A stretch of 64,000 nt of DNA from Ruminococcus sp. FC2018 (GTDB lineage: Bacteria; Bacillota; Clostridia; Oscillospirales; Ruminococcaceae). Location: the NCBI RefSeq assembly GCF_000621805.1, contig NZ_JHXH01000001.1, forward strand, positions 186,001-250,000, given 5' to 3'. Positions 1 to 64,000 of the stretch are shown here, piece after piece (positions within the stretch are counted from its first letter, which is position 1; the number at the start of each line of letters is the position of its first letter). Below the pieces are notes generated by a model. That model saw only the letters and a list, made by a program, of their open reading frames with translations, did not search any database and was not told where the DNA came from. A program made the position numbers and the translations under genes.

Positions 1-207
1 CATAATTCTTCGGTCATCACAGCACCTTACAAAAAGAACGGAAAAAATGCAGGATCTCTGGGACTTATCGGTCCTATGCGGCTTGATTATAAAAAATTTA
101 TACCTTATCTTGAATACTTTACCGACAGGATCTCCCAGATGCTCACCGAGCATGATGAGAGCGGCGATACAGCAGTCGTAGATGAAGATTCGGAAGATAA
201 AAGTTAG
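1..207 (+). CDS. hrcA: Heat-inducible transcription repressor HrcA, C-terminal 68 codons (gene starts before the window)
   Basis: The first bases are open in frame 1 and end at TAG 205-207. The visible protein contains GSLGLIGPMRLDY followed by KKFIPYLEYFT, the conserved C-terminal signature of HrcA, the repressor that binds CIRCE operators of heat-shock operons. An acidic tail (DESGDTAVVDEDSEDKS) follows the conserved part. The gene lies 18 bp upstream of grpE, which is the standard Gram-positive order. Neither the CIRCE element nor the DNA-binding half is in the window. The identification rests on the C-terminal motif plus position. Confidence 0.9.
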   Translation, partial: HNSSVITAPYKKNGKNAGSLGLIGPMRLDYKKFIPYLEYFTDRISQMLTEHDESGDTAVVDEDSEDKS

Positions 208-225
208 GAAAGGAAGGCAAACAAA

Positions 226-828
226 TTGAGTGACGAGATAAAGCAGGAGCTGGATCAGGAAGAGACCAACGCTGCCGAAGCTGAGGAGACTGTGCAGCAG
301 GATCAGGAAAGCGAAGCTGAACAGGCAGAGGAAACCGCTCAGCCACAGGAGTCTGAGGAAACTGAACAGCAGCAGGAGCAGGAGCCTACTGAAGAGGAAA
401 AGCTGAGAAAAGAGCTTGAGGAAAGTAAGGATAAATACCTGCGGCTTATGGCTGAGTACGACAATTTCAGGAAACGTTCCGCAAAGGAAAGATTAGAGCT
501 TTCCGCAACAGTTAAAGGTAACACCATCAGCGAGATACTTCCGGTGTTTGATAACTTTGAAAGAGCACTTGCCGCTGAAACAGAGGATACGAACTATAAA
601 GCCGGAGTTGAAATGATCTTCAAACAGTTCGGTGATATGCTCACCAAGCTTGGTGTTGAGATGATCGATCCCCTTGGTCAGACGTTTGACCCCAATATCG
701 CCAATGCGGTCAATCAGATCGAGGACGAAAAGTATGGCGAAAACGAAGTCGCACAGGTGTTCCAGAAGGGGTATAAGATAGGCGATAAAGTGATAAGATA
801 TGCTATGGTAGTTGTAGCGAACCCATAA
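226..828 (+). CDS. grpE: GrpE, nucleotide exchange factor of DnaK
   Basis: This 200-residue protein starts at TTG 226 behind the purine-rich site AGGAAAGGAAGG. Residues 1-60 are strongly acidic and Gln/Glu-rich. Residues about 55-90 form the long helix (AEYDNFRKRSAKER), and the C-terminal beta domain ends with the conserved VFQKGYKIGDKVIRYAMV. GrpE releases ADP from DnaK in the cytoplasm. The length is normal for the family. It lies between hrcA and dnaK and should share the HrcA-controlled transcript. No ATG gives a full-length N-terminus, so the TTG start is favoured. Confidence 0.97.
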   Translation: MSDEIKQELDQEETNAAEAEETVQQDQESEAEQAEETAQPQESEETEQQQEQEPTEEEKLRKELEESKDKYLRLMAEYDNFRKRSAKERLELSATVKGNTISEILPVFDNFERALAAETEDTNYKAGVEMIFKQFGDMLTKLGVEMIDPLGQTFDPNIANAVNQIEDEKYGENEVAQVFQKGYKIGDKVIRYAMVVVANP

Positions 829-872
829 ACAGTTTAAAATTTAGTTTTATATAAGGAAAGGATGAATGACTT

Positions 873-2735
873 ATGGCAAAGATAATCGGTATTGATCTTG
901 GTACAACAAACTCATGCGTAGCAGTTATGGAGGGCGGCGAAGCAGTCGTTATCCCTAACAGCGAAGGCGCAAGAACAACACCATCCGTTGTGGGCGTTTC
1001 AAAAAACGGTGACAGACTTGTAGGACAGGTAGCAAAAAGACAGGCAGTTACCAACTTTGACAACACCGTGATCTCTATCAAGAGACATATGGGCAGCGAT
1101 TTCAAGGCAAAAATGGGCGGTAAGGAATATACTCCTCAGGAGATCTCCGCTATGATCCTGCAAAAGCTCAAGGCTGATGCAGAGGCTTACCTGGGTGAGA
1201 AGGTAACAGAGGCTGTTATCACAGTTCCTGCTTACTTTACAGACTCCCAGAGACAGGCTACAAAGGATGCCGGTCAGATCGCAGGTCTTACAGTAAAGAG
1301 AATAATCAATGAGCCTACCGCCGCAGCTCTTTCCTACGGCATTGATAAGGAAGAGGACCAGAAGGTCATGGTTTATGACCTGGGCGGCGGTACATTCGAC
1401 GTATCTATCATCGAAATGGGTGACGGCGTTACAGAGGTACTTGCAACCGCAGGTAATAACAGACTTGGCGGCGACGACTTTGACCAGAGAATAATCGACT
1501 GGATGATAAAGGAGTTCAAGGCTTCAGAGGGCGTTGACCTTTCAAACGATAAGATGGCTATGCAGAGACTTAAAGAGGCTGCTGAAAAGGCTAAGATCGA
1601 GCTTTCTTCCACACCTAACTCAACTATCTCTCTGCCGTTCATAACAGCAGATGCAACAGGTCCTAAGCACCTGGAGCTTACACTTACACAGGCTAAGTTC
1701 AACGAAATGACAGCTGACCTTGTAGAGGCTACAATGGGTCCTGTTCGTCAGGCACTTTCCGACTCCGGTCTGTCTGCTGATGAGCTTCAGAAGGTTCTTA
1801 TGGTGGGCGGTTCTTCAAGGATCCCGGCAGTCCAGGACGCTGTAAAGAAGTTCCTTGGCAAAGAGCCTTTCAAGGGCATCAACCCTGACGAGTGCGTTGC
1901 CCTTGGTGCTGCATATCAGGGTGGTGTTCTCGGCGGCGACGTTAAGGAAGGACTGCTGCTTCTGGACGTAACTCCGCTTTCACTTGGTCTTGAAACAATG
2001 GGCGGAGTTTGCACAAAGCTCATAGAGAGAAATACAACTATCCCGACTAAGAAATCTCAGATATTCTCCACCGCTGCCGACAATCAGACTGCTGTTGAGA
2101 TCAACGTCCTCCAGGGTGAGCGTGAGTTCGCAAAGGATAACAAACAGCTTGGTATGTTCAAACTCGACGGTATCGCTCCCGCACCCCGCGGCGTACCTCA
2201 GATTGAGGTAACATTTGATATCGACGCTAACGGTATCGTTCATGTTTCCGCTAAGGACCTTGGCACAGGCAAGGAGCAGGATATCACTATTACTTCTTCC
2301 ACCAATATGTCCAAGGAGGATATCGACAAGGCTGTCAAGGAAGCAGAAGCTTTTGCAGCCGAGGACGCAAAGAAGAAGGAAGATGTCGACGCAAGAAACC
2401 AGGCTGACCAGATGTGCTTCCAGTGCGAGAAGGCACTTGGCGACTTCGGCGATAAGGTTGATGCAAACGACAAGAGCGAGTGCCAGGCTAAGATCGACGC
2501 TGTAAAGGAAGCTCTCAAGGGAACTGACGTTGAGACTATCAAGGCTAAAAATAAGGAGCTTGAGGAGTGCTTCCAGAAGATCGCTACAAAGGTTTATCAG
2601 CAGGCTGGTGCACAGGCTCAGGGCGCACAGGGATTTGATCCGAGCAATATGGGCAACATGGGCGGCGCTGCACAGGAAAGCTCCAATAACGGCGGAGACG
2701 ATGTGATAGACGCTGATTTCAAGGACGCAGAATAA
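873..2735 (+). CDS. dnaK: Chaperone DnaK (Hsp70)
   Basis: This 620-residue Hsp70 starts at ATG 873 behind AAGGAAAGGATG. It shows the phosphate-1 motif [12 protein letters not shown] near the N-terminus, [12 protein letters not shown], the phosphate-2 motif [11 protein letters not shown], and the C-terminal tail [12 protein letters not shown] that binds GrpE/DnaJ-type partners. The stretch after residue 70 ([15 protein letters not shown]) lacks the roughly 25-residue insert of Gram-negative DnaK, a Gram-positive signature. It is the ATP-driven folding chaperone acting with GrpE and DnaJ encoded on either side. A hairpin without a U-tract follows at 2751-2778. Long open frames on the opposite strand are shadows of its codon bias. 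Confidence 0.99.
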
Positions 2736-2750
2736 TAACAAATACGCAAC

Positions 2751-2778
2751 ACCTCTGCCTGCTTTTTCGGGCAGAGGT
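2751..2778 (+). other. Hairpin between dnaK and dnaJ
   Basis: ACCTCTGCC (2751-2759) pairs with GGCAGAGGT (2770-2778) around a 10-nt loop. No run of T follows, so it is not a standard intrinsic terminator. It could be an mRNA processing or stability element that sets the DnaK to DnaJ ratio; that role is inference. Confidence 0.6.
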
Positions 2779-2846
2779 AATGCTGTATTATAAACACGAA
2801 ATTTTACAGGTAAGGAGTCGTGCTCCGTTTCAGGGAGTGATGATAT

Positions 2847-3995
2847 ATGGCAGATAAAAGAGACTATTATGAGGTGCTGGGTGTTTCAAAAAGTGCCTCG
2901 GATGATGAAATAAAAAAGGCTTTCCGAAAAATGGCAAAGCAATATCACCCCGATCTTCATCCGGGAGATAAAGAGGCTGAGGAAAAGTTCAAAGAAGTGA
3001 ACGAAGCCTATGAGATACTTTCCAATCCGGATAAAAAGGCGAAGTATGACCAGTTCGGATTTGCAGGCGTAGATCCTAACTTTGGAACGGGTGCAGCCGG
3101 AGCCGGCGGCTTTGGTGGCTTCGGAGATATGGGTGATATCTTTGATACGATCTTCGGCGGCTTTGGTTTCGGCGGAGGATCAAGAGCTTCTGCAAACCCT
3201 AACGCTCCACAGCGTGGTTCTGACATCAGAGTAAATGCAAATATCGATTTTATGGAAGCCTGCAAGGGTAAGACTGTAAAGATAAAAGTGAATAAAACGG
3301 TTGTATGTCCCGATTGCCACGGCAGCGGAGCGGCAGCAGGTTCTTCACAGAAAACCTGTCCGGACTGTAACGGAAAAGGTCAGAGGGTCGTTACCCAGCA
3401 GTCACTCTTCGGCAGCGTAAGACAGGTAGTTACCTGTGAAAGATGCCGAGGTAAGGGCAAGATCGTGGATACTCCTTGTAAAAAGTGCGGCGGACAGGGT
3501 GCTGTCAAAAACGCACAGGAGGTCGAGGTCAGCATTCCGGCAGGAATCGCAGACGGTCAGATCGTAAGACTTGCCGGCGGTGGTAATGCGGGAAGAAACG
3601 GCGGTCCCAGCGGCGATCTTATGGTGAGCATAAATGTCCGTCCCGATCCCATATTTGAGCGTGACGGATACGATGTCTGGACAGAGATACCTATTACTTA
3701 TACTCAGGCTGCTCTTGGCGATGAGATCACTATACCTACCGTTGACGGCAAGGTAACATATACTGTCCCTGAAGGTACCCAGACAGGAACAGTCTTCCGT
3801 CTGAGAGGAAAGGGCATACAGAAAGTCCACAGTTCATCTCACGGTGACCACTATGTAAGGGTAAATATCGAGGTGCCAAGGAATCTTTCAAAGGATCAGA
3901 AAAACATGCTTAAGGACTTTGAAAAGACAATGAGCGATAAGAACTATGCAAAGCGCAAAAGCTTCTTTGACAAGCTTAAAGATAAGTTCTCTTGA
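2847..3995 (+). CDS. dnaJ: Chaperone DnaJ (Hsp40)
   Basis: This is a 382-residue type I DnaJ. The J domain (residues about 5-70) contains the HPD tripeptide (QYHPDLHPG) that stimulates DnaK ATPase. A Gly/Phe-rich linker follows (about 75-115). The zinc domain has four CxxCxGxG repeats: [24 protein letters not shown] and CKKCGGQG. The C-terminal substrate-binding domains are complete. The ATG is preceded by GGGAGTGATGAT. It closes the heat-shock operon, with a strong terminator directly after it. Confidence 0.98.
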
Positions 3996-4001
3996 TAAAT
4001 T

Positions 4002-4028
4002 GAGCTGCTTTTTAAGGCAGCTCTTTTT
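4002..4028 (+). terminator. Intrinsic terminator of the hrcA-grpE-dnaK-dnaJ operon
   Basis: GAGCTGC (4002-4008) pairs with GCAGCTC (4017-4023) and is followed by TTTTT. Confidence 0.9.
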
Positions 4029-4029
4029 C

Positions 4030-4058
4030 TTTACAAATTCCTGAAGATGTGGTATCAT
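4030..4058 (+). promoter_or_regulatory. Sigma-A promoter of the acetyltransferase gene
   Basis: TTTACA (4030-4035) and TATCAT (4053-4058) are separated by 17 bp. An in-frame GTG at 4049 falls inside this promoter and so cannot be the translation start. Confidence 0.75.
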
Positions 4059-4087
4059 GGTTATATCAACCGAAAGGAGCAGAGCGT

Positions 4088-4711
4088 ATGGAGATAGATA
4101 AGATGCACACAGGGGAGCTGTATCTTCCGGGGGACAAACAAATTGCCCGGTATCAGCAGAGCTGTCTTGAAAAGCTCTATGATTTTAACGCCACACGTCC
4201 CAGCGAGATGAAAAAGCGTGAGCAGATGCTTAAAGATATGTTTGCCGAAATAGGGGAGGACTGTTACATCGAGCCGCCCTTTCATGCAAGCTTTGCCGGT
4301 GCCCATTGTCACTTCGGGAATAATGTTTATGCAAACTTCAATCTGACACTTATCGATGATACACATATCTATGTGGGGGATAATACCTTGTTTGGTCCCA
4401 ATGTCGTCGTGGCAACAGCAGGTCATCCCATATGTCCGCAGCTCCGTGTAGATGCAGGACAGTACAATATGCCCGTGCGTATCGGCAGAAATTGCTGGAT
4501 AGGAGCAGGTGTTGTTATAGTTCCCGGCGTGACCATAGGTGATGATACCGTTATAGGCGCAGGAAGCGTTGTTACGAAAGATATACCGTCGTCGGTGCTT
4601 GCCTTTGGTAATCCCTGCCGTGTACACCGACAGATAAGTGAACACGACAAAGAGTATTATTTCAAAGACAGGAAAGTTTCCCGGGAGTTTAAAGATAAAT
4701 ACAGTATATAA
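4088..4711 (+). CDS. Maltose/galactoside O-acetyltransferase-like hexapeptide-repeat enzyme
   Basis: This 207-residue enzyme belongs to the NodL/LacA/Maa branch of left-handed beta-helix acyltransferases. It has an N-terminal helical segment, then ANFNLTLIDD, the hexapeptide repeats and the signature GRNCWIGAGVVIVPGVTIG followed by VIGAGSVVTKDI. The predicted catalytic His is in TAGHPICP. Such enzymes move an acetyl group from acetyl-CoA to a sugar hydroxyl; the sugar cannot be read from sequence. The start is ATG 4088 behind AAAGGAG, since an upstream in-frame GTG lies within the promoter. The gene is monocistronic between two terminators. Confidence 0.9.
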   Translation: MEIDKMHTGELYLPGDKQIARYQQSCLEKLYDFNATRPSEMKKREQMLKDMFAEIGEDCYIEPPFHASFAGAHCHFGNNVYANFNLTLIDDTHIYVGDNTLFGPNVVVATAGHPICPQLRVDAGQYNMPVRIGRNCWIGAGVVIVPGVTIGDDTVIGAGSVVTKDIPSSVLAFGNPCRVHRQISEHDKEYYFKDRKVSREFKDKYSI

Positions 4712-4713
4712 AC

Positions 4714-4750
4714 AAAAAGAGGATACCTTTTATGGGTGATCCTCTTTTTC
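4714..4750. terminator. Bidirectional terminator between the acetyltransferase and the metal ATPase
   Basis: AGAGGAT (4718-4724) pairs with ATCCTCT (4739-4745), extended by ACC/GGT. It has an A-run on the left and a T-run on the right, so it can serve both converging genes. Confidence 0.8.
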
Positions 4751-4804
4751 TTATACAAATATTATGGCAAAATTGTTTTTCTTGTAATTAGGTATCTGTT
4801 TGCT

Positions 4805-6964
4805 TTAATACTTAGAACATCTCATAGAATTCAGTATGGCGATCAAAGCCACACCAACATCTGCAAATACAGCCATCCACATACCTGCAAATCCCAGTGC
4901 ACCCAGGAGCATAACCGCAAATTTTACACCAAGTGCAAAAACAATGTTTTCCTTAACGATCCTCATAGTCTTGCGGGAAATACCTATCGCCCTGGGTATG
5001 CTCAGCACATCGTCATTCATAAGCACAATGTCTGCTGCCTCGATAGCTATATCAGAACCAAGTCCACCCATTGCAATGCCGATATCAGCCCTTGCAATAA
5101 CCGGTGCGTCGTTTATTCCGTCTCCCGCAAAAGCTACAGGTCTGCCGTCTTGTGATCTCATAAGCTCCTCTATTTTTTCTACCTTGTTTTCAGGAAGCAG
5201 ACAAGCGTAGTATTTCTTTATTCCAAGCTCTGCCGCCACGGCAGCTGCTGTTTTTTCTCGGTCACCCGTAAGCATTACAGTCTCAACACCCAGCTTTGAA
5301 AGCTGTGCAGCAGCCTCTTTGCTGGTCTGTTTTATCTCGTCGCCAAGAGTGATATATCCGCAGTATTTCCCGTCATATGCCACATGGACCATTGTGTTTT
5401 CGCTTTCACACTGCGGAACATTTATTCCCTTTTCTTCCAAAAGCTCTGCCTTGCCGCAAAGAATAGCTTTGCCTCTGTAAATACAGCTTATACCGTGACC
5501 GGATATCTCTTTAATATCTTCAACTGTATCCGAAACTATCTCTTTAGCGTATTCCTTGATAATTGAAAGTGCAATAGGGTGGTTTGAACCAGATTCTGCA
5601 AATGCCGCATATTCCAGCAGCTGCTCCTTTGAAATTCCGCTCGGAACAATGCTTTCTATGCAGAAGCTGCCCTTTGTTAGGGTACCTGTTTTGTCCATGG
5701 CAACAGCTGAACATTTTGCAAGAGCCTCCATTGACTTTGCACCCTTGACAAGAACACCTTTTTTTGATGCCCCGCCGATGCCTGCAAAAAATCCCATAGG
5801 GATAGATATAACAAGGGCGCATGGGCATGATATAACAAGGAACAGAAGTCCTCTGTAAAGCCACTTTGTGAACTGTGAAAATCCCAGGAAAAAGCAGGGG
5901 ACAACAGCCAGAAGAAATGCGCAGGCAACCACAGCGGGAGTGTATACCCTTGCAAAACGAGTGATGAACTTTTCGGTGTCTGCCTTCTTTTCCGATGCGT
6001 TCTCCACCATGTCCATTATCCTTGCAACTGCGCTGTCTTTAAATTCGCAGCTTACCCTTACATTTATAACCCCTTCAAGATTTGTGCAGCCACTTGAAAC
6101 GGTGCTGCCCTCGCAGATGCTGACGGGGAGAAATTCTCCTGTGATCGCCGAAGTGTCAAGCTGAGATCTTCCGCTTACCACAACTCCGTCAAGCGGCAGT
6201 CTTTCGCCAGCTTTTACGATGATAATATCTCCTATGCTCACATCTTCGGGAGAGATCTTTGTTTCCTTGCCGTCTTTGATTATCCTTGCAAATTCAGGTT
6301 TGAGCTCCATAAGCTTGGAAATGGATTTTCTGGATCTTTCCACCGCAATGTCCTGGAAAAGCTCGCCCACCTGGAAAAACAGCATAACTGCAGCTGCCTC
6401 GTCATAGTATCCCAGAGCAACTGCGCCTATGGTAGCAATGAACATCAGCAGCGTTTCGTCAAACGCCTCGCCATGAAGAAGATTTCTCAATGCTGAAATT
6501 ACAACATCATATCCTGCAACAGCATATGCACACAGAGCAAGTATTTTGCAGGGGAGTTCAAACGGCAGTATCTTTGATAAAGCAAAAAGTATACCTGCAA
6601 AGATAAATCTTGCAATATCAAAAGTGTGGCTTTCGCCTTCTCCATGTCCGTGCTCATGTCCGTGTGAATGCACATGTCCGTCACAGTGACAGTGCTCGTG
6701 CTCATGGTGGTGCTCATGCTCGTCCTTCTGGCTGTAATCAAGTACCTGGACATCAGGCTCCAGCTTGTTCACAATAGCTCTGACGCTGTAGTCGATCGCA
6801 CCTGTGTCAGGTTCTTCATGCCTTACCACAAGTTTCTTACGGATAAAATCCACATCTGCGGATTCCACCATATCAAGATCGTTTATCTTTAAAGCGATCT
6901 TCTGAGCACAGTTGGGACAGTCAAGTCCTTTGAGCCAGTATATCGTTTTGGTCATATCGACCAC
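4805..6964 (-). CDS. Heavy-metal-translocating P-type ATPase (Zn/Cd/Co type, CadA/ZntA-like)
   Basis: This 719-residue P1B ATPase has an N-terminal metal-binding domain with GLDCPNC at residues 13-19 and a His-rich linker at about 82-113. It also has the TGE actuator motif (about 275-277), the membrane motif CPC (380-382) in LVISCPCALV, the phosphorylation site DKTGT (Asp about 424), a GSNHP motif and GDGINDAP. CPC with a His-rich region fits divalent Zn/Cd/Co export. GTG 6964 lies only 4 nt from AAAGG, while ATG 6955 is 13 nt away, so the start is uncertain by three codons. It is downstream of an ArsR regulator with an alpha-5 zinc site, 38 bp apart, forming one operon. Confidence 0.93.
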   Translation of the reverse strand: MVDMTKTIYWLKGLDCPNCAQKIALKINDLDMVESADVDFIRKKLVVRHEEPDTGAIDYSVRAIVNKLEPDVQVLDYSQKDEHEHHHEHEHCHCDGHVHSHGHEHGHGEGESHTFDIARFIFAGILFALSKILPFELPCKILALCAYAVAGYDVVISALRNLLHGEAFDETLLMFIATIGAVALGYYDEAAAVMLFFQVGELFQDIAVERSRKSISKLMELKPEFARIIKDGKETKISPEDVSIGDIIIVKAGERLPLDGVVVSGRSQLDTSAITGEFLPVSICEGSTVSSGCTNLEGVINVRVSCEFKDSAVARIMDMVENASEKKADTEKFITRFARVYTPAVVACAFLLAVVPCFFLGFSQFTKWLYRGLLFLVISCPCALVISIPMGFFAGIGGASKKGVLVKGAKSMEALAKCSAVAMDKTGTLTKGSFCIESIVPSGISKEQLLEYAAFAESGSNHPIALSIIKEYAKEIVSDTVEDIKEISGHGISCIYRGKAILCGKAELLEEKGINVPQCESENTMVHVAYDGKYCGYITLGDEIKQTSKEAAAQLSKLGVETVMLTGDREKTAAAVAAELGIKKYYACLLPENKVEKIEELMRSQDGRPVAFAGDGINDAPVIARADIGIAMGGLGSDIAIEAADIVLMNDDVLSIPRAIGISRKTMRIVKENIVFALGVKFAVMLLGALGFAGMWMAVFADVGVALIAILNSMRCSKY

Positions 6965-7002
6965 CAGACCTTTCTATTGGGAGAAATTCAAATTTTGATC
7001 CG

Positions 7003-7317
7003 CTATTCGCTTATATGCTCCATACCCATGCTGAGTATGGTAGCAACGTGCTCGTCAGATACCGAATATATTACCGACTTACCCACCTTATGGTACTTTA
7101 CAAGCCTTGCCTGCTTGAGCACTCTTAACTGATGTGAAACAGCCGACTGTGTGGAGCCTACAACCTCTGTAATATCGCCAACACTCAGCTCTGTATTCAG
7201 AATAGAATAGAGTATCTTGACCCTTGTGGGATCGCTGAGCATCTTAAACAGCTCGGCAAGCTCATAAACCTGTTCGTCAACAGGCATATTGTCCATAAGC
7301 TTTTCTATCTCACTCAT
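7003..7317 (-). CDS. ArsR/SmtB-family metal-sensing repressor
   Basis: This 104-residue winged-helix protein has the recognition helix STQSAVSHQLRVLKQARLV. The alpha-3 cysteine motif of CadC/ArsR (ELCVC) is replaced by ELSVGD. The C-terminal helix carries D-x-H followed by H-x2-E ten residues later (SDEHVATILSMGMEHISE), matching the alpha-5 zinc site pattern of SmtB and CzrA. This points to Zn(II) or Co(II) sensing (inference from family knowledge). AAAGGAGG precedes the ATG. It should repress its own promoter and the P-type ATPase behind it, through the inverted repeat at 7352-7377. Confidence 0.92.
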   Translation of the reverse strand: MSEIEKLMDNMPVDEQVYELAELFKMLSDPTRVKILYSILNTELSVGDITEVVGSTQSAVSHQLRVLKQARLVKYHKVGKSVIYSVSDEHVATILSMGMEHISE

Positions 7318-7351
7318 TGTTTTTCCTCCTTTGATCCGATGTTATCAAATG

Positions 7352-7377
7352 AATATATGAATGTTTGTTCATATGTA
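7352..7377. promoter_or_regulatory. ArsR/SmtB-type operator
   Basis: ATATGAA (7355-7361) and TTCATAT (7368-7374) form a perfect inverted repeat with 6 bp between them, embedded in AT-rich flanks. It lies at the predicted start site of the arsR promoter. The form matches SmtB/CzrA operators. Confidence 0.85.
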
Positions 7378-7404
7378 TTATAACACATGTGATACAAAAG
7401 TCAA
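7377..7404 (-). promoter_or_regulatory. Promoter of the arsR-ATPase operon
   Basis: On the minus strand TTGACT (7404-7399) and TATAAT (7382-7377) have a 16-bp spacer, and the operator overlaps the start site. Confidence 0.85.
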
Positions 7405-7490
7405 TGAACAATCTGTTAACATTAGAAACTTTGTACATTGCCCTCAAAAAACATTTTTACGGTTATCCTCGACTTATTCAGAAAAAAGAC

Positions 7491-7520
7491 TTTACAAATA
7501 TGGTGTGTTTGTGATATAAT
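7491..7520 (+). promoter_or_regulatory. Promoter of the topoisomerase operon
   Basis: TTTACA (7491-7496) and TATAAT (7515-7520) are separated by 18 bp, 51 bp upstream of the first start codon. Confidence 0.75.
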
Positions 7521-7571
7521 AAATCCTAGATATGGTATTTTATACTTGAAAACAGGAGAGTTGATTTACAA

Positions 7572-9557
7572 ATGGCGAAAAAAAGGGATTACTCAAATGA
7601 AGATATAGTTTCACTCAAAGGTGCCGACCGTGTAAGAAAGCGTCCTGCGGTTATTTTTGGATCGGACGGACTTGACGGCTGCGAACATTCTGTGTTCGAG
7701 ATCCTTTCCAACTCTATCGATGAGGCGAGAAACGGATACGGAAACAAGATCGTTCTCACCAAGTTCAACGATAACTCTATTGAGGTTGAGGACTTCGGAA
7801 GAGGCTGTCCCGTTGATTATAACCAGCGTGAAAAGCGTTACAACTGGGAGCTTGTTTACTGTGAGCTTTACGCAGGCGGAAAGTATAACACCAACGGTGG
7901 AGAGAATTACGAGTTTTCACTGGGTCTGAATGGACTTGGTGCCTGCGCTACACAGTATGCCTCCGAGTATATGGACGTTGAGGTGTGCCGTGACGGACAG
8001 AAGTATTCTCTTCATTTTGAAAAAGGCAACAATGTGGGCGGGCTGAAAAAGGAGCCTTGCACGAAGAAGTATAAAACAGGTACTAAAACACGCTGGAGAC
8101 CAGACCTTGACGTTTTTACGGATATTGCTATCCCGAAAGAGTATTTTGAGGACGTTCTGAAAAAACAGGCGGTGGTCAATCCGAAGGTGGAATTTGTCCT
8201 TCGTTATCAGCGTGAAAACGGTTCTTTTGAAGAACAGACCTTTATTTACGAAAACGGCATTGCCGACTATGTTGCAGAGATAGCAAACGACACACAGATG
8301 TCCTCGGTACAGTACTGTACTGCCGACAGAGTCGGACGTGACCGTGAGGACAAGGAAGATTATAAGGTAAAGCTGTGTGTTGCGTTCACTTTTTCCAACA
8401 AGGTAAAGAGGCTGGAGTATTTCCACAACTCAAGCTTCCTTGAACACGGCGGTTCTCCCGAGGACGCTGTCAAGAGCGCTTTCACCTCGCAGATAAATGC
8501 ATATCTCAAAAATAACAACAAGTATCTTAAAAACGAAAAACCGATAACTTTCCCTGATATTGAGGATTGCCTGGTGCTGGTGTCAAGCTCGTTTTCCACA
8601 CAGACCTCCTATGCAAACCAGACCAAAAAGGCTATAACCAACAAGTTTATCAAGGATTCCATGACCGATTTTCTCAAGCACCAGCTGGAGATATACTTTA
8701 TAGAAAATCCCGATGAAGCGCTGAAGATAGCCGAGCAGGTCATGATAAACAAGCGAAGCCGTGAGTCTGCCGAAAAGACAAGGCTCAACGTGGTCAAAAA
8801 CCTTACCGGAAAGATCGACCTTGCAAATCAGGTGGAAAAGTTTGTTGACTGCCGTTCAAAGGACCTCTCGCAGAGAGAGCTTTACATCGTGGAGGGTGAC
8901 TCTGCGCTTGGCTCTGTAAAAATGGCGAGGAATGCCGATTTCCAGGCGGTCATCCCTGTAAGAGGAAAGATCCTCAACTGTCTTAAAGCCGACTATGATA
9001 AGATATTCAAAAACGAGATAATTGTTGACCTTATAAAAGTCCTGGGCTGCGGAGTTGAGGTCAAAACCGGTAAGAATAAAGAGTTCTCAATGTTTAATCT
9101 TGACAATCTGCGCTGGAACAAGATAGTTATCTGTACAGATGCCGACGTGGACGGATTCCAGATAAGAACCCTTATCCTGACCATGCTTTACCGGCTAACC
9201 CCGACGCTTATCGAAAAGGGATATGTCTACATCGCAGAGTCTCCGCTGTTTGAGATAACCACCTCCGACAGAACATACTTTGCGTATGATGAACCGGAGA
9301 AAGCTAAGATAATGCAGATGATAGGCAATAAGAAATGCACCATCCAGCGTTCCAAGGGACTTGGTGAGAACGAGCCTGAGATGATGAGCCTTACAACCAT
9401 GGACCCGTCCACAAGACGGCTTATCAAGGTCTGTCCCGATGATATAGAAATGACACAGTGGATGTTTGATATGCTCCTGGGGGACGACCTTGCAGGCAGA
9501 AAAGAGTTTATAACCAACAACGGAATCGATTATCTTGAAATGGCTGATATTTCATGA
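7572..9557 (+). CDS. Type IIA DNA topoisomerase, ATPase/TOPRIM subunit (ParE/GyrB-like, divergent)
   Basis: This 661-residue subunit has a GHKL ATPase domain with EILSNSIDEA (Mg-binding Asn), DFGRGCPVD and LYAGGKYN followed by LGLNGLGA. The TOPRIM domain has VEGDSALGS and TDADVDG, with VIPVRGKILN between them. These are the signature sites of bacterial GyrB/ParE, but many flanking residues differ from the usual text (VEGDSA is followed by LGSVKMARN rather than GGSAKQGRD). It is probably a second, ParE-like enzyme and not the main gyrase. ATG 7572 follows ACAGGAGAGTTG. The partner subunit is 37 bp downstream. Confidence 0.93.
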   Translation: MAKKRDYSNEDIVSLKGADRVRKRPAVIFGSDGLDGCEHSVFEILSNSIDEARNGYGNKIVLTKFNDNSIEVEDFGRGCPVDYNQREKRYNWELVYCELYAGGKYNTNGGENYEFSLGLNGLGACATQYASEYMDVEVCRDGQKYSLHFEKGNNVGGLKKEPCTKKYKTGTKTRWRPDLDVFTDIAIPKEYFEDVLKKQAVVNPKVEFVLRYQRENGSFEEQTFIYENGIADYVAEIANDTQMSSVQYCTADRVGRDREDKEDYKVKLCVAFTFSNKVKRLEYFHNSSFLEHGGSPEDAVKSAFTSQINAYLKNNNKYLKNEKPITFPDIEDCLVLVSSSFSTQTSYANQTKKAITNKFIKDSMTDFLKHQLEIYFIENPDEALKIAEQVMINKRSRESAEKTRLNVVKNLTGKIDLANQVEKFVDCRSKDLSQRELYIVEGDSALGSVKMARNADFQAVIPVRGKILNCLKADYDKIFKNEIIVDLIKVLGCGVEVKTGKNKEFSMFNLDNLRWNKIVICTDADVDGFQIRTLILTMLYRLTPTLIEKGYVYIAESPLFEITTSDRTYFAYDEPEKAKIMQMIGNKKCTIQRSKGLGENEPEMMSLTTMDPSTRRLIKVCPDDIEMTQWMFDMLLGDDLAGRKEFITNNGIDYLEMADIS

Positions 9558-9594
9558 TCTATAAATAACAGCACAGCGAAAGGACAGTATAATA

Positions 9595-11832
9595 ATGGCA
9601 AGAAAAAAAAGCAAGGAGACCGCTTTACCAAAGAAAAAAAGCGATGCTTATATCGACGGTGCAGGTCTTGTTGTTGAACAGAAGATAACCCAGACCCTTG
9701 AAACCAACTATATGCCGTATGCCATGAGCGTTATCGTTTCAAGAGCGTTCCCTGAAATAGACGGCTTCAAGCCCTCCCACAGAAAGCTTCTGTATACCAT
9801 GTATAAGATGAACCTTTTAAACGGAGGTCTTACAAAATCCGCCAATATCGTTGGTGCGACCATGCGTCTCAATCCACACGGTGATGCAACTATATACGAA
9901 ACTATGGTGCGCCTTTCAAGGGGCAATGAAGCCCTGCTGCACCCATATGTGCTCAGCAAGGGTAATTTCGGAAAACAGTATTCCAAAAACATGGCATATG
10001 CAGCATCACGTTATACCGAAGCAAAACTCGAGCCGATATGTGATGAGCTTTTCAAGGATATAGATAAGGATACGGTGGATTTTGTCCCCAATTACGACAA
10101 TACGACCACCGAGCCGTCTCTTTTCCCGGCGACTTTTCCAACCATACTTGTAAATGCAAACGCAGGTATCGCCGTTTCAATGGCAAGCCAGGTCTGCCCA
10201 TTTAATCTGGGTGAGGTATGCGAAACAACTATTGCGCTTATGAAGAACCCTGATTTCAATGCTCTTGAAACACTTAAAGGACCAGATTTCCCCGGCGGAG
10301 CAAATATGCTCTTTGACGAGGAGGAGCTTGACAAGATTTACCGCACAGGCAGAGGCTCGGTGAGACTGCGTGCAAAATACAATTATGACAAATCAGAAAA
10401 GTGTATCGAAATAACCGAGATACCCTATACCACAAATGTTGAGGCAATAATCGATAAGATAAGACAGCTTATAAAAGCCAACAAAATACGTGAGATATCC
10501 GGCATCAGAGATGAAACGGACATAAACGGACTGAAAATAGCTATTGACGTCAAAAAAGGCGTTGAGGTGGATAAGCTTATGCAGAAGCTTTATAAGCAGA
10601 CTCCGCTGGAGGACACTTTCAGCTGTAACTTCAATATCCTTGTCAAGGGCTATCCGAAAGTAATGGGAGTCTATGACATCATCAAAGAATGGGTCAGCTT
10701 CCGAATGGGCTGTGTAAAACGCAGGACTGCCTTTGATATGAAGAAAAAGCAGGATAAGCTGCACCTGCTCAAAGGTTTGGGGAAAATACTTCTTGACATC
10801 GATAAGGCGATTAAGATAGTTCGTGAAACAAAGGAAGAATCCGATGTTGTACCTAACCTTATGGTTGGCTTCGGAATTGACGAAATACAGGCTGAGTACG
10901 TGGCAGAGATAAAACTTCGCCACCTGAACAGAGAGTACATCTTAAAACGTACCGAGGAAACAAAGGCACTTGAAGAAGAGATAAGCCGCCTTGAGGAGCT
11001 GCTTGGCAGCGATAGAAAGATCAAGCAGGTCATCATCAAAGAGCTTGAAGAGGTAAAAAAGAAATATTCACAGCCCAGAAAGACCGGATGTTATTACGCC
11101 TCGGATGTGGTAGAGATTGACGTTGAAGAAGAGATACCCGACTATCCCTGCGAGATATTCCTTTCCGCAGAAGGCTACTTTAAAAAGTGTACCCCACAGT
11201 CTTTGCGTATGGCGAGCGAACAAAAGCTCAAAGAGGGCGACTTTATCTCCCAGCACGCCGAGACCGCAAACAAGAGCGAGCTTCTGTTTTTCTCCGACAA
11301 GTGCAGCGTGTATAAGGCAAAGCTCTCACAGTTCGCCGATACAAAGGCATCTGCAATGGGTGATTATATACCCGCCAAGCTTGCATTTGAAAAGGATGAA
11401 AATGTTGTCTTTGCAGTTAATACGACCGACTATTCTGGGTATATGATATTTGTCTTTGAAAACGGCAAGGTCGCCAAAGTTCCCCTTGATTCCTACGAGA
11501 CCAAAACAAACAGGAAAAAGCTTGCCAACGCCTATTCCGGCAAGGCAAAGCTTGTAAAGATGTTCTGGATAAAAGATAACGCCAATATCATGCTGCGCAC
11601 TACCAACGGCAGAGCTATGATATTTGATACATCTTTGCTGATGCCAAAAGCCTCAAGAGAGACTATCGGCGTGCAGGCTATGATTTGCAAGGCAAAATCC
11701 ACCGTGGAAAAAGCGTTTGTAATAACCGATGAAAAAGCTGCCGAGCTTTCAAAGTACCGCAGCAAGAATATCCCTGTGGCAGGCTCCTTTGCAAAGGATA
11801 TCGAGGACCCCGACCAGATGACACTTATATGA
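9595..11832 (+). CDS. Type IIA DNA topoisomerase, DNA-cleavage subunit (ParC/GyrA-like, divergent)
   Basis: This 745-residue subunit has a winged-helix/tower breakage domain with catalytic Tyr140 in AASRYTEAKL, preceded by Arg139. A long coiled coil lies around residues 440-500, followed by a C-terminal domain that may form blades. In the quinolone-binding helix LNPHGDATIYETMVR, Ala98 stands where gyrase has Ser83 and Glu102 where it has Asp87 (E. coli GyrA numbering). AAAGGA precedes ATG 9595. It pairs with the ATPase subunit just upstream and should cut and pass DNA for decatenation or relaxation. A terminator follows. Confidence 0.93.
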   Translation: MARKKSKETALPKKKSDAYIDGAGLVVEQKITQTLETNYMPYAMSVIVSRAFPEIDGFKPSHRKLLYTMYKMNLLNGGLTKSANIVGATMRLNPHGDATIYETMVRLSRGNEALLHPYVLSKGNFGKQYSKNMAYAASRYTEAKLEPICDELFKDIDKDTVDFVPNYDNTTTEPSLFPATFPTILVNANAGIAVSMASQVCPFNLGEVCETTIALMKNPDFNALETLKGPDFPGGANMLFDEEELDKIYRTGRGSVRLRAKYNYDKSEKCIEITEIPYTTNVEAIIDKIRQLIKANKIREISGIRDETDINGLKIAIDVKKGVEVDKLMQKLYKQTPLEDTFSCNFNILVKGYPKVMGVYDIIKEWVSFRMGCVKRRTAFDMKKKQDKLHLLKGLGKILLDIDKAIKIVRETKEESDVVPNLMVGFGIDEIQAEYVAEIKLRHLNREYILKRTEETKALEEEISRLEELLGSDRKIKQVIIKELEEVKKKYSQPRKTGCYYASDVVEIDVEEEIPDYPCEIFLSAEGYFKKCTPQSLRMASEQKLKEGDFISQHAETANKSELLFFSDKCSVYKAKLSQFADTKASAMGDYIPAKLAFEKDENVVFAVNTTDYSGYMIFVFENGKVAKVPLDSYETKTNRKKLANAYSGKAKLVKMFWIKDNANIMLRTTNGRAMIFDTSLLMPKASRETIGVQAMICKAKSTVEKAFVITDEKAAELSKYRSKNIPVAGSFAKDIEDPDQMTLI

Positions 11833-11839
11833 TTTTTGT

Positions 11840-11872
11840 GCAGACAGGCTGGTTTGCCTGCCTGCATTTTTA
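11840..11872 (+). terminator. Terminator of the topoisomerase operon
   Basis: GCAGACAGGC (11840-11849) pairs with GCCTGCCTGC (11856-11865) with one mismatch and is followed by a T-rich run. Confidence 0.85.
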
Positions 11873-11884
11873 TATTTGCCGTTG

Positions 11885-11913
11885 TTGACTTTGAAGGGAT
11901 TATGTGATATACT
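11885..11913 (+). promoter_or_regulatory. Promoter of the zinc-ribbon membrane protein gene
   Basis: TTGACT (11885-11890) and TATACT (11908-11913) have a 17-bp spacer. Confidence 0.85.
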
Positions 11914-11950
11914 GTCGTTAAGTTAAAAGACTTTCAGGGGAGGGGATATT

Positions 11951-12757
11951 TTGGATTGCCCAAAATGCGGTAAAAAAATCGGCGATAATGATAATGTCTG
12001 CTCAAACTGCGGCGTTGTTATAAAAGAGAATGTCGATAATACAAAGCTTTCCACTAAGCTTTTCGGAAAGAAAAATGTAAAAAAGAATCCGCTTGCCACA
12101 TCGAAACTGGGCAAGACCGAAAAGCTGCGCAGCAAGTTTGGTATGAAGCATCTGAAGATAATCCTTGTCGTAGCAGCTGTGCTGATTCTGATTGCTCTTA
12201 TTGTAACTCTCGTGGTCTCTATCTCAAGCGGCAAGGGAAGAAAGCTTGCGAGAAATACCGCCGAGTATCTTGGAAAAACAGTAGCGGTCGCAGAATCAAA
12301 GCTTGACGAACACTTTAAGGATAAATCTGCTTTTTCAGGTCTCAATAAAGCCCTGGAGTTTGACTATGTCCGGGAGAGCGAGGACTCTGTAAAGGTTGAC
12401 GGAATGACATATCCCGAATGGGCAGTGCTGGTAAAGGTGAATAAGCAGCAACAGATACAGAGTGTTAAGTATTGCGATTTCAAACTGCTTAAAAAAGACG
12501 TCAGGGGAGTAAAGTGCGATAAGTTTATTAACCTTGAAAGATTTGACGAGGGCGCAGATTACAGCAAGGTCAATGCCGAGATCGACATAGATCCTTATTC
12601 CATAAGCTATTCCGAAAAGTTTGTGACATACCGTTACAGGTACTGGTTTGAGAACGATTCCGGTGACCAGCAGCAGGTGGTGCTTGATGTTTCCTACGAC
12701 AGTGACAACCACTTCCTGTATTATTCCTCAAATATGGTTTATCCCGAAAATCTGTAA
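11951..12757 (+). CDS. Zinc-ribbon single-pass membrane protein of unknown function
   Basis: This 268-residue protein starts at TTG 11951 behind AGGGGAGGGG; no ATG precedes the zinc ribbon. Residues 3-20 form a ribbon with two CxxC knuckles (CPKCGK and CSNCGV). A basic cytoplasmic linker follows, then one membrane segment (about 73-96, LKIILVVAAVLILIALIVTL). The rest is an extracellular domain of about 170 residues rich in Lys, Asp and Tyr. I do not recognise the outer domain. The architecture of zinc ribbon, membrane segment and outer domain is common in Clostridia. It has its own promoter and terminator. Confidence 0.85.
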   Translation: MDCPKCGKKIGDNDNVCSNCGVVIKENVDNTKLSTKLFGKKNVKKNPLATSKLGKTEKLRSKFGMKHLKIILVVAAVLILIALIVTLVVSISSGKGRKLARNTAEYLGKTVAVAESKLDEHFKDKSAFSGLNKALEFDYVRESEDSVKVDGMTYPEWAVLVKVNKQQQIQSVKYCDFKLLKKDVRGVKCDKFINLERFDEGADYSKVNAEIDIDPYSISYSEKFVTYRYRYWFENDSGDQQQVVLDVSYDSDNHFLYYSSNMVYPENL

Positions 12758-12765
12758 AAAATATA

Positions 12766-12800
12766 AGAGCTGCTGCATATTTGTGCAACAGCTCTTTCTT
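12766..12800. terminator. Bidirectional terminator
   Basis: AGAGCTG (12766-12772) pairs with CAGCTCT (12789-12795), extended by TGCA/TGCA inside. It lies between converging genes. Confidence 0.8.
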
Positions 12801-12811
12801 TATGCCATGTA

Positions 12812-14239
12812 TCAGTCGTACAGCTCTTTTTTGATAAGCTGGCGACACTTTTCAATGTCAACATCCACAGTTGACTGACCGCCCTTGTGGGAACCGAATT
12901 CGTAGCTCCCGTCTGCCGGGATACGAAGCTCTTTAAGATCATAACCCATGTAGAAAGGAAGCTTGTATGCGTATGAGAAAAGCTGGGATTTATTCATGTT
13001 CGTGATAAGGTCGTTGGTGGCAGCCTTTGCAAAACCGAACTTTGTGAAGATGCCTGAATCCTTTGTTTTCTTTATTACGTTCATCATTACGGTCCGCTGG
13101 CGCTGCGTCCTTTCAAAATCTGCATTTCCAACGTATCTTAACCTTGAATATGCAAGAGCCTGATTCCCGTTGACAGTCTGCTTGCCTCCTCCGCTTAGCA
13201 AATCCTTGTTGGTATCCTTTTTTAATACTTTGTTCTGCTCTTTGATATTGTCGTTCATTACCTTTGCTTCCTCATCGCTGATGTCAAGTTCAATGCCTCC
13301 TATGGCATCAATGATCTGGATAAAAGACTCAAAGTCGAAATAAACATAATCGTCTATATCAATTCCAAAATTGTACTTTATTGTGTCCATAAGCAGCTCA
13401 GCACCGCCGAAAACAAATGCAGAGTTAAGCTTGTTGCGGTACAGACCGTCCGGCTCCTCGTCGTCATACATCTTTGTTCCGTCGTTGGCATATCCCACAA
13501 GGGGCAGATACATATCCCTCATAAGAGATACTATGGTCATCTGCTTTTTCTTTGTGTTTATGGAAAGCACTATCATGGAGTCTGTCCGTCCCAGATCCTC
13601 CATGTTCCTTGTGTCGGAGCCGATAATAAGAATGTTTTTCACATCGTCGCTTTTCATCGTTGCTGATATGGAGTCATCTCTTTTTTTTGTTTCCACAACA
13701 TTTACCTTTCCCACAAGGTATAAAGCCAGCAGATTGTATACGGCAAATCCCAGGAATACAAGCGCAAACACTGTTATAAGTATTCTTTTAAGTATGCTTT
13801 TCTTTTTTTTGCCCTCCAAGTTTTTGCTTCCTCCTTGTAACTGCTCAGCTTTTGCAGGCTGCCTGTTTACCTGTTTAGCAGGTTCTTCCCGCATTTTCAA
13901 ATCTCTGTTATCTCTGCTTTTGACGGTCCTGCCGTGGGTCATACGGGACTTTCCGTCGGCTCCGTGCCTGCGTTGCCTTGCAGGACTGTTGCTTTGCGCT
14001 CTGGCAGAATTGCTGCCCTTGCGGTTTGTTGCAGGGGAGTTTCTGCGCTGCTGAGGAAACTGTGGGTAAGAAGGCTGCCCGCCTGTGTGATAGCGGTCAT
14101 ACTGCTGAAATTCAAAGTCAACATAGCTGTCAAAATAATCTGTACCGTCCATTTTGCTGTATTCTTTCAGCTGTCGGTAATATTGTTCATCCGGTGAAGA
14201 ACTGCCTCCGCCATGGAAAGGCGTTTGCCTGTTGTCCAT
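12812..14239 (-). CDS. LytR-CpsA-Psr (LCP) family cell-wall glycopolymer transferase
   Basis: This 475-residue protein has a long basic, Gln/Arg/Ser-rich cytoplasmic N-terminus (about 1-148), one membrane helix (about 150-175) and an outer LCP domain. Conserved LCP residues are visible: ILIIGSDTR (Asp209, Arg211), GRTDSM (Arg218, Asp220), SLMRDMYLPL (Arg241, Asp242) and FERTQRQR near the end. LCP enzymes attach teichoic acid- or capsule-like polymers to peptidoglycan on the outer face. The ATG is behind AAAGGAGA. It is divergent from a PASTA pseudokinase gene, which hints at linked roles in the envelope (inference). The cytoplasmic tail is unusually long. Confidence 0.93.
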   Translation of the reverse strand: MDNRQTPFHGGGSSSPDEQYYRQLKEYSKMDGTDYFDSYVDFEFQQYDRYHTGGQPSYPQFPQQRRNSPATNRKGSNSARAQSNSPARQRRHGADGKSRMTHGRTVKSRDNRDLKMREEPAKQVNRQPAKAEQLQGGSKNLEGKKKKSILKRILITVFALVFLGFAVYNLLALYLVGKVNVVETKKRDDSISATMKSDDVKNILIIGSDTRNMEDLGRTDSMIVLSINTKKKQMTIVSLMRDMYLPLVGYANDGTKMYDDEEPDGLYRNKLNSAFVFGGAELLMDTIKYNFGIDIDDYVYFDFESFIQIIDAIGGIELDISDEEAKVMNDNIKEQNKVLKKDTNKDLLSGGGKQTVNGNQALAYSRLRYVGNADFERTQRQRTVMMNVIKKTKDSGIFTKFGFAKAATNDLITNMNKSQLFSYAYKLPFYMGYDLKELRIPADGSYEFGSHKGGQSTVDVDIEKCRQLIKKELYD

Positions 14240-14285
14240 GTTTTATCTCCTTTTTATGTCTTTTTCGTTTTGTATCTACCGGATA

Positions 14286-14314
14286 ATTATATACTACAGC
14301 AGAACATTTGTCAA
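14286..14314 (-). promoter_or_regulatory. Promoter of the LCP gene
   Basis: On the minus strand TTGACA (14314-14309) and TATAAT (14291-14286) have a 17-bp spacer: full consensus. Confidence 0.9.
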
Positions 14315-14479
14315 ATGATTTCACCATTTTTTCACATAGGCTTGCAGCAATATAAAAAAATGAAGAGGATTATATCTAACATTTGTGAAGATTGTCCATA
14401 TCTGTGTTGAATGTGTGCTGTCAGATATTACAGAATTAAAACAAATTGTTTCATAATATCAACATTTTGTGGTTATAAC

Positions 14480-14508
14480 TTGACTTGCTGACAAATATTT
14501 GTTATGAT
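14480..14508 (+). promoter_or_regulatory. Promoter of the PASTA pseudokinase gene
   Basis: TTGACT (14480-14485) and TATGAT (14503-14508) have a 17-bp spacer. Confidence 0.85.
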
Positions 14509-14542
14509 AAGATGATAATTTATGTAGATAAGGAGGTTCGGT

Positions 14543-16399
14543 ATGGATCCACGTAATGAGCTTTGTATGGGTTGTATGAACGAGTTGGATTCAAACGGAC
14601 AGTGTCAGTATTGCAGTTATACTGAAAATATTCCGCACCTGCAGGCATATCTTGCACCCAAAACAGTGCTTGACAATAGATATATCATAGGTAAAATGCT
14701 TTCCTATAACGGTGAGGGCGCTTCCTATATCTGTTACGATATGGTGAGCAAATGCAAATGTGTCTGTCGTGAATATATGCCCGATACCCTTTGTGAAAGG
14801 GACAGCGAGACCCAGGATCTTATTGTTAACAAAGACTGTCTTGCAAAATATAAGACCTTTATGTCCGAATTTGCTGATGTGAACAGGTCGCTTTCAAAAA
14901 TGAGAAATCTTCATCACATCGCTACAGCAAGGGATATGTTCAATGCAAACAATACGACATATGTTATTCTGGAGTATGTTGAGGGTGTCTCGCTGAAGAA
15001 GTTTCTTCAGTCCAATACAGGGTTTTTGTCCTGGGAACAGGTCAAAAAGCTGTTTGTACCTTTGTTTACCACCCTTAGCATCATACATAATGCAGGTATA
15101 ATTCATAGGGGAATATCGCCCGAGAATATTATTGTCACAACCGACGGCGAACTGAAGCTTACAGGCTTTTGTATAAGCTCCATAAGAACGTCCAACACAG
15201 GTCTTATCCCCGAGTTCTATTCCGGATATACCGCTCCGGAGCAGTATTCGTCCCTTGAATGGCAGGGCACCTGGACAGACGTTTATGCTATTGCGGCGGT
15301 AATTTATAGGATACTTACCGGCTGTATGCCTCTTGATGCACAGACAAGAACGAAAAATGATACCCTCGTTGAGGCTGCAAGGATAAATCCTCGTATTTCT
15401 CCCCACATCTCAAGAGTTATAGCCAAGGCTATGGCTGTAAGAGGTGCGGAAAGAATACAGACTGTTACCGAGTTTGTCTCTGCGCTCTTTGAACCACGCT
15501 CAAGACAGCGCATTGAAATGGAGAAGGGCTCTACACAGACTATACCCATTTATCATCCGCCACGCAATCGCCGTGAGCCGCAGCGTGAAAGACCTGTACC
15601 TCAAAGGCAGGAAAGACCGGTCAAGAAAAAGAATAACACAGCCCTTATCGTTGGCTGGGTCGTTATCGCACTGGTGCTGGGACTTTGTATCTTCCTGTTG
15701 TATCTGCTTTTCTCCGGACCTTCAAAGAATGATGATTCATCTTCGTCTGTTGTTATTGTGGACTATACTCCCGAAAGCAGCCAGAGCGAATCTTCAAAGC
15801 CGGATGATTCATCTTCACAGTCTGACAGCAGCGAGGAAGGTCTTGGCGAGGGCGCAATAATGCCTAATATGGTGGGCGTAAGGATAGACGTTGTAAAACA
15901 GCAGATCGCTAATAACTTTGATCTGAAAATAGACTATTTCTTCTCCGATGAAGATGAGCGCAATATAGTTTATGAACAGAGTATCCCCGAGGGTACAAGC
16001 TATGACCCGGCAAAGAAGAATGTGCTTGTGCTTAAGGTGTGCTCCGGACCTGAAAATGTTAAAGTCCCCAATTATTACGGAGTTGACCAGAAGTCTTATC
16101 TCGACCAGCTTAACGAGCTGAATATAAAGTATAAGGTGTCTGAGGTCTACGGAAGCCAGAAGGCAGGATCTATTCTGGGAACAAGCGTAGTTCCCGGTAA
16201 TAAGATCAATGTCAAGAAGGGCGATGTGCTTGTGGTTTACGTCTCTGACGGAAAGAATACTACAGTTGCTACCACTACCAAGGAATCTGATACCGAGGTG
16301 GTTACAAAGCAGACTAAAGCCACCCAGGCGCAGACTAAGCCTGCCCAGCCGACCCAGGCTCAGACTCAGGCTCAGCCCCAGAATAATCAGCAGCAGTAG
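14543..16399 (+). CDS. Membrane PASTA protein with a zinc ribbon and a degenerate Ser/Thr kinase domain (probable pseudokinase)
   Basis: This 618-residue protein has, in order, an N-terminal zinc ribbon (Cys8, Cys11, Cys21, Cys24), a protein-kinase fold (about 45-315), a basic Pro/Arg linker, a membrane helix (about 365-391) and a Ser/Asp-rich stalk. Two PASTA repeats (about 439-507 and 508-575) and a Thr/Gln-rich tail complete it. The fold is intact (HNAGIIHRG, APEQY, WTDVYAI), but three catalytic positions are changed. The ATP-binding Lys is Arg76 (VCREYMP), HRD is HRG (Gly190), and DFG is GFC (208-210). Asn195 is kept. It is likely a pseudokinase that senses muropeptides through PASTA; PrkC-like signalling by phosphorylation is unlikely. 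AAGGAGG precedes ATG 14543. Confidence 0.9.
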   Translation: MDPRNELCMGCMNELDSNGQCQYCSYTENIPHLQAYLAPKTVLDNRYIIGKMLSYNGEGASYICYDMVSKCKCVCREYMPDTLCERDSETQDLIVNKDCLAKYKTFMSEFADVNRSLSKMRNLHHIATARDMFNANNTTYVILEYVEGVSLKKFLQSNTGFLSWEQVKKLFVPLFTTLSIIHNAGIIHRGISPENIIVTTDGELKLTGFCISSIRTSNTGLIPEFYSGYTAPEQYSSLEWQGTWTDVYAIAAVIYRILTGCMPLDAQTRTKNDTLVEAARINPRISPHISRVIAKAMAVRGAERIQTVTEFVSALFEPRSRQRIEMEKGSTQTIPIYHPPRNRREPQRERPVPQRQERPVKKKNNTALIVGWVVIALVLGLCIFLLYLLFSGPSKNDDSSSSVVIVDYTPESSQSESSKPDDSSSQSDSSEEGLGEGAIMPNMVGVRIDVVKQQIANNFDLKIDYFFSDEDERNIVYEQSIPEGTSYDPAKKNVLVLKVCSGPENVKVPNYYGVDQKSYLDQLNELNIKYKVSEVYGSQKAGSILGTSVVPGNKINVKKGDVLVVYVSDGKNTTVATTTKESDTEVVTKQTKATQAQTKPAQPTQAQTQAQPQNNQQQ

Positions 16400-16454
16400 T
16401 TTCCCCGGGTTTTAAACCTCGCACATCCTGCTGATAAAATAGTTCAAATTAGTG

Positions 16455-16482
16455 CAAAGCCCTTGACAATCCAGGGGCTTTG
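16455..16482 (+). terminator. Terminator-like hairpin carrying the pfkA -35 box in its loop
   Basis: CAAAGCCC (16455-16462) pairs with GGGCTTTG (16475-16482). The 12-nt loop begins with TTGACA, which is the -35 box of the next promoter. The downstream T-tract is weak. Confidence 0.7.
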
Positions 16483-16491
16483 TGTTATTAT
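16463..16491 (+). promoter_or_regulatory. Promoter of pfkA
   Basis: TTGACA (16463-16468) and TATTAT (16486-16491) have a 17-bp spacer. Confidence 0.85.
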
Positions 16492-16539
16492 TATCTGGGT
16501 AATAATGGGCTTTTTCTTATAATAAAGGAGGATAAATAT

Positions 16540-17496
16540 ATGAAAATCGGAATACTTACAAGTGGTGGAGACGCACCTGGCATGAACTCTGTTGTCAGAG
16601 CTGTCTGCCGCTCGGCACTTAACAAGGGCATGGAAGTTGTAGGAATAATGAGAGGTTATAACGGACTGCTCAACGGCGATGTTATCAATATGGACGCCAT
16701 GACAGTATCCGGTATCATACAAAGAGGCGGTACTTGTCTTTATACAGCAAGATGTAACGAGTTCAGAAATATCGAAGGCGTAAAAAAGGCAAAGGAAAAC
16801 TGCGTAAAAATGGGACTTGACGGAATAGTTGTCGTAGGCGGCGACGGATCTTTCAGAGGTGCTGCCGACCTTTCCGCACAAGGCATTCCATGTATCGGTA
16901 TCCCGGGAACGATTGATAACGATATTTCCTGCACCGATTATACCATCGGTTATGATACTGCAATGAATACCTGCGTTCAGATGATAGATAAGATCTGCGA
17001 CACAGCCGCTTCCCACGACAGATGCTCTGTTGTTGAGGTAATGGGCAGAAAAGCAGGCTATATCGCTATCAACGTTGCTGTTGCAGTTGGTGCTGTTGCT
17101 TGTATCACCCTTGAGAAGGAATATGACCTTGACGAGATCGCAAAGAAGATGATCGAGTCTAAGGCTCACGGCAAAACCCACTTTATTATCGTTGTTTCCG
17201 AGGGCGTGGGTAAAACCGAGTATATCACAAAGACGATTCAGGATCTTACCGGCGTTGAGTCCAGAGCTACAGTTCTTGGGCACGTTCAAAGAGGCGGTGC
17301 TCCTACGCTCCGTGACAGAGTTGCTGCTACAAAGCTTGGCTATTACGCTGTTGAGCTGCTTGAAAAGGGCGTTGGCAACAGAGTATGCGGCTTTAAGCAG
17401 GGCGAGGTATATGATGTAGACATCATGGAGGCTCTCAGCATGAAGAAACCTTTTGAGGACGAGCTTTACGACATCCTTTATAAGACAGCGTTCTGA
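16540..17496 (+). CDS. pfkA: ATP-dependent 6-phosphofructokinase
   Basis: This 318-residue glycolytic enzyme makes fructose 1,6-bisphosphate from fructose 6-phosphate and ATP. It has ILTSGGDAPGMN at the N-terminus, GGDGS (the Gly that marks ATP rather than pyrophosphate use), PGTIDND with the catalytic Asp, MGRKAGYIA and HVQRGGAP. The length matches bacterial PfkA. ATG 16540 follows AAAGGAGG. A longer in-frame reading begins at 16480, inside the promoter, and is not used. The GNAT gene starts 4 bp after its stop. Confidence 0.97.
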   Translation: MKIGILTSGGDAPGMNSVVRAVCRSALNKGMEVVGIMRGYNGLLNGDVINMDAMTVSGIIQRGGTCLYTARCNEFRNIEGVKKAKENCVKMGLDGIVVVGGDGSFRGAADLSAQGIPCIGIPGTIDNDISCTDYTIGYDTAMNTCVQMIDKICDTAASHDRCSVVEVMGRKAGYIAINVAVAVGAVACITLEKEYDLDEIAKKMIESKAHGKTHFIIVVSEGVGKTEYITKTIQDLTGVESRATVLGHVQRGGAPTLRDRVAATKLGYYAVELLEKGVGNRVCGFKQGEVYDVDIMEALSMKKPFEDELYDILYKTAF

Positions 17497-17500
17497 TCGT

Positions 17501-18010
17501 ATGAGACTCAGACCGTATGTCCACAGTCATGACTTTGATGTTATCAGTGCCTGGATCAGTGACGAAAGAACCAATGCGCTGTGGTCTGCCGACCGTATAA
17601 GCTTTCCCCTTGAAAAAGAGAGCTTCGGCAGATTTCTTGAGCAGCAGTTTGAACGCAGCGGCGATTGTCCCTTTGTTGCAGCACAGGACGATGGCAGGGT
17701 AGTGGGCTTTATCTGCTGTTCAGTGAACTGTGAGTCAGATGAGGCAATGCTGAAATTTGTGGTCGTTGACCCTGTCCAGCGTGGAAAAGGTTATGGAAAA
17801 GATATGGTAAGGCTTGCCGCAAAGTATGCTTTTGAAATTGCAGGTGCTTTGCTTGTGCACCTTAACGTGTTTACGGTCAATTCCGCAGCTCGCAGGTGTT
17901 ATGAAAGCGTTGGCTTCGTTCATAGGAACACCGCTCCCGATGCCTTTACGTTTAAGGGTGAGTCCTGGGGAAGATGTAATATGATCCTGACCCACGAGCG
18001 TGTAAAATGA
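17501..18010 (+). CDS. GNAT-family N-acetyltransferase
   Basis: This 169-residue acetyltransferase resembles RimJ/RimL. It has an N-terminal MRLRPYVHSHDFDVI strand-helix, the acetyl-CoA loop VVDPVQRGKGYGKDMV (R/Q-x-x-G-x-G/A form) and the C-terminal NSAARRCYESVGF. The acceptor is unknown. It starts 4 bp after pfkA stops with no clear ribosome binding site, so translation is probably coupled to pfkA. An in-frame ATG at 17453 inside pfkA would add 16 unconserved residues. A strong terminator follows. Confidence 0.88.
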   Translation: MRLRPYVHSHDFDVISAWISDERTNALWSADRISFPLEKESFGRFLEQQFERSGDCPFVAAQDDGRVVGFICCSVNCESDEAMLKFVVVDPVQRGKGYGKDMVRLAAKYAFEIAGALLVHLNVFTVNSAARRCYESVGFVHRNTAPDAFTFKGESWGRCNMILTHERVK

Positions 18011-18032
18011 TCCCATAAGTAAAATAGTTGTC

Positions 18033-18068
18033 AAAGCTGTCATGCTAACGTTGCGTGGCAGCTTTTTT
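18033..18068 (+). terminator. Terminator of the pfkA-GNAT operon
   Basis: A 13-bp stem (AAAGCTGTCATGC with GCGTGGCAGCTTT, two G-U pairs) at 18033-18065 is followed by TTT. Confidence 0.9.
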
Positions 18069-18088
18069 GTAATGTTTTTATTTGGTAC

Positions 18089-18117
18089 TTGAAAAATTCT
18101 GACTTTTGGTGTATAAT
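18089..18117 (+). promoter_or_regulatory. Promoter of proC
   Basis: TTGAAA (18089-18094) and TATAAT (18112-18117) have a 17-bp spacer. Confidence 0.85.
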
Positions 18118-18150
18118 TATTTTTGTATTTGAAAAAAGGAGTTGATATCA

Positions 18151-18951
18151 ATGGTAAATGTTGGTTTTATCGGCTGCGGAAATATGGGAACTGCCATAAT
18201 GAAAGGTATCCTTAAAAGCAAGATGAGCAGCGATGTAAAGCTTTATGCCTTTGATAAATCCCAGACTGCCCTTGACAAGGCTGTGACTGAGGGTGCTGTG
18301 GGCGTCAGCGATGCAGCTGATGTGGTTGCCTGCTGTAAATATGTCTTCTTTGCCATCAAGCCCCAGCAGCTTGATGAGGTGCTTGATAAGGTCGCATCGC
18401 AAGTAACCGCTGATACAGTCATTGTGTCTATACTTGCCGGTGTAACGGATGAATACTATGCCAAGAGAACGGTTGCCGGTGCAAAAGTTGTGCTGGTAAT
18501 GCCGAATACGCCTTTTCTGCTTGGTGAAGGAGCAACAGCTCTGTCACGTTCCGAAACAGTTACCGACGAGGAGTTTGACCTTGTGTGCAGTATCTTTTCT
18601 TCGGGCGGCATAAGCAAAATAATCGATAAGGATAAAATGAAGGAGATAATTGCCATAAACGGCTCTTCTCCCGCATTTATCTATCTTTATACAAAATACT
18701 TTGTTGACTACGCAAAAAGCGTAGGTATCGATGAAGAAACTGCTAAGGCTCTTTTTGCAAAGTCTCTTATCGGCTCTGCAAAAATGATAACCGACAGCGG
18801 TAAAAGTCTTGATGAGCTTATAGAAATGGTTTCCTCAAAGGGCGGTACCACTATCGCTGGGCTTGAAAAGCTTCGTGAAGGCGGACTGTCCGACGCTGTT
18901 GACAACTGCTGTAAAGCCTGCACAAAGAGAGCTTACGAGCTTTCCAAGTGA
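18151..18951 (+). CDS. proC: Pyrroline-5-carboxylate reductase
   Basis: This 266-residue enzyme carries out the last step of proline synthesis, NAD(P)H-dependent reduction of pyrroline-5-carboxylate. It has a Rossmann motif at the N-terminus (VGFIGCGNMGTAIM), FFAIKPQQL, VMPNTPFLLGEGATAL, and the C-terminal dimer segment MVSSKGGTTIAGLEKL typical of ProC. The start is ATG 18151 behind AAAAGGAG; the in-frame TTG at 18142 overlaps that site. It has its own promoter. The SpoIIM-like gene begins about 50 bp downstream with no terminator between, so they may be co-transcribed. Confidence 0.97.
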   Translation: MVNVGFIGCGNMGTAIMKGILKSKMSSDVKLYAFDKSQTALDKAVTEGAVGVSDAADVVACCKYVFFAIKPQQLDEVLDKVASQVTADTVIVSILAGVTDEYYAKRTVAGAKVVLVMPNTPFLLGEGATALSRSETVTDEEFDLVCSIFSSGGISKIIDKDKMKEIIAINGSSPAFIYLYTKYFVDYAKSVGIDEETAKALFAKSLIGSAKMITDSGKSLDELIEMVSSKGGTTIAGLEKLREGGLSDAVDNCCKACTKRAYELSK

Positions 18952-19000
18952 ATAAAAACAGCTTGACCGCATATACATTACAAAAAGGATGTGATGTGTC

Positions 19001-19603
19001 ATGTTGGTCAAAAAATCAGGTATATTATCATGGAAAGTCTATACTGCGATGCTGTGTGTGGTGCTTGTGGGCACCCTTGTCGGCTGCCTGTTGTACAGCC
19101 GTTTGGATGCTCAGACCCTTGGCAGGATATGCAGCTCTCAAGCGGACTTTATAACCGCAAGGGGACAGGCTTCCTTTTCACATATCCTGCTTCGTACCCT
19201 CACCTCGTCATCGCTGTTCATGCTGGTGGTGTTCCTTTCGGGATTTGGTGCAATAGGACACGCTGCCGCATTGGGCGCACTTTGCTACAAAGGGATGGGC
19301 CTGGGGCTTATACTTTCACAGATGTATTCACAGTATTCTGCAAAGGGGATCTTGTATTCGCTTTTCACCGTCGTCCCCAACGCAGTAGTTTCTGCGTCAG
19401 TGCTTGCCCTTGCGGCAAGAGAAGCTTTTGGTCTGTCAAATACATACGCCTTGTTTACCTTGTCTGACAGACAGCTGGACGGGATAAGACCTTGTGTAAA
19501 ACTATACTGCGCCAAGCTTTTGATACTTGAAGCCGTGCTTGCACTTTCTGCGGGCTGCGATTGCCTTATAGCATGGATCTTCAAGAGCTTTGTGCCAAAA
19601 TAA
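19001..19603 (+). CDS. SpoIIM/DUF95-like integral membrane protein
   Basis: This 200-residue protein has about five hydrophobic segments. The middle part, FLSGFGAIGHAAALGALCYK then GMGLGLIL and VVPNAVVSASVLALAAREA, matches the pattern of the SpoIIM/DUF95 family. In sporulating Firmicutes SpoIIM works with SpoIID and SpoIIP in engulfment; family members also occur in non-sporulating Clostridia. No other sporulation gene is near, so a role in sporulation is not shown. ATG 19001 lies 11-12 nt after AAAAAGG. A YesL-like membrane protein gene follows 20 bp later. Confidence 0.7.
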   Translation: MLVKKSGILSWKVYTAMLCVVLVGTLVGCLLYSRLDAQTLGRICSSQADFITARGQASFSHILLRTLTSSSLFMLVVFLSGFGAIGHAAALGALCYKGMGLGLILSQMYSQYSAKGILYSLFTVVPNAVVSASVLALAAREAFGLSNTYALFTLSDRQLDGIRPCVKLYCAKLLILEAVLALSAGCDCLIAWIFKSFVPK

Positions 19604-19623
19604 AAATAAAGGAAAGAAAAATA

Positions 19624-20433
19624 ATGGCATTGTTCCAAAACAACAATAATCATAGTGGTGCACTGCGTACGCCCCATGAAAAACCCGGATTTATAAAGTA
19701 TACAGGTGTGTATCTCAGACATTTCTGGGAGCTTTTAAGGCTCAATCTGTTGTATATAATCGCCTGCATACCCATAATAACCATAGGTCCCGCAACTGCG
19801 GCGATGACAAAGCTTTGCAGGAATTATTACCAGGAAAGACACGTATACATATGGACGGATTTCTGGAAGGCTTTTAAAGATAACTTCAAACAGGGTATGT
19901 TTTTTGGCATAATAAATATCCTTTGTGCCGTGGTCTTTTCTGTGAGCATACCTATTTATATGAAGTGGGCACGGGATGTCTCAGCTATGTATGTGCCGTT
20001 TTTTATCACCCTGGGCTTTATGGTCGTTCTGGTCATGGTCAGCTCATATGCATATATCATGGTCAGCTCCACCAATCTTAAAGTAAAGCAGATTTTTAAA
20101 AACTCCCTTATCCTTGTATATCTTTGCGTTAAAAGATCCATTGCGTTCTTTATTATCTATGTTGCCGTTATGTCGGCGGCTATCCTTTTCTTCCCCGTAT
20201 CTCTTATATTCATTGTGTTCTGGCCGTTCACGTTTATCTCTTTTGTGGATTGCTGCCTGTGCTATCCGATGGTAAGAAAGTACGTTATTCAGCCGTACTA
20301 TGACCAGCGTGGAGAGGAAAATCCCGAAGAAGCGTACCTTGATACGCATGATGAGCGAGTATTCGTGGATTCCCCGCAGTATGAGACCAAGGACCAGGCT
20401 AATAAAAAGAGAAAGAAGAAGACGATCAAGTAA
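19624..20433 (+). CDS. YesL-like (DUF624) membrane protein
   Basis: This 269-residue protein has a polar N-terminus, then an amphipathic-to-membrane region starting YTGVYLRHFWELLRLNLLYI, the typical opening of YesL/DUF624 proteins. Five or six membrane helices follow, and a charged, Lys-rich C-terminus ends KKRKKKTIK. The function of the family is not settled; some members sit beside sugar-uptake genes, but none are near here. The start is ATG 19624 behind AAAGGAAAG; the in-frame ATG at 19573 lies inside the preceding gene. A terminator follows. Confidence 0.8.
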   Translation: MALFQNNNNHSGALRTPHEKPGFIKYTGVYLRHFWELLRLNLLYIIACIPIITIGPATAAMTKLCRNYYQERHVYIWTDFWKAFKDNFKQGMFFGIINILCAVVFSVSIPIYMKWARDVSAMYVPFFITLGFMVVLVMVSSYAYIMVSSTNLKVKQIFKNSLILVYLCVKRSIAFFIIYVAVMSAAILFFPVSLIFIVFWPFTFISFVDCCLCYPMVRKYVIQPYYDQRGEENPEEAYLDTHDERVFVDSPQYETKDQANKKRKKKTIK

Positions 20434-20439
20434 AAAAAT

Positions 20440-20480
20440 AACTGCTGTGCCAATAAAAGGTACAGCAGTTTTACTTTTGT
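20440..20480. terminator. Bidirectional terminator between the YesL-like gene and prfB
   Basis: AACTGCTGTGCC (20440-20451) pairs with GGTACAGCAGTT (20459-20470), followed by TTACTTTTG; the A-rich left flank serves the minus strand. Confidence 0.85.
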
Positions 20481-21601
20481 TATTCTTTTTCAATAGATCC
20501 AAGTGATAACGCTTTCAGATAAGCGTTTATAAATCCGTCAAGGTCACCGTCCATAACTGCGCTGACGTTGGAAGTCTCATATCCCGTGCGCACATCTTTA
20601 ACAAGAGTGTATGGCATAAATACGTAGGATCTTATCTGTGAACCCCAGCCGATCTCTTTCTGAACACCCTTAATATCGCTGATCTTTTCAAGATGCTCAC
20701 GTTCCTTTATCTTCACAAGTTCCGAGCGCAGCAGCTTCATAGCGTATTCTCTGTTCTGAAACTGGCTTCTCTGTGTCTGACATGAGGTCACAATGCCAGT
20801 GGGCTTATGGATAAGACGTACAGCCGATGATGTCTTGTTGATGTGCTGACCGCCGGCACCGGATGAACGGAATACCTGCATCTCAATGTCTTCCGGTCTG
20901 ATATCCACCTCAATAGTGTCGTCGATCTCAGGCATCACATCAGCCGCCGAAAAGGAAGTCTGTCTTGCACCGGCAGCGTTGAACGGGGAGATACGCACAA
21001 GCCTGTGAACGCCTGCTTCGCTTTTGAGGTAACCGTAAGCATTTTCGCCCTCGATCATCATTGTTACAGTTTTCAGACCTGCCTCGCTGCCCTCCAGAAA
21101 ATCAAGGGTGGATACCTTGAAATTGTGCTTTTCAGCCCAGCGTGTGTACATTCTGAAAAGCATCTCCGTCCAGTCCTGAGCCTCGGTTCCGCCTGCTCCC
21201 GCATGAAGGGTGATAATGGCATTGAGCTTGTCATATTCACCTGTGAGAAGAGTGGCAAGGGAAGCCTCGTCAAGCTTCTGACTCAGAGTTTCCACCTCCT
21301 GCCTGATCTCCTCGATCATGCTTTCGTCCTCTTCCTCGGCTGCCATTTCCAGCATAACTTCAATATCTTCATATGATGTGGTAAAATCCTTGTATTTTTC
21401 CAGCTTGCTTTCAAGGCTCCTGGTTTCCTGTAAAACCTTCTGCGAGTTGTCGATGTCATCCCAGAATCCCGGCTCCGCAGCCTTCTCGTGAAGCTCCTCA
21501 ATACGCTCTTTGCTTCTTTCGATGTCGTATACATCGTGGAGCTCCTTGATAGTGGGGCTTAAAGCTTCAAGCTGTGATTTCAGATTTTCTAAAAATACCA
21601 T
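20480..21601 (-). CDS. prfB: Peptide chain release factor 2, encoded without a programmed frameshift
   Basis: This 373-residue factor terminates translation at UGA/UAA. It has the RF2 anticodon-like SPF (VRISPFNAAG) and the GGQ loop in SSGAGGQHINKTSSAVR that triggers peptide release. Most prfB genes have an in-frame UGA near codon 25 and need +1 frameshifting; here the gene is one continuous frame through that point (ELHDVYDIERSKERI). A purine-rich AAGGAG still precedes the position. AAGGAGA precedes the start ATG 21601. Confidence 0.97.
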   Translation of the reverse strand: MVFLENLKSQLEALSPTIKELHDVYDIERSKERIEELHEKAAEPGFWDDIDNSQKVLQETRSLESKLEKYKDFTTSYEDIEVMLEMAAEEEDESMIEEIRQEVETLSQKLDEASLATLLTGEYDKLNAIITLHAGAGGTEAQDWTEMLFRMYTRWAEKHNFKVSTLDFLEGSEAGLKTVTMMIEGENAYGYLKSEAGVHRLVRISPFNAAGARQTSFSAADVMPEIDDTIEVDIRPEDIEMQVFRSSGAGGQHINKTSSAVRLIHKPTGIVTSCQTQRSQFQNREYAMKLLRSELVKIKEREHLEKISDIKGVQKEIGWGSQIRSYVFMPYTLVKDVRTGYETSNVSAVMDGDLDGFINAYLKALSLGSIEKE

Positions 21602-21632
21602 ATATCATTCTCCTTAAATACTCTTACCACTT

Positions 21633-21661
21633 ATTATAGAACTTTTTTTTGTAAAAGTAAA
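21633..21661 (-). promoter_or_regulatory. Promoter of prfB
   Basis: On the minus strand TTTACT (21661-21656) and TATAAT (21638-21633) have a 17-bp spacer. Confidence 0.75.
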
Positions 21662-21748
21662 GAAAAAAATAAAAAAACTATGGTATTTTAAAAAAAAGTA
21701 TGCTATAATATATTGAAATTGATGTGCAATGGAAAGTGAGGTTGGCAA

Positions 21749-22684
21749 ATGGCTAATTTTACAGGCGCAAAATGCATTGTCTGTGAACAGACCTTCAAGG
21801 ACGGCGATGACGTTGTTGTGTGCCCTGATTGCGGCACACCGTATCACCGTGAATGTTATAAGCAGGCGGGTAAATGTGTTAATGATGAGCTTCATGCAAG
21901 CGGCGAGGCATGGAAGAAAACGGCTCAAGAAGGCGGCGAAGGAATAAGATGCAGCCGGTGCGGCTTTAATAACGATAAAGATAAGCTTTTCTGCGAAAGC
22001 TGCGGCACACCCCTGAATACGACCGGTTCTAACAAGACCAGTTCGTTTAACGAGCCTAAACCGGGAGAGGGCAACACTAACAACGGTCGTGTTGAGTTCT
22101 CACCGTTTGGAGAAAGAACTGTCTACGATAAAGATTCTGTTATTGACGGGATAAAGCTTGAGGATTATGCGGGGTATGTCAAGTCAAATCCCTTTACATT
22201 TCTTATGAGCTTTATAAGATTCGGTAAATATGGCGGAAAGCTATCGCTGAATATCGGTGCTTTTCTGTTCCCGGAGGTTTATTTCCTTTTCAGGAAAATG
22301 CGCCTTGTTGGTATTATCTCCCTGATCGTGTGTGCAGCTCTCACCGTTCCGCTTATGATCGCTCAGTTTGCTGTGGGATACGCAGGGATAAAGATAGGCT
22401 TTTCCTTTGATGTTACAGGTAAGACGTTCACCGTGATCGCTGATATGTGTTGGTACGGTCTTATGGTGTGGAGGATATTCTCCGGTCTGCTCGCTAATTA
22501 TCTGTATTACAAAAAAGCAAAAGGCGATATCAGCAGGATAAGGGAAAGCTCTGACGCAGAGCAGGAAGTTAAGGAGAGGATAGCTGCAAAGGGCGGCGTA
22601 TCCTGGCCTGCTGCCATTGTCGGATACGGATTTTTCTGCAGCCTTGTTCTGGGTGTTGTGTTCCTGTTCAACAGGTTGCTTTAA
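21749..22684 (+). CDS. Membrane protein with prokaryotic RING-like and zinc-ribbon domains
   Basis: This 311-residue protein starts with a RING-like Cys/His cluster (CIVCEQ, CPDCGTPYHRECYKQAGKC; residues 9-43), the pattern called prokaryotic RING finger family 1. A zinc ribbon with CSRCGF and CESCGTP (about 70-88) and a Gly/Asn linker follow. At least three membrane segments lie between about 150 and the C-terminus. The role is unknown; such proteins are common in Ruminococcaceae and may be membrane scaffolds (inference). The start is ATG 21749. A TATAAT lies at 21704-21709 but its -35 is poor. Confidence 0.85.
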   Translation: MANFTGAKCIVCEQTFKDGDDVVVCPDCGTPYHRECYKQAGKCVNDELHASGEAWKKTAQEGGEGIRCSRCGFNNDKDKLFCESCGTPLNTTGSNKTSSFNEPKPGEGNTNNGRVEFSPFGERTVYDKDSVIDGIKLEDYAGYVKSNPFTFLMSFIRFGKYGGKLSLNIGAFLFPEVYFLFRKMRLVGIISLIVCAALTVPLMIAQFAVGYAGIKIGFSFDVTGKTFTVIADMCWYGLMVWRIFSGLLANYLYYKKAKGDISRIRESSDAEQEVKERIAAKGGVSWPAAIVGYGFFCSLVLGVVFLFNRLL

Positions 22685-22710
22685 TTTAATAAAAAATTTA
22701 CAATTTTGCG

Positions 22711-22740
22711 AACCTGCCTGTTGACATCGGGCAGGTTTTA
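22711..22740 (+). terminator. Terminator-like hairpin carrying the rpsF -35 box in its loop
   Basis: AACCTGCC (22711-22718) pairs with GGCAGGTT (22730-22737), then TTA. The loop contains TTGACA, the -35 box of the rpsF promoter. Confidence 0.75.
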
Positions 22741-22749
22741 TGTTATCAT
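22721..22749 (+). promoter_or_regulatory. Promoter of rpsF-ssb-rpsR
   Basis: TTGACA (22721-22726) and TATCAT (22744-22749) have a 17-bp spacer. Confidence 0.85.
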
Positions 22750-22811
22750 AATATGGTATCCTTGCTTGTACGATATGGTGCAGGCGAAATCCAGAAGGAG
22801 GTGCAATAGTA

Positions 22812-23108
22812 ATGGCAAAAATCAATGAAAGCTATGAAGCTATGGTTGTTTTCAGCACAAAGCTGGAGGATGAGGGCGCAGCTCTTATCGAAAAGTTTGA
22901 TGGTATGATCAAGAACCATGCAGAGGCTGACTCAGTTGAAATGAACAACTGGGGTAAGCGCAAGTTGGCTTATGCTATTAACTACGAGACGGAAGGAACA
23001 TATGTACTTTGGACATTTACATCCAAGCCTGAGTTCCCATCTGAGCTTGAGAGAGTTCTCAAGATCACAGACGGCGTTATCCGCTTCTTGGTTACAGTAA
23101 AGCAGTAA
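22812..23108 (+). CDS. rpsF: 30S ribosomal protein S6
   Basis: This 98-residue S6 has the ferredoxin-like fold pattern YEAMVVFS at the start, NWGKRKLAYAIN in the middle (the S18-facing strand) and VIRFLVTVK at the end. It binds 16S rRNA together with S18. AGAAGGAGG precedes the ATG. The rpsF-ssb-rpsR order is the standard one in Firmicutes and supports all three calls. Confidence 0.98.
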   Translation: MAKINESYEAMVVFSTKLEDEGAALIEKFDGMIKNHAEADSVEMNNWGKRKLAYAINYETEGTYVLWTFTSKPEFPSELERVLKITDGVIRFLVTVKQ

Positions 23109-23156
23109 TAACGTAATAGATATTATTGCAAGCCGGCGAAAGAGAGGTAGAAAGTT

Positions 23157-23648
23157 ATGCTTAACAGAGTTATTTTGATGGGCAGGATCACACAGGATCT
23201 GGACCTCAGACAGACACCTTCGGGCACATCTGTGCTTACATTCAGCGTTGCTGTTGAGAGAAATTTTGTGAAGCAGGGTGAGGAAAGACAGACTGATTTT
23301 ATAACCTGTGTTGCCTGGCGCCAGCAGGCTGATTTCATCTCAAGATATTTCAGCAAAGGCAGAATGATCGCAATCGAAGGCAATTTGAGAACAAGGACCT
23401 ATGACGATAAGAACGGCACAAAGCACTACGTAACTGAAGTGTATGTTGATAACGTAAGCTTTACCGGTGAGAAGAAGTCCGACGGCGGCAATACCTCGGC
23501 TTATTCCGGTAACGGTTATTCCAACAACTATAACAGCGCACCTGCGCAGCCGGTCAGCCAGCCACAGTCAGGTAACAATGAAGCACTGTCTATCGGAGAC
23601 CTTTCCGATTATGAAGAAGTGCTCAGCGATGACGGAATACCATTCTGA
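23157..23648 (+). CDS. ssb: Single-stranded DNA-binding protein
   Basis: This 163-residue SSB has an N-terminal OB fold (MLNRVILMGRITQDLDLR, FITCVAWRQQADF, IAIEGNLRTRTYDD). A Gly/Asn/Gln-rich flexible linker follows, and the acidic tip DDGIPF recruits replication and repair partners. It coats single-stranded DNA at the fork. It lies between rpsF and rpsR, 48 bp after rpsF. The ATG is behind GAGAGGTAG. Length and tail are typical. Confidence 0.98.
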   Translation: MLNRVILMGRITQDLDLRQTPSGTSVLTFSVAVERNFVKQGEERQTDFITCVAWRQQADFISRYFSKGRMIAIEGNLRTRTYDDKNGTKHYVTEVYVDNVSFTGEKKSDGGNTSAYSGNGYSNNYNSAPAQPVSQPQSGNNEALSIGDLSDYEEVLSDDGIPF

Positions 23649-23687
23649 CAATCTTAAGATCATAACATTGAATAGTTAGGAGTGAAA

Positions 23688-23939
23688 ATGACAATGGCAA
23701 TGGAAAAAACAGCTTCAAGACCAATGAAGAGAGGTCGTAAGAAGGTTTGTATGTTCTGCGTAGACAGAGCAGAGACTATCGACTATAAAGATATCGCAAA
23801 GCTTAGAAAGTGCATGACAGAGAGATCCAAGATCCTCCCAAGACGTGTTACCGGAACATGTGCTTATCATCAGAGAGAGCTTACCAAGGCTATCAAGAGA
23901 GCGCGTCACGTAGCTCTTATTCCTTATGTTTCCGACTAA
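23688..23939 (+). CDS. rpsR: 30S ribosomal protein S18, cysteine-containing form
   Basis: This is about 83 residues, basic, with [12 protein letters not shown], the core [22 protein letters not shown] and [20 protein letters not shown] of S18. The CxxC pair plus further Cys and His suggest the zinc-binding (C+) form of S18; that metal claim is inference. Start choice: in-frame GTG 23682 overlaps the AGGAG site (23678-23682), ATG 23688 has 5-nt spacing and ATG 23694 has 11, so 23688 is preferred but not certain. A strong terminator follows. Confidence 0.97.
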
Positions 23940-23954
23940 TATAAGCTTTATAAT

Positions 23955-23984
23955 GAGGTATCCTTTATAGGATACCTCTTTTTG
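23955..23984 (+). terminator. Terminator of the rpsF-ssb-rpsR operon
   Basis: GAGGTATCC (23955-23963) pairs with GGATACCTC (23970-23978), followed by TTTTT. Confidence 0.92.
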
Positions 23985-24007
23985 TATATTATGGCATTAT
24001 TCTGCAC

Positions 24008-24036
24008 TTGAAAAAAAGCGGCGTCTGTGTTATAAT
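24008..24036 (+). promoter_or_regulatory. Promoter of lon
   Basis: TTGAAA (24008-24013) and TATAAT (24031-24036) have a 17-bp spacer. Confidence 0.85.
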
Positions 24037-24098
24037 ATTTGTTACGGAAAAGAAGTGTTTTCCCATCCGTAAGCCTTTAGAAAGAATAGGACTTGACT

Positions 24099-26513
24099 AT
24101 GAGCGAAAAAACAAATATCAAAAAGAATATAATAATGGACTTTGTCCCGACAAGAGATCTGGTTGTTTTCCCGAACATGACAGTTTACTTTGATGTGGGA
24201 AGGAATTTTTCTGTAAGAAGCATCAAAAATGCCATGGAAAAGGATATACCTGTTTTTCTTGCTGCCCAGAAGGACGTGAATGTTGAAAAGCCGGAGAAGA
24301 AAGACTGCTATTCAATAGGTACCGTTGTAAGGGTTAAGCAGATAGTAAGAACAGGCAATGTTTACCGTGTTCTGGTCGAGGGTGTCAACAGAGCTAAGCT
24401 TGTCAATCTTTTCGAACATAAGTACGGATATGAAGCAGAGATAAAAATGATGCATAACTATCCAAGGGAGAAGTTTGAAAAGATGGAGGTCATCGCCCTT
24501 TTCAGGGAAGCCATGTCTGCATTTGAAGACTATGCAAAGCTGCTTCCCAGAATGCCGCAGGAGCTTTATTCACAGATCCTTGGTTCCAAGACTCCTATCG
24601 AGCTTTTTGAGAGCATAGCGTTTAATATCTCTCTTTCGTTCCAGGACAGACAGGCATTGCTTGAGGCATCTACAGTGGGTGAAAAGCTGGCTATGCTGCT
24701 TAAAATACTTTCAAGAGAAATAAACGTCCTTACATTGGAACAACAGATACATGACCAGGTTAGAACACAGATAGAGGATAACCAGCGTGAGTATTATATC
24801 CGTGAGCAGATAAAGGCTCTGCAGCATGAGCTTGACGGTGAAGCAGCAGAAAGCGACGATGGAGATCCGGATAAGTATATTGAAAGAATAAAGAAGCTTG
24901 GTCTTGATGAGAAAAGCGAAGAAAAGCTGGTTAGTGAGGCAAAAAGACTTGCGCATATGCCTATCGGTTCCCAGGAGGCAGTAGTAATAACCAACTATCT
25001 TGATACGGTGCTTTCTTTGCCCTGGAATTCCTTTACCAAGGACAGGACCGATGTTAAAAAAGCCGCAAAGATCCTTGATGCCGATCATTACGGTCTTAAA
25101 AAAGTCAAGGAGAGGATACTTGAAAATCTGTCGGTGAGAGCACTTGCACCGGATGTCAAGGGACAGATACTCTGCCTTGTCGGACCTCCGGGAGTAGGTA
25201 AGACATCGGTTGCCAAGAGTATAGCAAGAGCACTTGGCAGGAATTTTGTAAGAGTATCTCTTGGCGGAGTTAAGGACGAGAGCGATATAAGAGGTCATAG
25301 AAAAACCTATGTAGGCTCAATGCCAGGACGTATAATAAATGCCATGAAGCTTTGCGGAAGCATGAATCCTGTAATGCTTCTTGACGAGATAGATAAAATG
25401 TCCAATGACTTCAGAGGAGATCCGTCGTCGGCAATGCTTGAGGTGCTTGACAGCGAACAGAATAATGCCTTCAGGGATCATTACATAGAAATACCCTTTG
25501 ATCTGAGCGAGGTACTGTTTATTACCACCGCCAATACCCTTGATACTGTTCAGGCTCCGCTGCTTGACCGAATGGAAGTAATTGAGCTTTCAAGCTATAC
25601 CCGTGAGGAAAAGTATAACATTGCAAAGAAGCATCTTGTCAAAAAGCAGCTTGCTAATCACGGACTTACAGCATCAATGTTCAAGATATCAAATGATGCA
25701 CTTTATAAGCTGATAGACAGCTATACTAAAGAAGCAGGCGTAAGAAACCTTGAAAGAGCTATCGGAAAGCTTTGCAGAAAAGCCGCACGAGAGATAGTTG
25801 AAAATGATGTAAAATCTGTTTCGTTCAACGCTTCCAACCTGAGCAAGTACCTTGGACACGAAAAATATCTTCCGGATCTTGTATCGGCGGAAGATTGCGT
25901 AGGCTGTGTCAATGGGCTTGCCTGGACATCTGTGGGCGGCGTTATAATGCCTCTTGAGGTGCTGGTGCTTGATGGAAAGGGAAAAATAGAGCTTACCGGA
26001 TCTCTTGGAGATGTTATGAAGGAATCCGCAAGGATAGCTGTAAGCTACTGCCGCAGCATAGCAGATAAATATGGTATAAGCAGTGATTTCTACGAAAAGA
26101 AGGACCTGCATATCCATGCACCTGAGGGTGCAGTGCCAAAGGACGGACCGTCAGCTGGCGTTACCATGATAACCGCTATCGTTTCAGCACTCAGCGGGCT
26201 TAAAGTGCGTTCAGATGTTGCGATGACAGGTGAGATCACATTGACCGGTAAAGTCCTTGCTATCGGCGGACTGCGTGAGAAAACAATGGCTGCATACAAA
26301 GCCGGTGTAAAGACCTGTGTAATACCTTTTGCGAATAAAGGCGATCTTGATGAGGTAGAGGATATCGTAAAGATGAATGTTGAGTTCATTTTTGCTAAAA
26401 CCATTGACGATGTTCTTGATGTTGCACTTGTTGAGGAAAAAAACAAAAAAAGATTGTCACTTGAACTTATGCCTGCTAAAAAGACAAGAGGCAGAAAGAA
26501 AGTGACCGTATAA
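24099..26513 (+). CDS. lon: ATP-dependent endopeptidase Lon (LonA type)
   Basis: This 804-residue protease has an N-terminal substrate-binding domain (PTRDLVVFPNMTVYFDVG), a coiled segment, and an AAA+ module with Walker A GPPGVGKTS (about 362) and Walker B MLLDEIDK. The C-terminal Ser-Lys protease has its Ser in PKDGPSAGVTM (about 685) and Lys in TLTGKVLAIGGLREK (about 718). It degrades misfolded and regulatory proteins in the cytoplasm. ATG 24099 is preferred over the in-frame TTG 24093 because of its spacing from AATAGG. ysxC follows 22 bp later, the usual Firmicute neighbour. Confidence 0.97.
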   Translation: MSEKTNIKKNIIMDFVPTRDLVVFPNMTVYFDVGRNFSVRSIKNAMEKDIPVFLAAQKDVNVEKPEKKDCYSIGTVVRVKQIVRTGNVYRVLVEGVNRAKLVNLFEHKYGYEAEIKMMHNYPREKFEKMEVIALFREAMSAFEDYAKLLPRMPQELYSQILGSKTPIELFESIAFNISLSFQDRQALLEASTVGEKLAMLLKILSREINVLTLEQQIHDQVRTQIEDNQREYYIREQIKALQHELDGEAAESDDGDPDKYIERIKKLGLDEKSEEKLVSEAKRLAHMPIGSQEAVVITNYLDTVLSLPWNSFTKDRTDVKKAAKILDADHYGLKKVKERILENLSVRALAPDVKGQILCLVGPPGVGKTSVAKSIARALGRNFVRVSLGGVKDESDIRGHRKTYVGSMPGRIINAMKLCGSMNPVMLLDEIDKMSNDFRGDPSSAMLEVLDSEQNNAFRDHYIEIPFDLSEVLFITTANTLDTVQAPLLDRMEVIELSSYTREEKYNIAKKHLVKKQLANHGLTASMFKISNDALYKLIDSYTKEAGVRNLERAIGKLCRKAAREIVENDVKSVSFNASNLSKYLGHEKYLPDLVSAEDCVGCVNGLAWTSVGGVIMPLEVLVLDGKGKIELTGSLGDVMKESARIAVSYCRSIADKYGISSDFYEKKDLHIHAPEGAVPKDGPSAGVTMITAIVSALSGLKVRSDVAMTGEITLTGKVLAIGGLREKTMAAYKAGVKTCVIPFANKGDLDEVEDIVKMNVEFIFAKTIDDVLDVALVEEKNKKRLSLELMPAKKTRGRKKVTV

Positions 26514-26535
26514 ATAATTGTTTAAGGAGCATCCA

Positions 26536-27123
26536 ATGAATATAAATCTGGCTGAATTTGTAACTTCGTATGCAGACTATAAGCAAATGCCTGCATCGGA
26601 CAGAATAGAGATAGCTTTTTCCGGACGCTCCAACGTGGGCAAGAGTTCGCTAATAAATAAGATCTTTAATCGAAAAAAACTTGCAAGAGTCAGCTCTATG
26701 CCGGGAAAGACAGTGACCATTAACTTCTATTCACTTGAAAACATTTATATTGTAGACCTGCCGGGATACGGCTATGCAAATGTTTCAAAGAGCGAAAAGA
26801 AAAAATGGGGCGATCTGATCGGAAGCTACCTGAGTGACGGTGAGCGTGATCTTGCACTGGTATTTCAGCTCATTGATATGCGTCATCCACCCTCAAAAGA
26901 CGATCTTCAAATGATAGATTTCCTTATTGACAGCGAGATACCGTTTGTGGTGGTGCTTACGAAAGCTGATAAATTAAAACCGACTCAGCGAAAGCTGAGA
27001 TTGGAAGCGTTCAAGACTGAGATACCTTGCTTTGAGGATATTACCTGTGTGGAGTTCTCTGCCGTAACAGGTGAGGGCGTGGAAAATATCCGAAGCATAA
27101 TAGAAGAGGTTGCACAGGATTGA
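26536..27123 (+). CDS. ysxC: Ribosome-assembly GTPase EngB/YsxC
   Basis: This 195-residue GTPase has the P-loop FSGRSNVGKSSLIN, the G2 region ending SSMPGKTVTINFY, G3 in VDLPGYGYANV, G4 TKADKL and G5 SAVTGEG. EngB helps late 50S assembly. The start is ATG 26536 with AAGGAG 7 nt upstream; an in-frame TTG at 26518 is rejected because the ribosome site lies inside that extension. It is co-transcribed with lon. No clear terminator is visible downstream. Confidence 0.96.
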   Translation: MNINLAEFVTSYADYKQMPASDRIEIAFSGRSNVGKSSLINKIFNRKKLARVSSMPGKTVTINFYSLENIYIVDLPGYGYANVSKSEKKKWGDLIGSYLSDGERDLALVFQLIDMRHPPSKDDLQMIDFLIDSEIPFVVVLTKADKLKPTQRKLRLEAFKTEIPCFEDITCVEFSAVTGEGVENIRSIIEEVAQD

Positions 27124-27189
27124 TTTTAGTGGAGCGCTTTTTACACAAATAAAATTCAGAAATTATAAATAAAATATTCATAATTCTCC

Positions 27190-27234
27190 TTTACATTTCA
27201 ACACTTTTATGTTAAACTGTTATTATGGTTTAAC
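27190..27234 (+). promoter_or_regulatory. Promoter with an overlapping inverted repeat before the yerC-like gene
   Basis: TTTACA (27190-27195) and TAAACT (27213-27218) have a 17-bp spacer. A perfect inverted repeat GTTAAAC (27211-27217) / GTTTAAC (27228-27234) overlaps the -10 and start site and could be an operator, possibly for the adjacent TrpR-like protein (inference). Confidence 0.6.
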
Positions 27235-27269
27235 ACTTTACATTATGAAATGCTAAAGGAGACTTTTTT

Positions 27270-27578
27270 ATGAAAGAACGTATGGAAATCAAAAATCTTG
27301 ATGACCTTTATGAGGCTATTCTTCATCTTGAAACAGTTGAGGAGTGCAGATCCTTTTTCAAGGACCTTTGTACCATTCCCGAATTAAAAGCACTCTCACA
27401 GCGTTTTCAGGTGGCAAAGATGCTTATGGACGACAATGTTTACAGCGAGATCGTCCGCAAGACAGGTGCTTCCACAGCAACTATCAGCCGTGTGAACAGA
27501 TCGCTTACGTATGACGGAAGCGGCGGATATAATATTGTTTTTGACAGAATGAACAAGAAGAAGGAATCTGAGGAATGA
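27270..27578 (+). CDS. YerC/YecD-family TrpR-related DNA-binding protein
   Basis: This 102-residue all-helical protein has the TrpR-like helix-turn-helix: CTIPELKALSQRFQVAKML, then YSEIVRKTGASTATISRVNR. YerC/YecD proteins are TrpR homologues in Firmicutes whose ligand is unsettled. AAAGGAG lies 8 nt before ATG 27270; ATG 27282 is an alternative. It overlaps the next gene by 4 bp (ATGA), so it heads an operon with the methyltransferase and hslO. A palindrome overlaps its promoter, consistent with autoregulation. Confidence 0.9.
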   Translation: MKERMEIKNLDDLYEAILHLETVEECRSFFKDLCTIPELKALSQRFQVAKMLMDDNVYSEIVRKTGASTATISRVNRSLTYDGSGGYNIVFDRMNKKKESEE

Positions 27579-28330
27579 GCTTCGGATACGAACAGTTTGC
27601 TCAGTTCTATGATCGTCTGACCGGCAATGTTGACTATGACTCAATAGCTATGCTTGTACATGAGCTTGTTCAGAAATATGCCGATTATAAAGAGGTCATT
27701 CTGGATCTTGCCTGCGGTACGGGGAGCCTTAGTGAAAAGCTTGCGCAAAAGGGATACGATGTTGTTGGTGTAGACAATTCGCCTGAAATGCTTGAAATTG
27801 CACTGCAAAAATTTGAGGGCAAGGATCTGCCCGTCACTCTTTTGCAGCAGGATATGACAGAGCTTGAGCTTTACGGTGCGGTTGACTGCACGGTATGTAT
27901 TCTTGACAGTTTCAATCACCTGAGTGATAAACAACAGCTTCAAAAAGCCTTCGAGCGTGTGTCCATGTTCACTTGTGACGGAGGCTTGTTTGTATTTGAT
28001 CTGAATACTGAGTATAAGCACAAACAGGTGCTTGCTGACAATGCCTTCAACTTTGATAATGAAGACTGTTTCTGTGCTTGGCAGAATGAGCTTGCCGATG
28101 ATGCAAGTGTGCATATCTATCTTGATTTTTTTCAAAAAGACAATGACGGCAGATATACAAGATACAGCGATGACTTTACGGAAATTCTTTTTGAGAACAG
28201 CTTTATTGAGAATGAACTTAAACAAAACGGCTTTGAGTTGATAGGGAAGTACGACGATTTCTCGCTTGAACCTGTGAAAGAAACCAGCCAGCGTGTGCTG
28301 TGGGTTTGTAAAAAGACGGCAAAAAAATAA
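27575..28330 (+). CDS. Class I SAM-dependent methyltransferase
   Basis: This 251-residue protein opens with FGYEQFAQFYDRLTGNVDY, a common start in the Clostridial methyltransferase-25/11 group. Motif I is VILDLACGTGSLSEKLA, then VVGVDNSPEMLEIA with the acidic ribose-binding residue, and ILDSFNHL as motif IV. The substrate is not readable. ATG 27575 overlaps the stop of the yerC-like gene. hslO begins 14 bp later with AAAGGAG, so the three genes form one operon. Confidence 0.9.
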   Translation: MSFGYEQFAQFYDRLTGNVDYDSIAMLVHELVQKYADYKEVILDLACGTGSLSEKLAQKGYDVVGVDNSPEMLEIALQKFEGKDLPVTLLQQDMTELELYGAVDCTVCILDSFNHLSDKQQLQKAFERVSMFTCDGGLFVFDLNTEYKHKQVLADNAFNFDNEDCFCAWQNELADDASVHIYLDFFQKDNDGRYTRYSDDFTEILFENSFIENELKQNGFELIGKYDDFSLEPVKETSQRVLWVCKKTAKK

Positions 28331-28344
28331 AGGAGAATACCCTT

Positions 28345-29223
28345 ATGGGAAGAATAGTTCGTGCGATAAGCAAAGATGCTTCGGTGGTGTGCAGCGCCAT
28401 TGACGGCAATGATATAGTTTCAAGGATAGAGCAGATACACAAGACCTCTGCTGTGTGTACAGCGGGACTTGGCAGGCTTGCTATGGCAACATCTCTGCTC
28501 GGCTTTGGTCTTAAAGGCGAAAAGGACAGCGTTACAGTCAGAATGGAAGGCGGTGGTCCTGCAGGCGCACTTATCTGTGTTTCGGACAGCTTTGGCAATG
28601 TAAGGGCTTATATCCAGAATCCCGTCGTTGAATTGCCGCTGAACGATAAAGGCAAGCTCGATGTCGGCGGTGCAGTCGGCAGGGAAGGCACACTCAGCGT
28701 TGTTAAAGACCTCGGTCTGAAAGAGCCTTATGTCGGTCAGGTGCCGATTGTTTCCGGCGAAGTAGCAGAGGATATAACCAGTTACCTTGCCCTGAGTGAG
28801 CAGGTGCCGAGCGTGTGTGCGCTGGGAGTGCTCGTAAATCCCGATCTTACGGTAAATTGTGCAGGCGGTTTCCTTGTTCAGCTTCTTCCGTTCGCTCCCG
28901 AAAGTGCAATAGATCAGATCGAGAAAAATATCAACTCCATGCAGTCTGTAACGCAGATGATCTCCGGGGGAATGACCACAGAGGAGATCGCCCTTAAAGC
29001 CCTTGAGGGTCTTGAACCGAACGTGCTTGATGACTTTAAGGTGGAGTACAGATGCGATTGCTCAAGAGAACGTGTGGAAAAGGCACTTATCTCCCTTGGT
29101 GAAAAAGACCTTAAAGAAATGGCGCAAGAGCCTGAAACACAGGTGGAGTGTCATTTTTGTGATAAGAGATATAAATTTACCTCTGAGGAGATCTTGAAGC
29201 TGGTTGAAAGTGCGAAGAAATAG
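28345..29223 (+). CDS. hslO: Hsp33 redox-regulated holdase chaperone
   Basis: This is a 292-residue Hsp33. The N-terminal domain shows MGRIVRAISKDASV and GFGLKGEKDSVTVRMEGGGP, with the linker middle NINSMQSVTQMISGGMT. The C-terminal redox zinc switch has CDC (in YRCDCSRERV) and CHFC, giving the four zinc cysteines. Oxidation releases zinc and activates chaperone binding, which makes sense for an oxygen-sensitive anaerobe. AAAGGAG precedes the ATG. It is the last gene of the yerC-like operon. Confidence 0.97.
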   Translation: MGRIVRAISKDASVVCSAIDGNDIVSRIEQIHKTSAVCTAGLGRLAMATSLLGFGLKGEKDSVTVRMEGGGPAGALICVSDSFGNVRAYIQNPVVELPLNDKGKLDVGGAVGREGTLSVVKDLGLKEPYVGQVPIVSGEVAEDITSYLALSEQVPSVCALGVLVNPDLTVNCAGGFLVQLLPFAPESAIDQIEKNINSMQSVTQMISGGMTTEEIALKALEGLEPNVLDDFKVEYRCDCSRERVEKALISLGEKDLKEMAQEPETQVECHFCDKRYKFTSEEILKLVESAKK

Positions 29224-29338
29224 TGCCTTTTATGGTTCTTGATGGGTAATTATCGATGAGATATCCGCATATGCATATTATTACAGATCAAGACGGAAAT
29301 TGATTGATGAATTTCTTACTAAAAAATCCAAAAAGCTC

Positions 29339-29367
29339 TTGACAAATCAGCTCAGATGTTGTATAAT
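29339..29367 (+). promoter_or_regulatory. Promoter of the tRNA cluster
   Basis: TTGACA (29339-29344) and TATAAT (29362-29367) have a 17-bp spacer: full consensus, as expected for stable RNA. Confidence 0.92.
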
Positions 29368-29398
29368 TAATTTCGTCACTTGAAGAGGTGACGATGTT

Positions 29399-29474
29399 GG
29401 GGGTATAGCTCAGCTGGGAGAGCATCTGCCTTACAAGCAGAGGGTCACAGGTTCGATCCCTGTTGTCCCCACCA
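29399..29474 (+). tRNA. tRNA-Val (anticodon TAC)
   Basis: A 76-nt cloverleaf: acceptor GGGGGTA/TGTCCCC, D stem GCTC/GAGC, anticodon loop CTTACAA (anticodon TAC), T arm ACAGG-TTCGATC-CCTGT, discriminator A. CCA is encoded, unlike in the other four tRNAs. Confidence 0.97.
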
Positions 29475-29478
29475 TCAA

Positions 29479-29552
29479 GGCCGGGTAGTTCAGCTGGTTA
29501 GAACGCTAGCCTGTCACGCTAGAGGTCGTGGGTTCGAGCCCCATTCCGGTCG
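29479..29552 (+). tRNA. tRNA-Asp (anticodon GTC)
   Basis: The acceptor GGCCGGG pairs with TCCGGTC, the anticodon loop is CTGTCAC (GTC), the T arm contains TTCGAGC, and the discriminator is G. No CCA is encoded. Confidence 0.97.
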
Positions 29553-29603
29553 TTTTAGTTCTCTGTATCTTTTCGAAATACTGATCTAAGTTTACAGAGT
29601 TAC

Positions 29604-29676
29604 GCCTCTGTAGCTCAGTAGGTAGAGCAGGGGACTGAAAATCCCCGTGTCGATGGTTCGATTCCGTCCGGAGGCA
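29604..29676 (+). tRNA. tRNA-Phe (anticodon GAA)
   Basis: The acceptor GCCTCTG pairs with CGGAGGC, the anticodon stem is GGGGA/TCCCC with loop CTGAAAA (GAA), and the discriminator is A. No CCA is encoded. The 51-nt spacer before it contains a 7-bp stem (29561-29567 with 29593-29599). Confidence 0.97.
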
Positions 29677-29684
29677 CTTGTTTT

Positions 29685-29757
29685 GCGGCTTTAGCTCATC
29701 TGGTAGAGCGCCACCTTGCCAAGGTGGAGGTAGCGAGTTCGAGCCTCGTAAGCCGCT
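29685..29757 (+). tRNA. tRNA-Gly (anticodon GCC)
   Basis: The acceptor GCGGCTT pairs with AAGCCGC, the anticodon stem is CCACC/GGTGG with loop TTGCCAA (GCC), and the discriminator is T. No CCA is encoded. Confidence 0.97.
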
Positions 29758-29764
29758 TTATTAT

Positions 29765-29835
29765 GGCGCTATAGCCAAGTGGTAAGGCGTAGGTCTGCAA
29801 CACCTTGATCCCCGGTTCAAATCCGGGTGGCGCCT
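29765..29835 (+). tRNA. tRNA-Cys (anticodon GCA)
   Basis: The acceptor GGCGCTA pairs with TGGCGCC, the anticodon loop is CTGCAAC (GCA), and the T arm is CCCGG-TTCAAAT-CCGGG. The discriminator is T. No CCA is encoded. Confidence 0.97.
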
Positions 29836-29838
29836 TAG

Positions 29839-29869
29839 AGCTGTGCATTTTATATGTGCAGCTTTTTTT
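29839..29869 (+). terminator. Terminator of the tRNA cluster
   Basis: AGCTGTGCA (29839-29847) pairs with TGTGCAGCT (29855-29863), two G-U pairs, followed by a T-run. Confidence 0.88.
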
Positions 29870-29951
29870 ATTGTATCCGATCTGTACTCTGTTACTAAGA
29901 TATAGAGAAAAGGCGGAAAATGAAGATAGTGATTTGATCCATATTGTTTTA

Positions 29952-29986
29952 AAAAGACAGCTGGTTTTCTCAGGTGTCTTTTTTTT
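29952..29986 (+). terminator. Second terminator-like hairpin before the GntR operon
   Basis: AAAAGACA pairs with TGTCTTTT around CTGGTTTTCTCAGG, followed by a T-run. No gene is visible between it and the tRNA terminator, so it may be a back-up or a remnant of a lost gene. Confidence 0.65.
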
Positions 29987-30029
29987 GTAAGCAACTGAGA
30001 AAAAAATATAAAAAAAAATAGATTTTCTA

Positions 30030-30077
30030 TTGACAAATGTATATATAATGTGTATAATGTATATATCAAGTATACAC
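30030..30077 (+). promoter_or_regulatory. Promoter and probable GntR/YtrA operator
   Basis: TTGACA (30030-30035) and TATAAT (30053-30058) have a 17-bp spacer. GTGTATA (30050-30056) and TATACAC (30071-30077) form an inverted repeat over the -10 and start site, with an inner GTATA/TATAC pair. It is a likely autoregulatory operator of the adjacent GntR protein (inference). Confidence 0.8.
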
Positions 30078-30092
30078 AATGTTGGTGATCAC

Positions 30093-30467
30093 ATGAACGT
30101 TATTATTTCAAATTCATCGGGAGTCCCTATCTACGAACAGATAGTCTCCCAAATCAAAGAACAGATCATGAACGGTGAATTGAAAGCAGGGGACGCCTTG
30201 CCTTCGATGCGAGCCTTGGCTCAGTCTGTCCGCATAAGTGTTATAACAACAAAGCGTGCTTATGAAGAACTTGAAAGGGACGGCTTTATCGAGTCTTTTA
30301 CAGGAAAAGGAAGCTTTGTTAAAGGGCAGAATACAGAGCTTTTGCGTGAGGAGTATCTCAAGCAGGCGGAGGAGTTTTTGCAGCAAGCCTGCGACAGAGC
30401 ACGCAAGGCTGGAGCAAGCGCAGACGAGCTTCATGATATGATCGACATTATTTATGGAGGCGAGTGA
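30093..30467 (+). CDS. GntR-family transcriptional regulator, YtrA subfamily
   Basis: This 124-residue regulator has an N-terminal winged helix (GVPIYEQIVSQIKEQI, LPSMRALAQSVRISVITTKRAYEELERDGFI) and only a short helical C-terminus. That is the YtrA layout which usually controls a linked ABC transporter. The start is ATG 30093 behind GGTGA; an earlier in-frame TTG is the -35 box of its own promoter. Its stop is 1 bp before the ATPase ATG. Confidence 0.93.
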   Translation: MNVIISNSSGVPIYEQIVSQIKEQIMNGELKAGDALPSMRALAQSVRISVITTKRAYEELERDGFIESFTGKGSFVKGQNTELLREEYLKQAEEFLQQACDRARKAGASADELHDMIDIIYGGE

Positions 30468-30468
30468 T

Positions 30469-31347
30469 ATGTCTGATTATGAAAACGCAATAGAAATCAA
30501 AAACCTTAGCAAGCATTATGATGGTTTTACACTTGACAACATTAGTTTTAATGTCCCCAAAGGCAGCATTATGGGTTTTATCGGGCAAAACGGAGCCGGA
30601 AAGTCCACAACAATAAATGCTATTCTTAATATTATAAAAGCAGACAGCGGCGAGATAAGAGTTTTCGGAGAGGATACCCGTACAGTCGGCGTGCAGATAA
30701 AACAGGATATTTCTGCGGTGTTTGACGAGCTGCCATTTCATGAGCAGCTTAACGCAAAAGCTCTGGACAAAGTGCTTCGTCATGTTTTCAAGAACTGGAG
30801 CAGCAAAACTTTTTTTGAGTTTCTTGAACGTTTCCAGCTGCCTGTAAAAAAGAATTTCGGACAGTTTTCAAAGGGTATGAAAATGAAGCTGCAGATCGCT
30901 GCGGCGCTTTCGCATAACGCAAAACTGCTTATTATGGACGAGGCGACCACAGGTCTTGACCCTGTTGTAAGAAACGAGATACTTGATATTTTTCTTGAAT
31001 TTCTGCAAGACGAGGAGCACTCTATCCTTATGTCCTCACATATTACGTCAGACCTTGAAAAGATAGCCGACAGCGTTACCTTTATTGATAAGGGAAAACT
31101 GCTTATCACAGGCTACAAGGATGAAATTCTTGAAAGTCACGGCGTAGTAAAGTGCTCAAGAGCCGATTACGAAAGCATAGAGAAAGGAGACATAGTTTCC
31201 GCAAGGATCGGAGACTTTGGCGTTGAGGCGATGGTCAGCGACAGGCAAAGCATTTCCCGTAAGTATTCCGGACTTGTCATCGACCCGACTACTCTTGAAG
31301 AGATAATGCTTTTCTACGTCAACCGTGAGAAAAAGGAGTGGTGCTGA
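30469..31347 (+). CDS. ABC transporter ATP-binding protein
   Basis: This 292-residue ATPase has Walker A GQNGAGKSTT, the signature FSKGMKMKLQIAAAL (SKG-type rather than LSGGQ), Walker B LLIMDEATTGLDP and the H-loop SSHI. It resembles the YtrB/BcrA group that drives ABC-2 exporters. ATG 30469 follows GGAGG; an in-frame ATG at 30454 overlaps that site. It is the second gene of the GntR operon; two permease genes follow directly. Confidence 0.93.
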   Translation: MSDYENAIEIKNLSKHYDGFTLDNISFNVPKGSIMGFIGQNGAGKSTTINAILNIIKADSGEIRVFGEDTRTVGVQIKQDISAVFDELPFHEQLNAKALDKVLRHVFKNWSSKTFFEFLERFQLPVKKNFGQFSKGMKMKLQIAAALSHNAKLLIMDEATTGLDPVVRNEILDIFLEFLQDEEHSILMSSHITSDLEKIADSVTFIDKGKLLITGYKDEILESHGVVKCSRADYESIEKGDIVSARIGDFGVEAMVSDRQSISRKYSGLVIDPTTLEEIMLFYVNREKKEWC

Positions 31348-31348
31348 T

Positions 31349-32248
31349 ATGAAAGGTATCATTTTCAAGGAGCTTTACATATCACGAAAGAGAATATATA
31401 TCAGCATTGCGACATATTTCTTTCTGACGCTGTTGTGTGTTCTGGTAAAGATGTCTGCGTCATTCGGAAATATCAGATTGCTTGATAAAGAATCAGTGGA
31501 CGGAGCATTGAATATAACGTTCTATTTCTTCGTTTTCGGTCTGCTTTTCACTTTCACAGGCTTCCTGGTGAACAATGTTTCTTCTGACCTGAAAAGTCAT
31601 TGGAGCATCTATCAGCGGACACTTCCCTTTACCGAAAAGCAGGTAGTTGGTGCTGCGTACATCTCAAATGCGGCGATGCTGCTGGTACTGTTTGTGTTCC
31701 ATACACTTATGACGGCTATAATGTGCATGGTTTTTAAAATGCAGTTCCACGCATATTTTATATGGATCTTTCTTATTGTTTCTCTGTTCTTCTTTTTAGC
31801 CAATTCTTTGATAATGTTTGCGTTTTACCGTTTCAGAGATAGTAAGAAAGCAGCGCTTTTTTACAGTGCTGTATTCGTGATTTTGTATCTTAGTATTGAA
31901 CTTGCTTTTATAAGCAGAGGAACCTATTATCAAACAAAAGGTAAGCAAGATGCTGAACGGCTTGCGGAGCTGCAAGGTCTGCCTGCCGATACATACTCGC
32001 CCGATACATTTATGATCAATTATGTGAAAGAGGATATTCATTCGTTGGCAAATTTCTTTCAGAACTATTGGTGGCTCATCGCTCTGATAATTGCAGCGGT
32101 AATTGCGCTGTTGTTCTTTGCAAGCGTAAAGGCACTTGCAAGGCCTGCTGATGCGGTAAAGCCTTCAAAGGAAAAAGAGAAACCAAAGCAGAGCCTGTTC
32201 GGCTCGTTTGGCAATCAAAAAGCCGCTGCGGAAGGAGATGATGACTGA
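31349..32248 (+). CDS. ABC-2-type membrane permease
   Basis: This 299-residue protein has about six membrane helices, beginning MKGIIFKELYISRKRIYI, the typical cytoplasmic start of ABC-2 permeases, and ending in a Lys-rich cytoplasmic tail (AVKPSKEKEKPKQ). It is the membrane partner of the ATPase one base upstream. AAAAAGGAG precedes ATG 31349. The substrate is unknown; linked YtrA-type systems often respond to envelope stress or peptide antibiotics (family knowledge, not shown here). Confidence 0.85.
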   Translation: MKGIIFKELYISRKRIYISIATYFFLTLLCVLVKMSASFGNIRLLDKESVDGALNITFYFFVFGLLFTFTGFLVNNVSSDLKSHWSIYQRTLPFTEKQVVGAAYISNAAMLLVLFVFHTLMTAIMCMVFKMQFHAYFIWIFLIVSLFFFLANSLIMFAFYRFRDSKKAALFYSAVFVILYLSIELAFISRGTYYQTKGKQDAERLAELQGLPADTYSPDTFMINYVKEDIHSLANFFQNYWWLIALIIAAVIALLFFASVKALARPADAVKPSKEKEKPKQSLFGSFGNQKAAAEGDDD

Positions 32249-32991
32249 TGCTGGGTTATTTGTACAAGGATATCAGAATAAACAGGAACATACTTTGCAT
32301 TATGCTTGGTCTCATTGTATTTTTCAGCGTCTTTCCAATAGTGGCGGCAAACGGTGATGAAGAAGTTGGGGCTGTCACCGAAGGAGTAGTATACTACGGT
32401 CTTTACTTTCTGATAAACGGAACAGTTTTTCTTACTGTAGGAATGATGGCTTCTGTCTTTGTCCAGACCGACGAGCGTAAAAAGTGGTGCTACTACAACG
32501 CTGCAGTGCCAAACGGGATAAGACAGCAGGTCGGCAGCTGCTATATTATCGTTGCCTGCTCTATAACCATTGCGCTTGCCATGACCTGCGGTGCAAACTA
32601 TATTATCAGGACTTTTTCAAGCGTCAACATTCCCAGCGCAGGCGGGATGATGGTGGTGTTTGCGCTTATCTGCCTGCTGATGCGTGCGATAGAGCTGCCG
32701 TTTTTCTATGCCTTCGGCTCAAAGATAGGCTCGCTTGTAAAGGGATTGCTTTTTGTGGTCCTTATCCTGATAGCTCTGATATACTTTATGTTTGGCGATC
32801 TTTCCTGGCTCGGAAGCAGGGACGATTTTATGGAGAACTTTTTGAACTGGCTGTCAGGGCTGGAAATTAAAAACCTTGTCACAGGGGGATTTATCGGAAA
32901 GCTGCTTTTAGGGGCTGTGCCGCTGTATGCACTGTCATATTTCATCAGCACCAAGGTTTACCTCAAGGGCGTAGACAGACTTGAAAAATAA
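32248..32991 (+). CDS. ABC-2-type membrane permease (second subunit)
   Basis: This 247-residue protein with about six hydrophobic segments begins MLGYLYKDIRINRNILC, again the ABC-2 pattern. The ATG overlaps the stop of the preceding permease by one base. The pair probably forms a heterodimeric channel with the ATPase dimer. No terminator follows; the adenylyltransferase-like gene starts 61 bp later and may be read through. Confidence 0.83.
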   Translation: MLGYLYKDIRINRNILCIMLGLIVFFSVFPIVAANGDEEVGAVTEGVVYYGLYFLINGTVFLTVGMMASVFVQTDERKKWCYYNAAVPNGIRQQVGSCYIIVACSITIALAMTCGANYIIRTFSSVNIPSAGGMMVVFALICLLMRAIELPFFYAFGSKIGSLVKGLLFVVLILIALIYFMFGDLSWLGSRDDFMENFLNWLSGLEIKNLVTGGFIGKLLLGAVPLYALSYFISTKVYLKGVDRLEK

Positions 32992-33052
32992 GCTCAGGTG
33001 AATTCCCATTAACTTATGATAATTGAGCTTTAAATATGAAAGGGTGAAATAA

Positions 33053-33895
33053 ATGCCGATTACTGAACGCTATACCGATATCTGCGATAAGCTTTGTGAA
33101 TTTGCAAAGTCCGATAATTGTCTTCGTGCAGTAATAGTTATCGGTTCAACTACCAGAGATGATGTCCCTTCGGACGAGTATTCTGACCTTGATCTTATAA
33201 TAGTAACGGATGATGCTGAAAAATGGTTCAGTGGGGAATACCCGGATATGCTGGGCAAAGTAGGTATTTCTTTTATCGAGCCGACCCTTGGAGGAGGAAG
33301 GGAGAGAAGATGCATATACGATAAAGAAAAAGATGTTGATTTTATAATCTTCACTCCCCGCCAGTTTATAAAAGCACTTGAAGACGGCGTTGCCCAGTGG
33401 GTTATGAACCGTGGCTATATGTTTTTATATGATTCAGATGGCTATAAAGACCTGGCTGAAAAGTACATTGAGATAGCTGTTTCACATACGCTGGTATCAC
33501 AGGATGAATTCAATAATCTTGTAAATGATTTTTACTTTCATAATATATGGGCTTGTAAGAAATTACTTCGTGGTGAGCTTTGGTCGGCAAAAATGTGTAT
33601 TGATTCTTACCTTAAACAGCGTTTGCTGAAAATGATAGAGCAATATGAAATTCTTAGTTCAGGCGCAGATGTCTGGCATGACGGAAGATTTATTGAACGA
33701 TGGGCAGATAAAACTGTGCTTGATGGGCTGAAAACTGCATTTGCTCATTATGAAGAACAGGATTGCAAAAATGCTCTTGTCAATACACATATACTTTTTG
33801 CAAAGTTGTCAGCTGATGTAGCAGAAAAACTTGGATATGAATACCCTGACAACGCAAGACTTTGTGCATATGAATTCCTCCAAAAACTAGTATAA
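33053..33895 (+). CDS. Aminoglycoside 6-adenylyltransferase-like nucleotidyltransferase
   Basis: This 280-residue protein resembles the ANT(6)/AadE family. The nucleotidyltransferase core is VIVIGSTTRDD (GS motif) followed by YSDLDLIIV with the two metal-binding Asp, and KDVDFIIFTP supplies the third acidic site. The C-terminal helical half (LRGELWSAKMCIDSYLKQ) also fits. ANT(6) enzymes adenylate streptomycin, but many Clostridial homologues have no proven resistance role. GGGTGAAA precedes the ATG. It ends at a bidirectional terminator. Confidence 0.8.
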   Translation: MPITERYTDICDKLCEFAKSDNCLRAVIVIGSTTRDDVPSDEYSDLDLIIVTDDAEKWFSGEYPDMLGKVGISFIEPTLGGGRERRCIYDKEKDVDFIIFTPRQFIKALEDGVAQWVMNRGYMFLYDSDGYKDLAEKYIEIAVSHTLVSQDEFNNLVNDFYFHNIWACKKLLRGELWSAKMCIDSYLKQRLLKMIEQYEILSSGADVWHDGRFIERWADKTVLDGLKTAFAHYEEQDCKNALVNTHILFAKLSADVAEKLGYEYPDNARLCAYEFLQKLV

Positions 33896-33896
33896 A

Positions 33897-33931
33897 AAAG
33901 AGGCACCTTCTTGGTGCCTCTGGTTTTTATT
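33897..33931. terminator. Bidirectional terminator
   Basis: AGAGGCACC (33899-33907) pairs perfectly with GGTGCCTCT (33913-33921), loop of 5, flanked by an A-run and GGTTTTTA. Confidence 0.9.
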
Positions 33932-35858
33932 TTAAGTAGTTCCTTGATTTTTTCTTGGCTTTGTATTCGTACATGGCTTTATCTGCCATCGAAAGAGTTT
34001 CGTCAAAACTGTTCTTAGTGCCGATGCAGCAGCCTATACTTGCCGAAATAATATACGGCTTGTCAGACTCATCGGAAAGCTTTTTCATGGTTTCCGAGAA
34101 TGCTTTGATGCGTTTTGGGATTTCCGATTCATCGTAATCTCCCACACCGATGATATAGAACTCATCGCCGCCTGCTCTGATGCATTTCTCTGTGCTTAAA
34201 GTTATCTGAGCTGCAGCTTTGCCAACAGTTTTAATACTGAAATCGCCTTCCGAGTGACCATATGTGTCATTTGTATATTTGAGTCTGTCCATGTCAACAA
34301 CTGCAACAAATAGTTTATCCGAATTGCTTGAGTTGGAGAGCATCTTGTTAAGCTCTTCATACATACCTCGCCTGTTGTAGAGCCCTGTCATCTGGTCTTT
34401 GACCGACATGACCATGTATTTATTTTTTGCTCTTACCATTTCAAGTGCAGTGTTTACAAATCTCAGCCAGTTGCGGTAAACAAGGTTTAATGTTTTTTTA
34501 CAGGTAAGCTCCCGCTGTATCACAGCGTATCCCAGTGTCTTTTCATTGAAGTGAACAGCCGAGAAATAAAATACATATGGTTTGTCACAGTCTTCGTGCA
34601 TTCTCGGAATCATCTGCTTTGTGTCAAATGAAAAGCTTTGCTCCGCGCTGTGAAAATCAAGTTCGCCAACGTTTGAACTTGCCATTACCATTTTCATTTT
34701 TTTCGGATAGCCTTTAATCAGCTCCGAATCAATATCCAGCCAGTTCTCCAGCAAACATAGGTAAAAGTTTGTATACGGCATAATAAGTGACAGGTTTTCG
34801 TATATATTATCTAAGCATTTCTGAGGAGTTCCGGAGCTGGTCAGCTTTTCAAAAATGTAGCTTTCTATAAGTCGCCCGATATCAACATTATCGGTAAAGT
34901 CGGTAGAGTTGTAGTTTCTTACCGTCTGATAAAGCGAATCCTTGAAAACAGCCGATGTCATATCCCTGTCAGGACTGCACCCGCAGCTCATACCCTTGTG
35001 GAAGATGTTTTCCATTGAACTAACGTAAGGAATGATCTCTTCGCCCGGATCAATTATGTTCCTGATGTAATCAACAGCTTCTGCCGCTGATTGTTTTTCG
35101 TTTGATTCAAAGCTGGTAAGAGTGATCCTGTTAAGACAAGCTTCCGTAGTGCCTTCGTATCCTATAACTATAAGATCGTCGGGAATCTTCACACCGTTTT
35201 TATCAAGCTCCTCAATAAGTCCCAGTGCCATGTGGTCACTTGCACATATCACAGCTTCCGGCATTGGAATTTTACCTGCAAGAAGTCTGTCGGCAAGCTC
35301 AAGACCACTTGTATACCAGAAATCACCGTAAACTATATATTCATTAGGAACGGAAAGACCGTGCTTCTGAATTTCATCCAGAAAGATACTTAACCTGTTT
35401 TCAGCCTCAACGTGACCCTTAGGACCGGTGAGTATGCAGATCTTTTCTTTTCCGTGCTGCTCTATGACATGACGACACATTTCACGATGTATTTCTTCAT
35501 TATGGCTTTTGATATACGGAAAATCTCTGTACGGAACAATAAGACATACCACAGGGATGTGACATTCTTTTTCGATCCTGTCGGCTATCCTTCCGATAGT
35601 AATACCCGAATACTCCTCGGTCAGAGTTATTGAGTCCAGAATGACTGCATCAAAACATTCATAATCAACAAGATTAAAAATGTTTAATTCGCCTGTGTTA
35701 AATGACCTTGAAAATTCCTGCAAATGAGTAAGGGAGGATACGACTGTAACGTTGTAACCATACTTTTCACATTGGGTAAATATACCGTCAAGAATTCTTC
35801 TTCCATGGGATTTTTCAAGTCTTGCTGTGATCAGGCAAATATTTTTTCTATTACTCAA
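33927..35858 (-). CDS. Cytoplasmic LacI-type sensor domain fused to a GGDEF diguanylate cyclase
   Basis: This is about 643 residues. Residues 1-300 look like the ligand-binding domain of LacI/GalR regulators (NICLITARLEKSHGRRILDG, then AVICASDHMALGLIEELDKNG) but with no helix-turn-helix in front. A middle region of unknown type (about 300-480) leads by a helix to a GGDEF domain (MTGLYNRRGMYEEL, RAGGDEFYIIG at about 563). No signal peptide or membrane segment is visible. The GGDEF motif is intact; no RxxD inhibitory site precedes it, so product feedback is unlikely. It would make cyclic di-GMP in response to a cytoplasmic ligand (inference). GTG 35867 overlaps GAGGTG, so TTG 35858 is preferred. 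Confidence 0.9.
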   Translation of the reverse strand: MSNRKNICLITARLEKSHGRRILDGIFTQCEKYGYNVTVVSSLTHLQEFSRSFNTGELNIFNLVDYECFDAVILDSITLTEEYSGITIGRIADRIEKECHIPVVCLIVPYRDFPYIKSHNEEIHREMCRHVIEQHGKEKICILTGPKGHVEAENRLSIFLDEIQKHGLSVPNEYIVYGDFWYTSGLELADRLLAGKIPMPEAVICASDHMALGLIEELDKNGVKIPDDLIVIGYEGTTEACLNRITLTSFESNEKQSAAEAVDYIRNIIDPGEEIIPYVSSMENIFHKGMSCGCSPDRDMTSAVFKDSLYQTVRNYNSTDFTDNVDIGRLIESYIFEKLTSSGTPQKCLDNIYENLSLIMPYTNFYLCLLENWLDIDSELIKGYPKKMKMVMASSNVGELDFHSAEQSFSFDTKQMIPRMHEDCDKPYVFYFSAVHFNEKTLGYAVIQRELTCKKTLNLVYRNWLRFVNTALEMVRAKNKYMVMSVKDQMTGLYNRRGMYEELNKMLSNSSNSDKLFVAVVDMDRLKYTNDTYGHSEGDFSIKTVGKAAAQITLSTEKCIRAGGDEFYIIGVGDYDESEIPKRIKAFSETMKKLSDESDKPYIISASIGCCIGTKNSFDETLSMADKAMYEYKAKKKSRNYLK

Positions 35859-35898
35859 AAATTTCACCTCGTTCCGTAAAGTTGCTATTACCCAACTA

Positions 35899-35928
35899 AT
35901 TATATCACATTTAAAATTAAATTGTCAA
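35899..35928 (-). promoter_or_regulatory. Promoter of the sensor-GGDEF gene
   Basis: On the minus strand TTGACA (35928-35923) and TATAAT (35904-35899) have an 18-bp spacer. Confidence 0.8.
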
Positions 35929-36033
35929 TAATTATCAACAAATATTCGGATGTTTTGATTACTTTTAACAGTAATGTTCGAGCGGTCTTGTGCAAGTGTT
36001 CAGCGGATGAGGTTTACACCACAAGCCAAACTA

Positions 36034-36062
36034 TTGACTTTTACCCTTTATGGTTATATAAT
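36034..36062 (+). promoter_or_regulatory. Promoter of the small membrane protein gene
   Basis: TTGACT (36034-36039) and TATAAT (36057-36062) have a 17-bp spacer. Confidence 0.85.
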
Positions 36063-36107
36063 TATTATATGTCATGGAGTTAATTGTTCAATGAAAGGGA
36101 CGGTAGC

Positions 36108-36665
36108 ATGGATGATAAGAGTCGAATATCTCCTGTTCTGATCGGATTTATTGTTCTTGTTATTGGTGCTGTCGTCCTTTTGATAGTCAAAGGTATCGGC
36201 TTTGGGATAGATTTTTACAATAAGTATTGGATCGAGAATAATACAGCTTATTCTAAAGATGTAAAGTTCTTTGATGTCAAGCATTTTGACCCTCGGGAGT
36301 ATAAAGCTGAAGATGACGAGCTGGAGGAAAGCGCAGCAGAAATTTTTTATGCTCATATCAATGGGAAATCTCTTAAAGAATGCGAAACAAAGATAGCTAT
36401 TTCAGATGATTTCTTCGCTATGACAGATCCGGATCAGAACACTTCGGCTGCTGTGAAAAAATGGAAAGATCTCTGTGCTTTCAGTGTTGTACAAATGGGA
36501 AGCAAAGCAATAATCGTTTATGATTATACTATGGTGCCCACAAGTTTAAAAGATGCAAAGACATATTGTTACGATACATATAAGACTATTGACCGAAGCA
36601 GGGTATATCTTCAAAAGCAAAATGGTGTTTGGACGGTTACCGAAGTCTATATAGCATTGCAGTAA
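36108..36665 (+). CDS. Single-pass membrane protein of unknown function
   Basis: This is about 185 residues from ATG 36108, behind AAAGGGACGG; an earlier TTG at 36084 would put that site inside the gene. A short basic N-terminus (MDDKSRISPV) leads into one membrane helix (about 8-32). An outer domain of about 150 residues ends VWTVTEVYIALQ, resembling secreted NTF2-like or lipoprotein-type folds only in a general way. I do not recognise the family. The bPH-domain gene follows 23 bp later, so they likely share a transcript. Confidence 0.75.
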   Translation: MDDKSRISPVLIGFIVLVIGAVVLLIVKGIGFGIDFYNKYWIENNTAYSKDVKFFDVKHFDPREYKAEDDELEESAAEIFYAHINGKSLKECETKIAISDDFFAMTDPDQNTSAAVKKWKDLCAFSVVQMGSKAIIVYDYTMVPTSLKDAKTYCYDTYKTIDRSRVYLQKQNGVWTVTEVYIALQ

Positions 36666-36688
36666 TACTAATGTTAAGGAGTGATCGT

Positions 36689-37342
36689 ATGGCTACAAGA
36701 AGTGATCTTGAATCAATGGTAAGCCAGGGAGAACAGGTGCTGTGGCGAGGCAAACCTCAGAAGAAATGCTTTATTTTTGAATGCATATTCAACCCAATGC
36801 TTTTCTTTGCTCTAATATGGGCTGCTTTTGATATTGGATTTATAGTTATGATGAACAAAACGCCCGTGAACAATGCCCAGGGAAATGGCATTGGCGGATT
36901 TATACTTGTCTTTTTTGCCTTTCATCTGATGCCTGTGTGGATGTATCTCGCAGGGGTGCTATTGTCTTTCAGAAAGTATAAAAATACTGAGTATATAATA
37001 ACTGACAGAGGTATATATATTTCCGGTGGAGTTTTTACATATAACTGTCAGATGAAACCATTTGCAGAACTTTCAAATGTTAATATCCACCGGGGAATTT
37101 TTGACCAGATGTTCGGTGTTGGCGACGTAGTGCTCAGCGGAACTAATTTTATACAGTACAGCAGCACTACCAACAATTCTGCTGTGCGTGCACTGACTAT
37201 CAGCGATATAGCGGAGTATCAGGAAGTCTTTTCAATGATAAAGCAGCTTCAGACTGATATTTATTCCGATACAATGTATCCTAATGACCTTCGACCGGCG
37301 GAAAATCACGGGTATCAAACCAGATACAAGGGAAGAATGTAG
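36689..37342 (+). CDS. Bacterial PH-domain membrane protein (YdbS/YdbT-like)
   Basis: This 217-residue protein starts at ATG 36689 behind AAGGAGTG. It has the opening MVSQGEQVLWRGKPQKK, two membrane helices (about 30-55 and 72-97), then a PH-like beta domain with KNTEYIITDRGIYISGGVF and GVGDVVLSG, typical of bPH_2 proteins. Their biochemical role is unsettled; some affect membrane or envelope stress tolerance. A terminator lies directly after the stop. Confidence 0.85.
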   Translation: MATRSDLESMVSQGEQVLWRGKPQKKCFIFECIFNPMLFFALIWAAFDIGFIVMMNKTPVNNAQGNGIGGFILVFFAFHLMPVWMYLAGVLLSFRKYKNTEYIITDRGIYISGGVFTYNCQMKPFAELSNVNIHRGIFDQMFGVGDVVLSGTNFIQYSSTTNNSAVRALTISDIAEYQEVFSMIKQLQTDIYSDTMYPNDLRPAENHGYQTRYKGRM

Positions 37343-37348
37343 GCTGAA

Positions 37349-37381
37349 AAAAGCTGTCGCAAATGCGGCAGCTTTTATTAT
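37349..37381 (+). terminator. Terminator after the bPH gene
   Basis: AAAAGCTGTCGC (37349-37360) pairs with GCGGCAGCTTTT (37365-37376), one G-U pair, then ATTATTTTT. Confidence 0.88.
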
Positions 37382-37444
37382 TTTTGCTGTTTAAATCCTA
37401 TTATAATGTACATTATAATAATATACGTTTATGGATGTGGTTAT

Positions 37445-37891
37445 ATGAAGGTGTTTTGCAAGCTTTTAACTGTCTTTGTTTTCGGAGGATTTTCATACGG
37501 AGCCATTGAGGTATTTTCACGGGGGTATACTTACATCTCAATGGGCTTAGCAGGAGGAGTCTGTCTGGTAATAATTCATTTGCTTAATGATGAAAGACGA
37601 AACGGAATGAAACTTAATACCGCACTTATAATATCTTTATTTTTTATTCTGTCCGGTGAATTCCTGACCGGAGAAATACTTAACAGAACACTTGATATGC
37701 ATATCTGGAATTATTCTTCTTCCGCTTTTAACATTGACGGGCAGATATGTCTTCTTTATTCATTGGCGTGGTATACCCTATCATTTGTGGGAATTGTGTT
37801 TGATGAATGGATGCGCCTTAAAATATTCGGGGAGAAGAGCTATCCTATATTTGCATCGGTGCTTAAAAAGAACAGCAAAAAAGCCTCATAA
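37445..37891 (+). CDS. Putative permease of the CmpB-like ABC-transporter type IV family
   Basis: This is about 148 residues with four membrane helices. The segment GEFLTGEILNRTLDMHIWNY followed by FNIDGQICLLYSLAW fits the Clostridial family named putative ABC-transporter type IV (PF06541-like), which has no proven function and no ATPase partner here. ATG 37445 is chosen because TATAAT boxes at 37402 and 37414 place the transcript start after the alternative upstream ATG 37406; the ribosome site is weak. The stop lies inside the stem of a terminator. Confidence 0.7.
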   Translation: MKVFCKLLTVFVFGGFSYGAIEVFSRGYTYISMGLAGGVCLVIIHLLNDERRNGMKLNTALIISLFFILSGEFLTGEILNRTLDMHIWNYSSSAFNIDGQICLLYSLAWYTLSFVGIVFDEWMRLKIFGEKSYPIFASVLKKNSKKAS

Positions 37892-37902
37892 CGAGGCTTT
37901 TA
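37879..37902. terminator. Bidirectional terminator overlapping the stop codon of the CmpB-like gene
   Basis: AAAAGCCTC (37879-37887) pairs with GAGGCTTTT (37893-37901) around a 5-nt loop that contains the stop codon TAA. Confidence 0.85.
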
Positions 37903-38727
37903 GTCAAATTTCTTTTCATATATCCTTATGGAAAAACCAAAGGTCACCTGAAGACTGTTAAGTTCTTCCAGCTTTTTGACTCCGTCAGCAGGAGTTTTGT
38001 AATAATACGGAGTCATAGAAAACAGATGAAGTATATCCTCGTTTGAGCTTAATTGACACCTGTACTCCAGAAACGACTCCCGCAACAGATCAAACTTGTT
38101 CAGACCATATATATTTGGTTTGTTCTCATATGGTTCAACATATAAAATGCTTTTAAGCTCTATAAGATGCTTGGGAGATGGAGAAACAACGATCAGTTTT
38201 CCGCCTTTTTTCAAAACCCTTGCATACTCGTCGTTTGAAACCGGAGCAAAGATACTTATGATAAGGTCTGCAAATCTGTCACGAAAGGGAAGTTCAAATG
38301 ATGATGCAACAGCAAACTCGCAGTTTTTGATCCCGTTCAGGTGAACTCTGCTCATGCAGTGATCAATAGCGTACTTTGAAATGTCGATGCCGTAAATGCT
38401 TGCCTTTTCGATTTTTGAAGTCACACAGGTGTAATAACCCTCGCCGCAGCCACTGTCAATTATTACAGGATCATCAATTTCGCTTGTTATCTTCCGGGCT
38501 GTATTTCTCACCTCCTGTGCAAGGCTGAGATAATACCCCTTGTCCAGGAACATCGTGCGTGCCTTTACCATTTCGGGATTATCACCGCTTTTGCCCGGAT
38601 TTCGTTTTTTGGTTGTAAGAAGATTTACATAACCTTTTCGGGCAATATCAAAACTGTGCCCGTTCTGACAGTGCCAGACTTTATCCAGCTTTTTCAGTTT
38701 TTTTCTGCATATCGGACATATATACAT
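37900..38727 (-). CDS. RlmA-type 23S rRNA (guanine-N1) methyltransferase
   Basis: This 275-residue protein has an N-terminal zinc finger (YICPICRKKL, WHCQNGHSFDIARKGYVNLL) and the characteristic NPGKSGDNPEMVKAR linker of RlmA(I)/RlmA(II). The SAM domain shows IIDSGCGEGYYT as motif I, with D as the acidic residue in GIDISKYAI. RlmA methylates G745 or G748 of 23S rRNA near the macrolide exit tunnel; which site is used here cannot be read. The start is ATG 38727, behind GAAAGGAATTTGCAGG. Confidence 0.92.
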   Translation of the reverse strand: MYICPICRKKLKKLDKVWHCQNGHSFDIARKGYVNLLTTKKRNPGKSGDNPEMVKARTMFLDKGYYLSLAQEVRNTARKITSEIDDPVIIDSGCGEGYYTCVTSKIEKASIYGIDISKYAIDHCMSRVHLNGIKNCEFAVASSFELPFRDRFADLIISIFAPVSNDEYARVLKKGGKLIVVSPSPKHLIELKSILYVEPYENKPNIYGLNKFDLLRESFLEYRCQLSSNEDILHLFSMTPYYYKTPADGVKKLEELNSLQVTFGFSIRIYEKKFD

Positions 38728-38762
38728 TATCCTGCAAATTCCTTTCGTATTATACTCTAAGC

Positions 38763-38791
38763 ATTATAACATCTTTTGTTTTAAATTTCAA
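38763..38791 (-). promoter_or_regulatory. Promoter of the RlmA-type gene
   Basis: On the minus strand TTGAAA (38791-38786) and TATAAT (38768-38763) have a 17-bp spacer. Confidence 0.85.
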
Positions 38792-38822
38792 TGTATAATT
38801 GCTTATAAATTTTCCGTAAACC

Positions 38823-38851
38823 TTGACAAATCTGAGTATGTGTATTATAAT
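38823..38851 (+). promoter_or_regulatory. Promoter of the T-box/alaS transcript
   Basis: TTGACA (38823-38828) and TATAAT (38846-38851) have a 17-bp spacer: full consensus. Confidence 0.9.
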
Positions 38852-38857
38852 TAGCAA

Positions 38858-39090
38858 CAGAGTATATTGTAAAGCGTTGACGGAATTATCCGATTACCGA
38901 ACGGCACAGAGAGAGGACGTGTGGTGGAAGTCCTTGCGTTTGGTGCGGTGGCTTACCTGAGCTGTGCTGTGAAAACAGTGCCGTATGCCTGCGTTAAAGG
39001 TTTCGAGTGGTCTTTTCTTTGTGAGAAGGCAATTTGGGTGGTAACACGGAGTATCTGCTTCGTCCCATGATTCGGGGCGGAGCATTTTTT
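38858..39090 (+). promoter_or_regulatory. T-box riboswitch, predicted specificity tRNA-Ala
   Basis: The leader has the Stem I distal helix CCGAACG (38897-38903) with CGTTTGG (38937-38943), enclosing AGAGAG and GGTGGAA, the conserved distal-loop elements. The likely specifier is GCT (Ala) at 38951-38953, followed by TACCTGAGC. GCGTTAAAGG is the Stem III part. The T-box core is TGGGTGGTAACACGG (39035-39049), with a TGGT bulge whose last U fits the A discriminator of tRNA-Ala. A terminator closes it. Uncharged tRNA-Ala should allow read-through into the CPCC gene and alaS. Confidence 0.92.
39056..39090 (+). terminator. Terminator of the T-box leader
   Basis: TGCTTCGTCCC (39056-39066) pairs with GGGGCGGAGCA (39074-39084), followed by TTTTTT. 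The 5' arm lies just after the T-box core, so an antiterminator is the expected alternative fold. Confidence 0.92.
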
Positions 39091-39142
39091 ATTGTTTAAA
39101 TATGGTGGTTTGATAGATTAAAGTATAAAATGGGGTTTGCTT

Positions 39143-39418
39143 ATGAAAAAATTCATATGTCCTGTTTGCTGCTGCCGCACTCTGAATGGACGGGGTGACC
39201 TTGATGTATGCCCGGTATGCTATTGGGAAGATGACGGCGAATATGATGAGTCTGTTGCCAACGATTGGAACAGCGGTCTGACTATCGTGCAGGCACGCAG
39301 AAACTATGCAAAATACGGAGCTTATGATAAGCAGTATATCAAAAAGGTCAGAAAGCCTTTGAGAACGGAAGTCACTGATGATAATATAAAGCTTTTTTAT
39401 AAAAATGGAGGAAAATAA
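39143..39418 (+). CDS. Small CPCC-type cysteine-rich protein
   Basis: This 91-residue protein has ICPVCCCRTLNGRGDLDVC and CPVCYWEDDG near the N-terminus, then the NSGLTIVQARRNYAKYGA segment. These match the CPCC cysteine-rich family (PF14206-like), which is widespread and of unknown function, probably zinc-binding. The start is ATG 39143; the in-frame TTG at 39137 is weaker. It lies between the tRNA-Ala T-box and alaS and ends 1 bp before the alaS ATG. It must therefore share the T-box-controlled transcript, an unexpected passenger. Confidence 0.85.
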   Translation: MKKFICPVCCCRTLNGRGDLDVCPVCYWEDDGEYDESVANDWNSGLTIVQARRNYAKYGAYDKQYIKKVRKPLRTEVTDDNIKLFYKNGGK

Positions 39419-39419
39419 A

Positions 39420-42077
39420 ATGGAATGGACAAGTCTTAATGATTTGAGAGAATCGTATCTCAAATTCTTTGAAAGCAAAAATTGTCTGCGTCATAAGAGC
39501 TATCCTCTTGTTCCGCAGAACGATAACAGCCTGCTGCTTATAGTAGCTGGAATGGCTCCTTTGAAACCTTATTTCACCGGACAGGAAGTACCGCCCAGAA
39601 CCAGAATGACTACCTGTCAGAAGTGTATCAGAACAGGCGATATAGAAAACGTGGGCAAGACCGCAAGACACGGTACATATTTTGAAATGCTTGGCAACTT
39701 CTCCTTTGGAGATTACTTTAAGGACGAAGCTATTGCCTGGGCGTGGGAGTATGTAACTGAGGTGCTTAAGCTGCCAAAGGACAGACTTTACATCTCCGTT
39801 TATGAGGACGATGACGAGGCAGAGAAGATCTGGCACGAAAAAGTCGGTGTTCCGATGGATCATATCTTCCGTATGGGCAAAGAGGATAACTTCTGGGAGG
39901 CTGGAACGGACGGTCCGTGCGGTCCATGCTCGGAGATATATTTTGACCGTGGCGAGGAGTACGGCTGCGGCAAGCCGGATTGTACAGTAGGCTGCGACTG
40001 CGACAGATATATGGAGTTCTGGAACCTCGTTTTCACACAGTTTGAAAGACACGAGGACGGCACATATACTCCGCTCAAGCAGAAGAATATTGACACTGGT
40101 ATGGGTCTTGAAAGACTCGCTGCTCTTATGCAGGGCGTTGACTCTATCTTTGACGTAGATACTGTTAAGGCTATCAGAGATAAGGTCTGCGAGATCGCAG
40201 GCTGTGAGTATGGCAAGGAGTATAAAAAGGACGTTTCTATCAGAGTCATCACAGATCATATCCGCTCGGTAACATTCCTTGCATCAGACGGAGTTCTCCC
40301 TTCAAACGAGGGCAGAGGATATGTTATGAGAAGACTTCTCAGACGTGCCGTTCGTCACGGTAAGCTGCTCGGCATCAACGGAATGTTCCTCAAAGACATC
40401 GTCAAGACTGTTGTTGACTGTAACAAGTGCGAGTATAATGAGCTTGAAGAAAAGTACGACTACATCGTAAAAGTCCTCACAACAGAGGAAAAGAATTTCA
40501 ATGCAACTATCGACCGTGGAATGAAGATACTTGATGATTATATCCAGGAAATGAATGCAAGCGGAAAGACTGTTCTGGACGGTGAAAGCTGCTTCAAGCT
40601 GTCGGATACATACGGTTTCCCCATTGACCTTACAAGAGAGATACTTGAAGAAAAGGGATTGTCTGTTGATGAGGACGGATATAATGTCTGCATGGACAAG
40701 CAGAGAGAGACAGCAAGAACTGCAAGAGGCGGCTCCAAATACATGGGTGCCGACGAGACCGTTTTCCATCACATGGATAAGACCTTCTCAACCACTTTTA
40801 CGGGCTATGAAACACTTGACGGTGAGAGCGAAATAAAGTATCTTGCAACCGATGACGAGCTTATTGAAAATGCAGGCGTAGGCAGTGAGGTGTATATGGT
40901 CTGCGGCGAAACACCATTTTACGCTGAAAGCGGCGGACAGGTCGGTGATAAGGGAGTTATCTCGACTGCAAGCGGTAAAGGGGAAGTCCTCGACGTTCAG
41001 AAGGTTGTTGCCGGAAAGTTTGCTCATAAAGTTAAGATTACTGAAGGCGCTTTGAGCGTCGGACAGAAGGTCCGGCTGCAAGTTGATAAGAAGAACAGAG
41101 ACGATATAATGAGAAACCACAGCGCTGCGCATCTGCTTCAGGCTGCATTGCGTGAGGTGCTTGGAGATCATGTTCATCAGGCAGGTCAGCTTGTTGATGC
41201 AGAAAGAGTAAGATTTGACTTCTCGCATTTCTCAGCTATGACAGATGAAGAAAAGTTAAGAGTTGAATCTCTCGTTAATGCGAATATCCTTAAAGGTCTT
41301 GATGTGGAAGTTAAGGAAATGCCGATAAAAGAAGCGGAAAAACTCGGCGCAATGGCTCTGTTCGGCGAAAAGTACGGCGAAACCGTCAGAGTTGTTACAA
41401 TGGGCGATGGTGAGCAGATCGCTTCAAGAGAATTCTGCGGTGGTACCCACGTTGACAATACTTCAAGGATCGGTCTGTTCAAGATCATCTCTGAGGCTTC
41501 GGTTGCAAGCGGTGTCAGAAGAATCGAGGGCGTAACAGGCAGAGGTGTGCTAAAGATCGTTGCCGAGCATTCGGAGAAAATCAAGAAAGCTGCCGCTATC
41601 CTTAAAACCGCCAATCCTTTTGAACTTGTGAAGAGATGTGCTGCTGTTATGCAGGAGGTCAAGGACCTTGAAAAAGAGCGTGACGAGCTGCAATCAAGCA
41701 TCAATTCCATGCGATCAAAGACTATCCTTGAAAGCACAGTTGATGTAAACGGCGTCAAGGTTGCAACAGCTATGCTTTCAAATATAAAGCCAGACTCTCT
41801 CAAGAAAATGGCAGAGGATATAAGATCACGTTTTGATGAAGTTGTGGTCGTTATCGCAGGTGTCAGCGGCGATAAAGCTAACCTTGTCGCAGCAGCCGGT
41901 AAAGAGGCTGTTTCCAAGGGCGCTCATTGCGGTAAGATCGTTGGTAGAGTTGCAGCCGTTACAGGCGGAAAGGGCGGCGGAAAGCCTGATTGTGCAATGG
42001 CAGGCGTGGGCGACAGATTCAAGATCGATGAAGCACTTGCACAGGTCAATGATATAGTATCCGAGTTTGTTAAATAA
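39420..42077 (+). CDS. alaS: Alanine--tRNA ligase
   Basis: This 885-residue class II synthetase has the N-terminal catalytic core (RESYLKFFESKNCL, GMAPLKPYFTG, GTYFEMLGNFSFGDYF, WNLVFTQFER). The editing domain has HSAAHLLQAALREVLGDH and CGGTHVDNTSRIG, the zinc and mischarged-tRNA deacylation site. The C-terminal C-Ala domain is GGKGGGKPDCAMAGVG. GGAGG is 7 nt before ATG 39420; the in-frame ATG 39405 overlaps that site. Its T-box leader has a GCT specifier, which agrees with the product. HIT, comEC and holA follow. Confidence 0.98.
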   Translation: MEWTSLNDLRESYLKFFESKNCLRHKSYPLVPQNDNSLLLIVAGMAPLKPYFTGQEVPPRTRMTTCQKCIRTGDIENVGKTARHGTYFEMLGNFSFGDYFKDEAIAWAWEYVTEVLKLPKDRLYISVYEDDDEAEKIWHEKVGVPMDHIFRMGKEDNFWEAGTDGPCGPCSEIYFDRGEEYGCGKPDCTVGCDCDRYMEFWNLVFTQFERHEDGTYTPLKQKNIDTGMGLERLAALMQGVDSIFDVDTVKAIRDKVCEIAGCEYGKEYKKDVSIRVITDHIRSVTFLASDGVLPSNEGRGYVMRRLLRRAVRHGKLLGINGMFLKDIVKTVVDCNKCEYNELEEKYDYIVKVLTTEEKNFNATIDRGMKILDDYIQEMNASGKTVLDGESCFKLSDTYGFPIDLTREILEEKGLSVDEDGYNVCMDKQRETARTARGGSKYMGADETVFHHMDKTFSTTFTGYETLDGESEIKYLATDDELIENAGVGSEVYMVCGETPFYAESGGQVGDKGVISTASGKGEVLDVQKVVAGKFAHKVKITEGALSVGQKVRLQVDKKNRDDIMRNHSAAHLLQAALREVLGDHVHQAGQLVDAERVRFDFSHFSAMTDEEKLRVESLVNANILKGLDVEVKEMPIKEAEKLGAMALFGEKYGETVRVVTMGDGEQIASREFCGGTHVDNTSRIGLFKIISEASVASGVRRIEGVTGRGVLKIVAEHSEKIKKAAAILKTANPFELVKRCAAVMQEVKDLEKERDELQSSINSMRSKTILESTVDVNGVKVATAMLSNIKPDSLKKMAEDIRSRFDEVVVVIAGVSGDKANLVAAAGKEAVSKGAHCGKIVGRVAAVTGGKGGGKPDCAMAGVGDRFKIDEALAQVNDIVSEFVK

Positions 42078-42098
42078 CCACTGAAAGAAGGTATAAAT

Positions 42099-42440
42099 AT
42101 GAATGATTGTCTGTTCTGTAAAATAATTGCCGGAGAAATACCATCAAAGAAGATATATGAGGACGATACTGCTTACGTTTTTGAAGATATTGCTCCAACA
42201 GCGCCAATTCATTATCTTTGTATTCCTAAGCAGCATATCTCAAAGCTCGATGAGGTGACAGCTGAAAACAGTGCAGTTATTGCCCACATTTATGAGGTCA
42301 TTGCCAAGCTTGCAAAAGATCTTGATCTTAAAGACGGATTCAGAGTCGTTTCCAACTGTGGTGAGCAGGCAGGACAAAGCGTATTCCATATACATTTTCA
42401 TCTTCTTGCAGGAAGACCGTTTGAGTGGCCTGCAGGCTGA
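42099..42440 (+). CDS. HIT-family (HINT-like) nucleotide hydrolase
   Basis: This 113-residue protein has the N-terminal CLFCKIIAGEIPSKKIYEDD and the histidine triad in QSVFHIHFHLLAGRPF, the marks of HINT-type purine nucleoside phosphoramidases. It acts in the cytoplasm; the natural substrate is uncertain. GAAAGAAGG precedes the ATG. It lies 21 bp after alaS. A GC-rich hairpin (42448-42467) follows without a strong T-run. Confidence 0.95.
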   Translation: MNDCLFCKIIAGEIPSKKIYEDDTAYVFEDIAPTAPIHYLCIPKQHISKLDEVTAENSAVIAHIYEVIAKLAKDLDLKDGFRVVSNCGEQAGQSVFHIHFHLLAGRPFEWPAG

Positions 42441-42447
42441 TAGTTAT

Positions 42448-42467
42448 GGGCGGAGAGAAATCCGCCC
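42448..42467 (+). terminator. Weak hairpin after the HIT gene
   Basis: GGGCGGA (42448-42454) pairs with TCCGCCC (42461-42467). The following TTATGTTTATA is a poor U-tract, so termination is likely partial at most. Confidence 0.5.
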
Positions 42468-42508
42468 TTATGTTTATAAGATGATATAATTCCCTTTGAG
42501 GTGATCAA

Positions 42509-44515
42509 ATGGTTCGCAAGGGCTTTTGGTGTGCAATATCTTTCATGTCAGGTTTGTTTCTTGCAAACCTGTTTGATATAAAGCTCTGGTGGCTGTTTGG
42601 TTTAAGTGTCGGGACAGTTTGTACGATCTTTGCGCTTACTTTTAAAAATATCAGGCGATATTTTATTGTCTGTGGTTCATGCTTCGTTCTTGCAACAGCG
42701 TATTGTGCTGCGTATACGCATTTTGTCTATGACAAAATATGTTCGTATGATAATAAGACCGTTACTTTCAGCGGATACATATATGACTATAATTATATCG
42801 GACACGGTCAGGGTTTTCTTACCCTTAAAACAAAGGTTGGCAGCCATTACACAAAGATATCGTTTCTTGTAAGTGACGATGATTACGAGTATTATGATAA
42901 AGTCCGTGTTACCGGCAAAGTGGTCAAACTCAAAGATAACTATAATTTTCTTTCTGAAAAGAACAGTTTTTCCGGGGGAGTGTTTCTTAAAGGTGTCGGG
43001 ACTGCTCAAGTCGAATCTCAAAACGAAAATGCAAATGTCTTGTTCAAGCATATCAGGAATTACAGTGACTATGTTTTTTCAACTTTAAAGCAATATGGGA
43101 CATCTGATGATTCGGGCTTTTTGGGAGCAATGATATGCGGAGATAAAAGCGAAATAGAACCTGCCACGAAGAATATGCTTTACCGCAGCGGTATCGGGCA
43201 CATCTTTGCTGTATCGGGAACACATCTTGTTATTCTTACCACCTTTGTGGGTGGTCTGCTGGGGATCTTCATCAAAGCAAAACGAATAAAAGCAATTCTG
43301 ATGCTGTTTATAACCTGGTCATTTGTCATATTTGCCGGTATGAGTATTTCGGTTATCAGAAGTGCCGTGATGATGACTTTGGTATATTCAGGGGATCTTT
43401 TCCTGAGAAAAAGTGACTGTGCCAATTCTCTTGGAATTGCAGGAATTATTCTTTGCCTTTCCGAGCCTTATTGTGTCCACTCGCCGGCGCTGCTTATGAG
43501 TTTTGCAGCGGCTTTTGCTGCAGGTGCGGTTTCTCCGTTTATTATTAAAAAACTTGAGCTCAGCGGCTGGAAACGCAGGGCTTTTGCTCCGCTTATAACC
43601 TCTTGCGCAGTCTGTGTTTTTATAGCTCCAGTTTGCCTTATCTTTTTCGGTGGCTTTTCTGTGCTTGCGCCGCTGCTTAATATTTTGCTTATTCCCTTGT
43701 GTACACTTGCATTGGCACTTTGCTTTTTAGTTGCGATAACAGGGTGTGTGCCTTTTATTGCAAGTCCGCTTGTGTGGCTGGCTTCAAGACTTATAAGCGT
43801 TGTGCTGAAAGTCGTTGAGCATTGTTCAAAACTGAAGCTGCTTTATGTCACAGGGACAAATGTTTCCTCTATACTTATAATTACAGTAATCTGCGCAGCG
43901 GTGATTCTATTTGTCTGCAGCAGCAGAAAAATATCATATTCCGCAGCGATATTTGGGATTGGAACGCTTGGCTGCGTACTTTGTTCAAATATTTTTCTCC
44001 TTTTGTCCTCAGACAATGTTGAATTGTTTGTCTTTGCAAATAAGAAAAGCTCGGTTGTTGCTTTGACTTATGCAGATAAGGCTTTGATATTTGACCTTGA
44101 CTGCTCAGGGAAATATGCTGATGCCTGCGAAAGGGTACTTAGTAACAATGGTATCCGAAGCGTAAATGCTGTATTTGTTAAATCTGAACCCTATTATACC
44201 GTTGGTAAATACAGCGCTAAGCTTTACCCTAAAGCGGACAAGTATTATTCGGCATCAGAGCTTTACGTTGATGTTCCAAACACAACCCTGCTTTCTGATA
44301 TACAGAAAGTGGAGCTTGACGGAGCCGTGGTATCGAAAACAGATAGTGGATTTGAAATCATTTTAAGTGATAATGTATTCAAGATTTATCCCGAGCGATT
44401 TTGCATCGGACAGGATAATTACGTTACAAATGGCAGATCACTGCATTATTCAGGCAAGGATAATAAGGTAAGGAGTCTTGATTATGAGCTTGCTCTCACC
44501 AACTACTCTTGGTAA
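42509..44515 (+). CDS. comEC: ComEC/Rec2-family DNA-uptake channel with a degenerate C-terminal metallo-beta-lactamase-like region
   Basis: This 668-residue membrane protein has N-terminal helices plus a DUF4131-like OB part (VTFSGYIYDYNYIG), then the competence domain (GAMICGDKSEIEP, GIGHIFAVSGTHLVILT, FVIFAGMSISVIRSAVM). The C-terminal outer part begins DNVELFVFANKKSSVVALTY where family members have a VGQGD motif. It shows LIFDLDCSG where DTG is expected, and the HxHxDH metal site is absent. The channel is therefore intact while the nuclease-like domain is decayed. GAGGTGA precedes the ATG. It overlaps holA by 32 bp, a conserved neighbourhood. Confidence 0.9.
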   Translation: MVRKGFWCAISFMSGLFLANLFDIKLWWLFGLSVGTVCTIFALTFKNIRRYFIVCGSCFVLATAYCAAYTHFVYDKICSYDNKTVTFSGYIYDYNYIGHGQGFLTLKTKVGSHYTKISFLVSDDDYEYYDKVRVTGKVVKLKDNYNFLSEKNSFSGGVFLKGVGTAQVESQNENANVLFKHIRNYSDYVFSTLKQYGTSDDSGFLGAMICGDKSEIEPATKNMLYRSGIGHIFAVSGTHLVILTTFVGGLLGIFIKAKRIKAILMLFITWSFVIFAGMSISVIRSAVMMTLVYSGDLFLRKSDCANSLGIAGIILCLSEPYCVHSPALLMSFAAAFAAGAVSPFIIKKLELSGWKRRAFAPLITSCAVCVFIAPVCLIFFGGFSVLAPLLNILLIPLCTLALALCFLVAITGCVPFIASPLVWLASRLISVVLKVVEHCSKLKLLYVTGTNVSSILIITVICAAVILFVCSSRKISYSAAIFGIGTLGCVLCSNIFLLLSSDNVELFVFANKKSSVVALTYADKALIFDLDCSGKYADACERVLSNNGIRSVNAVFVKSEPYYTVGKYSAKLYPKADKYYSASELYVDVPNTTLLSDIQKVELDGAVVSKTDSGFEIILSDNVFKIYPERFCIGQDNYVTNGRSLHYSGKDNKVRSLDYELALTNYSW

Positions 44516-45542
44516 AGAAATAAGAGAAAATAATATATATTGCATTTACTACTTTTACGGACATGATGTAGCCACATTGGAGGCATATACCAATAAGCTT
44601 GTAAAACGGCTTTGTCCTGTGGACGCCCAGGCTATGAACCTGCATAAGTTTGACGGTAAAAAGCTTGACATTCCGGCACTTGCCGATGCTGCCCAGGCTT
44701 TGCCTATGTTTGCCGATAGGGTAGTCATTACAATAAACGATCTGAATATGGACAGTGTCAATAAAGATGACGCAGATGCTATACGAAAGATACTAAAGAG
44801 CGTTCAGGAGGGTACAACTGTAATTATTTATGCTACCGGAACGGATCTTTATAAGAACAAGAAAAATCTGACTGATAAAAACAAACGGTTCTGTGATTTC
44901 TGCAATAAGATAGGGTGCGTCTGCGATTTTGCACTTAAAAATACATACGAAATGGGTAGGTCAATAGCAGGTGAACTGAGTAAGCTGGGATGCACAATTT
45001 CCAGGAAGAACGCTGAATATCTTGCCGAGTTATGCCTTTGCAATACGGGCTATGTAAAGCAGGAGGTCAAAAAGCTTGCCGACTACACAGGCTGTGGGGA
45101 GATAACAAAAGAGATCATCGACCTTTTGTGTATAAAACACGTTGAATCGGACGGATATTCTCTTGCAATGAACATTGTCCGTTCAAGGGCAGATCTTGTT
45201 TTCACAAGACTTGACGAACTTTCCCAACAAAACTATGAGCCCTTTGAGATACTTGGCATTATCAGCTTTTCAATAGGGGATATGCTCAGAGCCAAGCTTG
45301 CAAGATCTTCTTCTCTTAATATCAGTGATGTCGTCAGCGACTTTGATTACCCTAAGAACAGAGAATTTGCTGTTAAGAATATGTATAACGACTGTGCCAA
45401 TATCTCACTTAACAGAATAAAGAGTATACTTGAAATACTTTCAGATACCGATCTGACTTTAAAGACCCATTCTTCCGGTAAATCATCTGATATGCTAACG
45501 CTTGAACAAGGAATTGCCAGATGTATGGCACTAAGGAACTGA
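44484..45542 (+). CDS. holA: DNA polymerase III delta subunit
   Basis: This 352-residue protein is a divergent AAA+-like clamp-loader subunit. It has YYFYGHDVATLEAYTNKLV (a degenerate P-loop region), MNLHKFDGKKLD, LPMFADRVVITINDL and the C-terminal helical collar (YEPFEILGIISFSIGDMLR, DLTLKTHSSGKSSDMLTLE). It opens the sliding clamp within the clamp loader. AAGGAG lies 8 nt before ATG 44484; in-frame TTG 44478 is less likely. It overlaps comEC, the usual arrangement, and precedes the M5-like gene by 4 bp. Confidence 0.92.
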   Translation: MSLLSPTTLGKEIRENNIYCIYYFYGHDVATLEAYTNKLVKRLCPVDAQAMNLHKFDGKKLDIPALADAAQALPMFADRVVITINDLNMDSVNKDDADAIRKILKSVQEGTTVIIYATGTDLYKNKKNLTDKNKRFCDFCNKIGCVCDFALKNTYEMGRSIAGELSKLGCTISRKNAEYLAELCLCNTGYVKQEVKKLADYTGCGEITKEIIDLLCIKHVESDGYSLAMNIVRSRADLVFTRLDELSQQNYEPFEILGIISFSIGDMLRAKLARSSSLNISDVVSDFDYPKNREFAVKNMYNDCANISLNRIKSILEILSDTDLTLKTHSSGKSSDMLTLEQGIARCMALRN

Positions 45543-45546
45543 TATA

Positions 45547-46146
45547 ATGGATAAACTAAAGATCCGCCAGACAATTATTGTTGAGGGAAAATACGATAAA
45601 ATAAAGCTTTCTGCCATAGTTGATGCGGTAATAATCTGTACAAACGGATTCGGGATATTCAACGACAAAAACAAATCTGAGCTTATAAGACATTATGCTT
45701 CCAACACAGGGATAATAATTCTTACCGATTCGGACTACGCAGGAATGATGATAAGAAACCATATCAAAGGCATTGTTTCAAGCGGCAAAATAATAAATCT
45801 CTATATCCCTGAGATATTCGGCAAGGAAAAACGCAAGAGCACTGCCTCAAAAGAAGGAAAGCTTGGAGTGGAGGGTATCGACGTCACAGTTCTTAGGGAT
45901 GTGTTTGAAAAATCCGGAGTGCTTGCACAGGATAAAGACGGGGAAGATAAAGTTACAGCCAATGACTTTTATCAGCTCGGACTGAGTGGAAAACCTTTCA
46001 GCTCCAATATGCGCAAACAGCTTTGTAAAAAGCTTTCGATCCCCGTAGGATTAAGCACCAAGGCACTTATGGATTATATAAATTCTTCCGTTGACCACTC
46101 AGCTTTTTATAATGCCATAAGCCAAATATTAAATGATACACCTTGA
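45547..46146 (+). CDS. TOPRIM protein related to ribonuclease M5
   Basis: This 199-residue protein has an N-terminal TOPRIM fold: IIVEGKYDKIKL supplies the catalytic Glu and ILTDSDYAGMMIR the DxD. GVEGIDVTVLRDVF and a C-terminal helical part resemble the DUF4093 domain of M5-like proteins. RNase M5 matures 5S rRNA in Firmicutes; this variant group may or may not do so. It begins 4 bp after holA. Its end overlaps the pyrB promoter. Confidence 0.82.
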   Translation: MDKLKIRQTIIVEGKYDKIKLSAIVDAVIICTNGFGIFNDKNKSELIRHYASNTGIIILTDSDYAGMMIRNHIKGIVSSGKIINLYIPEIFGKEKRKSTASKEGKLGVEGIDVTVLRDVFEKSGVLAQDKDGEDKVTANDFYQLGLSGKPFSSNMRKQLCKKLSIPVGLSTKALMDYINSSVDHSAFYNAISQILNDTP

Positions 46147-46171
46147 AACTATCAGACTTTTATGATATAAT
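46143..46171 (+). promoter_or_regulatory. Promoter of pyrB
   Basis: TTGAAA (46143-46148) and TATAAT (46166-46171) have a 17-bp spacer. The -35 overlaps the stop codon of the preceding gene; the in-frame TTG there is part of the -35 and is not a start codon. Confidence 0.85.
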
Positions 46172-46196
46172 ATATCCGGATAAGGAGATGTGTAAA

Positions 46197-47279
46197 TTGA
46201 TCTATAATAATCTTAATCTGATAGATCTCAACGATTACCCTGTTCAGTGGTGGGAGAAACTTTTGTCCAGGGCTCACGATATAATTGCCGACCCGGCAAA
46301 GTACTCCAAGGCTTGTGAAGGAAAGATCATGGGAACTCTTTTTTATGAACCTTCCACAAGAACACAGATGTCTTTTCAGACAGCTATGCTAAGACTTGGA
46401 GGAACTATCATAGGCTTTGATAATCCCGCTACCTCATCTGTTGCAAAGGGTGAAAATATTAAGGATACTACCAAGATCGTTTCCGGATATGCCGATGTAG
46501 TGGTAATGCGTCATCCAGTCGCAGGTTCTGTAAAGGCAGCTGCCCTTACCACAGAATGTCCCATAATAAATGCAGGGGACGGCGGTCATCTTCACCCTAC
46601 CCAGACACTCACTGATCTGCTTACACTCAAAGAAGAAAAGGGACACCTTGATAATATGACGATCGGTTTCTGCGGTGATCTTAAAAATGGGCGTACCGTT
46701 CATTCCCTTATAAAAGCTATGTCCTGTTTCAAAAACAATAAGTTTGTGCTGATCTCCACACCTGAGTTGACTTTGCCTACATATATTAAGGATATGCTGT
46801 GTGCAGGCGGGCATGATTTTATTGAAGAGACTGATCTTGATAAGGCTATTGACGGGCTTGATGTGCTTTATATGACAAGGATCCAGCGTGAGAGGTTTGC
46901 AAGTATTGAGGATTATGAAAAGCAAAAAGGCAATTATATCCTTGACAATAAAAAAATGTCGCACGCCAAGGATGATCTTGTTGTGCTTCATCCGCTGCCA
47001 CGTGTGGATGAAATTGCTATCGAGGTGGATGACGATCCCAGGGCAATGTATTTCAAACAGGCTAAATACGGAATGTTTATTCGTATGGCGCTGATATTGA
47101 CTGTGCTTGAGAATACCGATAAACCTGCACCGCTTATAGTTGGCAGCGAGCATATTCATACCAAATGCTCAAATCCGAATTGTATCACTCACCAGGAAAC
47201 ATATTTGCCCCATTATTTTCACGGGGACGGAACAACCCTTGTTTGTGAGTACTGTGACGAAAGAACACTTGTGGAATAG
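46197..47279 (+). CDS. pyrB: Aspartate carbamoyltransferase with a C-terminal PyrI-like zinc domain
   Basis: This enzyme of about 360 residues condenses carbamoyl phosphate with aspartate in pyrimidine synthesis. It has the carbamoyl-phosphate site FYEPSTRTQMSF, RHPVAGS, HPTQTLTDLLTL, LYMTRIQRERF and HPLPRVDEIA, all ATCase-specific. After the usual end, residues in the last 45 form Cx4C-x20-CxxC (CSNPNC and CEYC), which matches the zinc domain of the regulatory chain PyrI (CPNSNC and CKYC) without its allosteric domain. TTG 46197 with AAGGAG upstream is preferred; TTG 46143 is in the promoter. Confidence 0.93.
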   Translation: MIYNNLNLIDLNDYPVQWWEKLLSRAHDIIADPAKYSKACEGKIMGTLFYEPSTRTQMSFQTAMLRLGGTIIGFDNPATSSVAKGENIKDTTKIVSGYADVVVMRHPVAGSVKAAALTTECPIINAGDGGHLHPTQTLTDLLTLKEEKGHLDNMTIGFCGDLKNGRTVHSLIKAMSCFKNNKFVLISTPELTLPTYIKDMLCAGGHDFIEETDLDKAIDGLDVLYMTRIQRERFASIEDYEKQKGNYILDNKKMSHAKDDLVVLHPLPRVDEIAIEVDDDPRAMYFKQAKYGMFIRMALILTVLENTDKPAPLIVGSEHIHTKCSNPNCITHQETYLPHYFHGDGTTLVCEYCDERTLVE

Positions 47280-47322
47280 CAGCAACTGATGCATAGGTCT
47301 TTGGTATATTCATAAAAACAAT

Positions 47323-47370
47323 CAACCTTACATATTGTGTCTTTCGCACAACGTGTAAGGTTGTTTTTTT
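47323..47370. terminator. Bidirectional terminator after pyrB
   Basis: CAACCTTACA (47323-47332) pairs with TGTAAGGTTG (47354-47363), with an inner TTGTG/CACAA stem, followed by a run of T. Confidence 0.9.
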
Positions 47371-47692
47371 AGTGAAGTTTGAAATCCGGTGTTATGGTTC
47401 TGCGGACTTTTTTGAATTCTTCTACTGCCTGTGTAAGGTCATTGCGTGTGTTTTCAAGACCCTGGGCTGTCATAGGCTCATGAAATTCGCAGACAAATTC
47501 ATTTACATTGCTGAAACATTGTGTCCCGTACCATACATATGTGTGCAGTTCTTTCAATGCAGGTGTGTTTTCATCACCCTTTTGATCAACAGGCTCTATT
47601 CTGTAACTGAAATTGGTATATAAACTTCCTGCCCAGATATTTTTCTGCGTAAAGAATGAAATAGTAGGCAGATCAAAGTATCCCTTTAGCAT
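47369..47692 (-). CDS. Small protein of unknown function
   Basis: This is about 107 residues from ATG 47692, with GAGGTGA upstream; in-frame GTG 47701 overlaps that site. It begins MLKGYFDLPTISFF and continues with mixed alpha/beta sequence, Trp/Tyr-rich in the middle (HTYVWYGTQCF) and charged at the end. No signal peptide or membrane segment is visible, and I do not recognise a family. It has its own consensus promoter, which supports a real gene. Confidence 0.75.
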   Translation of the reverse strand: MLKGYFDLPTISFFTQKNIWAGSLYTNFSYRIEPVDQKGDENTPALKELHTYVWYGTQCFSNVNEFVCEFHEPMTAQGLENTRNDLTQAVEEFKKVRRTITPDFKLH

Positions 47693-47710
47693 TTTTTTCA
47701 CCTCATTTAC

Positions 47711-47739
47711 ATTATACTATATACAAGCATTTTTTTCAA
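47711..47739 (-). promoter_or_regulatory. Promoter of the small unknown gene
   Basis: On the minus strand TTGAAA (47739-47734) and TATAAT (47716-47711) have a 17-bp spacer. Confidence 0.85.
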
Positions 47740-47846
47740 TAGTTTATACTGTTATTAAGTTGTTAAATAAAAATTGGTATAATTTCAACGAAATAAAAGC
47801 GTAAATATGGTAAAATTAGATGATTAAGTTTAGAAAGGATATTATA

Positions 47847-49316
47847 ATGACTGCATTAAATGATTTTCTCCAGTCTCTGGATGACTATGTATGGGGGATA
47901 CCGCTGATTGTTGCAATACTTTTTGTCGGGATTTTCCTTACATTCAGAGTCAGGTTTATACAGCTCTTTCATCTTCCCAGAGCTTTTTATTTTATGTTCA
48001 AAAATGAAAAAGGAACTGACGGAGGGGAAATATCAAGCTTTGCAGCACTTTGTACAGCTCTTTCTGCAACAATAGGAACAGGAAATATAGTTGGCGTTGC
48101 AACAGCTGTGGGTATCCTTGCGGGCGGTCCGGGAGCACTTTTCTGGATGTGGATCGCTGCTCTGTTTGGAATGGCTACAAAATATGCAGAGTGTTTTCTG
48201 GCGGTTAAATACAGAAAAATCGATAAGGACGGACATATTCTCGGAGGACCTTTTTATTATATTGAATACGGTATGGGCAAAAAATGGAAATGGCTTGCAA
48301 AAGTCTTTGCATTTTTCGGTACCTGCGTAGGAATTTTCGGTATTGGTACATTTTCCCAGATCAACGGAATAACTACGGCTTTCCAGAATTTTTTTGACGA
48401 GAACAGAACCAATACGATCTCCATTTTTGGAAAAGAGTATACCTTAGCTGTAGTCATATCCGGCGCAATTATAACTGTTTGTGCTGCGTTGGTTATAGTC
48501 GGCGGTATCAAGCGTATATCCGGTGTTTCTCAGGTGGTTGTACCGTTTATGGCTGTTCTGTATGCTATCGCTGCGGTTAGCCTGATAGTTCTGAATATAA
48601 ATAAGCTGCCGGGAGCTGTTTCAGTTATTTTTAAAAGTGCATTTAATATGAAAGCTGTTGCCGGCGGAACAATTCCGATGATGTTTCTGGCAATGCAAAA
48701 GGGTGTTGCAAGGGGTATATTCTCAAATGAAGCCGGACTTGGCTCTGCGCCGATTGCTGCGGCTGCTGCACAGACGAAAGAGCCTGTAAGACAGGGACTT
48801 GTCTCTATGATGGGTACATTTATAGATACTGTTGTGATCTGCACTATGACGGGATTTGCAATTGTCATGATGGGCAGTTACGATGCGATAAATCCTGTTA
48901 CAAATGCACCATATGAGGGCGTTGAGGTGACAACTCATGCTTTCCGCAACGGATTTTCTTTCCTTCCGTCATCAATTCCAGCTTTTGTGCTGATGATCTG
49001 CCTTGTATTCTTTGCCTTTACGACCATACTTGGTTGGAACTATTACGGTGAGCGGTGTATGGAGTATCTTACCGGCGGAAATACAAAGGCTGTAAAAGTA
49101 TATAGATATCTTTATATCCTTGCCATAGCCATTGGTCCTTACATGACAGTTTCAGCTGTCTGGACAATAGCGGATATATTCAACGGATTGATGGCGATAC
49201 CTAACCTGGTTGCTCTTGTGGCACTAAATGGGGTAGTGGCAGGTGATACGAAGAAGTATGTTAAAAAGCTTGCACGTTGTAAAAACATAAGAAAGCTGTC
49301 AAAAAGGAGGGCGTAA
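47847..49316 (+). CDS. Sodium:alanine symporter (AGCS family)
   Basis: This 489-residue transporter has about eleven membrane helices. AGCS signatures are visible: ALCTALSATIGTGNIVGVAT in the first half, GGPGALFWMWIAALFGMATKYAE, and GIFSNEAGLGSAPIAAAAA. It brings in alanine or glycine with Na+. AAAGGAT precedes ATG 47847; the longer in-frame start at 47820 lacks a ribosome site. TATAAT at 47778-47783 is a plausible -10 with a weak -35. The GNAT gene follows directly. Confidence 0.95.
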   Translation: MTALNDFLQSLDDYVWGIPLIVAILFVGIFLTFRVRFIQLFHLPRAFYFMFKNEKGTDGGEISSFAALCTALSATIGTGNIVGVATAVGILAGGPGALFWMWIAALFGMATKYAECFLAVKYRKIDKDGHILGGPFYYIEYGMGKKWKWLAKVFAFFGTCVGIFGIGTFSQINGITTAFQNFFDENRTNTISIFGKEYTLAVVISGAIITVCAALVIVGGIKRISGVSQVVVPFMAVLYAIAAVSLIVLNINKLPGAVSVIFKSAFNMKAVAGGTIPMMFLAMQKGVARGIFSNEAGLGSAPIAAAAAQTKEPVRQGLVSMMGTFIDTVVICTMTGFAIVMMGSYDAINPVTNAPYEGVEVTTHAFRNGFSFLPSSIPAFVLMICLVFFAFTTILGWNYYGERCMEYLTGGNTKAVKVYRYLYILAIAIGPYMTVSAVWTIADIFNGLMAIPNLVALVALNGVVAGDTKKYVKKLARCKNIRKLSKRRA

Positions 49317-49859
49317 ATGATCCTTGAAACTGAGCGTCTTATACTGCGAAAGTGGGAAGAAAGCGATGCACAGAGCCTTTATGAATATGCCAAAGATCCC
49401 GATGTAGGTCCTATCGCCGGCTGGCCTCCACACAAGAATGTTGAAGAAAGTCTTGATATAATCAGAAATTTTTTTAATGATCCATACACTTTTGCTGTGT
49501 GCCTGAAGCAGGACAATAAGGCTATCGGCTGCGTCGGACTAAAAATTGGTGATAACACTGATCTTACGGATAAAAGTGATGAGTGTGAACTGGGCTACTG
49601 GATAGGCAAACCGTTCTGGGGCAGAGGTATTATCCCCGAGGCTGCCGGGGAAATACTCAGATACGCATTTGAGGATCTGAAAATGTCTGCTGTCTGGTGT
49701 GGATATTACGATGGTAACGAAAAATCAAAGCGAGTCCAGGAAAAATGCGGATTTGTTTATCAGTTTACAAGTCATGACATTGATGTGCCGCTTTTAAAGG
49801 AAAAGCGTACAGGTCATGTGTCACTTCTCACTAAAGAGGATTGGCTTAAAAATAAATAA
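49317..49859 (+). CDS. GNAT-family acetyltransferase (RimJ/RimL-like)
   Basis: This 180-residue protein has the opening ILETERLILRKWEESDAQSL, the middle CELGYWIGKPFWGRGIIPEA with the acetyl-CoA loop, and AVWCGYYDGNEKSKRVQEKCGF, the common RimJ/RimL-like arrangement. The acceptor is unknown. The ATG starts one base after the symporter stop and AAAAAGGAGG is inside the end of that gene, so the two are co-translated. A terminator follows. Confidence 0.92.
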   Translation: MILETERLILRKWEESDAQSLYEYAKDPDVGPIAGWPPHKNVEESLDIIRNFFNDPYTFAVCLKQDNKAIGCVGLKIGDNTDLTDKSDECELGYWIGKPFWGRGIIPEAAGEILRYAFEDLKMSAVWCGYYDGNEKSKRVQEKCGFVYQFTSHDIDVPLLKEKRTGHVSLLTKEDWLKNK

Positions 49860-49864
49860 TGAAA

Positions 49865-49900
49865 ACAAGCCTTGCTGTTGTGATAGCAAGGCTTTGTTGT
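49865..49900. terminator. Bidirectional terminator
   Basis: AAGCCTTGC (49867-49875) pairs with GCAAGGCTT (49886-49894), then TGTTG. It sits between converging genes. Confidence 0.8.
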
Positions 49901-49903
49901 TAT

Positions 49904-50713
49904 TCAAAAGTGTTCAAGCAGAAATCTTGCAACTCCGTCATCGTTGTTTGATGCAATAATGCCCGTTGCATTTTCTTTAAGCCTTTCGTCGGCATTTTCC
50001 ACTGCATATGCTTCATCTGCGATCATAAACATATCAATATCGTTTATACCGTCGCCAAATACAATAGTTTTGTCACAGTCACAGAGCTTTTTGAGTTGTT
50101 TTACTGCATTTGCCTTAGAAGCAGACTTTGGGATAATCTCAAGCCATTGCTCCCCTGAGTAAATATCACTTTGATAGAAACAGTTGTATACGTCTTTGTA
50201 CTTTTTGTATACCGGCTCAAGCCTTTGCGGCTCGTCAATACAGGTGAAATAGTATATCTCACCAGCGGTAAGCTCTGTCAGGTTTTTAACAGGTCTGTCT
50301 CTGGGATCACCTTTTCTTGTAATCAGAAAATCTGATTCAGCCTTGCTGACATTTTCCTTTATGTATGAAAAACTCTCGATGCCGTCCGAAAATGAATAGA
50401 TTATGGGATAAATACCATTGTGTATAAGCTCATATGTTAGCTTCTCTGCCTGATGTTTTTCAAAAGTATTCTTTATAAGCAGCTCACCTGTCAAGCTGTC
50501 CTTTATAAGCGTGCCGTTGTAGACTATAACGGGTATTTTTGCTGTCAGACCCTTGGTCACTTTTTGTGAAGTATTGAATGAACGTGCCGTTGCATATGAA
50601 AAAAGCATACCCTTGCTGACAAGACTGTTTATAGTTGAGTTGGTAAAATCAGATGTGCACTGGTCGCTTGAGAGCAAAGTTCCGTCAAGGTCGGATACGT
50701 ATAGAGTTTTCAT
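49904..50713 (-). CDS. Cof-type HAD-superfamily phosphatase
   Basis: This 269-residue protein has HAD motif I YVSDLDGTLLSSD (nucleophile Asp), motif II FSYATARS, and motif III/IV with FGDGINDIDMF. A Cof-type cap domain lies between. These are cytoplasmic sugar-phosphate or flavin-phosphate phosphatases with broad specificity. ATG 50713 has GGGTGA upstream; the in-frame start at 50740 is less likely. It is divergent from pyrE. Confidence 0.92.
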   Translation of the reverse strand: MKTLYVSDLDGTLLSSDQCTSDFTNSTINSLVSKGMLFSYATARSFNTSQKVTKGLTAKIPVIVYNGTLIKDSLTGELLIKNTFEKHQAEKLTYELIHNGIYPIIYSFSDGIESFSYIKENVSKAESDFLITRKGDPRDRPVKNLTELTAGEIYYFTCIDEPQRLEPVYKKYKDVYNCFYQSDIYSGEQWLEIIPKSASKANAVKQLKKLCDCDKTIVFGDGINDIDMFMIADEAYAVENADERLKENATGIIASNNDDGVARFLLEHF

Positions 50714-50730
50714 TTTATCACCCAAGGGAA

Positions 50731-50759
50731 AGTATATCACTATATAAAATCACTGTCAA
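50731..50759 (-). promoter_or_regulatory. Promoter of the HAD phosphatase gene
   Basis: On the minus strand TTGACA (50759-50754) and TATACT (50736-50731) have a 17-bp spacer. Confidence 0.88.
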
Positions 50760-50790
50760 CAAAAACACCTTGCTTTATTGGAAATATCTA

Positions 50791-50819
50791 TTGAAAAAAA
50801 TGAAGATATGTGATACAAT
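50791..50819 (+). promoter_or_regulatory. Promoter of pyrE
   Basis: TTGAAA (50791-50796) and TACAAT (50814-50819) have a 17-bp spacer. Confidence 0.85.
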
Positions 50820-50853
50820 ACATATAGTAATTAACAGAAAGGAATTGCTTAAC

Positions 50854-51516
50854 ATGACTTATAAGGAAAACTTTATCAGATTTATGGTGGATTGCGGAGT
50901 GCTGACTTTTGGCGACTTTACCCTTAAAAGCGGAAGGAAAGCACCGTATTTTGTAAATACCGGAAACTATAAGACCGGAGCACAGCTTGCTAAGCTTGGC
51001 GAGTTTTATGCCGAGTGCATAAAGGAAAACAATATTGAGGTCCAGACACTTTTCGGACCTGCATATAAAGGCATTCCTCTTGCAGTTTCTGCATCTGTTG
51101 CTTTGTATAATAAATACGGCATGGAAGTCAGCTATTGCTTTGACAGAAAGGAAGTCAAGGACCATGGCGAGGGCGGAATGTTTGTAGGCAAAAAGCTGGG
51201 CGACGGAGAAAAAGTTGTTATTATCGAAGACGTTATGACATCAGGAAAAGCTCTTCGTGAGGTTATGCCAAAGCTTATCGGAGCTGCAAATGTTGACGTT
51301 ACGGCTATGGTAATAACCGTTGATAGAATGGAAAAAGCCCTTGACAGCGATCTTTCTGCGGTTGACCAGGCTTATAAGGATTTTGGTGTAAAGGTATATT
51401 CTATTGTTAATATCAATGATATTATCGATGCGATTAGAAACGGAGTTGTTGAGGGAAAAGAGTTTCTTGACAAAATGCTGGAGTACAGAGACACCTACGG
51501 TGCTAATAAATTATGA
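50854..51516 (+). CDS. pyrE: Orotate phosphoribosyltransferase
   Basis: This 220-residue enzyme joins orotate to PRPP to give OMP in pyrimidine synthesis. It has GDFTLKSGRKAPYFVNTG (orotate side), FGPAYKGIPLA, YCFDRKEVKDHGEGG (mobile loop) and the PRPP motif VVIIEDVMTSGKALRE. The start is ATG 50854 with AAAGGA upstream; the longer in-frame reading from 50653 runs through the promoter. pyrB lies 4.7 kb away in its own unit, so the pyrimidine genes are dispersed here. Confidence 0.97.
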   Translation: MTYKENFIRFMVDCGVLTFGDFTLKSGRKAPYFVNTGNYKTGAQLAKLGEFYAECIKENNIEVQTLFGPAYKGIPLAVSASVALYNKYGMEVSYCFDRKEVKDHGEGGMFVGKKLGDGEKVVIIEDVMTSGKALREVMPKLIGAANVDVTAMVITVDRMEKALDSDLSAVDQAYKDFGVKVYSIVNINDIIDAIRNGVVEGKEFLDKMLEYRDTYGANKL

Positions 51517-51521
51517 TTTAG

Positions 51522-51547
51522 TTACAAATTGAAAACATTTGTAATTT
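51522..51547 (+). terminator. Weak AT-rich hairpin after pyrE
   Basis: TTACAAAT (51522-51529) pairs with ATTTGTAA (51537-51544), followed by TTT. It is AT-only apart from one C-G pair, so termination is uncertain. Confidence 0.45.
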
Positions 51548-51576
51548 AATTGTAGTAATATGTAACTCGTCTGTTC

Positions 51577-51605
51577 TTGATATTTTTGGTATTTGTAGTT
51601 ATAAT
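51577..51605 (+). promoter_or_regulatory. Promoter of a small transcription unit
   Basis: TTGATA (51577-51582) and TATAAT (51600-51605) have a 17-bp spacer. A transcript would start near 51612. Confidence 0.8.
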
Positions 51606-51633
51606 GTAAACTGTAGGACAAGAAGGGAATTAT

Positions 51634-51702
51634 ATGAACACTAAGATAATATATCTTAGCTCGTTTCATTCTCTCCAAAATTTTTACACAAGCAAAGGGT
51701 AG
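51634..51702 (+). CDS. Possible 22-residue micropeptide
   Basis: ATG 51634 is preceded by AGAAGGGA with about 6-nt spacing and ends at TAG 51700-51702. The peptide begins [15 protein letters not shown] and ends NFYTSKG; it is basic, with no strong hydrophobic core. The stop codon lies within the 5' arm of the terminator. The ribosome site and closed transcription unit argue for translation; the short length means chance cannot be excluded. No function is proposed. Confidence 0.4.
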
Positions 51703-51720
51703 CCATTCGGCTGCCTTTTT
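51694..51720 (+). terminator. Terminator of the small transcription unit
   Basis: AAAGGGTAGCC (51694-51704) pairs with GGCTGCCTTT (51709-51718) around ATTC, with wobble pairs, and continues into a T-run. Confidence 0.85.
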
Positions 51721-51746
51721 GTTTTGTTAAAATTGTTCTTAACCAC

Positions 51747-51775
51747 TTGCAATCATTTGTAGATTGTAGTATAAT
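51747..51775 (+). promoter_or_regulatory. Promoter of the 66-residue membrane protein gene
   Basis: TTGCAA (51747-51752) and TATAAT (51770-51775) have a 17-bp spacer. Confidence 0.8.
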
Positions 51776-51805
51776 AAGGATGTGTAAAAACGGAGGAGAC
51801 AAGAT

Positions 51806-52006
51806 ATGGCATATAAGAGGAAAAGAAAAGGTCGTTACAGACTTGATCTTATGATTATAATGAGTGTTTTTATTCTGATAGTATCTTTTTTGGCCTATAT
51901 GGGAAACACGTCGCTGGAAGACGTATTAAAAGATAAATACCCGGAGGGAGTCGTCTTGCACCAGCAGGATTATACCGCTGCGACAGATTCATCAAGTGAA
52001 AAATAA
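51806..52006 (+). CDS. Small single-pass membrane protein
   Basis: This 66-residue protein has a very basic start ([14 protein letters not shown]), one membrane helix (about 15-32, [18 protein letters not shown]), and a short polar outer tail ending [19 protein letters not shown] precedes the ATG. It has its own promoter and terminator, so it is very probably expressed. No family is recognised; positive-inside topology predicts the C-terminus outside. Confidence 0.8.
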
Positions 52007-52021
52007 ATAAAAATGCTTTTT

Positions 52022-52052
52022 AAAGGACCGATTTATCATCGGTCCTTTTTCT
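52022..52052 (+). terminator. Terminator of the small membrane protein gene
   Basis: AAAGGACCGA (52022-52031) pairs with TCGGTCCTTT (52039-52048), followed by TT. Confidence 0.92.
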
Positions 52053-52053
52053 A

Positions 52054-52082
52054 TTGATTTTTTAGAGAAAATGTGATATAAT
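52054..52082 (+). promoter_or_regulatory. Promoter of the FAD oxidoreductase operon
   Basis: TTGATT (52054-52059) and TATAAT (52077-52082) have a 17-bp spacer. Confidence 0.8.
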
Positions 52083-52134
52083 TATTAAAGGTTAAAAATA
52101 TTTTTATACAAATTTAACGAGAAGGTGATGCTTT

Positions 52135-53559
52135 TTGTATGATGTAGTAATAATCGGCGCTGGTGCAGTTGGTTGTGCAGCAGCTATGGCACTTGGACGG
52201 TATGATCTCAATGTCTGTGTGCTTGAGAAAAACAGCGATGTCTGTGAGGGTACCACGAAGGCAAATAGTGCTATTGTTCATGCAGGATTTGATGCAAAGC
52301 CGGGTTCACTGAAGGCAAAGTTCAATGTTCTGGGCAGCAATATGATGAAAGAATTGTCCGAAAAGCTTGATTTTGCTTATAAGCAAAACGGAGCAATGGT
52401 GCTTTGCTTTGATGAAAATGACAAGCCCGGTCTTGAAGAATTAAAAGAAAAGGCTGATAAAAACGGTGTAAAAGGCGTTTCAATCATATCCGGTGATGAG
52501 GCGAGAAAACTCGAGCCTGCCCTTTCGGACAGTGTTTGCGCTGCGCTTTTGGCAGAAACATCGGCTATCGTTTGTCCTTTTGAAATGACTCTTGCATTCG
52601 CTGAAAATGCCTTTGCAAATGGCGTTGAGTTCAAGCTGTCCACACAGGTGCTTTCTATAGACAAGCTTGATGAGGGCTTTGAGATAAGAACAAATAATAC
52701 AAATGTGAAAACCAGGTGTATCATAAATGCGGCAGGTCTTTACGCTGACAAGATTCATTCTATGGTCAGCAGTAAACCGATGAAGATCACTCCTCGCCGT
52801 GGCGAGTATATGCTTATGGATAAGTCTGCCGGAACTCTGGTCAGCCGGACTATTTTCCAGCTGCCTACGAAAATGGGCAAAGGTATCCTTGTGACTCCAA
52901 CAGTCCACGGTAACCTTCTTGCGGGTCCCACAGCCGAGAACATAGACGATAAGGAAAATGTTGCTACTACAAAATCAGGACTTGACGATGTTAAGTCCAA
53001 AGGTTTGCTTTCTGTAAAGAATATACCTTTCAATAAAGTTATCACCAGCTTTACCGGGCTTCGTGCAGTTGGAGATACAGGTGATTTTATTATCGGACAC
53101 AGCGATGTCAGAGGGTTTATTGACGCTGCAGGTATAGAATCACCGGGACTAACCAGTGCCCCTGCCATCGGGCAGTATCTTGCTGAACTTGTTGGGGAGA
53201 TCCTACCGCTTCAAAAGAAAACAAGTTATATTGATACAAGAAAAGGGATAGCACACTTTAACTCCCTATCCGCCGAGGAGCAAAACGAGCTTATAAAACA
53301 GCAGCCTGCGTATGGAAAAATAGTCTGCCGCTGTGAAACTGTTACTGAAGGGGAGATACTTGATGCGATCAACAGACCTCTGGGAGCAACAACACTTGAC
53401 GGTGTAAAGAGGCGTACAAGAGCAGGTATGGGCAGATGTCAGGCAGGGTTCTGTTCGCCTACAACAATGGCTTTGCTGGCGCAGAAACTGGGAATAGCTA
53501 TTGAAGAAGTAAGAAAAACAGGAAGATACGCTGAGAATGGAGGGCAGGACAATGAATGA
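52135..53559 (+). CDS. FAD-dependent oxidoreductase with a C-terminal [2Fe-2S] BFD-like domain (GlpA-like)
   Basis: This 474-residue protein is a DAO-fold flavoprotein. It has YDVVIIGAGAVGCAAAMAL (FAD), TTKANSAIVHAGFDAKPGS, RRGEYMLMDKSAG and TGLRAVGDTGDFIIG. Its C-terminal BFD-like domain has IVCRCETVTEGEI and GRCQAGFCSP, giving four Cys for an iron-sulfur centre. Similar proteins act as anaerobic glycerol-3-phosphate dehydrogenase-like enzymes beside a GlpB-like flavoprotein and DUF1667, which is the arrangement here; the true substrate is not shown. TTG 52135 follows AAGGTGATG. Confidence 0.88.
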   Translation: MYDVVIIGAGAVGCAAAMALGRYDLNVCVLEKNSDVCEGTTKANSAIVHAGFDAKPGSLKAKFNVLGSNMMKELSEKLDFAYKQNGAMVLCFDENDKPGLEELKEKADKNGVKGVSIISGDEARKLEPALSDSVCAALLAETSAIVCPFEMTLAFAENAFANGVEFKLSTQVLSIDKLDEGFEIRTNNTNVKTRCIINAAGLYADKIHSMVSSKPMKITPRRGEYMLMDKSAGTLVSRTIFQLPTKMGKGILVTPTVHGNLLAGPTAENIDDKENVATTKSGLDDVKSKGLLSVKNIPFNKVITSFTGLRAVGDTGDFIIGHSDVRGFIDAAGIESPGLTSAPAIGQYLAELVGEILPLQKKTSYIDTRKGIAHFNSLSAEEQNELIKQQPAYGKIVCRCETVTEGEILDAINRPLGATTLDGVKRRTRAGMGRCQAGFCSPTTMALLAQKLGIAIEEVRKTGRYAENGGQDNE

Positions 53560-54823
53560 CCATAGTCTTATCATTATTGGCGGCGGTCCTGCCGGAATGG
53601 CAGCTGCACTTGCAGCTAAAAAAGCAGGGATAGAAGATCTGCTTATACTTGAGCGTGACAGCCACCTGGGAGGCATTTTAAACCAGTGCATACACAACGG
53701 ATTCGGGCTTCATACCTTCAAGGAAGAGCTTACAGGTCCTGAATATGCTGAAAGATACGCAAATATGGTAAAACAGGAGCAGATCCCTTATGAACTGGAT
53801 ACAATGGTACTTTCGGTTGAAAAACTAAAGGATAGCAATAAAAAGGCAGTTACTGTCATAAGCTCAAAAAGAGGAGTGCAGACGCTTTACGCCGAGGCAG
53901 TAATTCTTGCAATGGGCTGCCGTGAAAGACCTCGTGGTGCACTTAATATCCCGGGATACAGACCCCAGGGAGTATATACGGCAGGTACTGCCCAGAAGCT
54001 TATCAATCTTGAGGGTGCAAAAATAGGTAAAGAAGTTGTAATATTAGGTTCGGGCGATATCGGACTTATTATGGCAAGGCGTATGACCCTTGAAGGCGCA
54101 CACGTTGCTGCAGTCGCTGAGCTTATGCCATACTCAAGCGGACTGAAGCGAAATATTGTTCAGTGTCTTGATGACTATAATATACCGCTTTTGCTTAGCC
54201 ATACTGTTGTAGATATCAAGGGTAAAGAAAAACTCGAAGGCGTATATATTGCCAAGGTAGACGAAAAAAAACAGCCTATTGAGGAAACCAAGGAGTATTA
54301 TCCATGCGATACACTTTTGCTTTCCTGCGGTCTAATACCCGAAAACGAGCTTTCATTGGACGGCGGTGTAGAGATCGACCCGAGAACTAACGGTGCATAT
54401 GTTGACGAAAGTCTCGAAACAAGCGTTGAGGGTGTTTTCTCTTGCGGAAATGTCCTTCATGTCCATGACCTTGTGGATTTTGTATCTGAAGAGTCTGCAA
54501 GAGCAGGAGAAAGCGCCGCAAGGTATATACTCAGCGGTAAAAGATCTCAGGGGAAAACCATAGAGGTAAAAACGGGATACGGTGTAAGATATACTGTTCC
54601 ATGCAGGATAAACGTTGAAAACGCAGGAGAACTGACGCATATAAGATTCAGAGTGAGCGGAGTATACAAAAATGTAAGTATAGTTATAAAGTCGGGGGAT
54701 AAGGAGCTTTTGCGCAAAAAGTCCATGATCCTTGTGCCGAGCGAAATGGTAGATCTACTGCTTAAAAAGTCAATGCTTAAAGAATCAGGCGAAGAGATGA
54801 CCGTATTTATAGAGGAGGCATAA
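53552..54823 (+). CDS. NAD(P)/FAD-dependent oxidoreductase (pyridine nucleotide-disulfide fold)
   Basis: This 423-residue flavoprotein has the N-terminal FAD site LIIIGGGPAGMAAALAAKKAG, then LILERDSHLGGILNQCIHNG and the NAD site VVILGSGDIGLIMARRM. A C-terminal FAD segment contains SVEGVFSCGNVLHVHDLVD. It overlaps the GlpA-like gene by 8 bp; GGAGG precedes ATG 53552. In such clusters it is thought to pass electrons between the DAO-type subunit and NAD(P) or another carrier (inference). Confidence 0.9.
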   Translation: MNDHSLIIIGGGPAGMAAALAAKKAGIEDLLILERDSHLGGILNQCIHNGFGLHTFKEELTGPEYAERYANMVKQEQIPYELDTMVLSVEKLKDSNKKAVTVISSKRGVQTLYAEAVILAMGCRERPRGALNIPGYRPQGVYTAGTAQKLINLEGAKIGKEVVILGSGDIGLIMARRMTLEGAHVAAVAELMPYSSGLKRNIVQCLDDYNIPLLLSHTVVDIKGKEKLEGVYIAKVDEKKQPIEETKEYYPCDTLLLSCGLIPENELSLDGGVEIDPRTNGAYVDESLETSVEGVFSCGNVLHVHDLVDFVSEESARAGESAARYILSGKRSQGKTIEVKTGYGVRYTVPCRINVENAGELTHIRFRVSGVYKNVSIVIKSGDKELLRKKSMILVPSEMVDLLLKKSMLKESGEEMTVFIEEA

Positions 54824-54825
54824 CA

Positions 54826-55179
54826 ATGATAAAAGAGCTTACGTGTATATGTTGTCCTATGGGCTGTTCTCTTAAAACAGAGGTCAATGAAACCGGTGAA
54901 GTAGTTTCTGTTACGGGGAATACCTGTGTGCGTGGTGAGAATTACGCAAAAACAGAGCTTACGGCTTCTGTTCGGATCGTGACGACCACTGTACTTGCTG
55001 AAAGCGGAAAGCCTGTCCCCGTGAAGACAGAGGAAGCGGTTGCTAAGGATAAAATATCTGATGTTGTAAAGAGCATAAAATCCGTTAAGATAAAACTGCC
55101 TGTCAAAATGGGAGACGTTATTATTAAGAACGTGTCTGACACAGGAGTTAATGTTATAAGTACAAGATCCGTTGATTAG
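54826..55179 (+). CDS. DUF1667 iron-sulfur-type small protein
   Basis: This 117-residue protein begins with a cysteine cluster CICCPMGCSLKTEV and TGNTCVRGENYAKTE, the DUF1667 signature. It is the usual third member after two flavoproteins of this type and is a likely electron-transfer or metal-binding partner. GAGGAGG lies just before the ATG, 2 bp after the previous stop. The metallo-hydrolase gene follows 15 bp later. Confidence 0.9.
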   Translation: MIKELTCICCPMGCSLKTEVNETGEVVSVTGNTCVRGENYAKTELTASVRIVTTTVLAESGKPVPVKTEEAVAKDKISDVVKSIKSVKIKLPVKMGDVIIKNVSDTGVNVISTRSVD

Positions 55180-55194
55180 AGAGGGGGAACGTGT

Positions 55195-55833
55195 ATGAAC
55201 ATTTCGCGTCTGGTTGTTAATGAGCAAAGCAGCATAAGGATAAATGCATCGAGAATATTGTATTTTGACCCTTTTGATCTTCCTGATGAGAAACATGATG
55301 CCGACATTGTTTTTATAACCCACGAGCATTATGACCACTTTTCACCAAAGGATATTGAGAAAGCAGCTAATGAAAAAACAATATATATAGTTCCTCAAAG
55401 TATGAAAAGCACCATGCTTAAAAATGATATTGACTCCGATCATATATATCCTATGGTCCCGGGACAGACAGCGCTGGTATCCGGAATCCCTATACAGGCT
55501 GTTGCTGCTTATAATCACAGCAAGCCGTTTCATCCAAAATCAAATGGTTGGCTGGGATATGTGGTGACTATCGACGAAAGCAGAGTTTATATTTGCGGTG
55601 ATACTGATGATACTCCGGAAGCAAGGGCAGTAAAATGCGATATTGTATGCGTACCCATAGGCGGAACGTATACAATGGATGCAAAGCAGGCTGCTGATTT
55701 TGTAAACTTTATCAAACCAAGGATCGCAGTCCCGATGCATTATGGTACAGTAGTAGGCAAGCCCACGGATGCGGATGCCTTTGAGAAGAGCGTATATAGT
55801 CACATCCCTGTTTGCAGAAAACTGTTTTTCTAA
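55195..55833 (+). CDS. Metallo-beta-lactamase-fold hydrolase (UlaG-like)
   Basis: This 212-residue protein has the metal site THEHYDHFSP (HxHxDH), then GDTDDTPEA and PMHYGTVVGK as later ligands. These are typical of UlaG-like hydrolases. The substrate is unknown. AGAGGGGG precedes the ATG. It is the fourth gene of the flavoprotein operon, and a terminator ends the unit. Confidence 0.9.
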   Translation: MNISRLVVNEQSSIRINASRILYFDPFDLPDEKHDADIVFITHEHYDHFSPKDIEKAANEKTIYIVPQSMKSTMLKNDIDSDHIYPMVPGQTALVSGIPIQAVAAYNHSKPFHPKSNGWLGYVVTIDESRVYICGDTDDTPEARAVKCDIVCVPIGGTYTMDAKQAADFVNFIKPRIAVPMHYGTVVGKPTDADAFEKSVYSHIPVCRKLFF

Positions 55834-55843
55834 GACAAGACAT

Positions 55844-55876
55844 AAAGAGCTGATGATAAGTCAGCTCTTTTTTATA
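55844..55876 (+). terminator. Terminator of the flavoprotein operon
   Basis: AAAGAGCTGA (55844-55853) pairs with TCAGCTCTTT (55861-55870), then TTTT. Confidence 0.92.
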
Positions 55877-56281
55877 TATGTCTTTTTCGGTGATCGGTAA
55901 AATTTCAAAGCAATATAAGAATATTAAACTGGGAGAGGAAGATAAAAATTTTTTTGAAAAAATAGCCGTGACAAGTAAAACGCTTTACAACATAAATTAA
56001 AATTTTAATCAACATATTATGATAATAGCACAACACAATTTTGATTATTTGGCAAGAAAACGACCGTGTATTTGAATTAGTTTACCGAAAAAACAAGCCT
56101 ATTTACGTTGTTTATCTATAAAGCTATTTACTTTACATACCTGTTTTATGCAGTGTACTGTCAAGCTATTTCCCTTTATGAAATTTTCTGAAAAATCATT
56201 TTAAAGCATTTCTAAAATTACAATTTCTGTAAATTGTGCAACGTATACAAAAAGCGCGCTTCTAATTTGGCAAAAAACACA
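55877..56281. other. AT-rich non-coding stretch upstream of nrdD
   Basis: About 400 bp of AT-rich DNA shows no convincing gene, RNA or terminator. It includes a 14-bp AT-only palindrome (ATTAAAATTTTAAT, 55996-56009), which is expected by chance in such sequence. The nrdD promoter begins at its right edge. Confidence 0.6.
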
Positions 56282-56310
56282 TTGACAGACCGAAGCAAAT
56301 ACTATATACT
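56282..56310 (+). promoter_or_regulatory. Promoter of nrdD
   Basis: TTGACA (56282-56287) and TATACT (56305-56310) have a 17-bp spacer. The -10 lies inside the first NrdR box. Confidence 0.85.
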
Positions 56311-56314
56311 TTGA
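56299..56314 (+). promoter_or_regulatory. NrdR box 1
   Basis: The core ACTATATACT fits the NrdR box (acaCwATATaTwGtgt) at most central positions and covers the -10. Box 2 starts 31 bp downstream, three helical turns away. Confidence 0.7.
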
Positions 56315-56329
56315 ATTGTTCCAAACAAA

Positions 56330-56345
56330 CCACAACATATTGTGG
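56330..56345 (+). promoter_or_regulatory. NrdR box 2
   Basis: CCACAACATATTGTGG is a near-perfect palindrome matching 13 of 16 positions of the NrdR consensus. Fifteen bp separate it from box 1, the spacing usual for paired NrdR boxes. Confidence 0.85.
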
Positions 56346-56433
56346 TTGGCATACAAAACCGGCAGAATACATTACTTATATATTTATATATCTTGATATC
56401 GCATTGAAATAAGTATTTTCGGAGGATATTAAC

Positions 56434-58674
56434 ATGATCATTAAAATAAAGAAACGTGACGGGCGTACAGTTACTTTTAATATAGAGAAGATCGCCAATG
56501 CTATTTATAAGGCTGCACAGTCTGTTGGAGGTTCCGATCAGGAGGAGGCTTTGATGCTTTCCGGAAAGGTTGTTGATATGCTCCTGGAGCAGAATCTTAC
56601 TGCTCCTACTGTTGAACAGATCCAAGATTGTGTTGAAAAGGTCCTTATAAATGAAGGTCATGCAGCTACTGCTAAGGCTTATATATTGTACAGATCTGAA
56701 AGAACCAGAGCAAGAGAGATGAATACAAGGCTGATGAAGGTTTATGAGGATTTGACCTTCAAGTCTGCAAAGGATTCTGATCTGAAGCGTGAAAATGCCA
56801 ATATCGACGGAGATACCGCAATGGGCACAATGCTTAAATATGGCTCTGTCGGCGCTAAAGAGTTCTATGAAATGTATGTTCTTGACCCTGTTCATGCAAA
56901 AGCTCATGCTGAAGGCGACATTCATATTCACGATATGGATTTTTATACCCTTACGACGACTTGTACCCAGATCGATCTTACAAAGCTTTTCAACAAAGGC
57001 TTTTCTACCGGTCACGGTCATCTGAGGACTCCTAACGATATTGCCAGCTATGCTGCACTTGCTTGTATCGCTATCCAGTCCAATCAGAACGACCAGCACG
57101 GCGGTCAGTCACTTCCTAAGTTTGATTATGATATGGCTGCAGGTGTGGCAAAAACTTTTAAGCACAGATATCGTGATAATGTACACAGAGCACTGAACCT
57201 TCTGGGCGGTTTCGATAATTCTCAGGCTATTGCCAAGAAGCTTGTGGACCAGCTGGAGGAAAAGGGCTATGTGCCTACACTTGCCAACGATAACGGCTAC
57301 CAGGAGGCAGAAGCTAAGCTTCTTGTGCAGATCGTTGATGCTCAGACTGTTAAGAAAATCCAGAATTTTGCTTATAAAGCTTCTGTCAAAGAGACTGACA
57401 GAGCTACTTATCAGGCAATGGAGGCTCTTATACATAACCTCAATACCATGAATTCAAGAGCAGGTGCTCAGACTCCGTTCAGCTCTATCAATTATGGAAC
57501 CGACACTTCAATAGAGGGCAGAATGGTTATCAAGAACGTTCTTCTCGCCGAGGAAGCAGGTCTTGGAAACGGTGAGACACCGATCTTCCCGATCCATATT
57601 TTCAAGGTAAAAGAGGGAGTAAACTTTAATCCTACTGATCCTAACTACGATCTGTTCAAGCTTGCTTGCAGGGTTTCTGCTAAACGCTTGTTCCCTAACT
57701 TCTCGTTTATCGATGCTCCTTATAACCTTCAGTATTATAGAGAGGGCAATCCTGATACCGAGATAGCATATATGGGCTGCCGTACAAGAGTAATTTCAAA
57801 TGCCCATGACCCGTCAAGAGAGATAGTTACAGGCAGGGGCAACCTTTCCTTTACATCTATCAATCTTCCTCGTCTTGGAATTAAAGCAAATAAAAATATC
57901 GGTGCTTTCTTTGACAGTCTTGATGATATGATGCAGCTTTGCATAGATCAGCTCAAGCACAGACTCAAGATACAATCTATGAAGAAGGTCAAGAATTATC
58001 CATTCCTTATGGGACAGGGTGTCTGGATCGACTCAGAGAAGCTGTCATATGATGATACTGTTGAAGAAGTTCTTAAACACGGTACACTTTCTGTCGGCTT
58101 TATCGGACTTGCTGAGTGCCTGGTTGCACTTACAGGAAAGCATCACGGTGAGGACGAGAATTCCAGGAAGCTCGGTCTTGAGATCATAACACGTATGCGT
58201 GCTAGAATGGATGAGGAAACAAAGCGCACAGGTCTGAATTTCTCACTTCTTGCAACACCTGCCGAGGGTCTGTCCGGCAGATTTGTAAAAATGGATAAAG
58301 AACGTTTTGGTATTATCAAGGGTGTTACCGACAGAGAATATTATACCAACTCATTCCATATCCCTGTTTATTTCCATATAAATGCTTTTGAAAAGCTTAA
58401 ACTCGAAGCTCCTTATCATGCGTTGACAAACGCAGGACATATAAGCTATATTGAGCTTGACGGCGACCCGCTCAATAATCTTACTGCATTTGAAAAGGTA
58501 GTAAGATATATGAAAGAGGTCGGCATTGGATACGGCTCCATAAATCATCCTGTTGACCGTGACCCTGTTTGCGGATATACGGGAATTATAGGGGATAGGT
58601 GTCCAAAGTGCGGCAGAACTGAGGCTGAACACCACAGGGTAAGCCACGAAAGAATCCAACGTCTCAAAGCATAG
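56434..58674 (+). CDS. nrdD: Anaerobic (class III) ribonucleoside-triphosphate reductase, C-terminus apparently lacking the glycyl-radical motif
   Basis: This is 746 residues. An N-terminal ATP-cone (KIKKRDGRTVTFNIEKIANA, about 1-95) is the allosteric site. The catalytic barrel has GDIHIHDMDFYTLTTTCTQ, IQSNQNDQHGGQS and NTMNSRAGAQTPFSSINYG. Near the end, NHPVDRDPVCGYTG and DRCPKCGR form the zinc site. In relatives a segment like RITGYLVG, holding the radical Gly, follows within about 20 residues. Here the protein stops at HERIQRLKA, and a terminator hairpin follows at once. The enzyme makes dNTPs without oxygen and is activated by NrdG. GGAGG precedes the ATG. Confidence 0.93.
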   Translation: MIIKIKKRDGRTVTFNIEKIANAIYKAAQSVGGSDQEEALMLSGKVVDMLLEQNLTAPTVEQIQDCVEKVLINEGHAATAKAYILYRSERTRAREMNTRLMKVYEDLTFKSAKDSDLKRENANIDGDTAMGTMLKYGSVGAKEFYEMYVLDPVHAKAHAEGDIHIHDMDFYTLTTTCTQIDLTKLFNKGFSTGHGHLRTPNDIASYAALACIAIQSNQNDQHGGQSLPKFDYDMAAGVAKTFKHRYRDNVHRALNLLGGFDNSQAIAKKLVDQLEEKGYVPTLANDNGYQEAEAKLLVQIVDAQTVKKIQNFAYKASVKETDRATYQAMEALIHNLNTMNSRAGAQTPFSSINYGTDTSIEGRMVIKNVLLAEEAGLGNGETPIFPIHIFKVKEGVNFNPTDPNYDLFKLACRVSAKRLFPNFSFIDAPYNLQYYREGNPDTEIAYMGCRTRVISNAHDPSREIVTGRGNLSFTSINLPRLGIKANKNIGAFFDSLDDMMQLCIDQLKHRLKIQSMKKVKNYPFLMGQGVWIDSEKLSYDDTVEEVLKHGTLSVGFIGLAECLVALTGKHHGEDENSRKLGLEIITRMRARMDEETKRTGLNFSLLATPAEGLSGRFVKMDKERFGIIKGVTDREYYTNSFHIPVYFHINAFEKLKLEAPYHALTNAGHISYIELDGDPLNNLTAFEKVVRYMKEVGIGYGSINHPVDRDPVCGYTGIIGDRCPKCGRTEAEHHRVSHERIQRLKA

Positions 58675-58691
58675 TCAAATGCTCTCTTTTG

Positions 58692-58734
58692 GGGCTTCGT
58701 TTCAAATGCAGATGAAACGAAGCCCGATTTTTTT
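58692..58734 (+). terminator. Strong terminator between nrdD and nrdG
   Basis: GGGCTTCGTTTC (58692-58703) pairs perfectly with GAAACGAAGCCC (58714-58725), followed by a T-run. It should reduce transcription into nrdG. Confidence 0.92.
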
Positions 58735-58750
58735 CTTGGAGGTAAATAAT

Positions 58751-59272
58751 ATGAAGCTAAGGATCGCCGGGACTGTCAATGAATCTATCGTGGACGGTCC
58801 GGGTTTCAGATATACAATTTTTACGCAGGGATGCCCTCATCATTGTGAGGGGTGTCACAATCCACAGACGCATGATTTTAACGGTGGTATAGTTGTGGAT
58901 ACCGATGATCTGTTTAACGAGATCATCAAGGATAAACTTTTGGATGGAGTTACATTTAGCGGTGGAGACCCTTTCTGCCAATGTAAGCCTCTCACCGAAC
59001 TTGCCAGAAAGATACGGTCGTATAATGGTTTTATTACGCCGCTTAATATCATTTCATATACAGGCTACACTTATGAGTACCTTATTGCAAATGCAAACGA
59101 AGACAACGGGTATATGGAGCTTTTAAAAGAGCTTGATTTTCTTGTTGACGGTCCTTTTATTCTTGCAAAGAGAAGCCTTGAACTGAAGTTTATGGGAAGC
59201 TCGAACCAGCGTTTTATTGATGTTAAGGAATCATTAAAACAGGGCGGGGCAGTGGTTATCGAGCCTTATTGA
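58751..59272 (+). CDS. nrdG: NrdG, radical-SAM activase of anaerobic ribonucleotide reductase
   Basis: This 173-residue enzyme has the radical-SAM cluster motif CPHHCEGC (Cx3Cx2C) in TQGCPHHCEGCHNPQTH and VTFSGGDPFCQ for SAM binding. It uses SAM and a [4Fe-4S] cluster to generate the glycyl radical on NrdD. ATG 58751 follows TTGGAGGT. The longer in-frame start lies within the terminator. No separate promoter is evident, so expression depends on read-through from nrdD. Confidence 0.95.
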   Translation: MKLRIAGTVNESIVDGPGFRYTIFTQGCPHHCEGCHNPQTHDFNGGIVVDTDDLFNEIIKDKLLDGVTFSGGDPFCQCKPLTELARKIRSYNGFITPLNIISYTGYTYEYLIANANEDNGYMELLKELDFLVDGPFILAKRSLELKFMGSSNQRFIDVKESLKQGGAVVIEPY

Positions 59273-59295
59273 CCTTGTATTTGTCTTTATAATGA

Positions 59296-59337
59296 AAAAA
59301 GAGTCTGGACACTTTTTGTGTTCAAACTCTTTTTTTA
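59296..59337. terminator. Bidirectional terminator after nrdG
   Basis: AAAAAGAGT pairs with ACTCTTTTT around an inner GACAC/GTGTT stem, flanked by A- and T-runs. It also terminates the minus-strand transglutaminase operon. Confidence 0.88.
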
Positions 59338-59340
59338 TTA

Positions 59341-62124
59341 TCAGTACAGGCAATTTACAAACTTTGCTCTGAACAGTTTTAACGGCACAAGCTTTGGCTT
59401 AACAATGTCATCAGAAATAGATCTGAGTATGGAATAAGCATTGTCGACGTCATTTTCAGCTATCTCGTGATTACCCATATAAGCTTCTTCGGCGATCTCA
59501 AATAAGCTGTACAGCTTGTCTGTGATATCGATATCCATTTTTCTGAGCTGGGAATCAAGCTGCTTACACAGCTGCATATCAGTGATATTATCGCTGCCGC
59601 TGATTCCTATAAGTTCAAGATATTTTACCGTATATCTGACTATATGCTTCAGTCTGTTTTTCTTAGAGCCTTCAAGACAGTTGCTTTGTATGGTTTTAAG
59701 TGACAGTATTCTTCTGAGAACGATCACTGTTATAAAGATGATAACAAATGCAATTACAAATATTATCATTCTTACTGTTGAGCTGCTTTCAGTTTTTTCT
59801 TTTCTGTCCGAACTGCTGCTGCCTGAAATATCCCCTGAATGTCCGCTGTTTTCTCCGCTGCTTCCAATGACTCCGCCTCCGCCGCTGTCGCCGCTGCCTT
59901 CGTTGCCTCCATCGCTGCTTGAGTCAATGGGAGCCTGGCTGCTGTTGACATTTTCGGAGCTTGCATCATTTGAGGAAACCTCAGATGAACTTTGATCCGC
60001 TATTGATAGTGTGCTGTCCGGATCAGAGGACTCCGGCTGTGATGATTCTTCAGTGGAAGATGAGGAGCTGTCATTGACAGAGCTGCTGTCCTCAGGAGGC
60101 TTCTGTTCGTAAGGATTTTTCTCCTTTTCGGTCATATTGGGGTTATTATTTGTATACCCCGGAGTAAACTCAACACCCGACCAACCAAAGTCTTCGATAT
60201 AAACCTCAGTCCATGCGTGTGCGCATTTATCCGGAACATCAACATCTGCGGTGTCGTTAGTGGTTTTTGTCATGCCGGGGAGAACGATATAACCCTCAAC
60301 ATATCTTGCCTGATAACCGAATTTACGCAGTAGCTGAACGCCGGCAGATGCAAAGTATGAACAATAACCTTGCTTTTGGGTTGACAGGAAGTAATCTACA
60401 AAATCCCGACCGGAAGGAGTCTTGCCGGGTTCAAGTGTGTATTTGAAATTATCCTGAAAATATCTTTTGATAGCATATACAACTGAAGAGTAGGACCGGT
60501 CAGAATCCTTAAGATATTTTTCGTTTATCTCCTTATATGCAGCCTGAAGACCGTCGGAACTGGTAACCTTGCTGTAATTTTCCTTGATAAATTTTTCGTA
60601 TCCTTTCACAGCATCTTTTTCTACAGTGCTGTTCACATCGTAAAACACGGATTTGTCAGCTATCCTGTTTCTGATCTCACCGAAAGAGTCGTTGCCGGGA
60701 CTTCTGAATACAACTGTATAATTGTTTGTTCCAAGCTTGACATAAGAATCAAGATACGGGCGCATTTTATATTCGCTTTTCTTTTTGCCGTTTGAATACA
60801 ATGTTCCATAAGGAGCGTAAACATATTTTTTGCTTGCACCTTTTACCTTGATATCTATTTCCTCAGTTGTGGTATAGTTCTGGGCAATGTTGTTTGCTTC
60901 AAAGAAATTTGTAAGATCTGTGAGCTGAAAATAGTTTATATCCTGCGGACAGATCCCGATTTCTTCAAGCTCTTTTGCAAATTCTTTGCTGTCATCATAA
61001 TCCACAGGATCCCACGAATTGTCATGGTATTTACCGGCAACGTACCCTCGGATATACATTGTCTCGTTGATCGGTTTTGTGGTGACCACCAGTGCAGTAG
61101 TCCCGTTAAAGCTTATGCCGTCTGTTTCACCAAGCTTTCCGCCGTTTGTTCCGCCAACTGCTTTAGTGCCGAAAAAGTCCAGCCCGCCGTCGTAATCAGC
61201 AAACAGACCACCAAGATCTTCCAGTGTAAAGTTATTTACAAAATTATTGATCTTTGATCTGAGATCGTTGACTTTGTCTGATCTTTTATGTCCGAAAAGA
61301 TTTGAAAAGGCAATTATCAATGCCATCATTGCCGTACACAGAATAACAGTAAAGCTGAGCAGCATAAAAAACATTCTGGATTTTTCCTTATCATTTGTCA
61401 AATAATAAGTCTGCTTTTTCTCATGCACAGCAAATGTGTTCTTTTTGCCTATTTTGTTTGTTCTTTGATTTATAGTGTGAAGTGATATGATAACGACCCA
61501 GCTTATTATCAGGATCGTCACCGATAAAAGCGGAGGCTGCCAGCCCCAGTATATTCCCAGCTCAAACAACGGGAAGGTGGTTATAAACAGCATTGGGAAG
61601 TCGATCCTTACAACGCAGGCAATCGTTACTAACACGCTGACTACAGACGATAAGAATTGCAGGAAGAATCCTGCAAGCTCGTTGTACATTGACTTCGGAA
61701 TACCGCTGAGTGAGTTGCCAAGTATACCGCTTGGTTGTTTTGCTCTTTCAAGATATAGATAAACATTACAGAAAAAACCGTCTGATATATCGTTTAGCTG
61801 GAATAAAAAATATAAGAAATATGTTGCCAGAAATATAATTCCGATGGTTTTAATTCCGCTGTTTTTAGATCTTATTACACAAATCAGTACAACGGGTATG
61901 ACACAGCACAGGAAAATAGGGAAGTAATTGGGACGCTGAAGGATAAACGAAGCAAACATACTCATAACCGCAAAGCTGGTTATAAGCGCAAATATCGCTC
62001 TTGATATGCCAAAATATGAAGACTCATGTCTTTTGGAGTATTGCAGTGAAATGTCATTCCCGAAGCATACACCGTTGTTGCTTATAAACCCGTTGTCAAT
62101 ATATGCTTTCTTTTTCTTTTTCAT
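59341..62124 (-). CDS. Multi-pass membrane transglutaminase-like protein
   Basis: This 927-residue protein has about five to six membrane helices in the first 280 residues and a large outer region with a transglutaminase-like fold. QKQGYCSYFASAGVQLLRKFG supplies the Cys, CAHAWTEVYIEDFGW the His, and GVEFTPGY an acidic residue (Glu where Asp is common). A Ser/Gly/Asp-rich low-complexity stalk follows, then a last membrane helix and a cytoplasmic DUF4129-like tail. Such proteins sit with MoxR and DUF58, as here. The biochemical role is unproven. GGAGACG precedes the ATG. Confidence 0.9.
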   Translation of the reverse strand: MKKKKKAYIDNGFISNNGVCFGNDISLQYSKRHESSYFGISRAIFALITSFAVMSMFASFILQRPNYFPIFLCCVIPVVLICVIRSKNSGIKTIGIIFLATYFLYFLFQLNDISDGFFCNVYLYLERAKQPSGILGNSLSGIPKSMYNELAGFFLQFLSSVVSVLVTIACVVRIDFPMLFITTFPLFELGIYWGWQPPLLSVTILIISWVVIISLHTINQRTNKIGKKNTFAVHEKKQTYYLTNDKEKSRMFFMLLSFTVILCTAMMALIIAFSNLFGHKRSDKVNDLRSKINNFVNNFTLEDLGGLFADYDGGLDFFGTKAVGGTNGGKLGETDGISFNGTTALVVTTKPINETMYIRGYVAGKYHDNSWDPVDYDDSKEFAKELEEIGICPQDINYFQLTDLTNFFEANNIAQNYTTTEEIDIKVKGASKKYVYAPYGTLYSNGKKKSEYKMRPYLDSYVKLGTNNYTVVFRSPGNDSFGEIRNRIADKSVFYDVNSTVEKDAVKGYEKFIKENYSKVTSSDGLQAAYKEINEKYLKDSDRSYSSVVYAIKRYFQDNFKYTLEPGKTPSGRDFVDYFLSTQKQGYCSYFASAGVQLLRKFGYQARYVEGYIVLPGMTKTTNDTADVDVPDKCAHAWTEVYIEDFGWSGVEFTPGYTNNNPNMTEKEKNPYEQKPPEDSSSVNDSSSSSTEESSQPESSDPDSTLSIADQSSSEVSSNDASSENVNSSQAPIDSSSDGGNEGSGDSGGGGVIGSSGENSGHSGDISGSSSSDRKEKTESSSTVRMIIFVIAFVIIFITVIVLRRILSLKTIQSNCLEGSKKNRLKHIVRYTVKYLELIGISGSDNITDMQLCKQLDSQLRKMDIDITDKLYSLFEIAEEAYMGNHEIAENDVDNAYSILRSISDDIVKPKLVPLKLFRAKFVNCLY

Positions 62125-62148
62125 TTTATGAACGTCTCCGGCTTTGTT

Positions 62149-63339
62149 TTATAATATAATGTCTGAAAAAGCTGCTGTGATCCGGTCCTTGTGAAGATAG
62201 ATTATATCCGCATTATCCGAAATCTTTGAATCTGTCTGTTCACCGGTATCTGTTTCATTCTGAACTAACGCTATGGTATATTTTGAAGCAAATCCGGATT
62301 CAGTAATTTTTGAAATGCTCTGATTCGACAGCGGCTTTGATACAACTATCAGATGACCGCAGACAAGAAAGTCGGATTCATCTGTAAACGAAGCTATTTC
62401 ATTGTTTTCATCTATATATGTCCTTGCAATTATTAGCCTGTCCACACAGTCAAGATGCTCCTGTTCATTTTTTATGTTATAAGATTTTAGCTTCTTTGCT
62501 TTGGGATCAAGCCATTCAAGTGTATGGGCGATACCTCTTTCAACAAGCAGCATTGAAACCGATAATGCGCTTTCAACAATAATATCATAGTCCTGCGATC
62601 TGGAGATATTAAGATTTAAAAATATCCTGACAGCGTAGGTCATCATAAGTGAGTAATCCTTGACCATGACCTTGTCCTGCTTCGCAGTAAGCTTCCAGTG
62701 TATACGATTGGGCTTATCGCCCTCAATATATTCGTGTATATCAAAAATCTGTGAAGGATCATCGCCCTTTTTATCCGGTGAATATTCGTCGGTCTCCACA
62801 CCAAAGTTACTGTAATCAGACACCGCATTGTCAAGATGACTGTACTGTGGAAAAACAAATACAGACATTTCTCTTTGCCCCTGTTTAAAGCTTTTGCTGC
62901 GGAGTTTAAAATGAAACAGCCTTAAAAGGTCGAAGATCCGGCACTTTTTTATTCTGAAATCAACTATTCCAATGTGCAGCGATGCTACATTCATCTTTAG
63001 ACTCTGTGTTTCCATAGGAAGCACGGGAGTATTGATTTTTGTAAGATTTTTGCCTGTCTCAACGGCACCGTTGTATTCCAGAGTAATCTCCAGGTTGGAT
63101 ATTGGAAATATCGTTGGATTTTCAATAATCAGTTCCGGATGTATAACAGAGCTTGCAGGGCATTTAAGGCTTTTTTGCCTGAAGCTGACTTTTAGTTTTC
63201 TGGACATATAAAGATCCAAAGCAAAAAGTATGACCGGCATAGAGATCATAAAAATCATCAGGTAAAAAGAAAAGGTGCCCAGATACATTATATAGAACAC
63301 TACCGATATAACCAGTAATATCAAATAAACAAAAAGCAT
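62149..63339 (-). CDS. DUF58 (von Willebrand A-like) membrane protein
   Basis: This 396-residue protein has two N-terminal membrane helices, a beta-rich part, then the DUF58 core EYIEGDKPNRIHWKLTAKQD and VMVKDY. DUF58 proteins act with MoxR ATPases and transglutaminases. AGGAAAGGA precedes ATG 63339. It lies between moxR (13 bp upstream) and the transglutaminase (24 bp downstream) in one operon. Confidence 0.93.
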   Translation of the reverse strand: MLFVYLILLVISVVFYIMYLGTFSFYLMIFMISMPVILFALDLYMSRKLKVSFRQKSLKCPASSVIHPELIIENPTIFPISNLEITLEYNGAVETGKNLTKINTPVLPMETQSLKMNVASLHIGIVDFRIKKCRIFDLLRLFHFKLRSKSFKQGQREMSVFVFPQYSHLDNAVSDYSNFGVETDEYSPDKKGDDPSQIFDIHEYIEGDKPNRIHWKLTAKQDKVMVKDYSLMMTYAVRIFLNLNISRSQDYDIIVESALSVSMLLVERGIAHTLEWLDPKAKKLKSYNIKNEQEHLDCVDRLIIARTYIDENNEIASFTDESDFLVCGHLIVVSKPLSNQSISKITESGFASKYTIALVQNETDTGEQTDSKISDNADIIYLHKDRITAAFSDIIL

Positions 63340-63352
63340 CTTTTTTCCTTTC

Positions 63353-64000
63353 CTAACTGTTGATCCTTGGAACCTGAACCCCGGATATGATCGTCTGAAG
63401 TATCTGAGAATGAGTTATTCCATTGAGCTTTGCCTTGGACTCAAAAATCAGTCGGTGCTTAACTACATCCTCAAAACAATATAGAATATCGTCGGGAATA
63501 ACATAATCCCTGCCTTTAAGAAGGGCAGTAGCCTTGCTTATTTTTAGAAGTGCGATAGAGCCTCTGGGTGAAAGTCCGAGTTTTATGTTGGAATTATTTC
63601 TGGTCGCATTGGCAAGTGCAGCGATATAGGCCAATACTTCATCTGAAACATATATATCGTCCACCGTCTTTTTAGCCAGAATGATCTCGTTCTTTGTTGC
63701 CACGCCTTTTACTTCTTCTGTAGATACGTTGGTGTTTTTTGACTTGAGCATATTTATCTCGCTGTCAAATGAAGGATAACCCATTGTGAGCCTTACAAGG
63801 AATCTGTCCAGCTGCGACTCGGGCAGCATCTGTGTTCCGATGGAGCCCATAGGGTTCTGAGTAGCAATAACAATATAAGGATCTGGCACAGTGTGAGTTA
63901 CACCGTCAACAGTCACTTTGCCTTCTTCCATAACCTCAAGAAGTGCAGACTGAGTCTTTGAGGAGGTCCTGTTGATTTCATCTGCAAGGAACAGATTTGT
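63353..64000 (-). CDS. MoxR-family AAA+ ATPase (start lies beyond the window)
   Basis: The visible 215 codons cover the later half of a MoxR ATPase: Walker B NLFLADEINRTSSKTQSALL, then sensor 1 VIATQNPMGSIGTQ and the arginine-finger region LPESQLDRFLVRL. The C-terminal lid contains GLSPRGSIALLKISKA. MoxR ATPases are chaperone-like and work with DUF58 partners. The frame stays open to the edge of the window (23 codons upstream of an internal ATG at 63931), so Walker A and the true start are outside. Confidence 0.95.
   Translation of the reverse strand, partial: TNLFLADEINRTSSKTQSALLEVMEEGKVTVDGVTHTVPDPYIVIATQNPMGSIGTQMLPESQLDRFLVRLTMGYPSFDSEINMLKSKNTNVSTEEVKGVATKNEIILAKKTVDDIYVSDEVLAYIAALANATRNNSNIKLGLSPRGSIALLKISKATALLKGRDYVIPDDILYCFEDVVKHRLIFESKAKLNGITHSQILQTIISGVQVPRINS

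Follow-up and report, generated by a model that had tools for sequence, protein, structure and literature searches.

A PASTA-domain pseudokinase conserved across gut Ruminococcaceae

A PASTA pseudokinase is conserved across gut Ruminococcaceae in its dead form. The representative described here is a 618-residue protein of Ruminococcus sp. FC2018, whose gene lies within a 64,000-nucleotide stretch of DNA (the window) from a 2.4 Mb genome that is 99.57% complete. Its cytoplasmic part has a kinase fold that very likely lacks the capacity for phosphorylation, judging from the replacement of the catalytic base, the metal-binding Asp, the β3 Lys and the αC Glu.

RESULTS

Gene and protein layout

The pseudokinase gene is an open reading frame at 14543..16399 on the forward strand, with an ATG start and a ribosome-binding site (AAGGAGG) at 14531-14537. 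Further upstream, a sigma-A-like promoter sequence, TTGACT-17 bp-TATGAT (14480..14508, forward strand), can be read directly and suggests that the gene has its own transcription start. The encoded parts follow in the order: paired CxxC motifs (residues 8-24), a kinase fold (44-316), a linker (317-365), a predicted transmembrane helix (366-390), a Ser-rich spacer and two PASTA repeats (439-490 and 506-569).

The N-terminal motif is zinc-ribbon-like (CxxC-x9-CxxC, with C8, C11, C21 and C24; 14564..14614, forward strand). Conservation of its cysteines is 90% or higher among 39 diverse members, and they are invariant in another alignment (A2); Pfam makes no zinc ribbon call in this protein, and the assignment rests on the cysteine pattern. 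The pseudokinase domain (14672..15490, forward strand) is delimited by Pfam, by a structure model and by fold comparison, where the Pfam Pkinase match covers residues 112-328 with 91.3 bits against a cut-off of 31.7. The transmembrane helix (15638..15712, forward strand) is predicted from hydrophobicity and coincides with a helix at residues 366-390 of the model. Pfam also finds two PASTA stretches (48.9 bits): the first repeat (15857..16012, forward strand) scores 25.1 bits with PF03793, whose cut-off is 23.2, and the second (16058..16249, forward strand) scores 33.9 bits. An earlier note on this DNA, made from its letters, had placed a zinc ribbon in front of the kinase fold and two PASTA repeats outside the cell; the cysteine pattern at the N-terminus agrees with the first, and the two PF03793 matches over the cut-off, both behind the predicted transmembrane helix, agree with the second.

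Replacement of the catalytic sites

Aligned by phmmer with PpkA, a kinase of solved structure, the protein has R76 on the Lys of the PpkA KEYMP motif, G190 on the Asp of HRD and G208 on the Asp of DFG. In particular, the ATP-binding β3 Lys is replaced by R76 (14768..14770), in the context CVCREYMP that begins at residue 73; the catalytic base is lost in HRG (residues 188-190; 15104..15112), within HRGISPEN at 188-195; and the metal-binding Asp is lost in GFC (residues 208-210; 15164..15172), all on the forward strand. The earlier note had proposed these three substitutions with the same residue numbers, and had named a structural alignment with Lys and Asp at the catalytic positions among the observations that would count against it; the PpkA sequence alignment puts R76, G190 and G208 on the catalytic residues. 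The framework that it listed as retained is likewise present in the sequence: the catalytic-loop Asn (N195; 15125..15127), the APE motif as APEQY (15233..15247, both on the forward strand) and DVYAI, here within TDVYAI. Asp246 and a GFC-to-APE activation segment of 26 residues are kept as well.

The αC Glu is also replaced. Both the family alignment and the PpkA alignment put V113 (14879..14881, forward strand) in its column, so that, with R76, the 618-residue protein has neither partner of the Lys-Glu bridge. Across the relatives, this column holds Glu in 46 of 50 active proteins and in none of 116 proteins that lack the HRD Asp (one has Asp), in which it is mostly Leu, Met, Val or Tyr. E109 was considered as a retained αC Glu and ruled out, since the alignment puts the column at 113, a helix turn further on.

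Two side observations concern the same pocket. The glycine loop is degenerate, reading SYNGEG at residues 54-59 (14702..14719, forward strand) where active relatives have GxGGFG; this loss and that of the αC Glu are absent from the earlier note. Further, an Arg at the β3 position does not exclude nucleotide binding.

The AlphaFold2 model has a kinase fold, with a mean pLDDT of 66 over the whole chain; because its activation loop is mostly below 50, the model was left out of residue geometry. Its best Foldseek match is PpkA (5hnv), and comparison by VIA-align gives Z scores of 23.7 to PpkA (rmsd 3.5, 267 aligned), 23.3 to S. aureus Stk1 and 23.1 to PknA. By the general criteria for a bacterial pseudokinase, the kinase fold is present and the β3 Lys, HRD Asp and DFG Asp are all missing. 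The 618-residue protein is almost certainly not a classical kinase.

Family-wide loss of the catalytic base

A family profile was used to extract 136 distinct proteins, with identical copies (over residues 6-300) collapsed before counting; contig ends truncate three sequences (L104, L081 and L040), and counts by pair or by sequence should not be read as independent. The HRD Asp is missing in 115 of the 136, where Gly (105), Ala (8), Leu (1) or Glu (1) takes its place, a ratio of lost to intact that is not a population figure because profiles of the pseudokinase itself were used for sampling. Among these 115, the β3 position has Arg in 87 cases and Lys in 22, 12 proteins retain the DFG Asp, and 69 retain the catalytic-loop Asn, with Thr or Ser in the other 46. 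All 21 HRD-intact proteins have both the DFG Asp and the Asn. An in-house profile detects at least one PASTA repeat in 112 of the 115 HRD-lost relatives; two of the remaining three are cut by contig ends, and the third (L082, 381 residues) stops after the transmembrane helix. Since loss of the HRD Asp is common to the whole family examined, the catalytic loss is more than chance.

These counts bear on whether the protein is a still-active kinase that uses displaced catalytic residues. The retention of N195, the APE motif, Asp246 and the 26-residue activation segment speaks for it, as do the relatives that keep the β3 Lys (22/115) or the DFG Asp (12/115). However, the base is missing from every one of the 115 HRD-lost relatives and the αC Glu from all 116, and no acid commonly stands in for the HRD Asp (105 of the 115 have Gly and one has Glu), which makes continued kinase activity very unlikely.

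A tree of 85 rows was calculated without the glycine-loop, β3, HRD-to-Asn and DFG columns, and was rooted at its midpoint. The 53 pseudokinase representatives form one clade in this tree, with a support of 100/99, which has active zinc-ribbon kinases, rather than PrkC, as its nearest rows; the position of PrkC itself is unsure, due to the midpoint root and a single long PrkC branch. The HRD Asp changes twice on the tree, once in the pseudokinase clade and separately in L225, which belongs to another family of the class. The other sites change more often: the β3 Lys 11 times, the DFG Asp 9 times and the Asn 13 times. These sequence changes are most naturally read as one early loss of the catalytic base, after which the other sites eroded repeatedly. 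Overall, the best explanation is that the family descends from zinc-ribbon kinases and that the catalytic Asp was lost once, in the ancestor of the carrier families.

Distribution across genomes

Within the organism's own family, all 33 sampled genomes carry an HRD-lost protein, as do 31 of 32 in family f24, where the exception (G178) has a 160-residue N-lobe piece only. Within its own genus, the pseudokinase is present in 27 of 29 genomes; the other two (G008, 90% complete, and G010, 70% complete) gave no pseudokinase-like match, only active-type frames, of which L091 and L092 were examined. A profile search of the order matched 83 of 297 genomes at 1e-60, made up of 33 from the own family, 31 from f24 and one from f23, whose best matches lack the HRD Asp, and 18 others, of which three were examined (G088, G184 and G265) and are all active kinases.

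A search of the class matched 28 of 293 genomes at 1e-75, with 11 in f1 and f24 and 17 elsewhere (13 examined). HRD occurs with DFG in 27 of the 30 proteins from this search, five of the 30 coming from f1 or f24 genomes; the exceptions are the degenerate copy L225, L224 (HKD, with a shifted DFG column) and the partial frame L207 (HRD, with a shifted DFG column). The PASTA pseudokinase was seen only in f1, f24 and f23, with 15 matching genomes of the order and four of the class lying outside the examined set. Viral contigs gave five weak relatives at 26-27% identity. As for copy number, a single match of about 540-640 residues stands out in most genomes, and further matches score like active paralogues (some of which were examined, including L181, L226 and L227).

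Purifying selection on the dead domain

The pseudokinase domain is under strong purifying selection, weaker than that on the active PrkC kinase. Across ten pairs within the genus, the dN/dS of the kinase domain is 0.006-0.029 (8 pairs estimable) and that of the pocket motifs is 0-0.008 (6 of the 10 pairs estimable), with a dN of zero at the motifs in 8 of the 10; synonymous sites are near saturation in most of these pairs. Over 78 pairs from 13 genomes, identity is 85.8% in the pseudokinase domain versus 92.3% in the active PrkC kinase domain, where the PrkC match of one genome (G009) has a reported in-frame stop and entered the comparison with its open frame only. In the PASTA part, the same 78 pairs have identities of 55.8% for the pseudokinase and 62.9% for PrkC. 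The cytoplasmic half of the pseudokinase is far more constrained than its extracellular half. The proposition that the pseudokinase is more conserved than PrkC was ruled out, as just one of the 78 pairs gives its domain a lower dN than that of PrkC.

The loss of several catalytic residues might also be the mark of a degenerating pseudogene, or of chance drift in an old kinase. That explanation is exceedingly improbable: no internal stop occurs among the matches listed, dN/dS is far below 1, almost all genomes sampled from two families carry the gene, and the loss is ancestral. The designation of the protein as a pseudokinase, which the earlier note had made from the three replaced sites, is backed by this ancestral and family-wide loss of the HRD Asp under purifying selection.

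A frozen pocket could instead serve another chemistry or sense a nucleotide, with the fold turned to ligand binding or to a different transfer reaction as in SelO or SidJ. Within the genus the pocket motifs are almost unchanged even though most pairs are close to synonymous saturation, the β3 Arg and Asn195 are kept there, and bacterial pseudokinases with new activities exist, according to the available text of PMC12599244. In the wider family, however, the β3 position varies (R, K, H, C or Y) and the Asn has become Thr or Ser in 46 of 115; such variation counts against a common new chemistry, which would be expected to fix one residue set, and we regard this explanation as improbable.

The PrkC pathway and the gene neighborhood

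The same genome carries an intact PASTA kinase, for which the earlier note had advised a search. This PrkC (G000:C17) has the motifs VAVK, HRDIKPQN and DFG and three PASTA matches; a PP2C phosphatase gene adjoins prkC at C17, and IreB is encoded at C6. PrkC is found in 276 of 297 genomes of the order, and its co-occurrence with the pseudokinase carries almost no information because it is near-universal there; co-occurrence was dropped as evidence of partnership. At 1e-100, PrkC was not found in two of 17 genomes (G004, 83% complete, and G006, 91% complete), both of which have the pseudokinase.

The gene neighborhood was compared over 100 loci, three of which (L084, L137 and L182) lost the kinase gene in simple gene calling, leaving 97, including four active-kinase loci (L178-L181). 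All three sampled genomes of genus g138 have the pseudokinase right after rlmN-prpC-prkC-rsgA, with thiN in between in two (gene names come from Pfam for L166 and from clustering for L168 and L169). Adjacency to prkC occurs in this one genus only, with gaps of 101-290 bp, and the downstream neighbors at the g138 loci are common to genera without prkC adjacency. A common order in Ruminococcus and near genera is a zinc-ribbon/transmembrane gene, the pseudokinase gene and pfkA. Across the 97 loci, pfkA is at most three genes away in 28 (downstream in 26), and a YebC/TACO1 gene is directly upstream in seven.

The upstream neighbor in the window (11951..12757, forward strand) is conserved and encodes a 268-residue protein with a zinc ribbon, a transmembrane segment and an extracellular domain, a possible partner of the pseudokinase. 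In a model of this protein, most of the extracellular part exceeds a pLDDT of 90. No fold name is given to it, as its best Foldseek match has an E of 0.019, none is at or below 0.001, and the weak matches include several BamE/OsmE.

This neighbor raises the prospect of a PrkC-independent wall receptor, in which the pseudokinase pairs with the 11951-12757 product, or with other zinc-ribbon membrane proteins, and acts as a scaffold. In 26 of 97 loci a zinc-ribbon/transmembrane gene precedes the pseudokinase on the same strand by at most two genes, and in 18 of these it comes directly before it; both proteins share the layout of zinc ribbon, transmembrane segment and extracellular part. On the other hand, the neighbor was not seen in 71 of the 97 loci (four of these being active-kinase loci and some being cut by contig ends), an LCP-family gene on the opposite strand separates the two genes in the window, and the pseudokinase gene has its own promoter-like sequence. 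On balance, a receptor of this kind is doubtful.

A conserved juxtamembrane motif

The linker contains a linear motif, K-G-[SA]-T-Q-T-I-P-[IV] (residues 328-336; 15524..15550, forward strand), whose conservation makes it a candidate phosphothreonine or docking site. Over 47 sequences, the commonest residue has a mean frequency of 0.87 at residues 328-335, compared with 0.36 elsewhere in the linker and 0.81 in the kinase domain. TQTIP is found in the genus and in several other genera of the family, and is missing from several branches of the family, some of which have another stretch with Thr at about that position.

A precedent for a phosphorylated site of this kind is the mycobacterial MviN, whose pseudokinase tail is phosphorylated by PknB and recruits an FHA protein, as described in the accessible parts of PMC12599244 and PMC6180346. 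A search for FHA domains gave matches in 32 of 54 genomes, including 12 of 23 in the own genus; none was found in the other 11 of these 23, all of which have TQTIP, so that a readout in the style of MviN and FhaA cannot be general. An FHA reader of TQTIP was ruled out as a general mechanism on this ground. The sole FHA protein found in the own genome belongs to a set at C2 that comprises a PP2C, an active zinc-ribbon kinase and the FHA protein. TQTIP was also compared to the PASTA-kinase site of IreB and ReoM: the organism's own IreB starts with MYDQTVEF, and Thr7 of ReoM is the PrkA site (PMC7286690, in the portion available). The shared Q-T-hydrophobic residues are too few to weigh, and the likeness is a hint only.

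DISCUSSION

The pseudokinase has the architecture of PrkC, Stk1 and PknB, with a cytoplasmic kinase fold, one transmembrane helix and extracellular PASTA repeats, and it scores well against the S. aureus Stk1 fold (Z 23.3). It differs from PrkC and Stk1 in having R76, G190 and G208 and an extra zinc ribbon. The NCBIfam model NF033483 gives it 161.7 bits, below the equivalog cut-off of 450, and no NCBIfam model scored over its own cut-off. In the tree, the pseudokinase domain adjoins the zinc-ribbon (KEYMP...EQY) kinases and not PrkC, the position of which is unsure. With the zinc-ribbon Ser/Thr kinases of Clostridia (VAIKEYFP/HRDISPDN/IDFGA; PpkA-like), it has in common the zinc ribbon, REYMP or KEYMP, and EQY; the neighboring tree group, the N-terminal CxxC pairs and PpkA as the best structural match place it in their lineage. 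Those kinases differ in having intact catalytic residues and, for the most part, no PASTA repeats. Of the first 21 HRD-intact proteins, 7 have PASTA by the in-house profile, and four of these 7 are PrkC-type.

A 2025 review mentions seven annotated bacterial pseudokinase families (PMC12599244), and its available text permits a comparison with several of them. The DYD pseudokinases of Actinobacteria and Firmicutes are similar in that the β3 Lys has become Arg, the αC Glu is missing and the proteins are membrane-associated; R76 and V113 correspond to the first two of these traits. They differ in their DYD motif and in keeping HRD and/or DFG (PMC12599244, same portions), where the window protein has HRG and GFC. 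ActPs2 has a β3 Arg, HRN and, in most members, a deleted DFG; the window protein has the Arg, but with HRG and an undeleted GFC. In the GLW family, GLW replaces HRD, where HRG is found here, and CP1 proteins have a linked COG3899 domain and no transmembrane helix, where Pfam finds no such domain here and a transmembrane helix and PASTA repeats are present.

Two further systems invite comparison. The mycobacterial MviN/MurJ (ActPs3) is a membrane-linked pseudokinase in cell-wall control with a phosphosite in its tail, and a PASTA kinase acts on MviN (PMC12599244 and PMC6180346, as far as available). It differs in its fusion with a proposed lipid II flippase and in belonging to a family with an activation-loop deletion (PMC12599244, in part); the window protein has the 26-residue GFC-to-APE segment, no flippase domain according to Pfam, and PASTA repeats instead. 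C. difficile CD2148 is, like it, a second Hanks-type protein with a damaged catalytic loop. According to the accessible part of PMC9674922, the catalytic D and N of CD2148 are replaced by Ser, the protein does not autophosphorylate, PrkC phosphorylates it in vitro, and it modulates the PrkC-dependent phosphorylation of CwlA; it differs in having no PASTA repeats, and its authors state only that a pseudokinase cannot be excluded. No description of PASTA repeats or of a clostridial zinc-ribbon pseudokinase was found in the available text of PMC12599244, and none of a PASTA pseudokinase in searches of full-text literature, a body that largely leaves out subscription journals.

As to mechanism, the earlier note described a wall sensor that signals by binding, a reasonable inference from the two PASTA repeats, the transmembrane helix and the dead pocket. 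Because the dead form is kept in related gut bacteria, the protein probably works by binding partners. We propose, with confidence that falls a little short of even, that it is a cell-wall-sensing PASTA pseudokinase, a non-catalytic receptor that modulates PrkC signaling. By analogy with the PASTA family, the two repeats outside would bind peptidoglycan or lipid II, and the single transmembrane helix would relay their state to the cytoplasmic kinase fold. The inside half may then serve as a docking or allosteric surface, aided by the zinc ribbon and TQTIP, both conserved and both presumed to have this role. The likeliest client would be PrkC with its phosphatase, either through pairing or with the pseudokinase as a regulated substrate or scaffold. 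A partner in the PrkC pathway is suggested by the PASTA logic that they have in common, by the g138 locus and by the precedents of MviN and CD2148. A more specific version is a bacterial equivalent of the kinase-pseudokinase receptor pairs, in which an ancient PASTA pseudokinase, present in at least two bacterial families, pairs with PrkC in the membrane and tunes its cell-wall response, having arisen apart from PrkC, from a zinc-ribbon kinase with a lost catalytic Asp that carried PASTA ectodomains; in this full form the proposal is speculative and rather unlikely.

Among the kinases of Gram-positive bacteria, it is mainly the PASTA kinases that sense the cell wall. The sequence of the pseudokinase could pass for that of a Stk1-family kinase, which is a risk in annotation. 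Further, the family is vertically inherited and offers a means of asking for what function selection keeps a kinase fold after catalysis is gone. A second, non-catalytic PASTA receptor, in nearly all sampled genomes of two families of gut bacteria, would redraw the PASTA-kinase pathway.

In seven loci (L080, L083, L126, L128, L139, L141 and L158), all from families f24 and f23 of the same order, the pseudokinase is immediately preceded, on its own strand, by a YebC/TACO1 gene; this gene was named by Pfam in L080 and by membership of the same cluster in the other six. In the window, the zinc-ribbon/transmembrane protein upstream of the pseudokinase (11951-12757, plus strand) has an extracellular domain that was modelled confidently, with pLDDT mostly above 90, and a Foldseek search for a PDB match to the protein returned none better than E = 0.019. 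The neighbourhood contains a further zinc-ribbon/RING membrane protein (21749-22684, plus strand), in which a prokaryotic RING finger (PF14446, 99.2 bits) is followed by a zinc ribbon and then a DUF2628-like membrane part.

Elsewhere in the same genome, a PP2C phosphatase, a 954-aa active zinc-ribbon kinase and a double-FHA protein are encoded in a row (L075; G000:C2:61406-65599), constituting a second phospho-signalling set.

At locus L225 (genome G543, family f33 of the same class), zinc-ribbon kinases are arranged in tandem. One copy (1-861, minus strand, where the fetched stretch ends) is degenerate, having lost both HRD and DFG, with HGNIRPEN and LTGFYN in their stead; it is a second, independent pseudokinase origin. 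Further, the large active zinc-ribbon kinases at L226, L227, L181, L207 and L090 (826-1364 aa) carry 3-8 candidate PASTA-like repeats as scored by an in-house profile, suggesting that catalytically intact proteins combining a zinc ribbon with PASTA repeats may exist too.
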